Source of the DNA: Candidatus Praeruminimicrobium purgamenti
GTDB taxonomy: Bacteria > Elusimicrobiota > Endomicrobiia > Endomicrobiales > Endomicrobiaceae
Length of the DNA stretch: 51,616 nucleotides
Reading direction: 5' to 3'
Assembly: GCA_018433585.1 (NCBI GenBank)
Contig: JAHDQW010000010.1
Span: 1 to 51,616, forward strand
In this document: piece after piece, positions 1 through 51,616 of the stretch
Layout: every line of letters begins with the position of its first letter
Numbering within the stretch: position 1 is the stretch's first letter
Notes under the pieces: model-generated
The model's database searches: none
What the model was told of the DNA's origin: nothing
The model's input: only the letters and a program-made list of their open reading frames with translations
Position numbers and translations under genes: made by a program

Positions 1-2600
1 GAACCGATTGCATCATTTTTCTTTCCTTCTTCAGCCTGCGATGCATTGTATGCGTCCAAAGCGGACTGAGCCTGCGCTATCAAAGCTTTGTCTGCATCTG
101 TTAATAACGAACTGTATTTATTTGCTTCTAATATCCAGTAGGCGATATGTCCGTAATCTTCAGCCGTTTTATTTGTCTTGTTCAAGAATGCGCTCAATGA
201 GCCGATTGCGTCGTTCTTCTTTCCCTCTTCATTCTGCGCGGCGTTGTATGCGTCCAAAGCGGACTGAGCCTGCGCTATCAAAGCTTTGTCTGCATCTGTT
301 AATAACGAGCTGTATTTGTTTGCTTCTGATATCCAATAAGCCATATCTCCGTAATCTGACGCCGTTTTATTTTCTTTACTGAAGAAATACTGCAATGAGC
401 CGATTGCATCGTTCTTCTTTCCTTCTTCAGTCTGAGATGCATTATATGCGTCCAAAGCGGACTGGGCTTGCGCTATCAAAGCTTTGTCTGCATCTGTCAA
501 TAACGAGCTGTATTTATTTGCTTCTGATATCCAATAAGCTATATCTCCATAATCCGCTGCCGTTTTATTCGTTTTATCTACAAAATACTGCAACGAACCA
601 ATAGCATCGTTCTTCTTTACTTCATCAGAACTGTTATATGCGTCCAAAGCAGACTGGGCTTGCGCTATCAAGGCTTTGTCTGCATCTGTCAATATCGAAC
701 TGTATTTGTTTGCTTCTGATATCCAATAGGCTATATGACCGTAATCTTCAGCCGTCTTATTTGTCTTGCTCAAAAATGCGCTCAATGAGCCGATTGCATC
801 GTTCTTCTTTCCTTCTTCAGTCTGAGATGCATTATATGCGTCCAAAGCGGACTGGGCTTGCGCTATCAAAGTCCTGTCTGCATCTGTTAATAACGAGCTG
901 TATTTGTTAACTTCCGATATCCAATAAGCTATATTTCCGTAATCTTCGGCTGTCTTATTTGTTTTATTGAAGAAATACTGCAATGAACCAACAGCATCGT
1001 TCTTCTTTACTTCATCAGAACTGTTATATGCGTCCAAAGCAGACTGGGCTTGGGCTATAAGCGCCCTGTCTGATGCGGTAAACAGAGAACTGTATTTATT
1101 TGCTTCTGATATCCAGTAGGCGATATGTCCATAATCTTCAGCCGTTTTATTTGTCTTGCTCAAGAATGCGCTCAATGAGCCGATTGCATCGTTCTTCTTT
1201 CCTTCTTCATTCTGTGCAGCGTTGTATGCGTCCAAAGCGGACTGGGCTTGGGCTATCAAAGCTTTGTCTGCATCTGTCAATATTGAGCTGTATTTGCTTG
1301 TTTCTGATATCCAATAAGCTATATTTCCGTAATCTTCGGCTGTCTTATTTGTTTTATTGAAGAAATACTGCAATGAACCAACAGCATCGTTCTTCTTTAC
1401 TTCATCAGAACTGTTATATGTATCCAAAGCAGACTGGGCTTGCGCTATCAAAGCTTTGTCTGCATCTGTCAATAACGAGCTGTATTTGTTTGCTTCTGAT
1501 ATCCAGTAAGCGATATGTCCGTAATCTTCGGCTGTTTTATCTGCCTTATTCAGGAATGCGCTTAACGATCCGATTGCATCGTTCTTCTTTCCTTCTTCAG
1601 TCTGAGATGCATTATATGCGTCCAAAGCAGACTGAGCTTGCGCTATCAAAGCTTTATCTGCATCTGTTAATAATGAACTGTATTTGTTTGCTTCTGATAT
1701 CCAATAGGCTATATTTCCGTAATCTTCGGCTGTCTTATCTGTCTTGCTTAAGAATGAGCTCAATGAGCCGATTGCATCGTTCTTCTTTCCTTGTTCTATC
1801 TGCGATTCATCATACGCTTTCAACTCCGATTGGGCTTGCGCTATCAGAGCTTTGTCTGCATCTGTTAATAACGAGCTGTATTTATTTGACTCCGATATCC
1901 AATATGAAATATGTCCGTAATCTTCGGCTGTCTTATCTGTCTTGCTCAAGTATGCACTTAGTGAACCGATTGCATCGTTCTTCTTTCCTTCTTCAGTTTG
2001 TGATGCATTGTATGCATCTATTTCTGCCTGAACATCTGAAGAGACAAGTCCTGCAACTCTTGCAGCCCATGTAGATAAATCTTCTCCCTCCAAAACTTGC
2101 TGAGCTAAAATAGTGTCTGTTAAAGTCTGCGATAAAGAAAACCCACCAGGCAAAGATAAACCCAAGGCTGAAACGACAGCATCTACGCTGCGTTCAAATT
2201 CCGTTTTACTTGCATTATATGCATTCAATACTTCCTGTGCCTGTGCTATCAAAGCTTTGTCAGCATCTGTTAATAACGAGCTGTATTTATTTGACTCTGA
2301 TATCCAGTATGAAATATCTCCATAGTCAGAAGATGATTTATTTTCTTTACTCAAAAATGCACTCAATGAACCGATTGCATCGTTCTTCTTTCCTTCCTGT
2401 TCCTGTGCAGTATTATAAGACGATAAAGAATCCTGTGCTTGGGCTATCAAAGCTTTGTCTGCATCTGTTAATAACGAGCCGTACTTATTCGCTTCCGATA
2501 TCCAATATGAAATATGTCCGTAATCTTCAGCAGTCTTATCTGCTTTACTCAAAAACACATTCAATGAACCTATTGCATCATTTTTTGCAGCTTCTTCAAC
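1..2600 (-). repeat. Tandem array of 64-66 aa repeats (DAIGSL... units) in the giant gene
   Basis: Thirteen copies of a unit starting DAIGSL(S/Q) are visible, the last cut by the window edge. A typical unit reads DAIGSLSAFLSKTDKTAEDY, then GHIAYWISEANKYSSLLTDA, then DKALIAQAQSALDAYNA. The Asp codons lie at 2577, 2379, 1974, 1776, 1578, 1386, 1188, 996, 798, 606, 408, 210 and 12, giving steps of 198 or 192 nt. One double-length step (405 nt) holds a divergent unit containing LSLPGGFSLSQTLTDTI. The sequence predicts short helices (an albumin-binding/FIVAR-like character is possible) and probably forms an extended surface rod. Confidence 0.95.
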
Positions 2601-5600
2601 AGTAGCTTTTTCAGCTGCAACTTCCTCTCTTGTTTTGCCTTCTGCATTCTTGCCGTTTATATCATATCCTTCGGTATCATATAATGTGCCTGTATCTTTA
2701 TTCAATCCGGTAGCAGGATCAAAACCGTTTGCGTCATATGTAATCTCTTCTGTTTTTGCAGATTCGGCTGCAACTTCTTCTCTTGTCTTTCCGTCTGCAT
2801 TCTTGCCGTTTATATCATATCCTTCGTTGTCATATAAAGTACCTGTATCTTTATTTAAACCGGTAGCAGGATCAAAACCGTTTGCATCATATGTAATCTC
2901 TTCAGTAGTTGTTGTAACTCCTGCAGCGACATCTGTAAGCTCTTCAACCGGTGCAGTCGTAACAGGAACAACTGTTGATATAACATCAACTGCCGCTTCA
3001 GCAGGCGTTGTTGAAGGTTCAACAGGATTTTCAGTTTCAGAAACGACAGGTTCTTGAGTCGTTGTTTCAGCAGTTGTCTGACCTTCTGCTTTTGTTTCTC
3101 TGGCAACAGGCTCTTCCTCATCTTCCGTTTTTGTAACATTTTGTTCTTCTGCTTTTGTCTCTGTTACAGCAGGTTCCTCTGCTTTTGTTTCCGTTACAGC
3201 AGGTTCCTCTGCTTTTGTTTCCGTTACAGCAGGTTCTTCTGCTTTTGTTTCCGTTACAGCAGGTTCTTCTGCTTTTGTCTCTGTTACAGCAGGTTCCTCT
3301 GCTTTTGTCTCTGTTGCAGCAGGTTCTTCTGATTTTGTCTCTGTTGCTATTACATCTTCGGTGGCAGCATAAGCTACTTGTCCTACAAACATCTCTTTTA
3401 CTGCATCCTGAACTTTTGATACGGTTGCAGTATCGGGATTTACATTCGCTCTTGACGTCATCATTATACCTGCAAACATTGAAAGAGCCGTAGCCAACGT
3501 TTCAGATATGTTTCTTATATTTTTATTTCCGCTTCTTCCTGCAAAAATTAAAGCCGCAACACCGGCTGCAAGAATCCCTCCGACAACTATATTGCCGCAT
3601 ATAAAGCCTATTGCGCTAAAAGCAAACATCAATATCGTAGGTGCTATAAAAGCCGTACTGAATGCTGTTCTTGCAACTTTTTTTGCTGTTCCTGTTTTTT
3701 CTATACCGTCATAAAAACTTGCCGCTTTTGTTTTTGCAGAAATATATTTTATTCCAAAAAACAAAGCTAACATTCCTATTCCGGCAAATAAGACAGCTGC
3801 CGGAGCCAATAAACCTATTGATATTCCCAATACTGCCGGTAAAGCACCGATTAAAGAGAATACTCCAAATATTGCATATGCCAACCCTCCGGCAACAATC
3901 AAACCTGTCAGAGGCGCTATCATTTCTTTTATTTTTAAATTTGAGAATATATTTTTTGTATTTACTTTATATGTCAATTCAACATCAACATTTTTCTTTG
4001 CAGGCATCAAATACTGCGTATAAAAATATATGCCAGCTACTACCGGAAGAGCTACTGCAGGTATAATCAAGCTTCCTGCAAAAGAACCGATTAACAAAGT
4101 AATCGCACCAACAGCCAATCCGCCGAAAAATCTTTCAACTCTCACAACGGCAGGAGTTTTATTTGATGATACTGAAATATTTTTATCGTTTATTTTGCTG
4201 ATTATATTTTTATTTTTACTCTTCAATATCATTGAAGATATTACGCTTCCCGCGGCGAATACTACACCGGTCAAGACGACAAATGCTCCTGCAGGAACTG
4301 CAGCTATAGCCATAACAGAGCCTATTAAAAGAGCACCTATAGATGCATATAAGCCAAAATTATTGAGACTCCCTGCTATTTGATATAACAAACCGGTCAC
4401 TGCTTTCTTACCGTATTTTGCATAATCTCCGGTAGCCAATAAATCCTGTTCTGCTACAGAGTACCTGCCTTGATCATTAACAGATGCTAAAATAGCATCT
4501 GAATATGTTATTTTCTGATAACCTGCATATATTAACAAACCAACTAAAGCAACTCCGCCGACCGCAAACAAAATGCCGGTTGAAACGCCTAAAAATGTTA
4601 ATAATGTCGCTGCTACGCTTCCTATTCCTATTAAAGCCAAAGGAACATAAACAGGTGCCAATTTCGAAAATACATGTTGAATTTTTGCTAATACTTTTCT
4701 TGTCTTTACTGATTTTGATTCAGAAATTTTAGCGCCTAAAATTTCTTTATCGGAAGAAATTTTAGATTCAGCTACAGTATGTTTGAAAAACTTGTTTATT
4801 TCATTTCTTACAGATTCTTCAACACCTGAGAAAACTCTGTAGAATTCTTTTCTCATATCAGCCTGAGAATCTATAGGTTTATAGTTATTGCCTACAACGT
4901 TATCATCTTCAATCTGCAAATAATTTGTTGCATTCTCAAAAGCAGTTGTTCTGACAGCCAAGTCATCCGTAATAATTTTTGAAACTTCTGATTGTATAAA
5001 TTTTTTCGCATATTCTATATCAGAAATTTTGGCAATATTTTCTTTATAACCGTTTAAGGTTTTTATTTCCTTGCTCAAAGAATCATTTTTCTCGGCATCT
5101 TTACTTTCTGTTAAAACTTTTTGTATTTCTGCAATTTTAGTGTCTATTCTCTTTATTATTGATTCTTTCTGAATTTTGCCTATTTCAGCAAATTCAGCAT
5201 CAGTAATTTTTCTGCCTAAAAGCGTTTCAAAAGCAGAAACAGCATCGCTGTATTCTTTTAATAAAGGTTCATACTGATTTACAGGGTTTGCTTCAAGATT
5301 ATTTTTATCCAAAGACAACTGGGCTGACATTTCCTGATCGGCTATTTTTGTTCTTATTAAATCATAAAGTCTTAAGTATGCATTTTCAGCTCTGTTGAGT
5401 CTTAACATACCTAAACCTTTTTCATTTACGGAAATATTCTGGTTTAATAAATTATTTCCTTTTCTCAAGTCCTCTTTCATCGATAATATTATTTGTTCAG
5501 GAACAGTACCTTTAAAATGACTTGTTCTTTGTTTTACAATCTGATCTATTTCTTCTTCAGACAATATTGTTTTTTTATCTGAGGATTTAAGAGCCTTAGC

Positions 5601-8600
5601 CAATTGTTCTTTATACAAATCAATATTATCATCGGTCATATCGCTTAAAATATCTTCATTGGAACAATATAATCTTACCGTACCGATTTTATCTCCCGAA
5701 GACATAATATGTCTTGCGCTTCTTGAAGCTTTTTGATGTTCATGAGCATATGCTTTTGAATAACTGGCAATAAAAACATCAACCCATCCAACGGTTGAAC
5801 CGTTAGGCTTTATTTCAGTTCCTGTTCCGGCAATATCAGTACATACAACTATCGAAGGTGTTTCTCCTGCCTGACTTAAAATTTCTCCGATCTTTAAGCT
5901 GTCTGCAAGGTCTCCATCAGACAACGAAAGCGTAGGTAAGTATGTTTTTACCGTTTTTACTGTTTTTGACATTGAAGGATTAGTCGCTCTTACAAAATCA
6001 AACAAATCTTGTGCTTTAGACATCATCTCTTCAGGTTTTGCCTGTTTTAAAGCTTTTACTTTTTCTCTGAAATCTTTATTTGAAACGTAAATTTGTTTAT
6101 TATTAATCATCTCAACAATTATCAATGATGTTAAAAGCTTAATATCATTGATGTTTGAAACGAAAATTTCTGACGATGCTGCAGGAGTATTTTTATTTGT
6201 AAAAAATACTCTGACAACGTCTTTGGCAACTTCGCTATACTTTTCAATATTATTTTCAAAAGCAAAAGCGCTCGTGAATAAAGGATCTGCTCCCTTTGTA
6301 GCATCTGACAGCTGATAGTTATATCCTCTTTTGTCAAACCAGCTTAATGCCGCAAGCAAAGTACCTGTTCCGCCGGCAATATCCGCAAAATTTTTATTTA
6401 AAAACTCAGTCAAAACATTAGTGCTTAAAGACATAGTCGCCGGAGAATATTTTCCGTTAAAATCATACTGTTTTGTATTTTCAAGATACATTTCAACAGC
6501 AGCAGACAAATACCCTGACCATTGTTTACCTTTTTGTATCTTATTTTCAGAATCTCTGCCGCTTATTGACTTTTCTTTATTTTCTTCAAGTATAATTACC
6601 TGCCCGTCTTCTATTATGAAGTCTTTTCCAATTTCCAAATATTTGGCTCTAAGAGCATCTTTGAGCATCATATTCCACTGAGGTTTTGTCAATTGGCTGT
6701 ACTGGCTCTGGGCATTTTTATAAGCCTGGTTATATTCTTTTGAAATCTCTAAGTTTAACAAATGCAGTATTATATTTTTACCGTCTTTGCTATAGTGGCT
6801 TCCTGCTTTTAATACATCAGCCAATGCTAATGCTTCTTTTTGAGCTTGATGTATTTCTCTCCAATTATGTACAGGCTCTCCGGAAATTGCAAAACGGTTA
6901 TTTTGAATTATCTGGTCTATTTCATCGCCCATAAAATGTCTGTTTGCAACAGATTTCTGCGATATAGTATTTGAAAGGCCCAAAGCATCTCTCATTGAAT
7001 CCCATGCAAAAGCTTCTATTTTTCCGCCTATAATTGATGCCTGTCTGTATATTTCGGCTTTATCCTGCAATTGTCCTTTTACAGCTTTGTCTGATTTTGA
7101 GTCCTTACCCTTTTCGAATGTATACAAATAACCGTTATTGTTAGAATCTACATATCCTATTTTTACAGGATTTGTGCTGTCTCTGCCCAAAAGTTTAAGT
7201 ATATCATCATAATTAAAAAATTTAACAGTCTCTGATAATCCCTCATCTACCAGTTTTTCTGTTAGAGTAGTAAACATGATTGAATGATTATCTATTGAAT
7301 CAAAACTTGACATTTTAAGTAAATATGAAAAAGCATATCCAAGAGTTTTTCCCAACCCTGCGTTTGCTTCCTGCATCTTAGAAGCAGGAACATTTGCCAA
7401 CGGAGATGCTTTAGGATTTGCGATGCTTGACGCAAACTGCAAAGTTTCTATAAGTCTTCCTTCGTCAAGACTTTCTCCGAATCTATACTTCATAAAGTGA
7501 TATATTGCTACTATCATTTTATCCGTAAACTGCAAATTATAGCCTTCAGCCTTTTCACTCAAAGCAGCTTGAGCTTTATTTAAAAATGATTTTTCTGCCG
7601 TTGTAAGATTATTTCTTTCAGCTTCTGTAAAACTAGGCAAAACTCTTCTTGAAGCATTTATATCTCTGGCTTTCGCTTCCTGTCCGGTAATTGCTTTGGA
7701 ACCGATTGAAAGATAATCCGTATAATCGCCGCTTGAAACTATAATTTCTTCAAGCCAAGGAAATAGTTTATGTATAAACTGATGTTTCTGAGCAAAATCA
7801 GAATGTCTTAGCTCATGTCTTATTAAAGTTTCTAAAAATTGTGCTTTACCGTCTTTTATGCCGTTTTGGTCAAATAATTTTGAAAGTATATCAAGATTTA
7901 AATGAATGCCTAAAGAATCAAAACCGGCTATAGTGTCTTTACCCTTTATTTCTTTATTTGAATAAGAATCTAAAAATTTCTTTGAAATATCATCAGGCAA
8001 AACAGCAGCTATTCTAAGAACTACGCTGTTAACGTCTGCATTTTCATCCGATTCTAAAATTAAATTTTCAATTAAACTTGCCGAGAACTCTTGTTCTTTC
8101 TTGGTCTGTGCAATTTTTGACTTGATCGCAGACTGAATCTTTTTATTTACCATGATTCCTGTTGTTATCATAATAACCATAGGAATCATCCCTGCCATTC
8201 CCGTAGCAAGCAAAACAGTCGCTCCTGAAGCGATAAGTACTACAGGTGTAATAAATTTGCTTATCTGTAAAGAAATTTTAAGAACATTCATCGCTCTTAT
8301 AAATAAATTTGTGCTTTTTACCGATTTTTCAGCTGTTTTATCCGTAGTTGATGCCGAAGAAACTATGCCTTTGGAATCAACATCAAATTTAAATGTTTTA
8401 TTTATGCTCTTTACGGAAAATAAAATTTCCGAGTTTGCCTCATTATACTGAAGAGTTGCTTCATCTGAAATACCTTCAAATATAGCGTTTATATCGGAAA
8501 CTTTCTTATTTTCACTTAACAGCGCTGTCACTATATCCTGCAAAACAGGCTGTAACGTGTTAACATCTCCCTGTCCTATAGCCAATGAAGGAATTAAAGT

Positions 8601-10253
8601 CGCCAAAGCCTGAAAAGCTATTTTGCTTTGTTCCTGAGCTATCTTATAATATGTTTCTTCGGCTAATTTTGTATCACCCGTAACGTTAGGAGTTATTACT
8701 ATATTTGTTATGCCGTGTTCGCTCAAAAGGTTTGATATTCCCTGTGTATGGAAACCTCCGGTTACCGTTATATAAACTTCTTTTGCATCTGCAAAAGAAT
8801 TCATAGTCTTTTCTAATTCAGAGTTTCCCTTGACTTCTGCAGTTATCTTCTGAGAATTTAAAACATCACTCATATTCTGCAGAAAATAGTTGTTTCTGGC
8901 AAAGTTGATTTCATAAAACTTGTCTGAAACGGTTTCATAACCCGCCATCGCAGATATTTGTTTATTATCTATGTACTTAACCCACAGATATTTAAATTTA
9001 TCTATGTTATCTTTATAATACGTACAGTCATCAGCTGTTATTTTGCCGGTAAGATAATCTTTATAATATCTCACAAAACTGCTTAAAAAAACAACTTCTT
9101 CTTCGGCTTTATTTACCGCAAATTTATCGTTAATTTCATCTTTAAAATTCTGTTCTTCTTTAATCAATTCCAAAGGATTAATTTTCTGGCTTAATTCTAT
9201 ATAAGCAAAGAATTTTTCCAAAGCAGGAAAATTTGCGGAAAGATTTAAATTGTATTGTCTGGACAATTTTATGATATATCCGTACAATTTATCCATTTGA
9301 GAGAAATTCTTTGTACCGTCCAACAACATTTTATAAGCATTGTAAGGTAAAACTTCTTTAAGTTTTACTACAAACATCTGTAATTCCTGCGTTGTTCTTC
9401 TGTAATCAATGTCTTTTTGAGCATCCATTAATGCCATATAAGCCGCTAAATTAGGGTATGTGTTTATTTCTACGCCTAATTTTTCAGCATGTTTTTTCAT
9501 TAAAGAAAAATACTTATTAGCTTCTGTAGAACCTGAAACATATCCTGCAGACAATTCTTCTATCTTTTTCTGTTGTCTGTTATAATAGTTTGCCTGTAAA
9601 GACTTTATAGTCTGATTAATTGCATTAAAAGAAGCATCTATTTCAGACTGAGAATCTATCAATGTTCCGAATCTTTTTAAATTGTCAAAATATTGTTCTT
9701 TATTTTCAAGTCCTTTGATTATATCGGTTTTGCCTTTTGATGCCGAGAAATATTCCGCACCGGTCAATCTTCCGGACTGCAGCAATTTATTCATTACCGA
9801 GTTTTTAACAACTTCATCTTTTGAAGAAGCAAGCCATTTTGTACTTACCTGTCCGTATGCACCTTCAAGATAAACCGCTTTAACTCCATACTTGCTGTCA
9901 AATAAATCTATAATATTATTAATATTTTTCTGAACTTCAGGATGACTGTGTAAATCTTGAATATTAATAACTATTTTATCGCTGCCTTCATAGTTGGCTG
10001 ATGTTATTTTCCCGTAACTGTAAGGAAGATTGAAATCTTCAAAAACTTGTTTAAATTGGGCAGTAGCTCTGGTATTATCTATAACCATAGCAACAGCCTG
10101 TCCGTATACGGCTGTTAACAGGAAACAGTTAACAACGATAATCGCTGTCGCTTTCAGAAATGTCATGGACATTACCCATTGCTCAACATGCCCGGCCGCA
10201 ATAGTGAGTTTTTTCCTTGTTATCAAGCCTTTTAAGTTTTTAAATATGTTCAT
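1..10253 (-). CDS. Giant multidomain membrane/surface protein, 3' end outside window (>3,417 aa)
   Basis: One open frame runs without a stop from ATG at 10253, behind a strong GGGGGAAG Shine-Dalgarno (10256-10263), to the left edge. Repeat units at the edge are still in this frame. Visible order: hydrophobic helix at residues 31-53; a region with DLHSH (100-104), YLEGAYG (E130) and GGFH (499-502), which resembles ChaN/TIKI-type haem-binding or protease-like folds; a hydrophobic hairpin near 667-702; a zincin-like HELRH at 813-817; a degenerate SecA-like ATPase region at about 1280-1560; a charged helical region; many hydrophobic helices at about 1855-2280; seven TETKAEEPAV repeats (2300-2370); two 51-aa Asp/Gly-rich repeats; then 64-66 aa repeats from about 2559 onward. 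Function is unknown to me. The frame, repeats and motifs are seen directly; the domain names are inference. The neighbours upstream are also exported proteins, so a cell-surface role is likely. Confidence 0.93.
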   Translation of the reverse strand, partial: MNIFKNLKGLITRKKLTIAAGHVEQWVMSMTFLKATAIIVVNCFLLTAVYGQAVAMVIDNTRATAQFKQVFEDFNLPYSYGKITSANYEGSDKIVINIQDLHSHPEVQKNINNIIDLFDSKYGVKAVYLEGAYGQVSTKWLASSKDEVVKNSVMNKLLQSGRLTGAEYFSASKGKTDIIKGLENKEQYFDNLKRFGTLIDSQSEIDASFNAINQTIKSLQANYYNRQQKKIEELSAGYVSGSTEANKYFSLMKKHAEKLGVEINTYPNLAAYMALMDAQKDIDYRRTTQELQMFVVKLKEVLPYNAYKMLLDGTKNFSQMDKLYGYIIKLSRQYNLNLSANFPALEKFFAYIELSQKINPLELIKEEQNFKDEINDKFAVNKAEEEVVFLSSFVRYYKDYLTGKITADDCTYYKDNIDKFKYLWVKYIDNKQISAMAGYETVSDKFYEINFARNNYFLQNMSDVLNSQKITAEVKGNSELEKTMNSFADAKEVYITVTGGFHTQGISNLLSEHGITNIVITPNVTGDTKLAEETYYKIAQEQSKIAFQALATLIPSLAIGQGDVNTLQPVLQDIVTALLSENKKVSDINAIFEGISDEATLQYNEANSEILFSVKSINKTFKFDVDSKGIVSSASTTDKTAEKSVKSTNLFIRAMNVLKISLQISKFITPVVLIASGATVLLATGMAGMIPMVIMITTGIMVNKKIQSAIKSKIAQTKKEQEFSASLIENLILESDENADVNSVVLRIAAVLPDDISKKFLDSYSNKEIKGKDTIAGFDSLGIHLNLDILSKLFDQNGIKDGKAQFLETLIRHELRHSDFAQKHQFIHKLFPWLEEIIVSSGDYTDYLSIGSKAITGQEAKARDINASRRVLPSFTEAERNNLTTAEKSFLNKAQAALSEKAEGYNLQFTDKMIVAIYHFMKYRFGESLDEGRLIETLQFASSIANPKASPLANVPASKMQEANAGLGKTLGYAFSYLLKMSSFDSIDNHSIMFTTLTEKLVDEGLSETVKFFNYDDILKLLGRDSTNPVKIGYVDSNNNGYLYTFEKGKDSKSDKAVKGQLQDKAEIYRQASIIGGKIEAFAWDSMRDALGLSNTISQKSVANRHFMGDEIDQIIQNNRFAISGEPVHNWREIHQAQKEALALADVLKAGSHYSKDGKNIILHLLNLEISKEYNQAYKNAQSQYSQLTKPQWNMMLKDALRAKYLEIGKDFIIEDGQVIILEENKEKSISGRDSENKIQKGKQWSGYLSAAVEMYLENTKQYDFNGKYSPATMSLSTNVLTEFLNKNFADIAGGTGTLLAALSWFDKRGYNYQLSDATKGADPLFTSAFAFENNIEKYSEVAKDVVRVFFTNKNTPAASSEIFVSNINDIKLLTSLIIVEMINNKQIYVSNKDFREKVKALKQAKPEEMMSKAQDLFDFVRATNPSMSKTVKTVKTYLPTLSLSDGDLADSLKIGEILSQAGETPSIVVCTDIAGTGTEIKPNGSTVGWVDVFIASYSKAYAHEHQKASRSARHIMSSGDKIGTVRLYCSNEDILSDMTDDNIDLYKEQLAKALKSSDKKTILSEEEIDQIVKQRTSHFKGTVPEQIILSMKEDLRKGNNLLNQNISVNEKGLGMLRLNRAENAYLRLYDLIRTKIADQEMSAQLSLDKNNLEANPVNQYEPLLKEYSDAVSAFETLLGRKITDAEFAEIGKIQKESIIKRIDTKIAEIQKVLTESKDAEKNDSLSKEIKTLNGYKENIAKISDIEYAKKFIQSEVSKIITDDLAVRTTAFENATNYLQIEDDNVVGNNYKPIDSQADMRKEFYRVFSGVEESVRNEINKFFKHTVAESKISSDKEILGAKISESKSVKTRKVLAKIQHVFSKLAPVYVPLALIGIGSVAATLLTFLGVSTGILFAVGGVALVGLLIYAGYQKITYSDAILASVNDQGRYSVAEQDLLATGDYAKYGKKAVTGLLYQIAGSLNNFGLYASIGALLIGSVMAIAAVPAGAFVVLTGVVFAAGSVISSMILKSKNKNIISKINDKNISVSSNKTPAVVRVERFFGGLAVGAITLLIGSFAGSLIIPAVALPVVAGIYFYTQYLMPAKKNVDVELTYKVNTKNIFSNLKIKEMIAPLTGLIVAGGLAYAIFGVFSLIGALPAVLGISIGLLAPAAVLFAGIGMLALFFGIKYISAKTKAASFYDGIEKTGTAKKVARTAFSTAFIAPTILMFAFSAIGFICGNIVVGGILAAGVAALIFAGRSGNKNIRNISETLATALSMFAGIMMTSRANVNPDTATVSKVQDAVKEMFVGQVAYAATEDVIATETKSEEPAATETKAEEPAVTETKAEEPAVTETKAEEPAVTETKAEEPAVTETKAEEPAVTETKAEEQNVTKTEDEEEPVARETKAEGQTTAETTTQEPVVSETENPVEPSTTPAEAAVDVISTVVPVTTAPVEELTDVAAGVTTTTEEITYDANGFDPATGLNKDTGTLYDNEGYDINGKNADGKTREEVAAESAKTEEITYDANGFDPATGLNKDTGTLYDTEGYDINGKNAEGKTREEVAAEKATVEEAAKNDAIGSLNVFLSKADKTAEDYGHISYWISEANKYGSLLTDADKALIAQAQDSLSSYNTAQEQEGKKNDAIGSLSAFLSKENKSSSDYGDISYWISESNKYSSLLTDADKALIAQAQEVLNAYNASKTEFERSVDAVVSALGLSLPGGFSLSQTLTDTILAQQVLEGEDLSTWAARVAGLVSSDVQAEIDAYNASQTEEGKKNDAIGSLSAYLSKTDKTAEDYGHISYWISESNKYSSLLTDADKALIAQAQSELKAYDESQIEQGKKNDAIGSLSSFLSKTDKTAEDYGNIAYWISEANKYSSLLTDADKALIAQAQSALDAYNASQTEEGKKNDAIGSLSAFLNKADKTAEDYGHIAYWISEANKYSSLLTDADKALIAQAQSALDTYNSSDEVKKNDAVGSLQYFFNKTNKTAEDYGNIAYWISETSKYSSILTDADKALIAQAQSALDAYNAAQNEEGKKNDAIGSLSAFLSKTNKTAEDYGHIAYWISEANKYSSLFTASDRALIAQAQSALDAYNSSDEVKKNDAVGSLQYFFNKTNKTAEDYGNIAYWISEVNKYSSLLTDADRTLIAQAQSALDAYNASQTEEGKKNDAIGSLSAFLSKTNKTAEDYGHIAYWISEANKYSSILTDADKALIAQAQSALDAYNSSDEVKKNDAIGSLQYFVDKTNKTAADYGDIAYWISEANKYSSLLTDADKALIAQAQSALDAYNASQTEEGKKNDAIGSLQYFFSKENKTASDYGDMAYWISEANKYSSLLTDADKALIAQAQSALDAYNAAQNEEGKKNDAIGSLSAFLNKTNKTAEDYGHIAYWILEANKYSSLLTDADKALIAQAQSALDAYNASQAEEGKKNDAIG
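2625..2905 (-). repeat. Two 51-aa Asp/Gly-rich repeats in the giant gene
   Basis: Two nearly identical copies of YDANGFDPATGLNKDTGTLY followed by GYDINGKNA(E/D)GKTREEVAAE are spaced exactly 153 nt apart (Asp codons at 2886 and 2733). The DxNGxD and YDxxGYDxxGxN pattern is typical of calcium-binding or turn-rich repeats in bacterial surface proteins. Calcium binding is inference. Confidence 0.85.
3145..3354 (-). repeat. Seven 30-nt repeats encoding TETKAEEPAV
   Basis: Seven tandem 30-bp copies, with period marks at 3151, 3181, 3211, 3241, 3271, 3301 and 3331, encode the decapeptide TETK(A/S)EEPAV. This forms an acidic, proline-containing stalk between the membrane-helix block and the large repeat array. 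It resembles cell-wall or stalk spacers and is prone to copy-number change by slippage. Confidence 0.92.
5574..6416 (-). other. SecA-like degenerate ATPase region inside the giant protein
   Basis: Residues about 1280-1560 of the giant protein carry two stretches that line up with SecA nucleotide-binding domains. The first, ADIAGGTGTLLAAL (GGTGT at 1294-1298), matches the SecA motif I context but lacks the Walker A lysine. The second, EILSQAGETPSIVVCTDIAG followed by TGTEI, matches SecA's IIAQAG...VTIATNMAGRGTDI. It is followed by Q1507, R1511 and R1514 in exactly the spacing of SecA's QxxGRxGR motif VI, and then by SNEDIL, like SecA's SLEDDL. Only about 180 residues separate the two stretches, against about 400 in SecA, so the preprotein cross-linking insertion must be absent. 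ATP hydrolysis is doubtful; a nucleotide-binding or structural relic is possible. Confidence 0.65.
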
Positions 10254-10255
10254 TT

Positions 10256-10320
10256 CTTCCCCCTGTTTTTGCGTTAATAACGCAAAAACAGCTCGGCTTT
10301 ATAAAAGCCGAGCTATTATT
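10256..10320 (-). promoter_or_regulatory. Two adjacent hairpins and Shine-Dalgarno in front of the giant gene
   Basis: Hairpin A has an 11-bp perfect stem (10290-10300 with 10304-10314, loop of 3). On the minus strand it is followed by GTTTTTGCG, so it could be a weak terminator for the gene ending at 10299, whose stop codon lies inside the stem. Hairpin B follows at once, with a 12-bp perfect stem (10264-10275 with 10279-10290, loop of 3). It ends just before the Shine-Dalgarno GGGGGAAG of the giant gene. Its upstream arm uses the T-run of hairpin A and shares base 10290. On the plus strand hairpin A is followed by a T-rich tract. Confidence 0.7.
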
Positions 10321-10880
10321 TTTTTATTATCTATTATATTTGTAATAATGTTGTCATCGGATATTTTTCTCCTGCTTAATAAAATAGCCAATAACAACAA
10401 CATTATTATATTCATTTCTATGATTAGACCTAGACTTTGTAAGTTTAAAGATCGCAAAATACCGTAATCAAATAAAACAAATCTGTCATTATACCCGATA
10501 TATTTATTTGCTTTTGTTACTTTTGCTTTACTAATCTGTAAGTTATTGATACTGCCTGGTAAAATAGAATATCCGAAAGATGCTTTTGCACTGCTTCCTT
10601 CATCATTATTATTATTTTTATTTTTTTCAGAAGCTTTTGAGTTAACCTGTGAATTTTCAACAAACATTTTGGATATAATATCAACAGGTAATGATGAAAT
10701 ATAGAAAAAATGCGATATTAAAGTATCCGCAGAAACCTTTGCAGATTCTAGAATTGAAATATTATTATTAATTTTTACTATCCCTAAGGAACTAAGAATG
10801 ATACAGAACAATATCCCGCAAGCTAAAAACTTGCGGAATACAATCGATTCCATTCTGATTAGAGATTTTATCATATCCAT
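10299..10880 (-). CDS. Unknown small protein with two membrane helices
   Basis: This is a 193-residue protein with a hydrophobic helix near residues 17-35 and another near 150-168 (IIEMNIIMLLLLAILL). Between them lies a polar region with an Asn-rich low-complexity stretch (SEKNKNNNNDEGSS). The topology suggests two membrane anchors with an exposed loop. The start has an AGGA Shine-Dalgarno nine bases upstream. It sits between the YD-repeat gene and the giant gene on the same strand, and its stop codon is inside the hairpin before the giant gene. I do not recognise the family. Co-transcription with the giant gene is plausible if the hairpin reads through. Confidence 0.75.
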   Translation of the reverse strand: MDMIKSLIRMESIVFRKFLACGILFCIILSSLGIVKINNNISILESAKVSADTLISHFFYISSLPVDIISKMFVENSQVNSKASEKNKNNNNDEGSSAKASFGYSILPGSINNLQISKAKVTKANKYIGYNDRFVLFDYGILRSLNLQSLGLIIEMNIIMLLLLAILLSRRKISDDNIITNIIDNKKIIARLL

Positions 10881-10931
10881 AAAATATTCCTGATAAAAGT
10901 ATAAATCATATTATTTATTATGTCAACAACT

Positions 10932-12554
10932 TTACAATACGCCTTGTTCAGCTATCATGTCCGACAATAATTTATTAACGTCAACATCGCTTAAATCTGA
11001 ATTTTTTTCCGCTATTTTTTGCTCAACAAAAGAAGCAAGCGAAATTATCTTAGTTATCTTATTAGCCGTAGGTTCTTCATCTGCAGTTATAGTTATCCAC
11101 TGTCTTTCATTTATTAAAATAGTAACCGTCTTATCCTGAGCATTCCATGTAGCGACCAATTGCCCGTTATTGTAAATATTTTTTGTTATTATTCTCTCGT
11201 TAAAAGTTTCATAAACAACTTCTTTATCGGCATTATACCACTGAGTTGTCTGAGTTGTTCTGTCAAAAACATAAATTAAGGTATTGCCGTTCCAATTATA
11301 ATCTTTTATTATACTTCCGTCTTTATCTTTTGTTACGGTTTGCCTGCCCTCGTTATCGTAATATGTTTTAGAACTGTCTTGTAAATTCTCAACATAATCA
11401 ATGATTTTCTTGCCTTCGGAATCTTCTTTGTAATAATACTGTTCCCAAACTTCATTATCATTGCCCATAACTTTATCTATTGTGCCGTCACTGTTGTATG
11501 TAACATTCTTAAATGTAGTATAAAGTTCAGTCCCGTCTATATCATATACAGTAGTTGAAGAAGTACTTCCGTCTGCCGCTAAGTTTGTCGTATATAACAG
11601 TTTTGAACCCTGCCAATAATATTTTTTTATCACTTCATCTTGATCATTTTTTGTAACAGTCTCTTTACCGTTTTCATAATATGTTTTTTCTTTTGTCAAA
11701 ACATTCAATACAGAAGTTAAAACTTTATTTCCCTGATTATCTTGGTCATAATTGTACTTCACAATAGTTGTACCTTCGCTGTTATTAATATGAGTAGCCA
11801 AGCCCTGCTTGTCAAAGAATGTTGTAGTATTTATAATTTCGCCTTTTGTATTTAACTGATAATCTTTCTTGGTTACAAGCAACCCCTGCCCTGAAGTTGA
11901 GCTTGTATTTTTAACCACGGCAAGATTTTTGCCGTCTCCATACTCATAACTTACATCTTCATACTGATATGTCGCCAATATATATCCGTCAGCATCGTAT
12001 GTGGCCATTTCTCTGCCGTATTGGTCATATGTTGTTTTTTCCTTTGTCATTTCATTAACAACATAACTTATTGTTTTACCAAACAAACCATAGTTATATG
12101 TCTTTGTTTTGTTCATATCCTTGTCATATTCTATCGCGGTATTCCCTTCGCCGTCCAAAGCTTTGTATCCGATTACTTCATTAAACTCATTTTTTATTTC
12201 ATACAAATTACCGCTGCCTTTTATAGCAGTTGTCGTTTTGGTTAAGTTGCCAAGAGAATCTTTTTGTTTTGTAACGCCTCCCAATGAAAAAGTCATTGTT
12301 CCGTCTTTTGCAACGCTCAGAGTCATTTTCCCGTCAGGCGTATAATAGACTCTCGTTCCGTTAGAATCAGTTGCAGCAACCGGTCTGTTAGGTAATATGC
12401 TTGCCATTTGTTTAGGCTTTGCAAAGTCTCTCAGATCGGCAATAGTTCTGCCTTCAGGCCCGAAAGAATACGGCTGAGGAGATTCAAAAAAGGATGCCTG
12501 TGAATTAGTTGCAACAAATAAAATTGATATTATCAAGACTTGTATTTTTTTCAT
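10932..12554 (-). CDS. Exported YD/RHS-like repeat protein
   Basis: This is a 540-residue protein with a signal peptide (MKKIQVLIISILFVATNSQA). I chose ATG at 12554 over the in-frame TTG twelve bases upstream because GGAGGT lies just before the ATG. The body is made of imperfect 20-25 residue YD-type units, such as KTTYDQYGREMATYDADG, KTYYENGKETVTKNDQDE and KTYYDNEGRQTVTKDKDG, with recurring aromatic and Gly turn residues. This is the pattern of RHS/YD repeats and related beta-rich surface proteins. There is no RHS core signature, toxin domain or anchor at the C-terminus. A second protein of the same style is encoded upstream (13535-15631). A PHO-box-like direct repeat lies 62 bases upstream of the start. 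The precise role is unknown. Confidence 0.85.
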   Translation of the reverse strand: MKKIQVLIISILFVATNSQASFFESPQPYSFGPEGRTIADLRDFAKPKQMASILPNRPVAATDSNGTRVYYTPDGKMTLSVAKDGTMTFSLGGVTKQKDSLGNLTKTTTAIKGSGNLYEIKNEFNEVIGYKALDGEGNTAIEYDKDMNKTKTYNYGLFGKTISYVVNEMTKEKTTYDQYGREMATYDADGYILATYQYEDVSYEYGDGKNLAVVKNTSSTSGQGLLVTKKDYQLNTKGEIINTTTFFDKQGLATHINNSEGTTIVKYNYDQDNQGNKVLTSVLNVLTKEKTYYENGKETVTKNDQDEVIKKYYWQGSKLLYTTNLAADGSTSSTTVYDIDGTELYTTFKNVTYNSDGTIDKVMGNDNEVWEQYYYKEDSEGKKIIDYVENLQDSSKTYYDNEGRQTVTKDKDGSIIKDYNWNGNTLIYVFDRTTQTTQWYNADKEVVYETFNERIITKNIYNNGQLVATWNAQDKTVTILINERQWITITADEEPTANKITKIISLASFVEQKIAEKNSDLSDVDVNKLLSDMIAEQGVL

Positions 12555-12615
12555 AAACACCTCCAATCCCTCTACTGTAATTATACATACTATATATAAA
12601 ATTTAGTAGAAAAAA

Positions 12616-12633
12616 TTGTGAAAAAATTGTAAA
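12616..12633 (-). promoter_or_regulatory. TTTACAA-N4-TTCACAA box upstream of the YD-repeat gene
   Basis: On the minus strand TTTACAA (12627-12633) and TTCACAA (12616-12622) are direct repeats separated by 4 bases, an 11-base period. A -10-like TATATA follows 17 bases downstream with no good -35, as expected at an activator-dependent promoter. The same arrangement precedes two other genes in this window. Confidence 0.5.
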
Positions 12634-12636
12634 TTT

Positions 12637-13401
12637 TTACATTAACTTATTATATTTTGAGTCATACATTTCATAAATTTCAAAAGTTACTTCGTCAACA
12701 ACCAAAGGCATATTTGCGGCAGGAAGAACTTCTCTTCCAAGGCAAACGACATTGACTCCGTCTATATTTTTCAGCCTCATTTTTTTATCAAACAATACAT
12801 ATCTGTCACCAAATTCATCCGTCAAAACAAATACGCTTACTTCTTTACCGTCTAAAGTTTTTCTGTTTTCTGCAGAAACCTTGCCTTTTGCAACATCAAA
12901 CAATATAGGCTTATTCAGTATTGCGTTAACTTCAACTCTTATTTTATTTTTCTTCAGAGATTTTTCTTTTATTTTTTCGCTCATATCTTTCGAGATACCC
13001 TGGTTTTCAATCATTGAATCAGGAGAACCGATTTTATCCACTCCTATAAACAATCTTACAGGATTACCGTCGATAGTTTCGCCTTCTTTAGGTATTCTCA
13101 TTTTGCCGAAAACGCTGCAATTTTTGTTAGTATTGTTTTTTATATCTTCAGGTTTTAAATTTTCTAAAACATAGAAAAGACCGTTTTTGCCCGCCAAATA
13201 AGGAACATTATCTTTAGATATTTGCAATTTACCGTCTATCTTCATCATTAAGTTTGTAATTTTATATTTAGGAGTATTTTGCCATTTTGTTCTCATATAT
13301 TTTGTTATCAAAACTGGACCAACAGCTATAAGCACCGCAAGAACAAGCACAATACTTCCAAAAATGATCCACTTTTTATTTTTTTTTGGTGTTGAATCCA
13401 T
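12637..13401 (-). CDS. Membrane-anchored protein of unknown function
   Basis: This is a 254-residue protein with a short basic cytoplasmic start (MDSTPKKNKK), one strong membrane helix at about residues 11-33, and a mixed polar domain of roughly 215 residues outside. The rest shows alternating hydrophobic residues typical of a beta-rich domain (DGKEVSVFVLTDEFGDRYVL, NVVCLGREVLPAANMPLVVDEV). Three Cys are present but form no CxxC pair. I recognise no family. It lies between two exported YD-repeat genes on the same strand, and both flanks have short AT-rich gaps. A shared envelope function is inference from position. Confidence 0.75.
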   Translation of the reverse strand: MDSTPKKNKKWIIFGSIVLVLAVLIAVGPVLITKYMRTKWQNTPKYKITNLMMKIDGKLQISKDNVPYLAGKNGLFYVLENLKPEDIKNNTNKNCSVFGKMRIPKEGETIDGNPVRLFIGVDKIGSPDSMIENQGISKDMSEKIKEKSLKKNKIRVEVNAILNKPILFDVAKGKVSAENRKTLDGKEVSVFVLTDEFGDRYVLFDKKMRLKNIDGVNVVCLGREVLPAANMPLVVDEVTFEIYEMYDSKYNKLM

Positions 13402-13484
13402 AATGATAATCTCCTTTTTTATAAATCAAAAATATCTAAAAATAACTATATGAATATTATAACATTATCATTATATTTTTTCAA

Positions 13485-13520
13485 TAAAAAAAGGCGGGCA
13501 ATTTCTTGCCCACCTTTTTA
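13485..13520 (-). terminator. Rho-independent terminator after the 698-aa YD-repeat gene
   Basis: A 14-bp stem (13488-13501 with 13506-13519, one C/A mismatch) with a four-base loop is followed on the minus strand by seven T. It lies about 15 bases after the stop of the gene ending at 13535 and separates it from the 254-residue gene. Confidence 0.85.
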
Positions 13521-13534
13521 TTTGAACTATAAAT

Positions 13535-15631
13535 CTAAAACAATGCTACTACATTGCCTGATGCATCTACTCTTTCTTTTAAAACAGTCTGACTACCATT
13601 CAACATCTTCCAACCAGACTGCCATTGAACTGCTACACCATCATTACCAAATATAGCTGTGTTAGTTGCTGTGTTATCTTTAACCCAACCTAACTCTTCA
13701 TTTTCTATCGCTTTTTTCAAATCAGCAATTTCAGCACCGCTAGCAAAACCTCCACTGTAGTTTGTGTTCATGGCCATTGTTAAATTTCCGTTTACATCTG
13801 ATTTAACATCTCCCATAAACATAACATCAGTTTTACCTTCTGCAAGCATTCCTTTTAATGTATCACCCATATCACTTGTTACTTCAACTAAAACAGTTTC
13901 ACCATCTGCTGTTTGGAAACCTGTTCCATCCATTATATTTACATTAGCTGCAGAAACTTGAGCATAAGTTACACCGTCTATTTCTACTACACCTACTAAT
14001 GTTCCTTCAACTACTGGATCAACATATGTTGTAACTTGTATAACAGCATCTACTGCTGCTCTCAAGGTATGTGTTGCACCGTTAAATTGATAACTTGCAC
14101 CACCTCTATCCATAACTGTAATCTTACAAGATAATTGTTCACCGGCAACACCATCTGAAATCTTTGTTGACTCAACACTTGCTTTAGCAGCATGTTTAGT
14201 GCCACCATCTACAGTTGTGGTTCCCGGAGCAATCGTATCTATTGTAAATGCTACATTAGCAACAGCTGAATAACCGTTACTCATTGCTAACATTTTATTT
14301 TTTGTAGCAGTATCTATTCCCAAGAAATTCATCAACGCACTTGCATTTGCTCCGGTTAAATCGCTTTCATAAATGCTGATGCTTGTAATATTTGAATATT
14401 TACTTGAATTAGTTCCTCCGCTTGATGCGCCTGATTTCAAGCTGGCAAGCGCAGCATTAGGGTTTGCCTTTATTTCTGCGACAGCTGTTCTAAGTTCATC
14501 ATAATTCTGAACTCCCGTTCCAGAAGACAAATCGGCAGTACCTACAGATCTGCCCCATTTATATGCTTCTATAGTTGTTTTTGTCAATGCGGAAGTATCA
14601 GCATCATAATTGAACGATGTAATACCGTTTAAGCTTCCGTTTGCATGATAATCATATTTTGTCGTTATAGCACCTTGATCATTCATTACGTAAGAAGCTT
14701 TCCCGCCTGAATAATAAGTTGTCGATTTATTTTCTGTGCTGTAAGAACTTACCAAAGAACCGTTTGAAGAATAAGTGTATGTTGCGACCTTATCTCCTGA
14801 GGCATTAACGGCATAGCTTTGTCTTCCGTAAGCATCCAAATAAACGGTATTTGTTGTTTTCTCAAATTCAACTCCGTCTGTAAGAGATCCTTCTTTTACT
14901 TTATAAGTATTCTGTGTTATTGACTCTAAGAAACCGGCTGCGTTATAATTGTATGTTTCCAATACCTGTCCGTCATAGCCGATTGTTTCCTGAGCTTTTC
15001 CGTTAACAGACCATGTCATGCTTGCTCCGTAGCTGGCTGTCAAATTGATAGCTACTGAGTAATTTATACCTTTCTTCAATGCTGTTATAGCATCATCAAG
15101 CCATTCTACAAATTCCTGAACGAAAGAAGTTGTATTTGCTCCGTTTTCAACATTTCCGTTTGCGTCAGTTCCTGTCTTTTTCAAAGCAGATTCATCGACT
15201 CCGAGAGCCAATAAAAAGTTTTTCAACTTTTCAGTATCAGTGCTTCCGGACATTTTTTCTATCGTGCTCCAATCGGAACCTGACAAATAAAACTGCGTAA
15301 CCGTGAAAGTCCCGTCATCATTGTAACCTAGAGTAGCTCTTGGTTTTCCCGCATCATAAATCGTTACGTTTCTGTCCTGATCCATAACGCTTAACAAGAC
15401 GCCTGATTTGTAATTAAAAACTGCGCATATTTTATTTTCAGTATCGCCTATAACGGCGCTTTCTTCAGGCGTCGGTGTTACAGTGTAAGAAGATCCTGAA
15501 GTCGAAGATAACTGATTGTTATTAACCCCGCCTGTTTTTGCATAAGGATCCGCTCCGTAAGATAAACTTCCTGAACCAAGACTGATACTCAAAATTGTCG
15601 CCAAGACAAAAGACCAAATTTTTTTGTTCAT
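13535..15631 (-). CDS. Exported protein with YD-like repeats, 698 aa
   Basis: The protein has a signal peptide MNKKIWSFVLATILSISLGS ending near SLSYGADP. I chose ATG at 15631 over the in-frame ATG at 15646 because GGAGGTGGAGG sits just before it. Residues about 170-360 contain YD-type units (VYLDAYGRQSYAVNASGDKV, STTYYSGGKASYVMNDQG, TTKYDYHANGSLNG). The second half has a different, Ser/Gly/Ala-rich beta character (SLKSGASSGGTNSSKYSNIT) and lacks an obvious anchor. It is monocistronic by position: a promoter and an 18-bp direct-repeat box lie upstream, and a terminator follows. It resembles the 540-residue protein encoded downstream. The family and function are not recognised; secretion or outer-surface location is inferred from the signal peptide and repeats. 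Confidence 0.87.
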   Translation of the reverse strand: MNKKIWSFVLATILSISLGSGSLSYGADPYAKTGGVNNNQLSSTSGSSYTVTPTPEESAVIGDTENKICAVFNYKSGVLLSVMDQDRNVTIYDAGKPRATLGYNDDGTFTVTQFYLSGSDWSTIEKMSGSTDTEKLKNFLLALGVDESALKKTGTDANGNVENGANTTSFVQEFVEWLDDAITALKKGINYSVAINLTASYGASMTWSVNGKAQETIGYDGQVLETYNYNAAGFLESITQNTYKVKEGSLTDGVEFEKTTNTVYLDAYGRQSYAVNASGDKVATYTYSSNGSLVSSYSTENKSTTYYSGGKASYVMNDQGAITTKYDYHANGSLNGITSFNYDADTSALTKTTIEAYKWGRSVGTADLSSGTGVQNYDELRTAVAEIKANPNAALASLKSGASSGGTNSSKYSNITSISIYESDLTGANASALMNFLGIDTATKNKMLAMSNGYSAVANVAFTIDTIAPGTTTVDGGTKHAAKASVESTKISDGVAGEQLSCKITVMDRGGASYQFNGATHTLRAAVDAVIQVTTYVDPVVEGTLVGVVEIDGVTYAQVSAANVNIMDGTGFQTADGETVLVEVTSDMGDTLKGMLAEGKTDVMFMGDVKSDVNGNLTMAMNTNYSGGFASGAEIADLKKAIENEELGWVKDNTATNTAIFGNDGVAVQWQSGWKMLNGSQTVLKERVDASGNVVALF

Positions 15632-15675
15632 GGCCTCCACCTCCATAATAAATTTAACTCCTTTTCTGCAACTAT

Positions 15676-15705
15676 ATTATAGCTTTTTATTTCAAAAAAT
15701 ATCAA
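15676..15705 (-). promoter_or_regulatory. Sigma-70 promoter of the 698-aa YD-repeat gene
   Basis: TTGATA (15700-15705) and TATAAT (15676-15681) on the minus strand are separated by 18 bases. The -10 lies about 45 bases before the start codon. The PHO-box-like direct repeat ends six bases upstream of the -35, a usual place for an activator. Confidence 0.6.
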
Positions 15706-15711
15706 AACATT

Positions 15712-15729
15712 TTGTGAAATTTTTGTAAA
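15712..15729 (-). promoter_or_regulatory. TTTACAA-N4-TTCACAA box upstream of the 698-aa gene
   Basis: On the minus strand TTTACAA (15723-15729) and TTCACAA (15712-15718) are direct repeats with a 4-base spacer, 81 bases before the start codon. The 7+4+7 geometry equals that of the PHO box bound by PhoB-type response regulators. Identification of the regulator is inference. Confidence 0.5.
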
Positions 15730-15877
15730 ATCAAAAACATGTTTTTTTGTATAAAAAACAATCAAAAAACTTCTCAAATATATATTAGCCGATACATATG
15801 CCGGTTGTCAATAATTTTGCAACATTTTGAAAAAAATATTAAAATTAATAAAAATAATCGGCAAAACGGAGCAAAAG

Positions 15878-16279
15878 ATGAACAAACTTGACATAAGAAT
15901 CTCTTACAGAGACACCGATCAAATGGGTATGGTATATTATGCCAATTATCTGGTTTTTTTTGAAAGAGGCAGAACAGAATTATTAAGGGATTTAGGATTC
16001 ACATATAGAGAAATGGAAGAAAAAGGGCTGTATTTCCCTGTTATTAACGCACAATGCAATTATCATATGCCGGCAAAATATGATGATTTAATAACAGTTG
16101 AAACCAGAATATCAGAACTCAGAAATGCAAGCATAGTATTCTATTACGAAATAAAAGCTCAAAACAAACTTTTAGCTTCAGGCACTACAAAGCATCCCCT
16201 TGTCAACAAATCTTTTAAACCGACAAGAATTCCACAGGATTTAAAAGAACTTTTGGAAAAGCACGTAGAACATTTATGA
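15878..16279 (+). CDS. ybgC: Acyl-CoA thioesterase, YbgC/4HBT hot-dog family
   Basis: The protein is 133 residues long, as expected for single hot-dog thioesterases. It carries the family signature YRDTDQMGMVYYANYLVFFE, with the conserved Asp and the Tyr-Ala-Asn-Tyr turn that form the 4-hydroxybenzoyl-CoA thioesterase active site. It is predicted to hydrolyse acyl-CoA or acyl-ACP thioesters in the cytoplasm. In other bacteria YbgC is tied to phospholipid metabolism and the Tol-Pal system, though no tol genes are visible here. I chose ATG at 15878 because GGAGC precedes it by five bases; the longer frame from 15827 has a Lys-rich extension not typical of the family. The stop overlaps the tadA start (ATGA), so the two are translationally coupled. 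Confidence 0.9.
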   Translation: MNKLDIRISYRDTDQMGMVYYANYLVFFERGRTELLRDLGFTYREMEEKGLYFPVINAQCNYHMPAKYDDLITVETRISELRNASIVFYYEIKAQNKLLASGTTKHPLVNKSFKPTRIPQDLKELLEKHVEHL

Positions 16280-16728
16280 TACATAACGATACGTTTTTTA
16301 TGCAGCAAGCGTTAAAATGCGCAAAAAAAGCTTATGACTCGGAAGAAGTTCCTGTCGGCGCCGTAATAGTAAAAAACAACAAAATCATATCAAGAGGCTA
16401 TAACAAAAGCATTTCGCTTAAAGATTCAACGGCTCATGCAGAAATTATAGCAATACGCAAAGCCTGTAAAAAATTAAATAACTACAGACTCAACGATTGT
16501 TCAATATACGTTACCATAGAACCATGTTCAATGTGCGCCGGAGCTCTAATACTGGCCAGGGTTAAAAAAATATATTTCGGAGCCAAAGACATAAAGGCCG
16601 GCGCCTGCGGCAGCGTTTTTAATATAGTCTCAGATAACAAACTAAACCATAAAATAGAAATATCAAGTGGACTTATGGAAGAAGAATGTGCTACAATAAT
16701 CAAACAGTTCTTTCAAAGCAGAAGATAA
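16276..16728 (+). CDS. tadA: tRNA-specific adenosine deaminase TadA
   Basis: The 150-residue protein has both zinc motifs of the cytidine/adenosine deaminase fold: HAE at residues 54-56 (H54 ligand, E56 proton shuttle) and PCSMC at 83-87 (C84 and C87 ligands). The N-terminal MQQALKCAKKAYDSEEVPVG is typical of TadA, which converts A34 to inosine in the anticodon of tRNA-Arg(ACG). It overlaps the thioesterase gene by four bases and is followed 30 bases later by the tmRNA gene, so both upstream genes concern basic translation and lipid housekeeping. Nothing unusual is seen in length or active site. Confidence 0.96.
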   Translation: MIHNDTFFMQQALKCAKKAYDSEEVPVGAVIVKNNKIISRGYNKSISLKDSTAHAEIIAIRKACKKLNNYRLNDCSIYVTIEPCSMCAGALILARVKKIYFGAKDIKAGACGSVFNIVSDNKLNHKIEISSGLMEEECATIIKQFFQSRR

Positions 16729-16758
16729 TTTAACCGTTAATTCGGTTTATTTATTTGC

Positions 16759-17150
16759 GGGGGTGAGTTGGGTTCGACGGGAATGAAAGAGGTACAGATA
16801 GCAAGCCCGAGTTGGCCGATGGCTCGGTAAAAATCGGCTAAACAATAAACGATAAACAAATCGTTCCTAACAGCATGTTCAAACCTTTTATGGGTTTTGG
16901 AGCAATGCCAATAGCTGCTTAGTCAGCTACATTTTACCTTTGACACCTACTATTAGGATAAAATGACAAGAGTAGGTTAGTATTAATTTGCTTGTTCCGT
17001 CAAATTAATATGAAATTAAAACGGTGCTGGTTTATAAGATAGTCCCGTCCGGTGATAGTCTTATAAACGAGAACAAAATTCCGGACTAAGCTTGTAGCGA
17101 TCTTACTGAAACATTTTCGGACGCGGGTTCAATTCCCGCCACCTCCACCA
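16759..17150 (+). ncRNA. ssrA: tmRNA (SsrA), one-piece
   Basis: The 5' end GGGGGTGAGTTGGGTTCGAC and the 3' end GGGTTCAATTCCCGCC-ACCTCCACCA are hallmark tmRNA ends. GGGGGTG pairs with CACCTCC to form the acceptor stem, and CCA is encoded. The RNA rescues stalled ribosomes by trans-translation. A tag frame can be followed back from the stop TAG near 16918; it ends ...FMGFGAMPIAA, matching the hydrophobic AA ending recognised by ClpXP. The resume codon cannot be fixed by eye. If it is near 16843, the tag would be about 25 residues, longer than the usual ten or so. Confidence 0.95.
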
Positions 17151-17180
17151 AAACATTATCTTTCACTTTATAAGGTTAAT

Positions 17181-17565
17181 ATGGAAATAAAACTCTATTC
17201 TAAAAGCGATGAAACAAATCTGTTTAATATGCTTCGCAGCGAAGGCTCCGAATGGGAATGTTATTTTCGGAAAAAAATCAGAAGATTCATACAAACATAC
17301 TTTAAAAAATTCTATTACTTTTGTAGCTTACGAAAATAACGTTCTGTGCGGATATATACGCTGCAGAAATGATGAAGGTTTCGGCATATATATTTATGAT
17401 TTGCTCGTAAAAAAAGAATTCCGCGGGAACAATATCGGTAAAAAGTTAATTGAAAAAATTTGCACGGAATATGAAGGAAGCACCGTATACGTAATGAGCG
17501 ATGCGGACGGATATTATAAAAAACAAGGATATTTGAATATAGGTTCGGTTTTTCAAATTAATTAA
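17181..17565 (+). pseudogene. GNAT-family N-acetyltransferase, frameshifted
   Basis: The natural start MEIKLYSKSDETNLFNMLRS with EGSEWECYF is in one frame from 17181. The rest (SITFVAYENNVLCGYIRCRN, YIYDLLVKKEFRGNNIGKKL, VYVMSDADGYYKKQGY) is in the next frame. Together they make a complete small GNAT acetyltransferase of about 128 residues, including the acetyl-CoA loop R-G-x-N-I-G-K. The shift falls at or near a run of seven A at about 17270-17276; removing one A would restore one frame. The ATG at 17209 in the second frame is only an internal methionine codon. This could be a decayed gene, a recent mutation, an assembly or sequencing error, or slippage on the A run. Substrate unknown. Confidence 0.75.
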
Positions 17566-17577
17566 TTGAAGATTATT

Positions 17578-18021
17578 ATGAAACATACTTTTTTCTTATC
17601 AGGGATGAAATGGGAAGCCGAAGGAATATATTATGACGAAAAAGAAAATACTTTTAATCTGCGCGGCGAATCAAATGCCGTCCGTACGGACAAAGAATGG
17701 TCTTTAGACGGATTTATTGAAGTTCTTTCAGATAAACCGGTACGTTTTTATAATAAATACAAAATTTTTGAAACAAATAAAAAAAATACTCTTAAATGGG
17801 AATCATTAAACCCCGCCATAGGAATTCTTAAAGGATCTTTTGAAATAATAGGTTCTAAAATCATATCTGTTTATGCCTCAGAACAAGGAGACTACACCGG
17901 TACTGAAACATTAATTCAGAAAGATGAAAAAACATACGACAATGCAGGCGTATTCTTTTATAAAGGCCAAAAAATTTCTTCTTGGACGACTATCCTCAAA
18001 GCAAAAAACAGCATACTATAA
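17578..18021 (+). CDS. Conserved-looking protein of unknown function
   Basis: This is a 147-residue soluble protein with no signal peptide or membrane segment. It is rich in alternating beta-type sequence (GIYYDEKENTFNLRGESNAV, ILKGSFEIIGSKIISVYASE) and ends in SSWTTILKAKNSIL. A small beta-barrel or lipocalin-like fold is possible but not supported by a motif. I chose ATG at 17578, with GAAG upstream, rather than the TTG at 17566 that abuts the GNAT stop. It follows the GNAT gene by 12 bases and is probably transcribed with it. Confidence 0.7.
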   Translation: MKHTFFLSGMKWEAEGIYYDEKENTFNLRGESNAVRTDKEWSLDGFIEVLSDKPVRFYNKYKIFETNKKNTLKWESLNPAIGILKGSFEIIGSKIISVYASEQGDYTGTETLIQKDEKTYDNAGVFFYKGQKISSWTTILKAKNSIL

Positions 18022-18044
18022 AATAAATTAATACAGAAATAATA

Positions 18045-18073
18045 TTGACTGTTTTATTTTTTTATATTACAAT
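18045..18073 (+). promoter_or_regulatory. Sigma-70 promoter of the PNPOx-like gene
   Basis: TTGACT (18045-18050) and TACAAT (18068-18073) are separated by 17 bases and lie 38 bases before the start codon of the next gene. Confidence 0.6.
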
Positions 18074-18111
18074 TCACATTCAATAAACAATTACATTTCG
18101 GGGAGAATTTC

Positions 18112-18534
18112 ATGTTAAAAGACGCAGTTAAAACAATCGGCAATCTTATAGATAAACAAGGCGTTTCTTTTATAAGTTCTGTAGGGAACGACGGATTTCC
18201 TTATACAAAAGCAATGCTGCCTCCGAGAAAGCGCGAAGGGATTAAAACTTTTTATTTTACGACAAACACGTCATCTATGCGCGTTTCTCATTACCTCAAA
18301 AACAATAAAGCCTGCATCTACTTTTGCGATAAACGTTTTTTCCGAGGAGTTATGCTTAAAGGGATTATGGAACCGCTTGAAGATGCAAAAAGTAAAAAAA
18401 TGATTTGGCAGGAAGGCGATACTTTGTATTATCCTAAAGGGGTTACGGACCCTGATTATTGTGTTTTAAAATTCACTGCAGAGTCCGGAAGATATTATGC
18501 AAATTTCCATTCAGAAGATTTTATTATAGAATAG
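18112..18534 (+). CDS. Pyridoxamine 5'-phosphate oxidase-like flavin protein
   Basis: The 140-residue protein has the split-barrel pattern of small PNPOx-like proteins of the general stress protein 26 type: VSFISSVGNDGFPYTKAMLP near the start, FYFTTNTSSMRVSHYLKNNK in the middle, ACIYFCDKRFFRGVMLKGIM next, and YCVLKFTAESGRYYANF at the end. The family binds FMN, F420 or haem; the real substrate is usually unknown and these proteins do not make pyridoxal phosphate. GGGGAG precedes ATG at 18112. It stands alone behind its own promoter and converges with the cupin gene on the other strand. Confidence 0.85.
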   Translation: MLKDAVKTIGNLIDKQGVSFISSVGNDGFPYTKAMLPPRKREGIKTFYFTTNTSSMRVSHYLKNNKACIYFCDKRFFRGVMLKGIMEPLEDAKSKKMIWQEGDTLYYPKGVTDPDYCVLKFTAESGRYYANFHSEDFIIE

Positions 18535-18582
18535 CTTTACTAAAACAATCTGTCATCAAGCATTCTATCGGTAATATGATTT

Positions 18583-18900
18583 TTAAGAAATAAGTTCAAA
18601 AAGTAAAATTGTTACTTTTTCGCCTTTTTCCAAAATTGCTTTATGTTTATCTTTTTCACCTGCGGAAATAAATATAACGTCGCCGGGATTATAACGTTCT
18701 TTTTTTCCTGAATAGTCTATGGAAAAAGTACCGTTAATAACATATCCTGCATGCCCTTTCAAACACCAATCAGGCTCGACTAACCCGTATGAAAATTCTG
18801 TAAGTCTTATTCTCTGGTTATCTTTTATTATAGATTTAAAACGTACTCCGTCAGCAGGTTCAATCCAAGGCAAAGAAGCAAAATCAACTAAATGATTCAT
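18583..18900 (-). CDS. Cupin-domain protein
   Basis: The 105-residue protein is a single small cupin barrel. The sequence LVEPDWCLKGHAGYVINGTF, then SIDYSGKKERYNPGDVIFIS, corresponds to cupin motif 1 and the G(D)xxx turn before motif 2, with HKAILEKGEKVTILLFE closing the barrel. Only part of the metal-binding His set is present (H in KGHAGY and in KHKAIL), so a metal is possible but not certain. It may be a sugar-binding or regulatory cupin. GGAG precedes the ATG. It lies just after argJ on the same strand, 27 bases away, so it may be the last gene of that run. Confidence 0.85.
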   Translation of the reverse strand: MNHLVDFASLPWIEPADGVRFKSIIKDNQRIRLTEFSYGLVEPDWCLKGHAGYVINGTFSIDYSGKKERYNPGDVIFISAGEKDKHKAILEKGEKVTILLFELIS

Positions 18901-18927
18901 AAATTTATCTCCATTAAAACGATATCA

Positions 18928-20118
18928 TTAACTTCTGTAAGAACCGTTAACTTTGACATAATCATATGAAAAATCACATGTGTAATATCTTGCCCATTGT
19001 TTCCCTGATTTTAAATCAATTGTTATTTTACATTCTTTTTTATCAAGCAAAGCTTTTGCTTTTTTTTCGTTAAATTCTACGGCCATGCCGTCTTTGGCGG
19101 TAATTATATTGCCTATGTAAATATCAACTTTATCAGGATTTATGTTAATTCCAGATCTGCCTATTGCCGCCAATATCCTGCCCCAGTTCGCATCGGAGCC
19201 GAAAAAAGCAGTCTTTACCAAAGGCGAAGTAGCTATTGTGGCGGCTATTTTTTCGGCATCTTCATGCTTCTTAGCGTTCACAACGGATATTTCTATCATC
19301 TTAGTAGCGCCTTCACCGTCTTTGGCAATCATTTTTGCAAGTTTCAAAGTAACTTCATTTATCGCTTCTTGAAATTTTTCGGTATCTTTTTTATCCAATT
19401 TTCCTGTTTTGCTTTCTCCGTTAGCCATAACCAAAACAGTATCATTTGTTGACGTATCGCCGTCAACAGATATGCAGTTGAAAGACTGCTGTATAGCAGT
19501 GTCTGTTATTTTTTGCAGCTGCTTTTGTTCTATCTGCGCATCTGTAAGTATGAAAGACAACATTGTCGCATGCAAACCTTTTAAATCAGGATGAATCATT
19601 CCTGCTCCTTTTGCGCAGCCCCAGACAACTATTTCACCTTTTGTAACTTTTATCTTTTTATATGCAATCTTTGCAAAAGAATCCGTAGTCATTATGGAAG
19701 ACACGGCTGATTTTTCATCTTTCTTAGAAATAAGTTTTACAAGAGAAGGCAAAGCTTTAACAATTTTATCTACAGGCAAAAAATTACCGATTACGCCGGT
19801 AGACGCAACCAAAACGGCATTTGATGAGATATTAAGATTATTTGCCGTTTCTCTGCTTATGTATTCGGCATCTTTTTTACCTCTCTGCCCTGTACAAGCA
19901 TTGGCGCATCCTGAATTGGCGATTACAGCCTGAAAACTTTTATACTTTTTTAATCTTGCAATATCCGTTAAAACAGGCGCCGCTTTCACAAGGCTTCCGG
20001 TAAACATACCGGCGACGACTGCCGGAACTGATGAAAAAAACAACGCTAAATCTTTCTTATTTTTATCCTTTGCTATTCCGCTGTGCATTCCGTTACAGCT
20101 AAACCCTTTAGGTAACAT
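18928..20118 (-). CDS. argJ: Arginine biosynthesis protein ArgJ (ornithine acetyltransferase)
   Basis: The 396-residue protein has the full ArgJ layout. N-acetylglutamate/N-acetylornithine transacetylase makes N-acetylglutamate from glutamate by recycling acetyl from N-acetylornithine, giving the cyclic arginine pathway. The precursor cleaves itself between A184 and T185 (HATMLSFILTDA), leaving Thr185 as the N-terminal nucleophile of the beta chain. The oxyanion-hole region STGVIG is at residues 106-111. The stretch before the cleavage site, GAGMIHPDLKGLHATML, is about three residues longer than the common GMIxPNMATML. The start overlaps the argC stop by one base (TAATG), with GGAG upstream, so the two are coupled. 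Whether it also makes N-acetylglutamate from acetyl-CoA cannot be told from sequence. Confidence 0.96.
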   Translation of the reverse strand: MLPKGFSCNGMHSGIAKDKNKKDLALFFSSVPAVVAGMFTGSLVKAAPVLTDIARLKKYKSFQAVIANSGCANACTGQRGKKDAEYISRETANNLNISSNAVLVASTGVIGNFLPVDKIVKALPSLVKLISKKDEKSAVSSIMTTDSFAKIAYKKIKVTKGEIVVWGCAKGAGMIHPDLKGLHATMLSFILTDAQIEQKQLQKITDTAIQQSFNCISVDGDTSTNDTVLVMANGESKTGKLDKKDTEKFQEAINEVTLKLAKMIAKDGEGATKMIEISVVNAKKHEDAEKIAATIATSPLVKTAFFGSDANWGRILAAIGRSGININPDKVDIYIGNIITAKDGMAVEFNEKKAKALLDKKECKITIDLKSGKQWARYYTCDFSYDYVKVNGSYRS

Positions 20119-21149
20119 TATTTTATCTCCTTTAAGCCTTCCGTTTCTTCAAAACCGAACATCAAATTCATATTTTGAACAGCTTGTCCGGATGCTCCCT
20201 TAACCAAATTGTCAATTGCCGAAACAACTATCAGTTTGTTTGTTCTGGCGTCAACCGACAACCCGATTTCGCAGAAATTTGTATCTGTAACATTTCTAAT
20301 TGAAGGCAATATTCCTTCGTCAAGAACTCTGACAAATTTTTTACCTTTATAAAAATTTTTATAAACATCTATAACCTGCGATGTCGTAACGGCATTTTTT
20401 AAATTTAGATAAATCGTAGACAACATTCCCCTTTCAAGAGGGATAATCTGAGGAGTGAAAGTTACCGTAATTTTTTTATTAAACAAAACTGAGAGTTCCT
20501 GTTCTATTTCAGGTATATGTCTGTGCTTTCCGGCAATATTATAAGCCCTCAAAGTCGGATGTTCAGTTTCATAATACTTTACTACATTTTTTCTTCCGGA
20601 ACCGGAAACTCCGCTTTTTGAATCAACAATAATATCTTCAGACTTAACAAGACCGTTCTTAACGGCAGGAGCCGTTCCCAAAAGAACTGTAGTAGGATAA
20701 CATCCCGGATTTGCAATAAGTTTCGCTTCTTTTATCTTATCTTCATTCAATTCAACAAGCCCGTAAACGGCATCTTTTATAAAATCTTTGCCTGTATGGT
20801 TAACTTTATACCATTTTTCATAAGTAGGGGCATCTTTTAATCTGAAATCAGCTGATAAATCAATGACTTTTTTACCTGCCTTTAATAATAAAGGAACTAT
20901 TTCAAAAGCCACTGCATGCGGAAGCGCCAGAAAAACGACATCCGTTTCATTTTTAATTCTGTCAATATTTAAAGGTTCACATTTCAAATTTAAATATTCA
21001 TATTTTGGATAAATATCTTTCAAATCCCTGAGTTCTGAAGTTGCTCTTCCCGCAAGAACGGTTAATTTTACGCCCGGATGTTTAGATAAAATTCTTATTA
21101 ATTCTTCTCCGGTATATCCTGTAATTCCGACAATTCCAACTTTAATCAT
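20118..21149 (-). CDS. argC: N-acetyl-gamma-glutamyl-phosphate reductase ArgC
   Basis: The 343-residue enzyme reduces N-acetylglutamyl phosphate to the semialdehyde with NADPH, in arginine synthesis. The NADP-binding [12 protein letters not shown] is at residues 5-16, the catalytic Cys150 is in ANPGCYPTT, and the substrate loop [12 protein letters not shown] is present. Length matches the 340-350 residue family. It is the first of the argC-argJ pair. No argB or argD is in the window, so the remaining genes must lie elsewhere. The next gene upstream on this strand is rsmI, 41 bases away. Confidence 0.96.
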
Positions 21150-21190
21150 CTTTCCCTCTTTTTATGACTTATTTCAATTATTTTTTAAAT

Positions 21191-21919
21191 TTATTGCAAT
21201 TCATTCTCATCATATGTTCCAGAAAAGCCGTCACTTTCTTTATTCACGGGAGATATAATTATAACAAATTCGCCTTTAATTTCTCTAATTTTTAACCCGG
21301 ACAGGACATTCTCTATAGACCCTCTGATGAATTCTTCAAATTTTTTTGTAAGTTCCCTTGCAAGAACAATATTTGTTCCGGCGCCGAAAACTTCTTTACA
21401 AACTTCAACTGTTTTTACGACTCTGTGCGGAGATTCATAAAACACTATTGTTTTTCCGGTGCCTGCCGCTGACAACAATTCTTTTTTCATTTTTCCTGTC
21501 TTTTTCCTTAAAAAACCAAGAAAAATAAAAGAATCGGTAGGAAGCCCAGAACCGACCAATCCCGTAATCAATGCGCAAGAACCGGGCAAAGGAATAACAT
21601 TTATCCCGCAGTTCAACGCTTCTTTTACTAAATAATATCCGGGATCAGAGATTGCCGGCGTCCCGCAGTCAGAAACTAAAGAGACATTTTTACCCGTTTC
21701 AAGTAAAGATATTACCTGAGGAATCCTTTTCAGCTGATTCTGCGTATAAAAGCTTATAAGTTGTTTTGATATTTTCAGATGTGATAATAATTTTAAAGTT
21801 TGTCTTGTATCTTCGCATACAATGACATCGGATTCCTGTAAAATCCTCACGGCACGCAAAGTTATGTCTTCAAGATTTCCTATGGGAGTTGGAACTACAA
21901 ATAAAGTGCCTTTATCCAT
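21191..21919 (-). CDS. rsmI: 16S rRNA 2'-O-methyltransferase RsmI
   Basis: The 242-residue SAM-dependent enzyme of the tetrapyrrole-methylase fold methylates the 2'-O of C1402 in 16S rRNA. Family motifs are TLFVVPTPIGNLEDITLRAV at the start, VCEDTRQTLKLL, SLVSDCGTPAISDPGYYLV, PLPGSCALITGLVGSGLPTD and FYESPHRVVKT. The C-terminus is a little shorter than the approximately 280 residues common in proteobacteria. Only one base separates it from the HD-GYP gene stop, so translation is probably coupled. Confidence 0.95.
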   Translation of the reverse strand: MDKGTLFVVPTPIGNLEDITLRAVRILQESDVIVCEDTRQTLKLLSHLKISKQLISFYTQNQLKRIPQVISLLETGKNVSLVSDCGTPAISDPGYYLVKEALNCGINVIPLPGSCALITGLVGSGLPTDSFIFLGFLRKKTGKMKKELLSAAGTGKTIVFYESPHRVVKTVEVCKEVFGAGTNIVLARELTKKFEEFIRGSIENVLSGLKIREIKGEFVIIISPVNKESDGFSGTYDENELQ

Positions 21920-21920
21920 T

Positions 21921-23162
21921 CTAATCGTTTGTTTCTTGACTTAAAATATTTATAAAGATATCTACTATTTTAGGGTCAAACTGTTTTCCGGAACCTTTTT
22001 TCAATTCGTTTATTGCCGCTTCCTGCGTCAGTGCTTTTCTGTAAGGTCTGTTGGAAGTAATAGCGTCATAAGCATCTATAACGGCGACTATTCTTGCTCC
22101 TAAAGGAATTTCTTCTCCTGAGAGTCCTTCCGGATAACCGCTTCCGTCAAACCATTCCTGATGATATAGAACCATCGGAGCAACAGGCATTAAAAATTGT
22201 ACTGGAGCAATAATTCTGTGTCCTATGGAAGGATGCTTTCTTATTACTTCCTGTTCTTCATCACTTAGTTTGCCCGGCTTTGACAAAATATTATCGGCTA
22301 TACCTATTTTGCCTATATCATGCATCAGCGCGGCATACTCTACATGTCTGACTATTGTATACGGAAGATTCATTTTTTTTGCAATTGCTTTTGCATATTT
22401 TCCGGCTCTGTCGGCATGGTCGTAAGTATATGAATCTTTTGCATCTATCGCCCTTGCAAGAGTCTGGACCATTTCAAAATAAAATGACTGCAGATTATTA
22501 AACAGCTCCATATTGTCCAGAGTCATTGCGGCTTGATCGGCTAAAATTGTAAGCAGTTTTACGTCCCTGTCGTCAAACTGTTTCTTCGTTTTAGGAGAAT
22601 TAATATTCAATACGCCTATAACTTTATTTTTCACTCTCAAAGGAACGGATATAAATGATTTTGAAATATATCTTTCGGCGTCATTAGGTCTTAAAAATCT
22701 TATGTCAGTTTCTATATTTTCTACAAAAATATGTTTGCCTGTGCTTATTACTCTTCCGGCTATTCCTTCTCCTATTTTAATTTTAGTGGATTCCACTACT
22801 TTCGGAGACAAGCCTCTTGAAGAAATAATATTAAGTTCATTATTCGCATTCAACAGCATTAACGAAGCTAAATCAGAATGAATCAAACTGCATGCGGTAT
22901 CGACAACAGCCTGAGTAAGTTCTTCTTTTGAAACAAGCCCGGTTGCCGTCAAGCCGAATTCATGAATGCTTGCCAGCATCATTATTAAGTTATCAATATC
23001 CATAGTATGAAACTGCAGTTTGCCCTCAACAACTTTTATTTGCTGATGCAGTTTGCCGGTAGTTTGCCTGTATTTCTTATTCTGTAAAAACATGATTATT
23101 AAAAGAATAAAAACTATTACAATTAACACCGCACAAAATATACTGACCATTGACATTGTCAT
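21921..23162 (-). CDS. Membrane-anchored GAF-HD-GYP protein (c-di-GMP phosphodiesterase-like)
   Basis: The 413-residue protein has one N-terminal membrane helix (residues about 5-27), a short coiled coil (31-75), a GAF sensor domain (about 80-225; GEGIAGRVISTGKHIFVENI) and an HD-GYP domain (about 230-405). HD-GYP enzymes degrade cyclic-di-GMP at a two- or three-iron site. The HD pair is at 281-282 (HDIGKIGI). The usual HHExxDGxGYP appears as HQEWFDGSGYP at 334-344, so one metal-ligand His is Gln (Q335). The enzyme may therefore keep fewer metals, cut only to pGpG, or be a sensor. It is followed by rsmI one base away and preceded by the GH57 gene 12 bases upstream. Confidence 0.92.
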   Translation of the reverse strand: MTMSMVSIFCAVLIVIVFILLIIMFLQNKKYRQTTGKLHQQIKVVEGKLQFHTMDIDNLIMMLASIHEFGLTATGLVSKEELTQAVVDTACSLIHSDLASLMLLNANNELNIISSRGLSPKVVESTKIKIGEGIAGRVISTGKHIFVENIETDIRFLRPNDAERYISKSFISVPLRVKNKVIGVLNINSPKTKKQFDDRDVKLLTILADQAAMTLDNMELFNNLQSFYFEMVQTLARAIDAKDSYTYDHADRAGKYAKAIAKKMNLPYTIVRHVEYAALMHDIGKIGIADNILSKPGKLSDEEQEVIRKHPSIGHRIIAPVQFLMPVAPMVLYHQEWFDGSGYPEGLSGEEIPLGARIVAVIDAYDAITSNRPYRKALTQEAAINELKKGSGKQFDPKIVDIFINILSQETND

Positions 23163-23174
23163 TTTAATCCTCGG

Positions 23175-24761
23175 TTATCTGATAAAAACAGTGTAATCTA
23201 CGTCAGGGAAAATATTATTAACATATTCAAGATTAGCAAGAAAACTCTCGTTAATATTATTGTTTTTTATTTGCTCGTACAACGTGGTAAAATTATATAT
23301 ATGTTCTTTTGTTCTTTTTTCCGCATATTCAACCATAGTACCCGTAGTCATTATAAAAGCCCAGTCCGAAGACTGTGCCAAAAGCAATTCTCTGGTCGCC
23401 TGTTTCAAAGCTCTCAGCGTTAAACCGGAAGCATTTTTATTTTCAGTTGCAACTTCAGACATTCTGTTTGCGGCTGTATGCAAATGCTTGTATATCCAGT
23501 CATTTTTAGGATTCAGCCACACTTCATAATAGCCTTTATCTCCCCATGAAGAAGGACTCGGCGTTAAAACCTGATTTGTAGGAAATTTTTCAAGATATTG
23601 TATAGGAGTAATCGGTTTAAAAACATCCTGTCCGCTATGAATATGTCTGAATAAATAATTAATAAAATCAGGACCTTCAAACCACCAGTGTCCGAAAAGT
23701 TCGGCATCATACATTGATACTACTATAGGTTCTTTGCCTAAAATTCCTGATAAATGATTTATTTGATTACATCTGTTAAAGACAAAATTTTCAGCATGCA
23801 TTTTTGCTTTATTTGCAGCCCATTGAGGATTATACGGCTGCTTTTCATTTAAACCTACTTTCCCGGTTATTCTGTGATATTTAATACCGATGTTTCTTCT
23901 TATACCGTCCGAATGCAAATACGGCTTTATATAATCATAGTCCAGATCGTAAGCCAAATCTCTGTAAAATTCTCTGTAATCAGGGTCGCCAGGATAACCG
24001 CTTTCAGCGCTCCAAACCTGGTGAGCGGTCTCCATATCTCTGCTGAATGCCGCTACTCCGCTTGGGCAATACACAGGCGCAAAAACGCCGTATTTAGGCC
24101 TAGGCGTACCGTATAAAATACCGTGCGCTTCAAGGAAAAAGAATCTTATTCCTTCTTCTTTTAATATTTTATCAACGCCGTAAGCATACGCACATTCTGC
24201 AAGCCATATTCCTCTTGGTTCTCTTCCGAAATGTCTTTTATAATCCTGACATGCAATACGTATCTGCGCTCTCATCGCAGTCTCATCATTTAAAAGAGGC
24301 AGAAAACCGTGCGTAGCGCAGCAGGTTATTATTTCTATTTTCCCCAAATCCTGCAAATTTTTAAAACCGGTCAAAATATTACCGTGATACTTTTCCCAAA
24401 TATGTTTACAAGTTTTAAGTTTCTGTTCATACATTAGCGCCGCAGGGTGAAATTCAGGCAGATTTTTTGTACGGACAACTTCTTTTTCGGAAAGTTCTAT
24501 AAGTTTGTTTAACTTAGCATAATATCTTGACTGCAGCAAAGAGTCTGCCAGCATATTGGCAAGTGAGGGGGTAATTGTCATTGTTAAAGCAAAATCAATA
24601 TTATCTTTAACAAAGTTTTCAAATATATTTAAAAGAGGTATATACGTTTCCGTTATAGCTTCGTACAACCAATCTTCTTCTAAAAAATCCGGATAATCTG
24701 GATGTCTGACAAACGGCAAATGTGCATGCAATTGCAGGCACCAATAACCTTTATGATTCAT
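23175..24761 (-). CDS. GH57 1,4-alpha-glucan branching enzyme
   Basis: The 528-residue protein has the GH57 regions in order: LHAHLPFVRHP (11-21), the region around THGFLPLL (150-157), WLAECAYAYG with predicted nucleophile E189, and SMYDAELFGHWWFEGP with predicted acid/base D352. The FGHWWFEG block and length match the GH57 branching enzymes of Thermococcus and Thermus, which make alpha-1,6 branches in glycogen-like glucans. The C-terminal helical domain (about 390-528) of that subfamily is present (LKQATRELLLAQSSDWAFIM). It follows the DUF4912 gene by 14 bases; this pair recurs in several phyla, which supports a glycogen storage role. An amylase or glucanotransferase activity is less likely. 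Confidence 0.92.
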   Translation of the reverse strand: MNHKGYWCLQLHAHLPFVRHPDYPDFLEEDWLYEAITETYIPLLNIFENFVKDNIDFALTMTITPSLANMLADSLLQSRYYAKLNKLIELSEKEVVRTKNLPEFHPAALMYEQKLKTCKHIWEKYHGNILTGFKNLQDLGKIEIITCCATHGFLPLLNDETAMRAQIRIACQDYKRHFGREPRGIWLAECAYAYGVDKILKEEGIRFFFLEAHGILYGTPRPKYGVFAPVYCPSGVAAFSRDMETAHQVWSAESGYPGDPDYREFYRDLAYDLDYDYIKPYLHSDGIRRNIGIKYHRITGKVGLNEKQPYNPQWAANKAKMHAENFVFNRCNQINHLSGILGKEPIVVSMYDAELFGHWWFEGPDFINYLFRHIHSGQDVFKPITPIQYLEKFPTNQVLTPSPSSWGDKGYYEVWLNPKNDWIYKHLHTAANRMSEVATENKNASGLTLRALKQATRELLLAQSSDWAFIMTTGTMVEYAEKRTKEHIYNFTTLYEQIKNNNINESFLANLEYVNNIFPDVDYTVFIR

Positions 24762-24775
24762 TTAAATTCCTGATT

Positions 24776-25660
24776 TTATTTAGTACTCTTTTTTATTTCA
24801 AAAGTTATTGATTTCTTCATTGTTCCGTCATGAGAAACAGCTTCTATGGAATAATCTTTATCTCCGTTCGGAAGATAAAATCTTAATGAAAAAGAACCGT
24901 CTGCCGACAATTTTACGGACTGTCCGTCCAATGTCAATTTCGCATCAGGTTCTGTTGCTCCGTAAATTATTATTTCCGTATCTGCTTTTAACCAAAAACT
25001 TTTTAAAGAGTCTTTACCGTGCGAAGACATCTGTTCTTGATTTTTAGGATGAGTTTTAAATGAACTTGTTACAGAATGAGAACTAGGCAACGAAATAGAA
25101 ACTATTTCTTCCCATCTTTCTCTCATAAGTTTTGCTATGTCGAAAGAACTCATTCCTATCTGGTTGACGCCCGAAATTCTTAAAAGTTTTTCAAATTCAA
25201 CCTGCAGCATCGCCCATTGTTCGTCAGTAATATTAGAAACGCCGTACCTAGGCATATCCACCTTGTTTGATCTGGCAACAGGGATAAACTTTCCATCCTT
25301 TGTCAAATAACCTATATCTACGCACCAACAACGATTAAATTCACCTACATTAATATACCAACTGTCAGAATCAGGCGTAACAAATATATCAAAATATCTG
25401 TTTGCGTTAGTACCGTCAAAACTGACATCTGTCGTATCATAAACTCTTATTATTAATTTAGAACCTTCAAAAATTTCTTTGCCGAATTGATTTTCTATTT
25501 TTTTTGATATCTGTTTAGAAATTGACCAATATGCGAAAAGACATATAGGGTCTCTCGGCAGAACGGTAATTTTTGTGTCGCCGTAATCTAAAGGTAACCC
25601 TGTTTTATTTACGACCTTTTCCTGTTTGTTTTCTAATTTAGAACTTAAATTTTCTGCCAT
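24776..25660 (-). CDS. DUF4912 protein, GH57-associated
   Basis: The 294-residue cytoplasmic protein has the DUF4912 core in its first 150 residues: DTKITVLPRDPICLFAYWSI, IIRVYDTTDVSFDGTNANRY, SWYINVGEFNRCWCVDIGYL. The C-terminal 70 residues (TEIIIYGATEPDAKLTLDGQ, SVKLSADGSFSLRFYLPNGD) look like an Ig- or carbohydrate-binding-like beta domain. Function is not established; co-occurrence with GH57 branching enzymes suggests glucan binding or enzyme targeting. It starts the minus-strand run DUF4912-GH57-HD-GYP-rsmI-argC-argJ, 140 bases from the divergent rpmB. Confidence 0.85.
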   Translation of the reverse strand: MAENLSSKLENKQEKVVNKTGLPLDYGDTKITVLPRDPICLFAYWSISKQISKKIENQFGKEIFEGSKLIIRVYDTTDVSFDGTNANRYFDIFVTPDSDSWYINVGEFNRCWCVDIGYLTKDGKFIPVARSNKVDMPRYGVSNITDEQWAMLQVEFEKLLRISGVNQIGMSSFDIAKLMRERWEEIVSISLPSSHSVTSSFKTHPKNQEQMSSHGKDSLKSFWLKADTEIIIYGATEPDAKLTLDGQSVKLSADGSFSLRFYLPNGDKDYSIEAVSHDGTMKKSITFEIKKSTK

Positions 25661-25763
25661 AAAGATACCTTTAATCTAAATTTTCACGGAATTGGTTAAC
25701 ACAAATATACTCAGATACATATGATTATATAATTAAGTAAAAAAATAGTCAACTTTAAATTAT

Positions 25764-25792
25764 TTGAAAAAATAATAATAATTTTGTATATT
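25764..25792 (+). promoter_or_regulatory. Promoter of rpmB
   Basis: TTGAAA (25764-25769) and TATATT (25787-25792) are separated by exactly 17 bases and lie just before the rpmB leader. Confidence 0.7.
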
Positions 25793-25823
25793 TAGCGGAC
25801 AGATACAACGGAGGTATTTTAAA

Positions 25824-26015
25824 ATGTCTTACAAATGTTACGTATGCGGCAAAGGATCTTCTTCTGGAAATACAGTCAGTCATTCAAATAGGGCAACCAA
25901 AAGATTGTTCAGACCAAATCTTCAGCAACTAAGAATTATTGTCGACGGTAAAAAAACGAAAGAATATGTCTGTACATCATGTATTCGCGCCGGAAAAATA
26001 CAGAAAGCAATATAA
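25824..26015 (+). CDS. rpmB: 50S ribosomal protein L28
   Basis: The 63-residue protein has the L28 fold sequence [20 protein letters not shown], then [15 protein letters not shown], and ends in [16 protein letters not shown]. Two Cys pairs (CYVC and CTSC) form a zinc site, so this is the zinc-containing C+ form. GGAGG precedes ATG by eight bases. It has its own promoter and a hairpin terminator shared with the convergent RSH gene. Confidence 0.97.
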
Positions 26016-26024
26016 CAATTTATC

Positions 26025-26066
26025 AAAATAAGAGGCGGATGCAGTAAACCCGCCTCTTATTTTTTT
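26025..26066. terminator. Bidirectional terminator between rpmB and the RSH gene
   Basis: A 14-bp stem (26025-26038 with 26050-26063) is flanked by A-rich and T-rich runs. On the plus strand seven T follow the stem. The RSH stop codon lies within it. It can end both convergent transcripts. Confidence 0.88.
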
Positions 26067-27511
26067 GTATGTTCTCTTAGATATTTTCTTATTCTGCTTC
26101 TTGCCTGTGCGGTTATTACGATTGAAAGCCAGTGTTCCGTAGGTCTTATATTGTTCCTTACCAAAACTTCGCAGATTTGTCCGCTCTTAAGTTTATAATC
26201 AAGCTGAACCATTTTGCCGTTAACTTTAACGCCCATACATCTGTCGCCTATATCGCTGTGGACTGCATAAGCAAAATCCAAAGCGGTAGCTCCCTCGGGA
26301 AGTTTTATTGCATCGCCCTTTGGAGTCGATATATATATTTGGTCAAAATTACATTCAGTTTTAATAGCCGTTAAAAACTCATCCGAATCATTGACGTCTT
26401 TTTGTGATTCGAGAATATGTTTGATAAATTCCAAATGATTTTCCATATTTGTCTGTTTTGTATTTTTTTGGCAGTTTTTTTCAAAACTTTCCTTATATCT
26501 CCAATGAGCGGCAATACCGTATTCGGCCCTTCTGTGCATATCTTCGGTTCTTATTTGAATTTCGACAATAACTCCTTTGTCTGAAACCAAAGTCGTATGC
26601 AGGGACTGATACATATTAGCTTTTGGAACAACAATATAATCAGTGAAAGAATTTTCAAGCATTTTAAATTCAGATTGTATAATACTTAAAATAGCATAGC
26701 AGTGTTCTTCTGTATCTGTAATAATTCTCATACCGAACAGATCCTGAATGGCGGAAAAAGGTTTTTCCTGCCTCTGCATTTTTTTATATATCCCGTATAG
26801 ATTTTTTGGCCTTGATGAAACTCTGAAAGCAATATTAAGCGGAGCAAGTTTTTCTTCTATTTGTTTTTTTACGGCTTCAAGGTTTTTTAAATTATTTTCC
26901 GTTCTTGCTTCCCACTTTGATTTTATCTCATAATACTTCGCTGGCTGCAATACCTCAAAAATTAAATCCTCAAGTTCACTTTTCCATTTATATATTCCCA
27001 GTCTGTGAGCAAAAGGCGTGTACAGCGTCAAAGTTTCCATCGATATCTCTTTTTGCTTGTCAGGAGGGAGAAATTTTATTGTTCTCATATTATGAAGTCT
27101 GTCGGCAAGTTTTATAATTATAACTCTGGTATCTTTTACTACGGCAAGAAGCATTTTCCGCCAATTTTCAGCCTGCGCGGTAATATGGTCTCTGAATCTG
27201 TATGAATTAATTTTTGTGACGCCTTCGACAAGAGCTGTGATTTCCGGCCCGAATTCTTCTCTTAATTCTTCCGAAACTACAAGAGTGTCTTCAAGAACGT
27301 CATGAAGTAAAGCTCCGCATAATGTAGGAACGTCCAATTTAAGTTCCGTAAGTATCTTTGCGGTGTTATAACAATGAGTGATATAAGGTTCGCCGCTTGC
27401 CCTCACCTGGCAATAATGCGCGCTTGAAGCAAAATTATACGCTTTTTCAAGCAATGCAAAATCAGCGTCAGGAGAATATTCTTTAACTAGTGATTTCAAT
27501 TCTTCAATCAT
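26057..27511 (-). CDS. RelA/SpoT homologue (ppGpp synthetase/hydrolase), short form
   Basis: The 484-residue protein has the hydrolase HD domain (residues about 20-190; H70-D71 in LLHDVLEDT, then LADRLHNMRT), the synthetase domain (about 235-355; RPKNLYGIYKKM, IQDLFGMRI, DYIVVPKANMYQSLHTTL) and a TGS domain (about 390-455). It stops soon after the TGS. Long RSH proteins of about 700-750 residues also carry zinc-finger and ACT/RRM domains, which are absent here. The stop lies in a terminator stem, so this is a designed end, not a window or frameshift artefact. Both hydrolysis and synthesis motifs look intact. It is the last gene of the run lpxB-msbA-barrel-RSH; the PorV-like gene ends two bases before its start. 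Confidence 0.95.
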   Translation of the reverse strand: MIEELKSLVKEYSPDADFALLEKAYNFASSAHYCQVRASGEPYITHCYNTAKILTELKLDVPTLCGALLHDVLEDTLVVSEELREEFGPEITALVEGVTKINSYRFRDHITAQAENWRKMLLAVVKDTRVIIIKLADRLHNMRTIKFLPPDKQKEISMETLTLYTPFAHRLGIYKWKSELEDLIFEVLQPAKYYEIKSKWEARTENNLKNLEAVKKQIEEKLAPLNIAFRVSSRPKNLYGIYKKMQRQEKPFSAIQDLFGMRIITDTEEHCYAILSIIQSEFKMLENSFTDYIVVPKANMYQSLHTTLVSDKGVIVEIQIRTEDMHRRAEYGIAAHWRYKESFEKNCQKNTKQTNMENHLEFIKHILESQKDVNDSDEFLTAIKTECNFDQIYISTPKGDAIKLPEGATALDFAYAVHSDIGDRCMGVKVNGKMVQLDYKLKSGQICEVLVRNNIRPTEHWLSIVITAQARSRIRKYLREHTKK

Positions 27512-27513
27512 TT

Positions 27514-28500
27514 TTAAATTAAAACCTTCAGCGATACTAAATATTTTGAAATATTTTCATCGTCAAGTTTATATTTTTCGCCTGAAACAGACAACATAAA
27601 AGTCGATATGTTTAATCCTATTCCGTACGTATATTTCAGTTTGTCATTATCAGACAAAGAACTGCCCTGAGCGCCAAGTCTGACGCAAAGATAACTGGTA
27701 ATATATTGTTCCAATCCCACACCGACAAGATTTTCGTTCACGTCTCCGAACCTGTAAAATTTTTTATCAAAATCAAGCAGTAAGCTGAAACTTTGCGTAT
27801 TATATCCGAAACCTGTTCTTATGCCGAAAGGCAGCTGGTCAAAATCATAATTTTCCCACCACATAAAGCCTATTACGTTTTCTAAATTTAATCCGAAGTT
27901 TATTCCGGGAGCAACAGGAGCCATAAAACCTACGTCTACAGAAACTCCGTTGCCTGAAGAAGTCTGCGCAAACGGAATCCCTGAAATATATGAACTTTCC
28001 GCCAGAGTTCCGTACAAATACGATATGTTTAAACCGACAGCCGATCCGTTATCGCTTTTATTACCGGCGGAAATTGTAACAGCTTTTATGCTTTCCTGTT
28101 TATTATACCAATCGCTGCCGTCTGAAAAATTAATCTTGTTGGACGACAAAGTTCTCCATGACAAAGCCCCTTGCCTCTGCGCCGCCGCGAAAGAATCAAA
28201 TCCTATATCTATAGGATCCGTCATATTTATACTGTCTTTTAAATCTCCGGAATCTCTTGAAACCGTAAACAGCATTTCTGCCTGAATTTTTTCTTCCTGA
28301 ATATATGCGATTGCCGCCGGATTATAGAAAATACCTTCCAAATTACCGGGAACGGCAACGCCAGCCTGTCCCATGGCAAAGCTTCTTGCGCTTACTGACA
28401 CGGCATTATAACTGTTAGGTAAAGTCGGAGGCTTTTTTGCAAAAACAAGAGATGTAAAAAGCATAAGACACCAAACTGACAACAAGCTCTTTTTTAGCAT
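27514..28500 (-). CDS. PorV/PorQ-like outer-membrane beta-barrel protein
   Basis: The 328-residue protein has a signal peptide (KKSLLSVWCLMLFTSLVFAK) and then the sequence VSARSFAMGQAGVAVPGNLE, GIFYNPAAIAYI, the mark of the PorV/UPF0164 (FadL-like) outer-membrane barrels common in Bacteroidota, Elusimicrobiota and spirochaetes. The rest alternates in beta-strand fashion and ends SKYLVSLKVLI. Its cargo is unknown; PorV proteins elsewhere are linked to type IX secretion, but no por or gld genes are seen here. It lies between msbA and the RSH gene. Confidence 0.85.
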   Translation of the reverse strand: MLKKSLLSVWCLMLFTSLVFAKKPPTLPNSYNAVSVSARSFAMGQAGVAVPGNLEGIFYNPAAIAYIQEEKIQAEMLFTVSRDSGDLKDSINMTDPIDIGFDSFAAAQRQGALSWRTLSSNKINFSDGSDWYNKQESIKAVTISAGNKSDNGSAVGLNISYLYGTLAESSYISGIPFAQTSSGNGVSVDVGFMAPVAPGINFGLNLENVIGFMWWENYDFDQLPFGIRTGFGYNTQSFSLLLDFDKKFYRFGDVNENLVGVGLEQYITSYLCVRLGAQGSSLSDNDKLKYTYGIGLNISTFMLSVSGEKYKLDDENISKYLVSLKVLI

Positions 28501-28509
28501 TTTTCACCC

Positions 28510-30219
28510 TCATTGCATATTATATAATTTTGCGTATATGCTGTTTTGTGCCAATAATTCCTGATGCGTTCCTATTTCGGCTACGTTGCCTTTATCTATA
28601 ACAACTATTTTATCCGCTTTTTTTACAGTAGCAAGTCTGTGGGCGATCAAAATAACGGTTCTGTTTTTCATCAAATTTTCAATAGCTTCCTGTACTAATT
28701 TTTCGGATTCGCTGTCAAGGGCAGAAGTGGCTTCATCGAGAATCAATATAGGAGGATTTTTTAACATTGCTCTGGCAATGGCAATTCTCTGTTTTTCTCC
28801 GCCTGAAACTTTCATTCCTCTTTCGCCTACGACAGTGTTGTATTTGTCATGCATTTTAGATATAAAATCGTGAGCATTCGCCGCTTTTGCCACAGACTCT
28901 ATTTCCTCATCGGTCGCATCAAGCTTCGCATACGATATATTGTATTTTACCGTATCGTTAAACAATAAAACATCCTGAGACACAACGCCTATTTGAGATC
29001 TCAGTGAATTAATTTTAAAATCCTGTATATTTTTACCGTCAATAAGTATTTCTCCTGATTTAACGTCGTAAAATCTTAACAACAAATTGGCAATTGTAGT
29101 TTTCCCTGAACCTGAAGAACCTACAAACGCCACTGTCTGACCGAAAGGAATCGTTATGTTTACTTTATTTAAAATTTGTTTCCCGGAACCGTAATCAAAA
29201 GAAACGTCTTTATAAACTATACTTTGAGAGAACCTCGGCATTTCAACTGCGGATGCAGAATCGACAATAGTAGGTTCCTGATCCAAAATTTCAAATATTC
29301 TCTCTGAAGCTGTAACAGCCTGCTGTATGCTTGAGTTCACCTGCGAAAAATTTTTCAACGGCTGATACATGGAAAAAACAGCGCCTAAAAACGCAACAAA
29401 AGAACCTGAAGACCAGACGCCGTTAACAACATCTTTTCCTCCGAACCACAAAACTATTGCTACTCCGAAAGCGCCGAGAGTTTCCATAATAGGGCTTGAT
29501 CTTGCGTCAACCCTGACAAGTCTTTGCTGTATACCGTAATATTTTTCATTGTCTTTCTGAAATCTAGACTTTTCATGATCTTCCTGGCAAAATGCTTTTA
29601 TAACGGAAAAACCGCTCAACATTTCCTGTAAAGAAGAATATATTTCCGCCATCTGAACCTGGCCTTCTTTTGAAGCTTTCCTCATTTTTCTTGCAAATTG
29701 TATCAGCGGCAGGCTGACTAAAGGCATTACTACAACGGTAATAAACGCAAATTTCCAGTGCAGATAAAACAAAACCCCTATCATAACTATTACGGTGAGC
29801 CCGTCTCTTATTATGCTTGGAGGAACTTTTAAAAGCGCAGTCTGAAGAGCATTTATGTCGTTTGTAACTCTGGACATAATTTTCGAAGAAGAGTTTTTCA
29901 CATAGAAATCGTGCGATAAAGAAATAAGTTTAGTATATAATTCGTTTCTTATAGTTTTAACTACGTTTTGCGCAATATAATTTAAAAGATAGCTTCTGCC
30001 GTAATCAACAATCCCTTTTAAAGCAAAAAAGACCGGTATCAAAATAGCTACCAAATTCAACATATGCATATCTTTTGCTATAAATATTTTATCGAATAAA
30101 TTTTTCACAAGCCACATAGTTCCGCCGGTTAAAGCGGAAAATATACCCATACAAACCATTGAAAGAATAAATCTTGATTTATAAGGTTTTATATAATGTA
30201 TAAGTCTTTTATAATCCAT
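28510..30219 (-). CDS. msbA: Lipid A export ABC transporter, MsbA-like
   Basis: The 569-residue half-transporter has six membrane helices in its first 320 residues and an ATPase domain with Walker A GSSGSGKTT, signature VSGGEKQRIAIARA, Walker B ILILDEATSALD and the H-loop AHR. The gene overlaps lpxB by 11 bases. This context supports MsbA, which flips core-lipid A across the inner membrane, over a drug exporter. Length and motifs are standard. Confidence 0.92.
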   Translation of the reverse strand: MDYKRLIHYIKPYKSRFILSMVCMGIFSALTGGTMWLVKNLFDKIFIAKDMHMLNLVAILIPVFFALKGIVDYGRSYLLNYIAQNVVKTIRNELYTKLISLSHDFYVKNSSSKIMSRVTNDINALQTALLKVPPSIIRDGLTVIVMIGVLFYLHWKFAFITVVVMPLVSLPLIQFARKMRKASKEGQVQMAEIYSSLQEMLSGFSVIKAFCQEDHEKSRFQKDNEKYYGIQQRLVRVDARSSPIMETLGAFGVAIVLWFGGKDVVNGVWSSGSFVAFLGAVFSMYQPLKNFSQVNSSIQQAVTASERIFEILDQEPTIVDSASAVEMPRFSQSIVYKDVSFDYGSGKQILNKVNITIPFGQTVAFVGSSGSGKTTIANLLLRFYDVKSGEILIDGKNIQDFKINSLRSQIGVVSQDVLLFNDTVKYNISYAKLDATDEEIESVAKAANAHDFISKMHDKYNTVVGERGMKVSGGEKQRIAIARAMLKNPPILILDEATSALDSESEKLVQEAIENLMKNRTVILIAHRLATVKKADKIVVIDKGNVAEIGTHQELLAQNSIYAKLYNMQ

Positions 30220-31309
30220 TTATTTCTCCGTGTGCCAAAATTTTTTGAGCAACCCTGCCGCTGACGCCTTTTTCTCCCAATTGATGTCTGAATTTCAGCA
30301 GTTCTTCCCTTGTTCTGTTATAATTTTCGGATTTAAGCAGTTCCATTAAAGCATTCGATATTTTTTCAGGCGTTGCGTTATGCTGTATATATTCGGGAAC
30401 TATTTCTTTGCCGCTTAAAATATTGGCAAGAGTAATGTATTTTATTTTTACTATAAGCCTGGCCAACAAATAGTTTGCCCATGACAATTTGTACATTACT
30501 ATCATAGGGATCCCCATTAACGCATTTTCGAGGCTTACTGTCCCCGACGGACATATTGCGGCATCAATATTTTTTCTTCTGTTAAAATCACTGCCGTATT
30601 CTACAGATATAAAGTTCGGTATGCATGCATCTATTTTTTCCAAAGAAAACAAAATAAATTCGGCATCTATTTTTTCTTTTAAAATTTTTACGGTATCGAT
30701 TATTACAGGCAAATGCCTTTTTATCGTATTTTTTCTGCTACCGGCAAATAATCCTATGACTACTTTTCCGCCGATTTTCTTATCAGAAACCGTTTCCGGA
30801 ACTATGTCAATCAAAGGATTTCCTTCAAAAGAAGCTTTGATCCCCTCTTTTGAATATATTTCCTGTTCAAAAGGAAGTATAGGAAATACCATTGAAACAT
30901 ATTTTGCAATTTTTTTTATTCTTGATTTTCTCGACGCCCATATCTGCGGCGTTACATAATAATACACAGGAATTTTTAAACTGTGCGCAAGTGCGGCGAT
31001 GTAAATATTAAATCCGTAATAATCGACTAAAACGACTTTACAAATTTTATTATCAACCAAACATTTCTTTATTTCTTGAAAAACTTTTTTCAAGAAAAAA
31101 TACTGTTTTACAGGAAAAAAGCCGAAAGCGTTTACGTTAACAATATCTTCCAAAAAAATATCGGAAACTTTTTTGAGTTCACTGCCCCCGACTGAAAAGA
31201 TTTTCGTTTTATCGGAAATGCTTTTAATTGAACGGGCAAGATTTCCGGCATGAATATCGCCTGAAATATCGCCTGCTGATATGAAAACTGATTCATTGTT
31301 ATTCATCAA
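30209..31309 (-). CDS. lpxB: Lipid-A-disaccharide synthase LpxB
   Basis: The 366-residue GT19 enzyme joins UDP-2,3-diacylglucosamine and lipid X to make the lipid A disaccharide. The start motif SAGDISGDIHAGNLARSI corresponds to the AGExSGD signature, with Asp in place of Glu. Other conserved pieces are VLVDYYGFNIYIA, YYVTPQIWASRKSRIKKI, PFEQEIYSKEGIKASFEGNP and SGTVSLENALMGIPMIVMYK. It is slightly shorter than the E. coli enzyme (382). It begins the minus-strand run that continues with msbA. No kdsB or other lpx genes are in the window. Confidence 0.94.
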   Translation of the reverse strand: MMNNNESVFISAGDISGDIHAGNLARSIKSISDKTKIFSVGGSELKKVSDIFLEDIVNVNAFGFFPVKQYFFLKKVFQEIKKCLVDNKICKVVLVDYYGFNIYIAALAHSLKIPVYYYVTPQIWASRKSRIKKIAKYVSMVFPILPFEQEIYSKEGIKASFEGNPLIDIVPETVSDKKIGGKVVIGLFAGSRKNTIKRHLPVIIDTVKILKEKIDAEFILFSLEKIDACIPNFISVEYGSDFNRRKNIDAAICPSGTVSLENALMGIPMIVMYKLSWANYLLARLIVKIKYITLANILSGKEIVPEYIQHNATPEKISNALMELLKSENYNRTREELLKFRHQLGEKGVSGRVAQKILAHGEINGL

Positions 31310-31386
31310 TATATTTCCCGTTATCGTATATCAGAGAATTATATTGAAAAATGAAAGAAATATCAACAAAAAAAAGTCGTATTCTC

Positions 31387-33570
31387 TTATTGCGGCATGC
31401 TTACGGAAATAAGATTTTCTATCTTTTTCAATTCAAATTCCAGTTGTTTTGATTGTCCCATTTTTTTGAATAATTCATCTCTTAAATAACAGTAAGTGCC
31501 TTTTTTTTCAAGTTCAACGGCTTTTATATAATCACTTAAAGCCCCGTCATTATCTCCGATTAATTCTCTCGCCTGCCCTCTCAAAGCATATACAAACGCA
31601 TGTTCCTGAATATCAAGCGATTTTGAATAGTCTTCTATAGCGCCTTTGTAATTTTCCAATATAAATCTTATATTGCCTCTGTCGGCTTCTGCCAAATCGT
31701 TTCTCATTGTCTTTTCGTATAAATTTGATCTTACAAAGTAATATGCTCTTTTTTTATCAAGATTGACGGCTTCCGTATAATCAGACAAAGCTCCGTCGTC
31801 ATCATTCATTATCTCTTTGGTTTGACCGCGCAAGACATAAACTGCCGGATTTCTTGACAATTCCAAAGATCTTGTCAGGTTATTTAAAGATTCGTAATAA
31901 TTCCCTGTGAAAAAGTATGCCTGTCCAAGACCGGCATAAGCATCTGCGGATTCTTTAATCGTCAAAGCTTTTTTAAAATCATCTGCAGCTCCGTCATAAG
32001 CCTGAATTTTAAGTTTTGAATTGCCTCTGCTGACATAAATGTCTGCATTTTCCTTTATATTTAAAGACCTTGTAAAATCAGCAATGGCGCTTTCGTTCAA
32101 GTATTCTCCGGTAACAATTTTTAAATATCCTTTATCGGCTTCGGCAAGATCGTTTATTCCTGTTTTCGAATATAAATTTCCTCTTTTTTCATAAAGAATT
32201 TTTAAGTTAGTTTTAGCCCTAAAATCATTTACTTTTTTTTCCAATTCTATGGATTTCGTATAATCATCAAGCGCCTGTTCATTATTGTTAAGAATCTCGT
32301 TTAAGATACCCCTTTTCAAAAAAGCAGATGCTTTTTCCTGCATAAGCAATGACTTCGAATAACTGTTCAGAGCATCTTTATAATTTTTCAATTCCTGTTC
32401 TGCTTCTCCGGCTAATTCGTACAACTCCGCTGTTTCTTTATTTTTTATAAGTTCCAATATAAACTTTCTGGCTTCCTCATACTGCTTAATTTTAAACATT
32501 ACATTAATTTTTTTAACCGCAACGGCATCGTCTCTTTTAATCTCTAAAGCCTCTGTATAATCTTCTATTGCGCCGTAATAATCTTTCAGTTTATATTTTA
32601 CATCGCCTCTTTTAACATAAACTTCCGCACTTTTCTTAACTTTCAGAGCCATTGAAAAATCTTCTAAAGCTCCTTTTGTATTTTGCATTTGCATTTTGGC
32701 TTCCGCCGATTTAACATAAACATCCGAATTTTTTTTAATCGACAACGATTTTGCATAGTCTTCCGCCGCTTCTTTAAAATCTTTCATTATAAATTTTGCA
32801 TTGCCTCTCAGCTCGTAGAGTTTGCCGTCTTCCTTGCCTGATAAAGCTTTTGTAAAATTTATAACAGCTTCATTATATTCGGAATTAAACAAATTGATAT
32901 ATCCGTTGTCTGCCGCCGCCAAATTCGGCTCTTCCATGAGAGTATAAAGTTTGGAGCGCAGCTGGCGGTAAAAATCATTATCTTCAATTTCTATTGCTTT
33001 TGTATAATCTGCAATAGCATCTTTATATTTTTCAAGTATTTGATATGTCTGTCCTCTGAGAGCGTAAATATAAGCCGTATCCGTAATTTTCAGAGCTTTT
33101 GAAAAATCATTTACCGCAGAATTATAATCTTCAATTTCAAAAAAGACTTCCCCTCTTAGAGCATAAGCGTAAGACGTCTTTTCAATTTTCAAAGCAGAAG
33201 CAAAATCGTTTAAGGCATTTTCATATTTTTTCAGCAACAGCCAGGCTTTTCCTCTTTCTATATATGCGTCTGCCGTTTCTTTTACATCAAGAGAACCGGT
33301 AAAATCATCCGCTGCGCCTTTGTAATTGCCGAGTTCAAATTTGGCTTTTCCTCTTCCTGTATAATTATCGGATGTCTTTTCAATTTTCAGAGCTTTGGTA
33401 TATTCCATAAGAGATTTATAATAATCTGCCGTTGCAAAATACTTATTTGCATTTTGCGAATATTGCATTTCTTCGCTTGCAAGTTCTTCCGCTGAAGATA
33501 CAGAAACAAAAGAAAAAACAGCGGTTGTCGTCAGACAAAGCAGAAAAATAAATTTAACGAATATTTTCAT
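31387..33570 (-). CDS. Exported TPR-repeat protein
   Basis: The 727-residue protein has a signal peptide (MKIFVKFIFLLCLTTTAVFS) and about 18 tandem TPR motifs of 34 residues for the rest of its length, for example ADAYIERGKAWLLLKKYENA, LNDFASALKIEK. The unit starts with an A/E-xxYxxRG pattern and alternates the ALNDF/AIxDYTKA helix. There is no catalytic domain. A periplasmic or outer-surface scaffold is likely. A direct-repeat box like those before the YD-repeat genes lies 79 bases upstream of the start. The gene stands alone between lpxB and the btuB terminator. Confidence 0.9.
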   Translation of the reverse strand: MKIFVKFIFLLCLTTTAVFSFVSVSSAEELASEEMQYSQNANKYFATADYYKSLMEYTKALKIEKTSDNYTGRGKAKFELGNYKGAADDFTGSLDVKETADAYIERGKAWLLLKKYENALNDFASALKIEKTSYAYALRGEVFFEIEDYNSAVNDFSKALKITDTAYIYALRGQTYQILEKYKDAIADYTKAIEIEDNDFYRQLRSKLYTLMEEPNLAAADNGYINLFNSEYNEAVINFTKALSGKEDGKLYELRGNAKFIMKDFKEAAEDYAKSLSIKKNSDVYVKSAEAKMQMQNTKGALEDFSMALKVKKSAEVYVKRGDVKYKLKDYYGAIEDYTEALEIKRDDAVAVKKINVMFKIKQYEEARKFILELIKNKETAELYELAGEAEQELKNYKDALNSYSKSLLMQEKASAFLKRGILNEILNNNEQALDDYTKSIELEKKVNDFRAKTNLKILYEKRGNLYSKTGINDLAEADKGYLKIVTGEYLNESAIADFTRSLNIKENADIYVSRGNSKLKIQAYDGAADDFKKALTIKESADAYAGLGQAYFFTGNYYESLNNLTRSLELSRNPAVYVLRGQTKEIMNDDDGALSDYTEAVNLDKKRAYYFVRSNLYEKTMRNDLAEADRGNIRFILENYKGAIEDYSKSLDIQEHAFVYALRGQARELIGDNDGALSDYIKAVELEKKGTYCYLRDELFKKMGQSKQLEFELKKIENLISVSMPQ

Positions 33571-33648
33571 TTTATTTAATCCTTTATTTTTAATATAAAA
33601 GGTTATATAAAAATTATATTGAATATTATATTATTTTTCAATATAAAA

Positions 33649-33666
33649 TTGGAAAATTTTTGTAAA
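33649..33666 (-). promoter_or_regulatory. TTTACAA-N4-TTTCCAA box upstream of the TPR gene
   Basis: On the minus strand TTTACAA (33660-33666) and TTTCCAA (33649-33655) are direct repeats with a 4-base spacer. A perfect TATAAT follows 18 bases downstream, and the box occupies the -35 position where no consensus -35 exists. It matches the boxes at 12616 and 15712. Confidence 0.5.
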
Positions 33667-33689
33667 ATTTCAGCACTTGCGGGTTTATA

Positions 33690-33740
33690 TAAAAAAAAAC
33701 GGCAAACCGTATATTGTTTTTTACGGTTTGCCGTTTTAAA
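33690..33740 (-). terminator. Terminator after btuB
   Basis: A perfect 15-bp stem (33696-33710 with 33723-33737) with a 12-base loop is followed on the minus strand by a run of T. It lies 15-60 bases after the btuB stop. Confidence 0.9.
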
Positions 33741-33754
33741 TTATTTTGCCGGCG

Positions 33755-35584
33755 CTAAAACTTGATTTCTATACCGCTGTAGCCTGTAATTCCCGACATC
33801 GGATATCCGTAACTCAACTGGTATTTTTCATTTGTTAAATTATCGCATTTCGCCCAGACAGAGATATTTTCAGTTATTCTGTAATCAGCTTTTACGTCAA
33901 CTAAGCAATAATCGTTCATATAATTTCTATATTCATTCATAATTGTCGTAACATAAGAAACACCGGCTGTCACTTTCAATGCTTTTACAGGAACAACCGT
34001 AAGCGTATAATTGATATTATGCATCGGTCTGTAAGTCAAATCTCTTTTCAGTTTCGTGTCTTCCGCTCTTAAATACGTATAGTTCAATTTGTGCTTAATT
34101 TCTTTTGACATATCATAAGCGCACTCAATTTCATAACCGTATTGTCTTGACTCATCAACATTTTGAGCCTGATATATCCATCCGCCTGTATCTATATTCT
34201 GGATTAAATCCTCTGTCGTAATATAAAATCCGGTTAACGCGGCGGAAAATTTATCTTTTGAATATTCTACCCCGATATCGCTTGATACTCCTTTTTCAGG
34301 TTTAAGATCAGGATTTGCGACGTAATAAGTATTATCTCCGTAAATCTGCCCGAAGGACGGAGCATTCCATACTTTGCTGGTATTTGCAGAAATTTTTATT
34401 TCATCAGTCGCCTTGAAAATAGCCGATAATGCCGAAGTGGAAACGTCTTCATAATCTGTATTTTGATCTGCTCTTACTACAGGAATAAGAGTCAGTTTCC
34501 CGATATTAAAAACAGCCTGAAGATAACATGCCGTATTTTCTCTGTTTCTGTTAATTTGTTCCGTTCCTGAAATAATATTTTCCTGTTTATAAGTTGTTTT
34601 GTCCCATTCAACCCCGGCTGAAACTAAATGTTTATATGTGAATACGGATTTTATTCCGGTATTTAAAGTATTGTATTTTGTTCCGTAATCATTCCAAGAG
34701 TTGCCGGTAATATCATAAGCCTTTCTGCTGTTATCGGCGCTATAACCTGATATCTGAATATCAAAATCTTCGGCTTTGGTAAAATAATCTATTTTCAGAT
34801 AGTTATTATTTTCAAACTGCTTCGCTGTAAGAGATGAGAACGAAACCGAACCCGGATTTCCAAAATCGGCATTGTATGCCTGACCGGAAAGAACAATTTC
34901 TGATTTTTCGTCAGGATTTACCGAAAACTTCGCAAAAATATTTTTCGAATCATAAAAAGAATTTTTTCTGTATCCGTCCGATGAAAGAAGTGAAGGGGCC
35001 GCCAATAAAGAAAAGACATCGTTTGCATAGGCGCCGGTAATGCCTGCGTTTACAGTGTTAAACGTCCCGAAAGAAAAATACGGATTAATCTTAGGAGTTG
35101 ACGGTGAAGCTTTTTTCGTAATTACGTTTATGACTCCTCCGAAAGCGCCCGTTCCGTACATTGCGGAACCCGAACCCCTGATAATTTCAACTTTCTCTAT
35201 TATATTTGCCGGTATTGCCGTAAAATCTGCTCCGCCGCCGGTACCGATATCATTTATGCGTCTGCCGTCAACCAGAACCAAGACCTGCCCCGCCGTTGAA
35301 CCTCTCATAAAAACAGACTGCGTCTGTCCCAAAGGTCCGTAACTCTTATACGATATACCTGCTTCGCCGTCTACAACGTCTCCGAGAGTTTTAGCATTTT
35401 TTTCGCGTATTTCCTGCTCTGTTATAACGGTTAAATTAGTTCCCAAATCTTTTAAAGGCTCGGCTGTTTTTGTTAAAGAAAGAAAAACGATTTCGTCATC
35501 TTCGTTCTGATTATCGCTGAAGATATCCGCTGCGGCAATATTTGTAAATAAAAACATTATTAATAAAAAACTTATCTTTTTCAT
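33755..35584 (-). CDS. btuB: TonB-dependent cobalamin receptor, BtuB-like
   Basis: The 609-residue outer-membrane receptor has a signal peptide (KKISFLLIMFLFTNIAAADI), a TonB-box-like stretch near EIVFLSLTKTAE, a plug domain (about 45-160; TVITEQEIREKNAKTLGDVV, VFMRGSTAGQVLVLVDGRRI, IEKVEIIRGSGSAMYGTGAF) and a 22-strand barrel ending in the aromatic GYSGIEIKF. It binds corrinoid outside the cell and passes it through with energy from TonB-ExbBD, which are not in this window. B12 specificity is inferred from the adjacent btuFCD, cobO and the cobalamin riboswitch upstream. GGAG lies about 11 bases before the ATG. Confidence 0.93.
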   Translation of the reverse strand: MKKISFLLIMFLFTNIAAADIFSDNQNEDDEIVFLSLTKTAEPLKDLGTNLTVITEQEIREKNAKTLGDVVDGEAGISYKSYGPLGQTQSVFMRGSTAGQVLVLVDGRRINDIGTGGGADFTAIPANIIEKVEIIRGSGSAMYGTGAFGGVINVITKKASPSTPKINPYFSFGTFNTVNAGITGAYANDVFSLLAAPSLLSSDGYRKNSFYDSKNIFAKFSVNPDEKSEIVLSGQAYNADFGNPGSVSFSSLTAKQFENNNYLKIDYFTKAEDFDIQISGYSADNSRKAYDITGNSWNDYGTKYNTLNTGIKSVFTYKHLVSAGVEWDKTTYKQENIISGTEQINRNRENTACYLQAVFNIGKLTLIPVVRADQNTDYEDVSTSALSAIFKATDEIKISANTSKVWNAPSFGQIYGDNTYYVANPDLKPEKGVSSDIGVEYSKDKFSAALTGFYITTEDLIQNIDTGGWIYQAQNVDESRQYGYEIECAYDMSKEIKHKLNYTYLRAEDTKLKRDLTYRPMHNINYTLTVVPVKALKVTAGVSYVTTIMNEYRNYMNDYCLVDVKADYRITENISVWAKCDNLTNEKYQLSYGYPMSGITGYSGIEIKF

Positions 35585-35711
35585 TTTTTTATTTTCTCCG
35601 GTTAAATTAAATTTACATAAAAAATACTTTTATTTTCGGCATGTCTCTGCTGATTTGATATAAAAATCATAATGGTATTTCAAATCAAATCATAAAAATT
35701 ATCAGATTCTT

Positions 35712-35735
35712 TTAAGTTTTACGAATCAAAACCAT
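35712..35735 (-). CDS. Possible upstream peptide MVLIRKT
   Basis: Immediately after the btuB riboswitch is a strong ACGGAGGAATATT-ATG ribosome binding site, followed by a 7-codon frame, MVLIRKT-stop, that ends 127 bases before the btuB start. The btuB gene itself has a weaker, distant GGAG. The frame is seen directly; whether it is translated and whether it controls btuB is inference. Confidence 0.35.
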   Translation of the reverse strand: MVLIRKT

Positions 35736-35739
35736 AATA

Positions 35740-35910
35740 TTCCTCCGTGGGGATTTAGACTTAACGATCGGTCTCCTGACTTAGAGCTGAATCTTAAATA
35801 TTTCCTTCCCAGTTATGCAACCAGTGAAAATATTTTTCTTTGTCTGCTCATCACAGTAGCCGGACTGTATCTGATTTTCACAGATTTCCCGTACATCGTT
35901 ATAAATATTT
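35740..35910 (-). promoter_or_regulatory. Cobalamin riboswitch upstream of btuB
   Basis: On the minus strand it holds GAAAATCAGATACAGTCCGG, then GGCTACTGTGATGAGC (the RCTACTG core), CTGGGAAGG, and the B12 box AGTCAGGAGACC at 35770-35781, followed by AAATCCCCACGGAGG. These are the conserved elements of the class-I cobalamin riboswitch. No terminator hairpin with a T-run follows; instead a strong GGAGGA lies at its 3' edge, so translational control by masking the ribosome site is likely. It fills most of the 330-base gap between btuD and btuB. Confidence 0.92.
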
Positions 35911-35914
35911 CAAT

Positions 35915-36703
35915 CTACTTCTCTTTACTGTCAGTATATATCGGTATTACAACAGGTTTTTGCGATACCGGATTTGTTTTAACTACAACTTTAGCGTCAT
36001 AAACTTTCTCTATATCCCTGTAATTTAATACTTCGTCACATGTACCGTTGTTAAATACTTTCCCGCCGTCAATTAAAACCAGATGAGAACAAAATTCTCC
36101 GGCAAGATTTAAATCGTGAATAGTAGTAATAATAGTTTTATTATATTTTTGATTCAGCATTCTTAAAATTTTAAATATTGAAGACTGGCTGCCGATATCA
36201 AGATGAGCCGTAGGCTCATCAAGAGCTATTATGTCGGTTCCTTGAGAAAGTGTCTGAGCCATAAGTACTTTCTGCTTTTCGCCTCCGGAAAGCTCGCTTA
36301 TGTTTCTTTCGGCAAATTCCGTAACGCCTGTAAAATCCATTGCTTCCCTGACTATATTAAAATCTTTTCCTGAAGCGTGCTTAAAAATATTCATATACGG
36401 ATACCTGCCGAACATAATAAAATCTTTAACGGTAAAAGGAAAATCAAACTGCATTGTTTGAGGCATAAAAGCAATTTTTTTTGCCAAAACAGATTTTTTT
36501 ATTTTATAAATATCAATATCGTCTATAAAAATATTTCCTGAAAACGGTTTAATAAGTCCGGACAAAGACTTAAGAAACGTTGTTTTTCCAACGCCGTTTT
36601 TGCCTATTATTCCGACAAAATCTCCGTTTTTTATGCTTAAAGAAATGCCCTTTATAACTTCATGTCCGGCATATCCGCAAGATAAATTATGCGCTTTTAT
36701 CAT
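35915..36703 (-). CDS. btuD: Cobalamin/iron-chelate ABC transporter ATP-binding protein, BtuD-like
   Basis: The 262-residue ATPase has Walker A GKNGVGKTTFLKSLSG, signature LSGGEKQKVLMAQTL, Walker B IIALDEPTAHLD and an H-loop TIHD. It matches the FecE/BtuD family, which powers import of B12 or siderophores. I chose ATG at 36703, with GGAAG upstream and the ATGA overlap with the btuC stop. A longer frame from 36826 runs through btuC coding sequence and is not real. The B12 assignment rests on the neighbouring genes and riboswitches. Confidence 0.93.
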   Translation of the reverse strand: MIKAHNLSCGYAGHEVIKGISLSIKNGDFVGIIGKNGVGKTTFLKSLSGLIKPFSGNIFIDDIDIYKIKKSVLAKKIAFMPQTMQFDFPFTVKDFIMFGRYPYMNIFKHASGKDFNIVREAMDFTGVTEFAERNISELSGGEKQKVLMAQTLSQGTDIIALDEPTAHLDIGSQSSIFKILRMLNQKYNKTIITTIHDLNLAGEFCSHLVLIDGGKVFNNGTCDEVLNYRDIEKVYDAKVVVKTNPVSQKPVVIPIYTDSKEK

Positions 36704-37695
36704 AATGTTATCTTCCCGGAAGGCTTTAAAAGCAAAAACATAAAAAATATACCGCCTACTATACTGGTTATTACTCCTATAGGAATTTCTACAGGAGCAA
36801 ATAAAATTCTGCTTAACGCGTCGCATAAAGGTAAAAATATGGCGCCTGCCAGAACAGACATAGGTATCAGAACTCTGTGATCATTGCCTACAAATTTTCT
36901 TGTAATATGAGGAATCATAAGGCCTACAAAACCTATAACTCCGCAGCAGCTGACTATCAACGCGGTCATCAATGAACTGAGAAGAAAAATATATTTGACT
37001 GTTTTTGTAGTATTTACTCCCAAAGACGAAGCCTTTTCATGACCGAGAGTTATTATATTTATAACATTACCAAACAAACACAGTATAATAATCCCTGCGA
37101 CGATAACAGCCGTTATTACAGGAAGCAGCCTTTCGTCAAAAGAAGACAAGTTCCCCATAAGCCACATAAAAGCCGAATAAAGCTGATCGGATGACAATAT
37201 CGCAAAAATCAGCAATACTGCCGAAGAAAAAATATAACTTGCGACAACGCCTGAAAGAATCATTCCGTTTGAATCAAACTCTTTCTTAACATTCAAAGAA
37301 TATACAAGACAAATAGACATCATTGCGCCTGTAAACGCAAATAACGGCAAAAATATCCAGCTTACGGAAGCCATCCCCAAAACAAAGCCGACTGAAGCTC
37401 CGAAAGCAGCGCCTCCGGAAATACCCAAAGTAAACGGATCCGCCAAAGGATTTCTTAAAATTCCCTGAAAGACGCATCCGCTTGCCGAAAGACCGGCTCC
37501 GGCAATAACAGCCAGGAAAACTCTCGGGAACCTTATCTTGTTTATAATTGTATATGTATTATCATCGACCTTCGAAAACAACGATTTCAAAGTCATAACA
37601 ACGGAAATATCGCTTATGCCGGACGTCATTGAATAAATAAAAGTTATGATAAGCAGCAGCACAGCCAACGAAAATTTAAAACAGTTTTTACTCAT
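36700..37695 (-). CDS. btuC: ABC transporter permease, BtuC/FecCD family
   Basis: The 331-residue inner-membrane permease has about ten hydrophobic helices. It carries FecCD family sequences: FPRVFLAVIAGAGLSASGCV, FQGILRNPLADPFTLGISGG, AAFGASVGFVLG, GFVGLMIPHITRKFVGNDHR and GEIPIGVITS-like VEIPIGVITSIVGGIFF. It forms the pore of the B12 importer with BtuD and BtuF. It overlaps btuF by eight bases and btuD by four, so the operon is translationally coupled. Confidence 0.94.
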   Translation of the reverse strand: MSKNCFKFSLAVLLLIITFIYSMTSGISDISVVMTLKSLFSKVDDNTYTIINKIRFPRVFLAVIAGAGLSASGCVFQGILRNPLADPFTLGISGGAAFGASVGFVLGMASVSWIFLPLFAFTGAMMSICLVYSLNVKKEFDSNGMILSGVVASYIFSSAVLLIFAILSSDQLYSAFMWLMGNLSSFDERLLPVITAVIVAGIIILCLFGNVINIITLGHEKASSLGVNTTKTVKYIFLLSSLMTALIVSCCGVIGFVGLMIPHITRKFVGNDHRVLIPMSVLAGAIFLPLCDALSRILFAPVEIPIGVITSIVGGIFFMFLLLKPSGKITL

Positions 37696-38515
37696 TATGC
37701 CGTCCTTGTGATAAAACTTTTTTTGTTACTTTAACGGCATTTAAAAAAGTCATCGGAGTTAAAGCAAAAATATCATTTGCGTCCAAGATATATAGTTTAT
37801 TGTTTTTTACGGCATTTATTGAAACGTATTTTTTCCATTTTCTTACTTCTTCATTACCGATATTTCCCATGCTTACAACCAAAATAACGTCCGGGTTTTT
37901 TTCTATCACTTTCTCAAGGGTAATATTAGGATATCTCATATCAATATATTGGAATATATTCTTTCCTCCGGCATATTTATTGTAATCGTTTACAAAACTT
38001 TTTTTACCGACGGTAACTAAAGGATTTGCCCCTATTTCCCAAAAAACGCGTTCTCTCTTTTCTTTTTCTGTTTCTTCGTATATTGCTTTTATTTCTCTTG
38101 TTGTTTCAGAGATTATTTTTTCTGCTGCAGTGCCTTTTTGGAGAAAATCCGCCAGATTACGGAAATTTTCGCATATATCAGAGAAAGAAGAAGACGTCCC
38201 CATAACATAAACTTTTAATCCGAGCCTTTTCATTTTTTCTACGGCAGCCTTATTATTCCCTTCTTTTGTTGAAATGATTAAATCCGGCTTTAAATTAATA
38301 ATTTTTTCTATATTAGGCTCGGTCAATGTACCTATAATTTCTTTTTTTAAAGTCCCTTTCGGGCAATATGTCGTATTTGCGATTACTTCTTTTTCCATTC
38401 CGAGTTCGTAAAGACTCTGCGTAACAGACGGCGCCAAAGAAATAATCCTGTTATAGTCAGCATACAAATTAAAACTGATAAGCAAAACTGCAAGCGCTGA
38501 AAAAATTTTGTTCAT
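37688..38515 (-). CDS. btuF: Periplasmic cobalamin-binding protein BtuF
   Basis: The 275-residue protein has a signal peptide (NKIFSALAVLLISFNLYAD, no lipobox Cys) and the class-III substrate-binding fold: RIISLAPSVTQSLYELGM, VIANTTYCP, GTLTEPNIEKIINLKPDLII, LGLKVYVMG, and a late NAVKNNKLYILDANDI. It captures corrinoid in the periplasm and hands it to BtuCD. It ends eight bases into btuC and lies five bases after cobO. Specificity for B12 rather than haem or siderophore is inferred from the locus. Confidence 0.92.
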   Translation of the reverse strand: MNKIFSALAVLLISFNLYADYNRIISLAPSVTQSLYELGMEKEVIANTTYCPKGTLKKEIIGTLTEPNIEKIINLKPDLIISTKEGNNKAAVEKMKRLGLKVYVMGTSSSFSDICENFRNLADFLQKGTAAEKIISETTREIKAIYEETEKEKRERVFWEIGANPLVTVGKKSFVNDYNKYAGGKNIFQYIDMRYPNITLEKVIEKNPDVILVVSMGNIGNEEVRKWKKYVSINAVKNNKLYILDANDIFALTPMTFLNAVKVTKKVLSQGRHNE

Positions 38516-38519
38516 TTTT

Positions 38520-39032
38520 TTAAAATTCTATTCCTTCTTTAGCCGAGACGCCTTCATTATACGGATGTTTTATTTCTTTTACTTCGCTTACCAAATCAGC
38601 GGCGGCTATTAAATCCTCATGCGCCTGTCTGCCTGTTATAAAAACAGTTGACTTTTCAGACAATTTTTTCGCGGCTTCAAGCAAAGATGATATATTTATG
38701 TACCCGTCTCTGACAGCAATATTAAATTCTTCCAAAACTATTAAATCGTATTTATTGTCCGCAATAATTTTTTTTATTTTATCTAAAGCCCGTTCGCATT
38801 CCGATGATATCTGCTCTTTTGTTACATCTTTGCAGCAAAAAGGATGTTTTTTTGCATAAGAGAAAAAGTCGAGGTTGTCAAGCGATGATAAAATTTTTTG
38901 TTCACCGTAAAAGTTTTCGCCTTTGAAAAGCTGTATCAGGCATACTTTTTGATTATGTCCGAGAGCTCTGACAATCTGTCCGATTGATGATGTCGTTTTA
39001 CCTTTTCCGTTTCCGGTTAAAACTATTATCAT
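38520..39032 (-). CDS. cobO: Corrinoid adenosyltransferase CobO/BtuR
   Basis: The 170-residue enzyme moves the adenosyl group of ATP to the cobalt of cob(I)alamin, making adenosylcobalamin. It has an atypical P-loop GNGKGKTTSSIGQ at the start and the Walker-B-like YDLIVLEEFNIAVRDGYI; ITGRQAHEDLIAAADLVSEV near the end is typical of CobA/BtuR. I chose ATG at 39032, with AGGAG five bases upstream. The longer frame to 39083 runs into the riboswitch terminator. It heads the operon cobO-btuFCD and lets imported corrinoid be activated at once. Confidence 0.95.
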   Translation of the reverse strand: MIIVLTGNGKGKTTSSIGQIVRALGHNQKVCLIQLFKGENFYGEQKILSSLDNLDFFSYAKKHPFCCKDVTKEQISSECERALDKIKKIIADNKYDLIVLEEFNIAVRDGYINISSLLEAAKKLSEKSTVFITGRQAHEDLIAAADLVSEVKEIKHPYNEGVSAKEGIEF

Positions 39033-39069
39033 AAAAACTCCTGTTTTACGATACTGTATGATTTGCAAA

Positions 39070-39107
39070 ATAAAAAAGCCCACTTCCTAAAAAAAAGAAA
39101 ATGGACT
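39070..39107 (-). terminator. Riboswitch-linked terminator before cobO
   Basis: An 11-bp stem with some G-U pairs (39097-39107 with 39077-39087) is followed on the minus strand by TTTTTTATTTTG. It lies between the riboswitch core and the cobO start, where a transcription-termination expression platform is expected. Confidence 0.78.
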
Positions 39108-39262
39108 CGATAAAAACAAAATCTCTTCCCTAGAAAAGCGAACAAAAGTTCATAATAAAAATAAATAATAGACCGGACTAACAGTTTTTACTGATTACCG
39201 TTGCTGGGCAGTGTCCGAATCGCGTTTAAGCTTACGGAACTTCCTTTACTTATTTTTTTGAA
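39108..39262 (-). promoter_or_regulatory. Cobalamin riboswitch upstream of cobO
   Basis: On the minus strand the core reads GTAAAGGAAGTTCCGTAAGC, TTAAACGCGATTCGGACACTG, CCCAGCAACGGTAATCAG, and then AGTCCGGTCTAT as a divergent B12 box. CGGACACTGCCCAGCAACGG equals the RCTGNCCCGCAACGG core of many cobalamin riboswitches. A terminator follows. It differs from the btuB element in core type and mechanism. The sequence is diverged from consensus, so the call is less certain than that of the second riboswitch. Confidence 0.78.
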
Positions 39263-39277
39263 AAGAACAAATTTAAT

Positions 39278-39351
39278 TGGGCCTGGTAGGACTTGAACCT
39301 ACGACCATTCGATTATGAGTCGAGTGCTCTAACCAACTGAGCTACAGGCCC
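39278..39351 (-). tRNA. tRNA with CAT anticodon (Met or Ile2)
   Basis: A 74-base cloverleaf starts GGGCCTGTAGCTCAGTTGGT. The anticodon loop is CTCATAA with stem CTCGA/TCGAA (one mismatch at the outer pair), the T arm is GTAGGTTCAAGTCCTAC, the discriminator is A, and no CCA is encoded. The anticodon CAT fits elongator Met or the lysidine-modified tRNA-Ile that reads AUA. The CTCATAA loop and the GGTCGTAGGTTC T arm resemble tRNA-Ile2 of other bacteria, but I cannot decide. Confidence 0.93.
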
Positions 39352-39373
39352 GTTTAATTAATAAAGTTTGAAT

Positions 39374-39402
39374 ATTATACTTAAAAGTTTGTTTCAAGTC
39401 AA
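39374..39402 (-). promoter_or_regulatory. Promoter of the CAT tRNA
   Basis: On the minus strand TTGACT (39397-39402) and a perfect TATAAT (39374-39379) are separated by 17 bases, about 23 bases before the tRNA. It may also drive the downstream riboswitch-cobO transcript. Confidence 0.75.
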
Positions 39403-39427
39403 ATATTATGCAATTTTTATAAAAAAC

Positions 39428-39457
39428 TTGAAATTTTGCTCAATAATATGGTATATA
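39428..39457 (+). promoter_or_regulatory. Promoter of tRNA-Lys
   Basis: TTGAAA (39428-39433) and TATATT (39452-39457), spacer 18, lie 46 bases before the tRNA. This promoter is back to back with that of the CAT tRNA. Confidence 0.55.
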
Positions 39458-39503
39458 TTCTGCTAGTTGTTTTTAATTTTAAATAGTTTTTACGCATTTT
39501 GAT

Positions 39504-39576
39504 GCGCCATTAGCTCAATTGGTAGAGCAAACGGCTCTTAACCGTTAGGTTATAGGTTCGATTCCTATATGGCGCA
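39504..39576 (+). tRNA. tRNA-Lys (CTT anticodon)
   Basis: This is a 73-base cloverleaf with acceptor GCGCCAT/ATGGCGC and discriminator A. The anticodon stem is AACGG/CCGTT with loop CTCTTAA, giving anticodon CTT (lysine AAG). The T arm is TATAGGTTCGATTCCTATA. No CCA is encoded. A T-run follows. The lysyl-tRNA synthetase gene lies 780 bases downstream. Confidence 0.94.
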
Positions 39577-39657
39577 TTTTTTATTTGCCGGTTTATACTT
39601 TAAATATTAAGCCGATTAATTTTAAATTATGTCGGAAGTATATTTAACGAATTTTTC

Positions 39658-39686
39658 TTGACATTTATAAATAAATTGATTAAAAT
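39658..39686 (+). promoter_or_regulatory. Strong sigma-70 promoter of the pilin gene
   Basis: A perfect TTGACA (39658-39663) and TAAAAT (39681-39686) are separated by 17 bases and lie 51 bases before the start codon. Confidence 0.82.
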
Positions 39687-39737
39687 ATTCGCAGTTGTAA
39701 TAGAAAATTATAAACTTTTATAAAAAGGAGACGTAGA

Positions 39738-40145
39738 ATGAGAAAGACAAAAGGTTTTACACTTGTTGAGTTGGTTATCGTAATCGTTATCGTCGGTATC
39801 TTGTCAATCGTAGCAGTTCCTATTTACAGAGGATATACAAGAAAAGCAATGGCAACCGAAGGAAAAGCTCTTTTAGGCGCAATTCAGACAGCACAGAAAA
39901 TTTATTATGCAGAAAATGCATTCTTCTTCCAACAATCAACCGCAACATCTTTTTCAAGCGTTTTGGACGTAGATGCAAGATCAAACAAATACTTTACATC
40001 TTTTTCAGTTCCAAATGCTACTACCGCAGGTTTTACAGCTTCAACAACAGGAACTCCAACAAGCGGAGCTTCGGGAATTTCTCTTACAATGTCTGCAACA
40101 AAGACAGGCGCTCCTGTAATGACAGATTCAGGATTGCAGGACTAA
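39738..40145 (+). CDS. Type IV pilin / pseudopilin
   Basis: The 135-residue protein has a short class-III leader MRKTKG followed by FTLVELVIVIVIVGILSIVA. The prepilin peptidase site is thus G6/F7, with the conserved Glu5 of the mature chain, and the N-terminal helix is hydrophobic. The body IYRGYTRKAMATEGKALLGA, IQTAQKIYYAENAFF is the alpha-helix form abundant in Elusimicrobiota pilins. The C-terminal half is Thr/Ser/Gly-rich and has no Cys pair, so the usual disulphide loop is missing. A strong promoter, AAAGGAG Shine-Dalgarno and immediate terminator show an independent, well-expressed gene. It may be a pilus subunit or type II secretion pseudopilin. Confidence 0.94.
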   Translation: MRKTKGFTLVELVIVIVIVGILSIVAVPIYRGYTRKAMATEGKALLGAIQTAQKIYYAENAFFFQQSTATSFSSVLDVDARSNKYFTSFSVPNATTAGFTASTTGTPTSGASGISLTMSATKTGAPVMTDSGLQD

Positions 40146-40173
40146 CAATAAGTCACTTCCTAAGATTTATCTC

Positions 40174-40209
40174 AAAAAGACAGCGGTTAACAGCCGCTGT
40201 CTTTTTTTA
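40174..40209 (+). terminator. Terminator after the pilin gene
   Basis: A 13-bp perfect stem (40174-40186 with 40194-40206) with a 7-base loop is followed by T. Confidence 0.9.
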
Positions 40210-40358
40210 TTTATAAACACTCCAAAAAACAAACTGCTTTTATGCTTTTTAACTGACAAAACAGCTGTTGCCGGATTATTTGCGTTTTTATTTTGATTTT
40301 TCATATAAAAAAATGTTATTATCTTTAGATAAATTCAAATATAAAGGATGATTTAAAA

Positions 40359-41840
40359 ATGCAAGAAAACGAACAGCAAAAAAATGAAGTTTCAACCGCA
40401 ACAATAGATACAATAATATCCCAAAGAAAAGATAAAGCAGATAAAATGAGAGCGGAGGGAATAGACCCTTATCCTGCAAGAATCAAAATTGAACATAAAA
40501 TAGAACAGGTAAGGACAAATTTTGACGCTCTTCAGAAAGAAGAATTTGCAAAAGAAACAGTTACCGTCGCAGGAAGAATGATGTCAAGAAGAGATATGGG
40601 CAAAGCTTCTTTTATCGACATTGCCGACGGGACAGGAAGAATACAAGTCTATGTAAGAACAGATCAAGTCGGAGCTGATACTTTTAAAATTTTCAAAGAA
40701 ATGTCTGATTTATCTGATTTTGTTTTAATATCCGGAATTCCGTTCAGAACAAGAACCGGAGAGCTGAGTTTAAAAGCTGAAAAATTTCAAATTATCTGTA
40801 AAGCGTTCAGACCTCTTCCTGAAAAATGGCACGGATTAAAAGATACGGAAACAAGATACAGACAAAGATATTTGGATTTAATCGCAAATTCGGAAGTAAA
40901 AGAAGTTTTCATAAAAAGAAGCCTTATTATATCTGCAATCAGAAAGAAACTTGAAGAACTCGGCTTTATTGAAGTTGAAACTCCTATTTTGCAATCTCTT
41001 GCCGGAGGAGCAAACGCAAGACCGTTTACGACACATCATAACGCTCTTGATATAGACTTGTTTATGAGGATAGCACCGGAATTATTTTTAAAAAGAATTG
41101 TAGTCGGCGGAATTGAAAGAGTTTTTGAAATAGGACGAAATTTCAGAAATGAAGGCATTGACAGAAATCATAACCCTGAATTTACAATGATGGAATTATA
41201 TCAGGCTTACGCTGATTACAATGACATGATGGACTTAACGGAATTGCTTATAAAAACGGCGGCTGAAAAAATAGGATCCAAAGTTAATTTGAATTTCAGA
41301 AGAGCCAAGCTGTTTGATTTGATAAAAGAATATACCGGTCTTGAACTTCTGCAGTATGTTGAAACAGGGAAAATGTATGACCAGGTAAAACATTTGAATC
41401 TTGATCTTCCGAAAGACGCAAGTGATCAGAAAATATTAGACCAGGTTTTCGACGAAAAAGTTGTTCCGCATCTTCAGGAACCGACTTTTGTAATGGATTA
41501 TCCCGCTATATATTCTCCTCTTACAAAAATTAAATTTGACCAGCCTGAAATAGCGGAAAGATTTGAACTTTATATAAACGGAATGGAAATATGCAACGCT
41601 TATTCAGAGTTAAATGATCCTTATTTACAAAAGATAAGATTTAAACAGCAGGTTGAAGCGAAGAAAAAAGGCGATGATGAAGCACAGCCTTATGATGAAG
41701 ATTTTATAAATGCTCTTGAACAGGGATTGCCTCCTACCGGAGGTCTCGGAATAGGAATAGACAGGCTCGTTATGATTCTGACTGAAGTAGAATCCATAAG
41801 AGAAGTCATTTTATTTCCTGCCATGAGGCCTGAATGTTAA
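40359..41840 (+). CDS. lysS: Lysyl-tRNA synthetase, class II
   Basis: The 493-residue enzyme charges tRNA-Lys. The N-terminal OB-fold anticodon domain is at about residues 60-165 ([20 protein letters not shown]); the class II core follows with motif 2 [20 protein letters not shown] and motif 3 [13 protein letters not shown]. Length matches bacterial LysS. The extra 25 N-terminal residues are Gln/Glu/Lys-rich. It overlaps the lolC/E start by seven bases and begins the plus-strand series. The tRNA-Lys gene lies just upstream. Confidence 0.97.
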
Positions 41841-43057
41841 AAACTCCTGAGTTATTTATTGCCTGCAGATATCTGAAAGCAAGGAAAAAAGGTTTTTTTG
41901 CTTTCCTTACTACGCTCATAGCCATAGGCGGAACAACTTTGGGAGTCTGCGCTCTTGTTATAACTCTTGCCGTCATGAGCGGTTTCCAGCGAGATATAAG
42001 ATCAAAAATTCTCGGCATACAGCCGCATATTTATCTTTCAAGGGTTGACGGAGCAGTTTTTGACAATTATAAAGAAATTATAAACGAATTGCGTGGAGTC
42101 CAATATATAAAATCAATGTCTCCTTACATATTCGGACAGTCTATAATAAAAAAACAGGGCTATACAACAGGAACCGGAGCCCTTATAAAAGGAATTGATT
42201 ATAAAGCAGAAGATTCAATGATAGATATTAAAGACAAACTTCTGCCTGATTCTTTGATTGAGAAAAATACTATAAGCAAAAACGGAATTATACTCGGAAG
42301 CGAAATTGCAAAATCTATAAACGTTAATGTAGGCGAATACGTAATCACTATGTTTCCGAGCCAGTTATCTTCCATACCAAAAATGAAAAAATTTCAGGTT
42401 GAAGCAATTTTTCATTCAGGGATGTACGAATATGACACCTCTTTGGCATATGTAGATATAAAAACTGCCGACGATATGTTTTCATTTGAAGGAGGAGTGA
42501 GCGGAATAGCGGTAATGACTTCCGATTTTGAAAAAGCCGTTGATTACGCAAGAGATTTACAGATAAAGCTGTCTTATCCTTATAAAACAAAGTCTTGGAT
42601 TGAAATGAACAACAATTTGTTTTCGGCGTTAAAATTAGAAAAAATTATGATGTTCATTATTCTGGCATTAATTATAATAGTGGCTTCTTTTAACATAATA
42701 TCAAACACGCTTTTGCTGAGCGTTGAAAAATCAAAGGAAGTCGGAATACTTTCTGCAATGGGCTTTTCTAAGTTTTCAATATCGAAAATATTCTTTTACG
42801 AAGGAGTTATTGTCAGCAGCGTAGGAACTGTATTCGGGCTTATTACAGGCTTGTTAATAAGCTACGGTTTAAAAAACTTTGAAATATTCAAACTGCCGAA
42901 AGGCGTATATTATGTTGATAAATTGCCTGTTATGATTATTCCGTCGGATATTATTTATGTGTGTTTGTGCGCTTTTGTAATAACAATACTTTCAGGTCTC
43001 TACCCTGCATATCAGGTTGCTAAACTGGAGCCTTTGGAAGCTATAAAATTCGGATAA
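41834..43057 (+). CDS. lolC: Lipoprotein-releasing ABC transporter permease, LolC/LolE family
   Basis: The 407-residue protein has one N-terminal helix (about 22-45), a large periplasmic domain and three C-terminal helices: [20 protein letters not shown], a second in [20 protein letters not shown], and the last in [20 protein letters not shown]. The start [20 protein letters not shown] and end [18 protein letters not shown] are typical. With LolD it extracts lipoproteins from the inner membrane for delivery to the outer membrane. Only one permease gene is present, so it may act as a LolF-type homodimer. Confidence 0.93.
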
Positions 43058-43060
43058 AAA

Positions 43061-43720
43061 ATGAAAATAGAAACTAAAAATTTGATTAAAAACTATTCCA
43101 AGCCAAAAAGTCCGGAAGTCTGTGTATTAAAAGGTATTGATTTAAACATAAAATCCGGAGAAAAGGTTGCTTTAATGGGTCCGTCAGGCGCAGGAAAAAG
43201 CACCCTGATTCACATATTAGGACTGATGGATGCTCCTACTTCAGGCGAAGTTTTTATTGATGATAAAAAGATTGATTATCGAGATAACAACAAATTATCG
43301 GTTATGAGGAAAGATAATATCGGTTTTGTTTTCCAGTTTCATTATCTGCTTGCAGATTTTAATGTTATTGAGAATATTCTGATACCTGTATGGAAAGACA
43401 AAAATAAAATAATTACAAGAGCCGAAGAACTCCTTGGAATCATGGGATTAACATCCAGACAAAAGCATATGCCTCATGAATTGTCGGGAGGAGAGCAGCA
43501 GCGAGTGGCCCTAGCAAGGGCATTAATTAATAATCCGAAAATACTTTTTGCCGATGAACCGACAGGCAATTTGGACAGAAAAACGGGCGAAAAAATTGAA
43601 AAATTGATGTTTGATATATGTACACAGCTGAAAACGACTTTGGTTGTTGTCACCCACAGCGAAGAACTTGCTAAATCTGCCGACAGACAACTGAAGATGA
43701 TTGACGGTAAATTAATTTAA
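43061..43720 (+). CDS. lolD: Lipoprotein-releasing ABC transporter ATPase LolD
   Basis: The 219-residue ATPase has Walker A GPSGAGKSTL, signature LSGGEQQRVALARALI, Walker B ILFADEPTGNLD and the TxSEELA switch region. It is the MacB/LolD-type partner of the permease gene four bases upstream. Length and motifs are normal. Confidence 0.94.
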   Translation: MKIETKNLIKNYSKPKSPEVCVLKGIDLNIKSGEKVALMGPSGAGKSTLIHILGLMDAPTSGEVFIDDKKIDYRDNNKLSVMRKDNIGFVFQFHYLLADFNVIENILIPVWKDKNKIITRAEELLGIMGLTSRQKHMPHELSGGEQQRVALARALINNPKILFADEPTGNLDRKTGEKIEKLMFDICTQLKTTLVVVTHSEELAKSADRQLKMIDGKLI

Positions 43721-43745
43721 TATATCATTTTAAGGAGAAAAAAAG

Positions 43746-44624
43746 ATGAAAATTTATCTTAACGGAAAATTTGTTAACAAAGAAGATGCGATGGTATCTG
43801 TTTTCGACCATGGTCTGTTATACGGAGACGGAATTTTTGAAGGAATAAGAGCCTACAACGGCAGAGTTTTCAGATTAAGAGAACATATTGACCGACTTTG
43901 GGACTCGGGAAAAGCCATTGCGTTAAATATACCGATGACAAAAGCGGAAATGGAAAAAGCTCTTTTGCAAACTCTGGCAATAAATAAATTGTCAGACGCT
44001 TATATAAGGCTTGTAGTCACAAGAGGAGCCGGCGATTTGGGTTTGGATCCTGCAAATTGTTCAGAACCTACAATTTTCATAATTGCGGACAAAATAACTC
44101 TTTACCCTGAAAAACTTTATACCGAAGGTCTTGAAGTTATAACTGTTGCTACAAGAAGAAATATGCCTGATGCATTAAGCCCTAATATAAAATCTTTAAA
44201 TTATCTTAACAACATCATGGCAAAGCTTGAAGCAAAAAGAGCAGGAGTACCTGAAGCTATAATGTTAAACGCCCAGGGATATGTTGTAGAATGCAGCGGA
44301 GACAATATTTTTGTAATTAAAAACGGTATTGTTTCAACGCCGCCTGCTTCAGCGGGAGCACTGAAAGGGGTTACCAGAAATGCGGCAATAGAACTTATTA
44401 AAAATAAGCTGAAATTGGAACTTAAAGAAGAACTTATTACGACTTACGACCTTTATTGCGCCGACGAATGTTTCCTTACGGGAACGGCCGCAGAAACAAT
44501 CCCTGTTGTAAAAATAGACGGAAGAGTAATAGGCGAAGGCAAACCTGGAAAAGTAACGCTGAAACTTTTTAAAGAATTCAGAAGTCTAACAAGATCAACA
44601 GGAGTCCCTATAAATAAGAAGTAA
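43746..44624 (+). CDS. ilvE: Branched-chain amino acid aminotransferase
   Basis: The 292-residue PLP enzyme of fold type IV moves the amino group between glutamate and the branched-chain keto acids. Motifs are [20 protein letters not shown] at 19-38, the PLP lysine K149 in [14 protein letters not shown], and [11 protein letters not shown]. The end [20 protein letters not shown] is typical of IlvE rather than of D-amino acid transaminase or aminodeoxychorismate lyase. AAGGAG precedes ATG. It sits between lolD and the tamB-like gene without obvious functional link. Confidence 0.92.
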
Positions 44625-44642
44625 TTTTGTTGATATAATTTA

Positions 44643-47600
44643 ATGTGGAAAAAGATAAGATATGTTTTATATTTTACGGTTTTAATAACGGTATTTGCTG
44701 TCACTTACAGTGTCAGAGAATATTATTATGTTCCAGTTATACAAAAATATCTTAACAAAGCAACAGGCTCAAAAGTAAAATTCAGAAATTTTTCAATTTC
44801 TCTGCCTTTTGAGTTATCCGTACGGGACATAGAGTTTGATAAAAAACTTTCAATAGATACGGCAACTTTGAGATTTGACCCTTTAATGTTTTTTAAAAAC
44901 ATTAATAAACCGGTCAAATCTCTTGTTGCGGTTACCGTAAACAAAGCGGTATATATTGATTCTGCCGAGAATGAAATTCAACAAAAGGCCAATCCTTTTT
45001 CTCTGCAGGATGTTAAATTTTTAAAAAATATTCTTAAAAATTTAAAACTAAAAATCTTTATAAAAAATACCGATATTTTATACAACGGAAATTTAATAAA
45101 AGCAACTAACACTGATATTAAAATCAATAAAAACATCAATCTTGCTACATTCTTAAAGTATAAAGAACACTCTGTTAATTTAACAGGTAATTTTGATTTG
45201 ACAGACAAGTCATTAATATCTGCTTTTCATATTGATTTATTCGGAAATATAAAAGCGTTATCTTCCATCAACGGTCAATATAATTTTAACGACAATTCTT
45301 TCGAATACAGGCTTCAGACAAAAAACTTGTCCGTAAGCAAATTGCTGTTCGGCAAATCAAGCACTTTAATAAAAAAAGATTACACCGGGCTTACAATAAA
45401 TTCGGCCGGAGATTTCGGCAGCATTTTTTATAAGTCCGATGCATCAAATTTCGATATATGGAATTCAAGCGGGAGTATTATATTAAGAGACTCTAACGAT
45501 CTGCTGCATACTGCCGTAGACTATACAGCGGCTATGAATAATAAAACTCTTGATCTTTCAATAAAAGCAAACGATACGAGGTTATTCGGGAATGATTTCG
45601 GCACATTTGATATAAAAGCAAACAACAGTTCAGACACCATAAATTTAAACTGCTACCATAATTCGAAAAACGCTTTTAACGCAGTAATAGACAAAGACGG
45701 CAAATACGCTGTTGATATATTCATGAAAAACAGCAAAACAGGCAACATTACGGGAAATTATAAGACCGGAGAAATATCGGTCGATATAAGAAAAATACCT
45801 GTATCAAGACTGCCTTTTCTTTCATCTCTAAAAAAAGCCAAAGGATATGTTTCTATATACGGCAACATAGAAAAAACAAGCGGAAGTCTCTCCCTCGAAG
45901 CAAACAACATATCCTCCAGCAAACTGAAACAATTTGATACTGCCGGAAAGATATCAAAAGAAAATTCTAAATGGATTTTCGACATTGAAACAAAAGATAA
46001 AAAATTAATAATGAAAGGCTTTTACGAAACAAAAAAAAGCCATAATATCGAATTTTATTATTCCGGCGTTGATATTAACAATTTGCTTCAAATACTTGGT
46101 TTCAAACCAAGTCTTTCAGGTTTAGCGACAGGGTATATAAAATATGATTCGAATAAATTCACCCAGATAGACGCCAATTTAAAAAACGGAGCCTTGTTTG
46201 GAAACAATTTCGACGACTGGACTGTCGCAGGCAGCATTTCGCCTGCAACAATCAACATATCCACATTTACTTTTAAAGGCAAAAAAACGTCTGTTGATTT
46301 AAAAGTTCTGCTTGATTTTACAAAGAACGCCGCAGATTCACATCTTAACTGCAATATCAGCAATTTTGAATTTAACGGAATAAAAATAAACTCCGATATA
46401 TTGTTTAAAGGTAAAATTTCCGAAGATCAAGATAAAATAACAGGAAAACTTAATATTCCTAAACTGCAATTAAACGACTATTACTTCAATGATTTCTCCT
46501 CCGATGTCAATTTATCCACAACATCTGTCTATATAAAAAATATGGAAAATAAAAACGGTCTGTCAGGAGAAGCGGCATATAATTTTAAAACCAAAGACAT
46601 TTCATCCGACATACAAATATCGAAAGCAGACTTATCCGGTCATTTTAAGAATATTGAAGGCTTCTTGGATTCTTCAATTACGGCAAGCGGCACACTGCCA
46701 AATCCAAATTTTGAAATAACAGCAAGCATAAAAAGAGGCGTTATCTCTTTTTTAAAATATACTTTGAACGCTAAAATATCAGGGAAAGAAGGCAAAACTG
46801 TTTTACAAGATTTAAATATATCTTCCGATAAAGCAGTCTTAAACGGTTCAGGCTTAATCGGCAGAAACAAAAACAACATAAAAATCAATTTTAAAAATAT
46901 AACAGAAGAAATACTTAACAAATATCTTAATACAACAACGCCTGTTTCAGGAACATTCTACGGTAACGGAACAATATACGGAAAAATATCAGATTTAAAA
47001 AGTTATATTAACTTATTCAGCGACACCGTATATGTGAAATCTGCAAAATTTAATTCTCTTAATTCCCAAATATTAATTTACAAAAAATCAGTCGTAGTAA
47101 AACAGGCAGCTGTAAAAACATCAGATACTGAAGTAAAAGTATTATCCGGAACTTTCGATATACAAAGCGGAGCATTTTCTTCAACACTTAACATTGTAAA
47201 CTTACATTTAGGGCCTTTTGATATTTTCGGGAATATAAAAATAGACGGAATCAAAAACAACTATTCCTACAAAGGGAACATAGAACTTGATAACGTCTGG
47301 CTTAACAGAGCAAAAATTAATACGTTACAATTGAATTACTTATTTTCCAACAAAAAAATACGCATTGATACGCCGGTTCAGCAGGATATGAAAATTTCCG
47401 GCATAATGAATTTTCTTAATTATCCTAAAATACAGTTTGAAAAATTTGCAGTATGTTACGGAAGCCAGATTTGTAATTTTACCGGAAATTCAACTTCCAG
47501 CAATCTTAACGTAGATTTAGAAGGCAAAGCTCTTGATTCCTCAGTTCTGACCGATATCTTTGACTTGCCTTTTGACATGTCCGGCAATATAGACATCAAA

Positions 47601-49274
47601 CTGAAAGCTTCAGGAGAGATATCAAAACCTTATATAACTTGCAGCCTTAATTCAAAAAACGGAGAGATTCACGGCATCCCTTATGACAATTTTAATGTCA
47701 ATCTGAACGCAAAAAACAACACATTAAATATAAATGAATTTAAAATACAGAAAAAAGACGAATATACGGCCAAGATAACGGGATTCTTTCCTTTTTGGAT
47801 AGACCCTGAACTCAAAAACCAAATGATGAATAAAAAAGTCGACGTCCGTTATGAATTGATTGATACAAAATTAACAACATTAAAAAGTCTTACAAAAGAT
47901 ATAATTGAGACAAAAAAAGGCAATCTTAAACTTGAAGGCATTCTTTCAGGAACCAGAAAAAATATTTCAAATACAGGCAATTTAACCGTTACAGCGGCAA
48001 ATCTTGTTACAGATTCATACATACATAAAATTAAAAATTTAAATGTAGACATCGCATGGAAAAAAAGCATTTTTGAAATTAAAAAGTTTTCGTTAAAATC
48101 AGGGTCCGGAGTACTGGACGTTGAAGGCAAAGTTAAATTCAACGGCTTTACTCCTTCTTTCTATGACTTATCCGTTTTTACGTCCAAAAAAGGCATCCCT
48201 CTTATATTTCACGAACTTCCTATTCCGACATCAGGACTTTTAAAAATAGAAAAAACACAGGTTCTCACAAATTTTTCAAAAGGAAATCCCAGATTTAATT
48301 TTAAGCTTCACGGCAATCCGAATGATTTGACTTTGACAGGATGGGCTGAGTTAAAGAATACGAGATTTTGTTATCCGTCTCCAATAGACAATCCAAAAAC
48401 ATCTTCCGTCGACATGGAAGACTTATTCAAAAACTTAAAAATAGATATAGATCTTATAGCCGATACGGATACAAGATATGAAAATACTTTTGCAAATGTC
48501 TTTTTGAAAGGAAAAATAAATCTAAAGGGAAAAATAGACGACATCAATGCAAACGGCATTATCGAATCAAACAACGGGATACTTTCTTATATGGGTAATG
48601 AATTTGACATTATAAATACAAAAATTGAAATCATAAACAATGAGATGTTTATTTCCGGAGAAGCAGATACCCAAGTCTTCTCATCAGGCGCAAGCGAAGC
48701 CGAAGTTATTAAAGTCCAAGTTGACAGATCAAGCATGAAAGATATAAAAACAAGATTTATATCCAAGGATGATCCTACAATGGAATCAAATAAAGTTCTT
48801 GCGCGTTTAACAAAAACAGACCCGAGCAAAGCAAATTTAATGGACACAAGCACTGATTTCTTAGTAAAACAGCAAATTGTAAGGCTGTTTGGTTCTAATA
48901 TAGCTACTCCTTTGGCAAATACCGTACTAAAAAAGACAGGCATTGTGGATAACGTAAGATTAGGATATATCAATCAGGATAATCTTCAGATAAGTTCAAA
49001 AGAAGAACCTACTATCGCAGAACTGCTCTATGGGATGAAATATTCCGTTGAAAAAAATATTAACAGACTGCTGCTTGTAGGATATTCGGTAACGTTTGAC
49101 CAGATAGAAAGAGAAATCGATTTAAAACATGCCGTTGAAATGTCATTCAGACTGAACAAAGATTTATTTTTAAAGGGCACCTATGGATTACAGTCAAACA
49201 ATCCTTTATATGAACCTGAAAAAAAATTAATGATAGAACAAAGAATAAAATTCGGCGGTTCTTCAAAAAAATAA
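44643..49274 (+). CDS. tamB: TamB/AsmA-like translocation and lipid-transfer protein
   Basis: The 1,543-residue protein has one N-terminal membrane helix (YVLYFTVLITVFAVTYSV) followed by a very long beta-rich region of repeating amphipathic strands. This is the mark of TamB/YhdP/AsmA proteins, which form a hydrophobic groove that moves phospholipid from inner to outer membrane. The last 200 residues (RLTKTDPSKANLMDTSTDFL, VEMSFRLNKDLFLKGTYGLQ) match the DUF490 domain. A missing tamA/bamA neighbour fits lipid-transfer TamB outside proteobacteria. No clear Shine-Dalgarno is visible at ATG 44643, only 18 bases after ilvE. Confidence 0.9.
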   Translation: MWKKIRYVLYFTVLITVFAVTYSVREYYYVPVIQKYLNKATGSKVKFRNFSISLPFELSVRDIEFDKKLSIDTATLRFDPLMFFKNINKPVKSLVAVTVNKAVYIDSAENEIQQKANPFSLQDVKFLKNILKNLKLKIFIKNTDILYNGNLIKATNTDIKINKNINLATFLKYKEHSVNLTGNFDLTDKSLISAFHIDLFGNIKALSSINGQYNFNDNSFEYRLQTKNLSVSKLLFGKSSTLIKKDYTGLTINSAGDFGSIFYKSDASNFDIWNSSGSIILRDSNDLLHTAVDYTAAMNNKTLDLSIKANDTRLFGNDFGTFDIKANNSSDTINLNCYHNSKNAFNAVIDKDGKYAVDIFMKNSKTGNITGNYKTGEISVDIRKIPVSRLPFLSSLKKAKGYVSIYGNIEKTSGSLSLEANNISSSKLKQFDTAGKISKENSKWIFDIETKDKKLIMKGFYETKKSHNIEFYYSGVDINNLLQILGFKPSLSGLATGYIKYDSNKFTQIDANLKNGALFGNNFDDWTVAGSISPATINISTFTFKGKKTSVDLKVLLDFTKNAADSHLNCNISNFEFNGIKINSDILFKGKISEDQDKITGKLNIPKLQLNDYYFNDFSSDVNLSTTSVYIKNMENKNGLSGEAAYNFKTKDISSDIQISKADLSGHFKNIEGFLDSSITASGTLPNPNFEITASIKRGVISFLKYTLNAKISGKEGKTVLQDLNISSDKAVLNGSGLIGRNKNNIKINFKNITEEILNKYLNTTTPVSGTFYGNGTIYGKISDLKSYINLFSDTVYVKSAKFNSLNSQILIYKKSVVVKQAAVKTSDTEVKVLSGTFDIQSGAFSSTLNIVNLHLGPFDIFGNIKIDGIKNNYSYKGNIELDNVWLNRAKINTLQLNYLFSNKKIRIDTPVQQDMKISGIMNFLNYPKIQFEKFAVCYGSQICNFTGNSTSSNLNVDLEGKALDSSVLTDIFDLPFDMSGNIDIKLKASGEISKPYITCSLNSKNGEIHGIPYDNFNVNLNAKNNTLNINEFKIQKKDEYTAKITGFFPFWIDPELKNQMMNKKVDVRYELIDTKLTTLKSLTKDIIETKKGNLKLEGILSGTRKNISNTGNLTVTAANLVTDSYIHKIKNLNVDIAWKKSIFEIKKFSLKSGSGVLDVEGKVKFNGFTPSFYDLSVFTSKKGIPLIFHELPIPTSGLLKIEKTQVLTNFSKGNPRFNFKLHGNPNDLTLTGWAELKNTRFCYPSPIDNPKTSSVDMEDLFKNLKIDIDLIADTDTRYENTFANVFLKGKINLKGKIDDINANGIIESNNGILSYMGNEFDIINTKIEIINNEMFISGEADTQVFSSGASEAEVIKVQVDRSSMKDIKTRFISKDDPTMESNKVLARLTKTDPSKANLMDTSTDFLVKQQIVRLFGSNIATPLANTVLKKTGIVDNVRLGYINQDNLQISSKEEPTIAELLYGMKYSVEKNINRLLLVGYSVTFDQIEREIDLKHAVEMSFRLNKDLFLKGTYGLQSNNPLYEPEKKLMIEQRIKFGGSSKK

Positions 49275-49278
49275 AAAA

Positions 49279-50352
49279 ATGACAGGCTTATACATTCATA
49301 TTCCATTCTGTAAAAGAAAATGCTTTTATTGCGATTTCGTATCCGTACAATATGATGCCGCCTTGGCTGACAAATATATTTCAGCGCTCATAAAAGAAGC
49401 TCTCTCATACAAAAAAATTGCGATTTCAACAGTATATATAGGCGGAGGAACTCCTTCCGTATTGTCCTGCGAACAACTGAAAAAACTTATTGAGAATATT
49501 AAAAATATTTTTGATGTTTCTAAATTGCAGGAATTTACAGTAGAATTAAATCCGGAGTCAGCCGAAAACAACAAACTGCATCTGTTGTACAACGAAAATG
49601 TCTCAAGACTCAGTTTCGGATTACAAACCGCAAATGACAAACTTTTGGAAAATATTGGAAGACTTCATAATTTTGACAAATTTAAACAAGCATACGGGAG
49701 CGCGCTCAAAAAAGGATTTACCGATATTAACATAGATCTTATGTACGGAATACAAGACCAAACATTAACAGACTGGGAAAAAACTCTTGATACTGTGTTG
49801 AATTTTAATTCAAGCCATATTTCACTATATCCTTTAACAATAGAAAAAGGAACAAAATTTTATCTGCAAAAAACAGAAACAAATCCTGAACTGCAAAGAG
49901 CAATGTATGAAACTGCCTGCATTAAATTTAAAAACAATAACTTATCCCATTATGAAATTTCAAATTGGGCAAGAGATCAAAAATACTCAAAACATAATAA
50001 AACATACTGGCAGAACAATGAATATGTGGGTCTTGGAGCCGCCGCAGCGTCATATTACAAAAGATATCGTTTTAAAAACAATATAAATATTAACGAATAT
50101 ATCAATAGCATTCTTGGCGGGAAAGATGCTTGCATTGAGAAAGAATATATCAATGATGCGGTTTATAATACCGAAACTATAATGCTCGGATTAAGATTAT
50201 CGGAAGGCGTACATATTAAATATTTTAACGACAAAAAGCATATTATTGATAAATATTTAAAAGAAGGTTTTCTCCACATAAAGAATGACAGAGTTTCTTT
50301 GACCGAAGAAGCTTTTTTTCTTTCTAACTCAATAATATCAGATTTGATATAA
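49279..50352 (+). CDS. hemW: Radical SAM haem chaperone HemW
   Basis: The 357-residue radical SAM protein has LYIHIPFCKRKCFYCDF with the three iron-sulphur Cys at C11, C15 and C18, then GGGTPSVLSCEQLKKLI, LEFTVELNPES-like EFTVELNPESA, and a C-terminal HemW domain (SNWARDQKYSKHNKTYWQNN, EYVGLGAAAASY). HemW hands haem to respiratory enzymes; coproporphyrinogen dehydrogenase HemN is excluded by the missing extra Cys and the shorter N-terminus. It starts four bases after tamB. Confidence 0.93.
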   Translation: MTGLYIHIPFCKRKCFYCDFVSVQYDAALADKYISALIKEALSYKKIAISTVYIGGGTPSVLSCEQLKKLIENIKNIFDVSKLQEFTVELNPESAENNKLHLLYNENVSRLSFGLQTANDKLLENIGRLHNFDKFKQAYGSALKKGFTDINIDLMYGIQDQTLTDWEKTLDTVLNFNSSHISLYPLTIEKGTKFYLQKTETNPELQRAMYETACIKFKNNNLSHYEISNWARDQKYSKHNKTYWQNNEYVGLGAAAASYYKRYRFKNNININEYINSILGGKDACIEKEYINDAVYNTETIMLGLRLSEGVHIKYFNDKKHIIDKYLKEGFLHIKNDRVSLTEEAFFLSNSIISDLI

Positions 50353-50387
50353 TATAGCCGGTTAATTATTTATTCTCGGGATTTTTT

Positions 50388-51362
50388 ATGCGTTTAAAAA
50401 ACAAAATTATTGAAATTCTTGAAAAAAACAGAGACTGTTCAATATCAGGGCAGGAACTGGCGGACAAACTATCCGTTTCGAGAACAGCTGTTTGGAAAAC
50501 AATCCAATCCCTCGAAAAAGACGGATATATCATTGATGCGTCAACTAATAAAGGATATAAATTAAACGAAAACAGCGATATAATATCATATGAAGGAATT
50601 AAAATTTTTTTATCCGAAAAGTATAAAAAATTCACTGTACAAATTTATAAAATTCTCGATTCGACAAACACATATGCAAAAAAAATCATTATTGACGGAG
50701 CAAAACACGGAACTATTATCATAGCAAACGAACAAAAAGCAGGAAGAGGAAGATTCGGAAGAACATTCTTTTCTCCCGCTGACACCGGCATATATTTAAG
50801 CATTATCTTAAAACCTCAAAAAAAAATATCCGATACATCTCTTATCACAATAGCCGCAGCCGTAGCCGTTTGCGATACGATCAAAAAAACAACATGCAGC
50901 GAACCAAAAATCAAATGGGTTAACGATATCTTTTTAAACGGGAAAAAAATATGCGGCATACTTACCGAAGCCGTAAGCGATTTTGAAAGCGGTATTGTTG
51001 AAAGCGCAGTCACAGGCATAGGTATAAATATTAAAACTGCCGAAGAGCGGTTCCCGGAAGATTTAAAAAGAACCGCAAGTTCTTTATTCCCTGAGAATAT
51101 CTCCAGAAACCAAATTATAGCGGAACTGATAAATAATTTTTTTGAATTATATGAAAATCTTTCAGATAAAAACCTTATTGAAAGATATAAAGAATATTCT
51201 CTTGTTTTAGGTAAAGAAATAACTTATTTTAAAGACGATAAAACACAGACAGGAACAGCCGTAGACATAAACGAAAACGGCAATCTAATCATAAAAGACA
51301 AGAACAAAAAAACAAGCGTACTGGAATCAGGCGAAGTAACTCTAAACAGTAAAAAAGATTAA
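50388..51362 (+). CDS. birA: Biotin operon repressor / biotin-protein ligase BirA
   Basis: The 324-residue protein has an N-terminal winged helix-turn-helix (about residues 16-55; SGQELADKLSVSRTAVWKTI), then the biotin ligase core with SAGRGRFG-type KAGRGRFGRTFFSPADTGIY, the substrate-binding KWVNDIFLNGKKICGILTEA and a C-terminal SH3-like domain. It biotinylates carboxylase carrier proteins and, with its HTH, can repress biotin synthesis genes. No bio genes are present here. Confidence 0.95.
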   Translation: MRLKNKIIEILEKNRDCSISGQELADKLSVSRTAVWKTIQSLEKDGYIIDASTNKGYKLNENSDIISYEGIKIFLSEKYKKFTVQIYKILDSTNTYAKKIIIDGAKHGTIIIANEQKAGRGRFGRTFFSPADTGIYLSIILKPQKKISDTSLITIAAAVAVCDTIKKTTCSEPKIKWVNDIFLNGKKICGILTEAVSDFESGIVESAVTGIGINIKTAEERFPEDLKRTASSLFPENISRNQIIAELINNFFELYENLSDKNLIERYKEYSLVLGKEITYFKDDKTQTGTAVDINENGNLIIKDKNKKTSVLESGEVTLNSKKD

Positions 51363-51382
51363 TTATTATTAAATGTTTAAAC

Positions 51383-51425
51383 GAAGAAGGCGACCGGATT
51401 TATCCGGCCGCCTTCTTCTCTTTTT
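51383..51425. terminator. Bidirectional terminator between birA and the right-edge gene
   Basis: A 16-bp stem with one mismatch (51383-51398 with 51403-51418, loop of 4) ends in TTCTCTTTTTCT on the plus strand. It lies between the convergent birA and outer-membrane genes. Confidence 0.82.
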
Positions 51426-51450
51426 CTATTTGCTTTTACTTTTCTTTTCT

Positions 51451-51616
51451 CTAGTCAAACCTGAACGATAATCCCACAAAATGCGAACCCATCGTCTCTT
51501 CTACTTCCATCGGCAGTTCCAACGCATAATCTATTATCAGCTTCGTATTGTTCGCAAACGTAAATTCATAACCAAATCCTAAATCAAACGCCTCTTCCCT
51601 TCCTCCTGCCCTTATC
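51451..51616 (-). CDS. Outer-membrane beta-barrel protein, PorV-like, C-terminal part
   Basis: The frame is open from the right edge to TAG at 51451-51453. The 54 visible residues read as closing beta strands: EEAFDLGFGYEFTFANNTKL, IIDYALELP, and the end MGSHFVGLSFRFD. Alternating hydrophobics and a terminal aromatic strand are the mark of bacterial outer-membrane barrels, and the pattern resembles the PorV/UPF0164 family also found at 27514-28500. The 5' part is outside the window. Confidence 0.7.
   Translation of the reverse strand, partial: IRAGGREEAFDLGFGYEFTFANNTKLIIDYALELPMEVEETMGSHFVGLSFRFD

Follow-up and report, generated by a model that had tools for sequence, protein, structure and literature searches.

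The window, i.e. the whole 51,616-nt stretch of Candidatus Praeruminimicrobium purgamenti DNA analyzed here, contains on its minus strand a run of genes in the order cobO/btuR, periplasmic binding protein, FecCD permease, ATPase, btuB. An AdoCbl riboswitch (RF01482, 54.1 bits) at 39119-39271 (-) stands at the head of this run; the hairpin and T-run behind it resemble an intrinsic terminator. A co-directional tRNA gene (39278-39351, -) ends just 6 nt upstream of it. Another B12 riboswitch, considered below, lies directly before btuB, and the run seems to contain two B12 switches with differing outputs.

The btuD-like ABC transporter ATPase gene upstream of btuB, co-directional with it, occupies positions 35915-36826 (-; the start is a mechanical one from the ORF list). 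The cobalamin riboswitch aptamer (RF00174, 35749-35915, -) begins at the stop codon of this gene, and its match (77.5 bits, E 1.9e-17) exceeds the gathering score of the model, 31.5. The candidate kissing loop L5, UCCGG, was read off the model match and the sequence at 35860-35864 (-). Next comes the P13/L13 hairpin UCC[CCACGGA]GGA (35741-35753, -), which holds the Shine-Dalgarno (SD) sequence ACGGAGGA. It faces a mini-ORF of 7 codons, MVLIRKT (35712-35735, -), where the minus strand reads ...CCCCACGGAGGAATATT-ATG GTT TTG ATT CGT AAA ACT TAA, with the ATG at 35735-35733 and the stop codon at 35714-35712. A spacer of 127 nt (35585-35711, -) separates this stop from the btuB ATG at 35584. The spacer includes an A+T-rich inverted repeat (35651-35692, -) and the core GGAG of the btuB SD (35596-35599, -), 11 nt before the ATG. 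The btuB gene itself (33755-35584, -) encodes a TonB-dependent receptor of 609 aa with matches to the plug (E 3.1e-25) and barrel (E 3.1e-42) domains; the closest named relative of the protein, from an Endomicrobiaceae bacterium (Elusimicrobiota), is 67% identical, by which the genome was placed in this family. The mini-ORF is not an earlier in-frame start of btuB (frame offset 1), and the spacer is not a repeated element, being present in a single copy in the genome.

The strength of SD sites was estimated as the duplex energy with ACCUCCUU, an anti-SD assumed for this genome rather than read from its own 16S, and amounts to -9.5 kcal/mol for the mini-ORF and -6.6 kcal/mol for btuB. Thus the sequence and the energies agree with the first-pass annotation, which had the strongest SD of the leader facing MVLIRKT rather than btuB, and btuB starting 127 nt further on from a weaker site. 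The mini-ORF site is exceptional for the genome, as only 5.0% of genes reach -9.5 (median -5.05; 318 crudely called genes in 400 kb). The btuB site is weaker, yet it is about level with the best quarter of genes and hence not poor for this genome. Moreover, none of the 134 leaders that are 60 nt or longer in 400 kb of the same genome holds an ATG with an SD of -9.5 or stronger that opens a frame of 12 codons or fewer. The strong-SD mini-ORF is not a chance feature.

Out of 76 genomes in the family, 30 contain an RF00174 match, as do 34/83 of the order and 136/340 of the phylum. We fetched and tested 110 riboswitch loci, covering at phylum level the listed sites down to E of about 5e-8; in 57 of these loci the switch is followed by a btuB-like gene. 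In the order, 22 of 29 riboswitch-btuB leaders contain a mini-ORF of 4-10 codons at the equivalent place: 18/25 in the window's family and 4/4 in four other families. The window frame is thus matched in 21 further leaders of the order, as well as in all six leaders (6/6) of family f29, which belongs to the same phylum but lies outside the window's class; the lack of conservation in related genomes that the first-pass annotation had named as counting against its proposal was not observed. Examples of the encoded peptides are MKRQLIINSE, MKQSFIIDG, MIFNT, MTILT, MTVNSE, MIVIDDR, MNDG, MSTK and MQVKS. In the remaining 7/29 leaders of the order the strong site (SD from -9.3 to -11.3) starts btuB directly, and both arrangements occur within genera g4 and g7. 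The SDs of the mini-ORFs range from -9.5 to -12.0 (21 of the 22 were measured, the mini-ORF of G077a having been counted by eye), while the own sites of btuB in these leaders range from -4.6 to -8.0. The other 22 riboswitch-btuB loci of the phylum (57 minus the 29 of the order and the six of f29) have no mini-ORF. Two matches of the filter, G235q98 and G246p, were discarded as artefacts, since one overlaps the btuB start and the other begins within the aptamer match.

A profile search for btuB relatives across bacteria returned 80 loci, including 60 named loci with a riboswitch in front. Here one switch per locus was read, and L170 was omitted as a near copy of L153. Two of these 60 have such a frame, both of them Elusimicrobiota loci (L111, L116) included in the counts above; one further ATG frame of equal SD strength, MTV, was found in a Methylobacter (L156). 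The family has 18 nrd-type switches, none of which is followed by an ATG frame of at least two codons with an SD-like motif. The other RF00174 switch of the window genome, L001 (G000:C8:202633-202836, -), precedes a protein whose N-terminus presumably resembles the ATP cone of ribonucleotide reductase; its relatives share a differing downstream element (GTTGTCGCGGAATAACTT and CCAGGGTGC), without a mini-ORF.

In the 25 leaders of the window's family the SD lies within a hairpin NCC[loop]GGN, common to the leaders with direct btuB starts and those with mini-ORFs. The closing pair of this hairpin is U-A in 11 leaders, A-U in eight, G-C in four and unpaired in two, so that 23/25 are paired, with a mean of 10.6/25 in shuffles; it varies even inside genera g4 and g7. 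Where the loop is 7 nt long (18 leaders), covariation scores 0.342 vs 0.076 in shuffles (0/500 as high), and it is destroyed when the partners are slid. Such compensatory changes at the closing pair are those of a P13 hairpin in the expression platform, and judging by them the SD hairpin belongs to the riboswitch. The SD of the mini-ORF thereby lies inside the expression platform, as in a riboswitch-gated uORF. P13 of the window is short (3 bp); its start region folded alone is no better than shuffles (z +1.50), and the same holds for the minimum free energy of the whole leader (z -0.21).

In a related switch the functional kissing pairs are formed by CCG of L5 (consensus UCCCG) and CGG of L13, according to PMC10653944. 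In the window, CGGA of the L13 loop is complementary to UCCG of the presumed L5. L5 is nearly invariant in family f1, leaving no covariation with L13, and because this loop hardly varies in the window's family, we infer the L5-L13 kissing from complementarity.

In seven leaders of genus g13 the mean identity is 0.87 from the SD of the mini-ORF to its stop codon, 0.77 in the aptamer, 0.81 in the first 150 nt of btuB, and only 0.34 in the spacer. All 28 frames are at most 10 codons long, with a chance of about 5e-4 in shuffled sequences over 15 genera treated as independent, and all of them use ATG, as demanded by the search filter. On these comparisons we conclude that the start, the stop and the shortness of the mini-ORF are kept.

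The mini-ORF also accompanies the switch. Even when the threshold is relaxed, RF00174 does not match at six full-length btuB loci of the family, and the mini-ORF was found in 0/6 of them vs 18/25 with the switch, a chance of C(13,6)/C(31,6) = 0.0023 if calculated by hand with phylogeny ignored. This comparison covers full-length btuB genes and excludes the btuB fragments of G009, G030, G046 and G052 for which no riboswitch is listed. In two of the six loci (G075 and G065) BtuB is 70 and 62% identical, respectively, to that of the window, and the btuB SD is -8.0. In the six relatives L212, L218, L225, L227, L229 and L230 the btuB riboswitch and the mini-ORF are both missing, with the order ATPase-btuB kept.

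The inverted repeat that the first-pass annotation had placed in the gap before btuB is real, its arms (35651-35665 and 35678-35692) being 87% complementary and folding alone with -10.4 kcal/mol (z -3.24). Still, it looks incidental to the switch: no link to the switch was found, the repeat falls short of the btuB SD, and the spacer where it is located is the least conserved part (as measured in genus g13 rather than in the genus of the window). On the btuB strand of the 127-nt spacer no terminator-like site was found, promoter-like sites are at chance level, and a phage search with the leader gave no match. Short palindrome-like repeats between the mini-ORF and btuB were also seen in L024, L036, L038 and other relatives, resembling a tolerated insertion site.

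Most likely, the riboswitch gates the mini-ORF and not btuB directly, because the SD is in a covarying hairpin, the frame recurs with the switch, and the region from the SD to the stop outlives the spacer; all of this is comparative sequence evidence. This sustains the earlier suggestion that the output of the switch is the small frame rather than btuB, as the SD lies in the covarying P13/L13 hairpin directly behind the aptamer. The reading that we tentatively favor, at slightly below even chances, is a translational B12 off-switch with the mini-ORF as its direct target and btuB following through the fate of the mRNA (Rho termination or decay). When B12 is bound, L5 would hold the P13/L13 hairpin and mask the SD of MVLIRKT. 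When it is absent, ribosomes would start at MVLIRKT, read seven codons and stop, and this traffic at the head of the leader would protect the message downstream of btuD against early Rho termination or decay, btuB then being translated from its own ordinary site. The B12-dependent hiding of the SD, the translation of the frame in the cell and the link between mRNA fate and btuB are what we infer here. The comparative backing is that the SD hairpin belongs to the switch, that one and the same site starts either the mini-ORF or btuB, and that the mini-ORF is maintained and accompanies the switch.

Since the btuB SD (-6.6) is stronger than the genome median, leaky, B12-independent translation of btuB would be expected unless the message is lost. 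The RNA-binding domain of Rho is encoded in the genome. The btuB riboswitch of E. coli triggers Rho, according to PMC11162775, and the Mbox of M. tuberculosis controls a uORF along with Rho termination, the main termination site being upstream of the uORF (PMC12810186); with the site so placed, Rho may act independently of uORF translation even in that system. In the leaders studied here no Rho site was seen in the spacers, as these are not C-rich (C 0.08 and G 0.12 in the window; C exceeds G in just 7/28 leaders). We rank mRNA fate first from the E. coli and M. tuberculosis precedents, with neither tight coupling nor unmasking found here, followed by long-range reinitiation and a by-product of the switch, and then by structural unmasking and an active peptide.

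Ribosomes that enter at the B12-gated strong site could also finish the mini-ORF, remain on the mRNA and reinitiate at the moderate btuB site, a relay that we consider rather unlikely. It would suit the weaker btuB sites in leaders with a mini-ORF, and expression of M. tuberculosis PPE2 does require uORF translation with termination-reinitiation, but that case depends on a tight AUGA overlap (both as given in PMC11260477). Here the stop and the start neither overlap nor are closely spaced, as they would be in a termination-reinitiation pair: they are 127 nt apart in the window and 51-445 nt apart in the 28 leaders (median 121.5), with a range from 101 to 214 in g13 alone, and the relative reading frame of the mini-ORF and btuB varies among leaders. 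Another reading is that the mini-ORF is a by-product, the hairpin and the SD being a conserved part of the switch from which insertions moved btuB away, leaving a useless short frame in front of a gene served by its own site. The presence of both arrangements inside g4 and g7, the spacers unrelated in sequence and the mixed peptide counts given below fit this explanation. We consider it as unlikely as the relay. Against it, the SD-to-stop region outlives the spacer (0.87 vs 0.34), every frame over 15 genera stays within 10 codons (about 5e-4), the mini-ORF is absent where the switch is gone, and a switch without effect on btuB ought to decay.

Translation of the mini-ORF might instead refold the RNA and free the btuB site, as in the structural attenuation by Salmonella mgtQ, an 8-codon intergenic ORF freeing the mgtB site (PMC8092293), and the window spacer does contain an inverted repeat. 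We consider this improbable, as the repeat stops short of the btuB SD, the spacers are not conserved in g13, and in the folding model the btuB site is as open with the mini-ORF free as with it occupied: across 27 leaders (all 28 except G080a, whose spacer is 445 nt long) its mean unpaired fraction is 0.57 free and 0.55 with the mini-ORF occupied. The proposal of the first-pass annotation that translation of the frame sets the structure of btuB mRNA thus finds no support in silico; its other variant, an effect on the stability of that mRNA, is neither backed nor contradicted by these results. Least probable is that the peptide itself acts, by ribosome stalling or in trans. Related cores recur within g4, g5 and g13, and seven hand-picked sister pairs yield 11 synonymous vs 6 nonsynonymous changes (23% expected, p 3e-4), but counting on btuB trees in four groups gives 13 synonymous to 24 nonsynonymous changes (p 0.06), and from genus to genus the peptides vary, some being as short as MNDG and MSTK. 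As the tree-based count failed to uphold the hand-picked pairs, selection on the peptide is not claimed.

Beyond the mRNA-fate reading of this locus, a wider and more doubtful proposal is that this riboswitch class has been rewired in the phylum, so that the ligand would gate a content-free start-stop pair 4-10 codons apart. The pair would serve as a distance-tolerant, modular ribosome relay to a gene up to several hundred nucleotides away, whatever the sequence, structure or length of the spacer.

Riboswitch-gated uORFs are already in print for M. tuberculosis. As described in PMC11260477, uPPE2 likewise has its SD in the L13 hairpin of a B12 off-switch and is its first target, but it overlaps ppe2 by AUGA, with reinitiation coupling and no SD for ppe2, whereas frames of the window type have 4-10 codons, lie 51-445 nt away from a btuB with its own SD, and span an order and a second class. 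The pe20 Mbox with Rv1805A is similar in that a riboswitch with a translational platform controls a conserved uORF, along with Rho termination; it differs, according to PMC12810186, in sensing Mg2+ rather than B12 and in its highly conserved peptide, that of the window type differing between genera. The E. coli btuB riboswitch shares the B12 control of btuB at translation initiation, but acts on btuB itself, no leader ORF being named in the sections of PMC11162775 considered. Salmonella mgtQ is similar as an 8-codon intergenic ORF aiding the next gene; it unmasks an SD, of which there is no sign in the window type, and no riboswitch aptamer is mentioned for it in the abstract of PMC8092293. 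The stop codon of E. coli mdtU is 106 nt before its gene and its translation affects Rho termination, but, according to PMC7815308, this uORF has 34 codons, responds to spermidine and is conserved at the C-terminus. Among the open PubMed Central papers listed in our searches, none treats riboswitches of Endomicrobia or describes a mini-ORF located between a B12 switch and btuB. What is new relative to the known riboswitch-gated uORFs is how small the frame is, how far it lies from the gene, that this gene is btuB, and that the arrangement extends across an order and into a second class.

Annotation would assign the riboswitch to btuB, while the regulated start codon is probably that of an unannotated 7-codon frame. 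Should the relay exist, assigning a riboswitch to the gene closest to it can give the wrong target, and the wealth of natural spacers, together with sister species that have no mini-ORF or no switch, would make the control of a gene by a far-upstream start-stop pair testable. Elsewhere in the window, a tmRNA gene is located at 16759-17150 (+) with a score of 169.4 bits.
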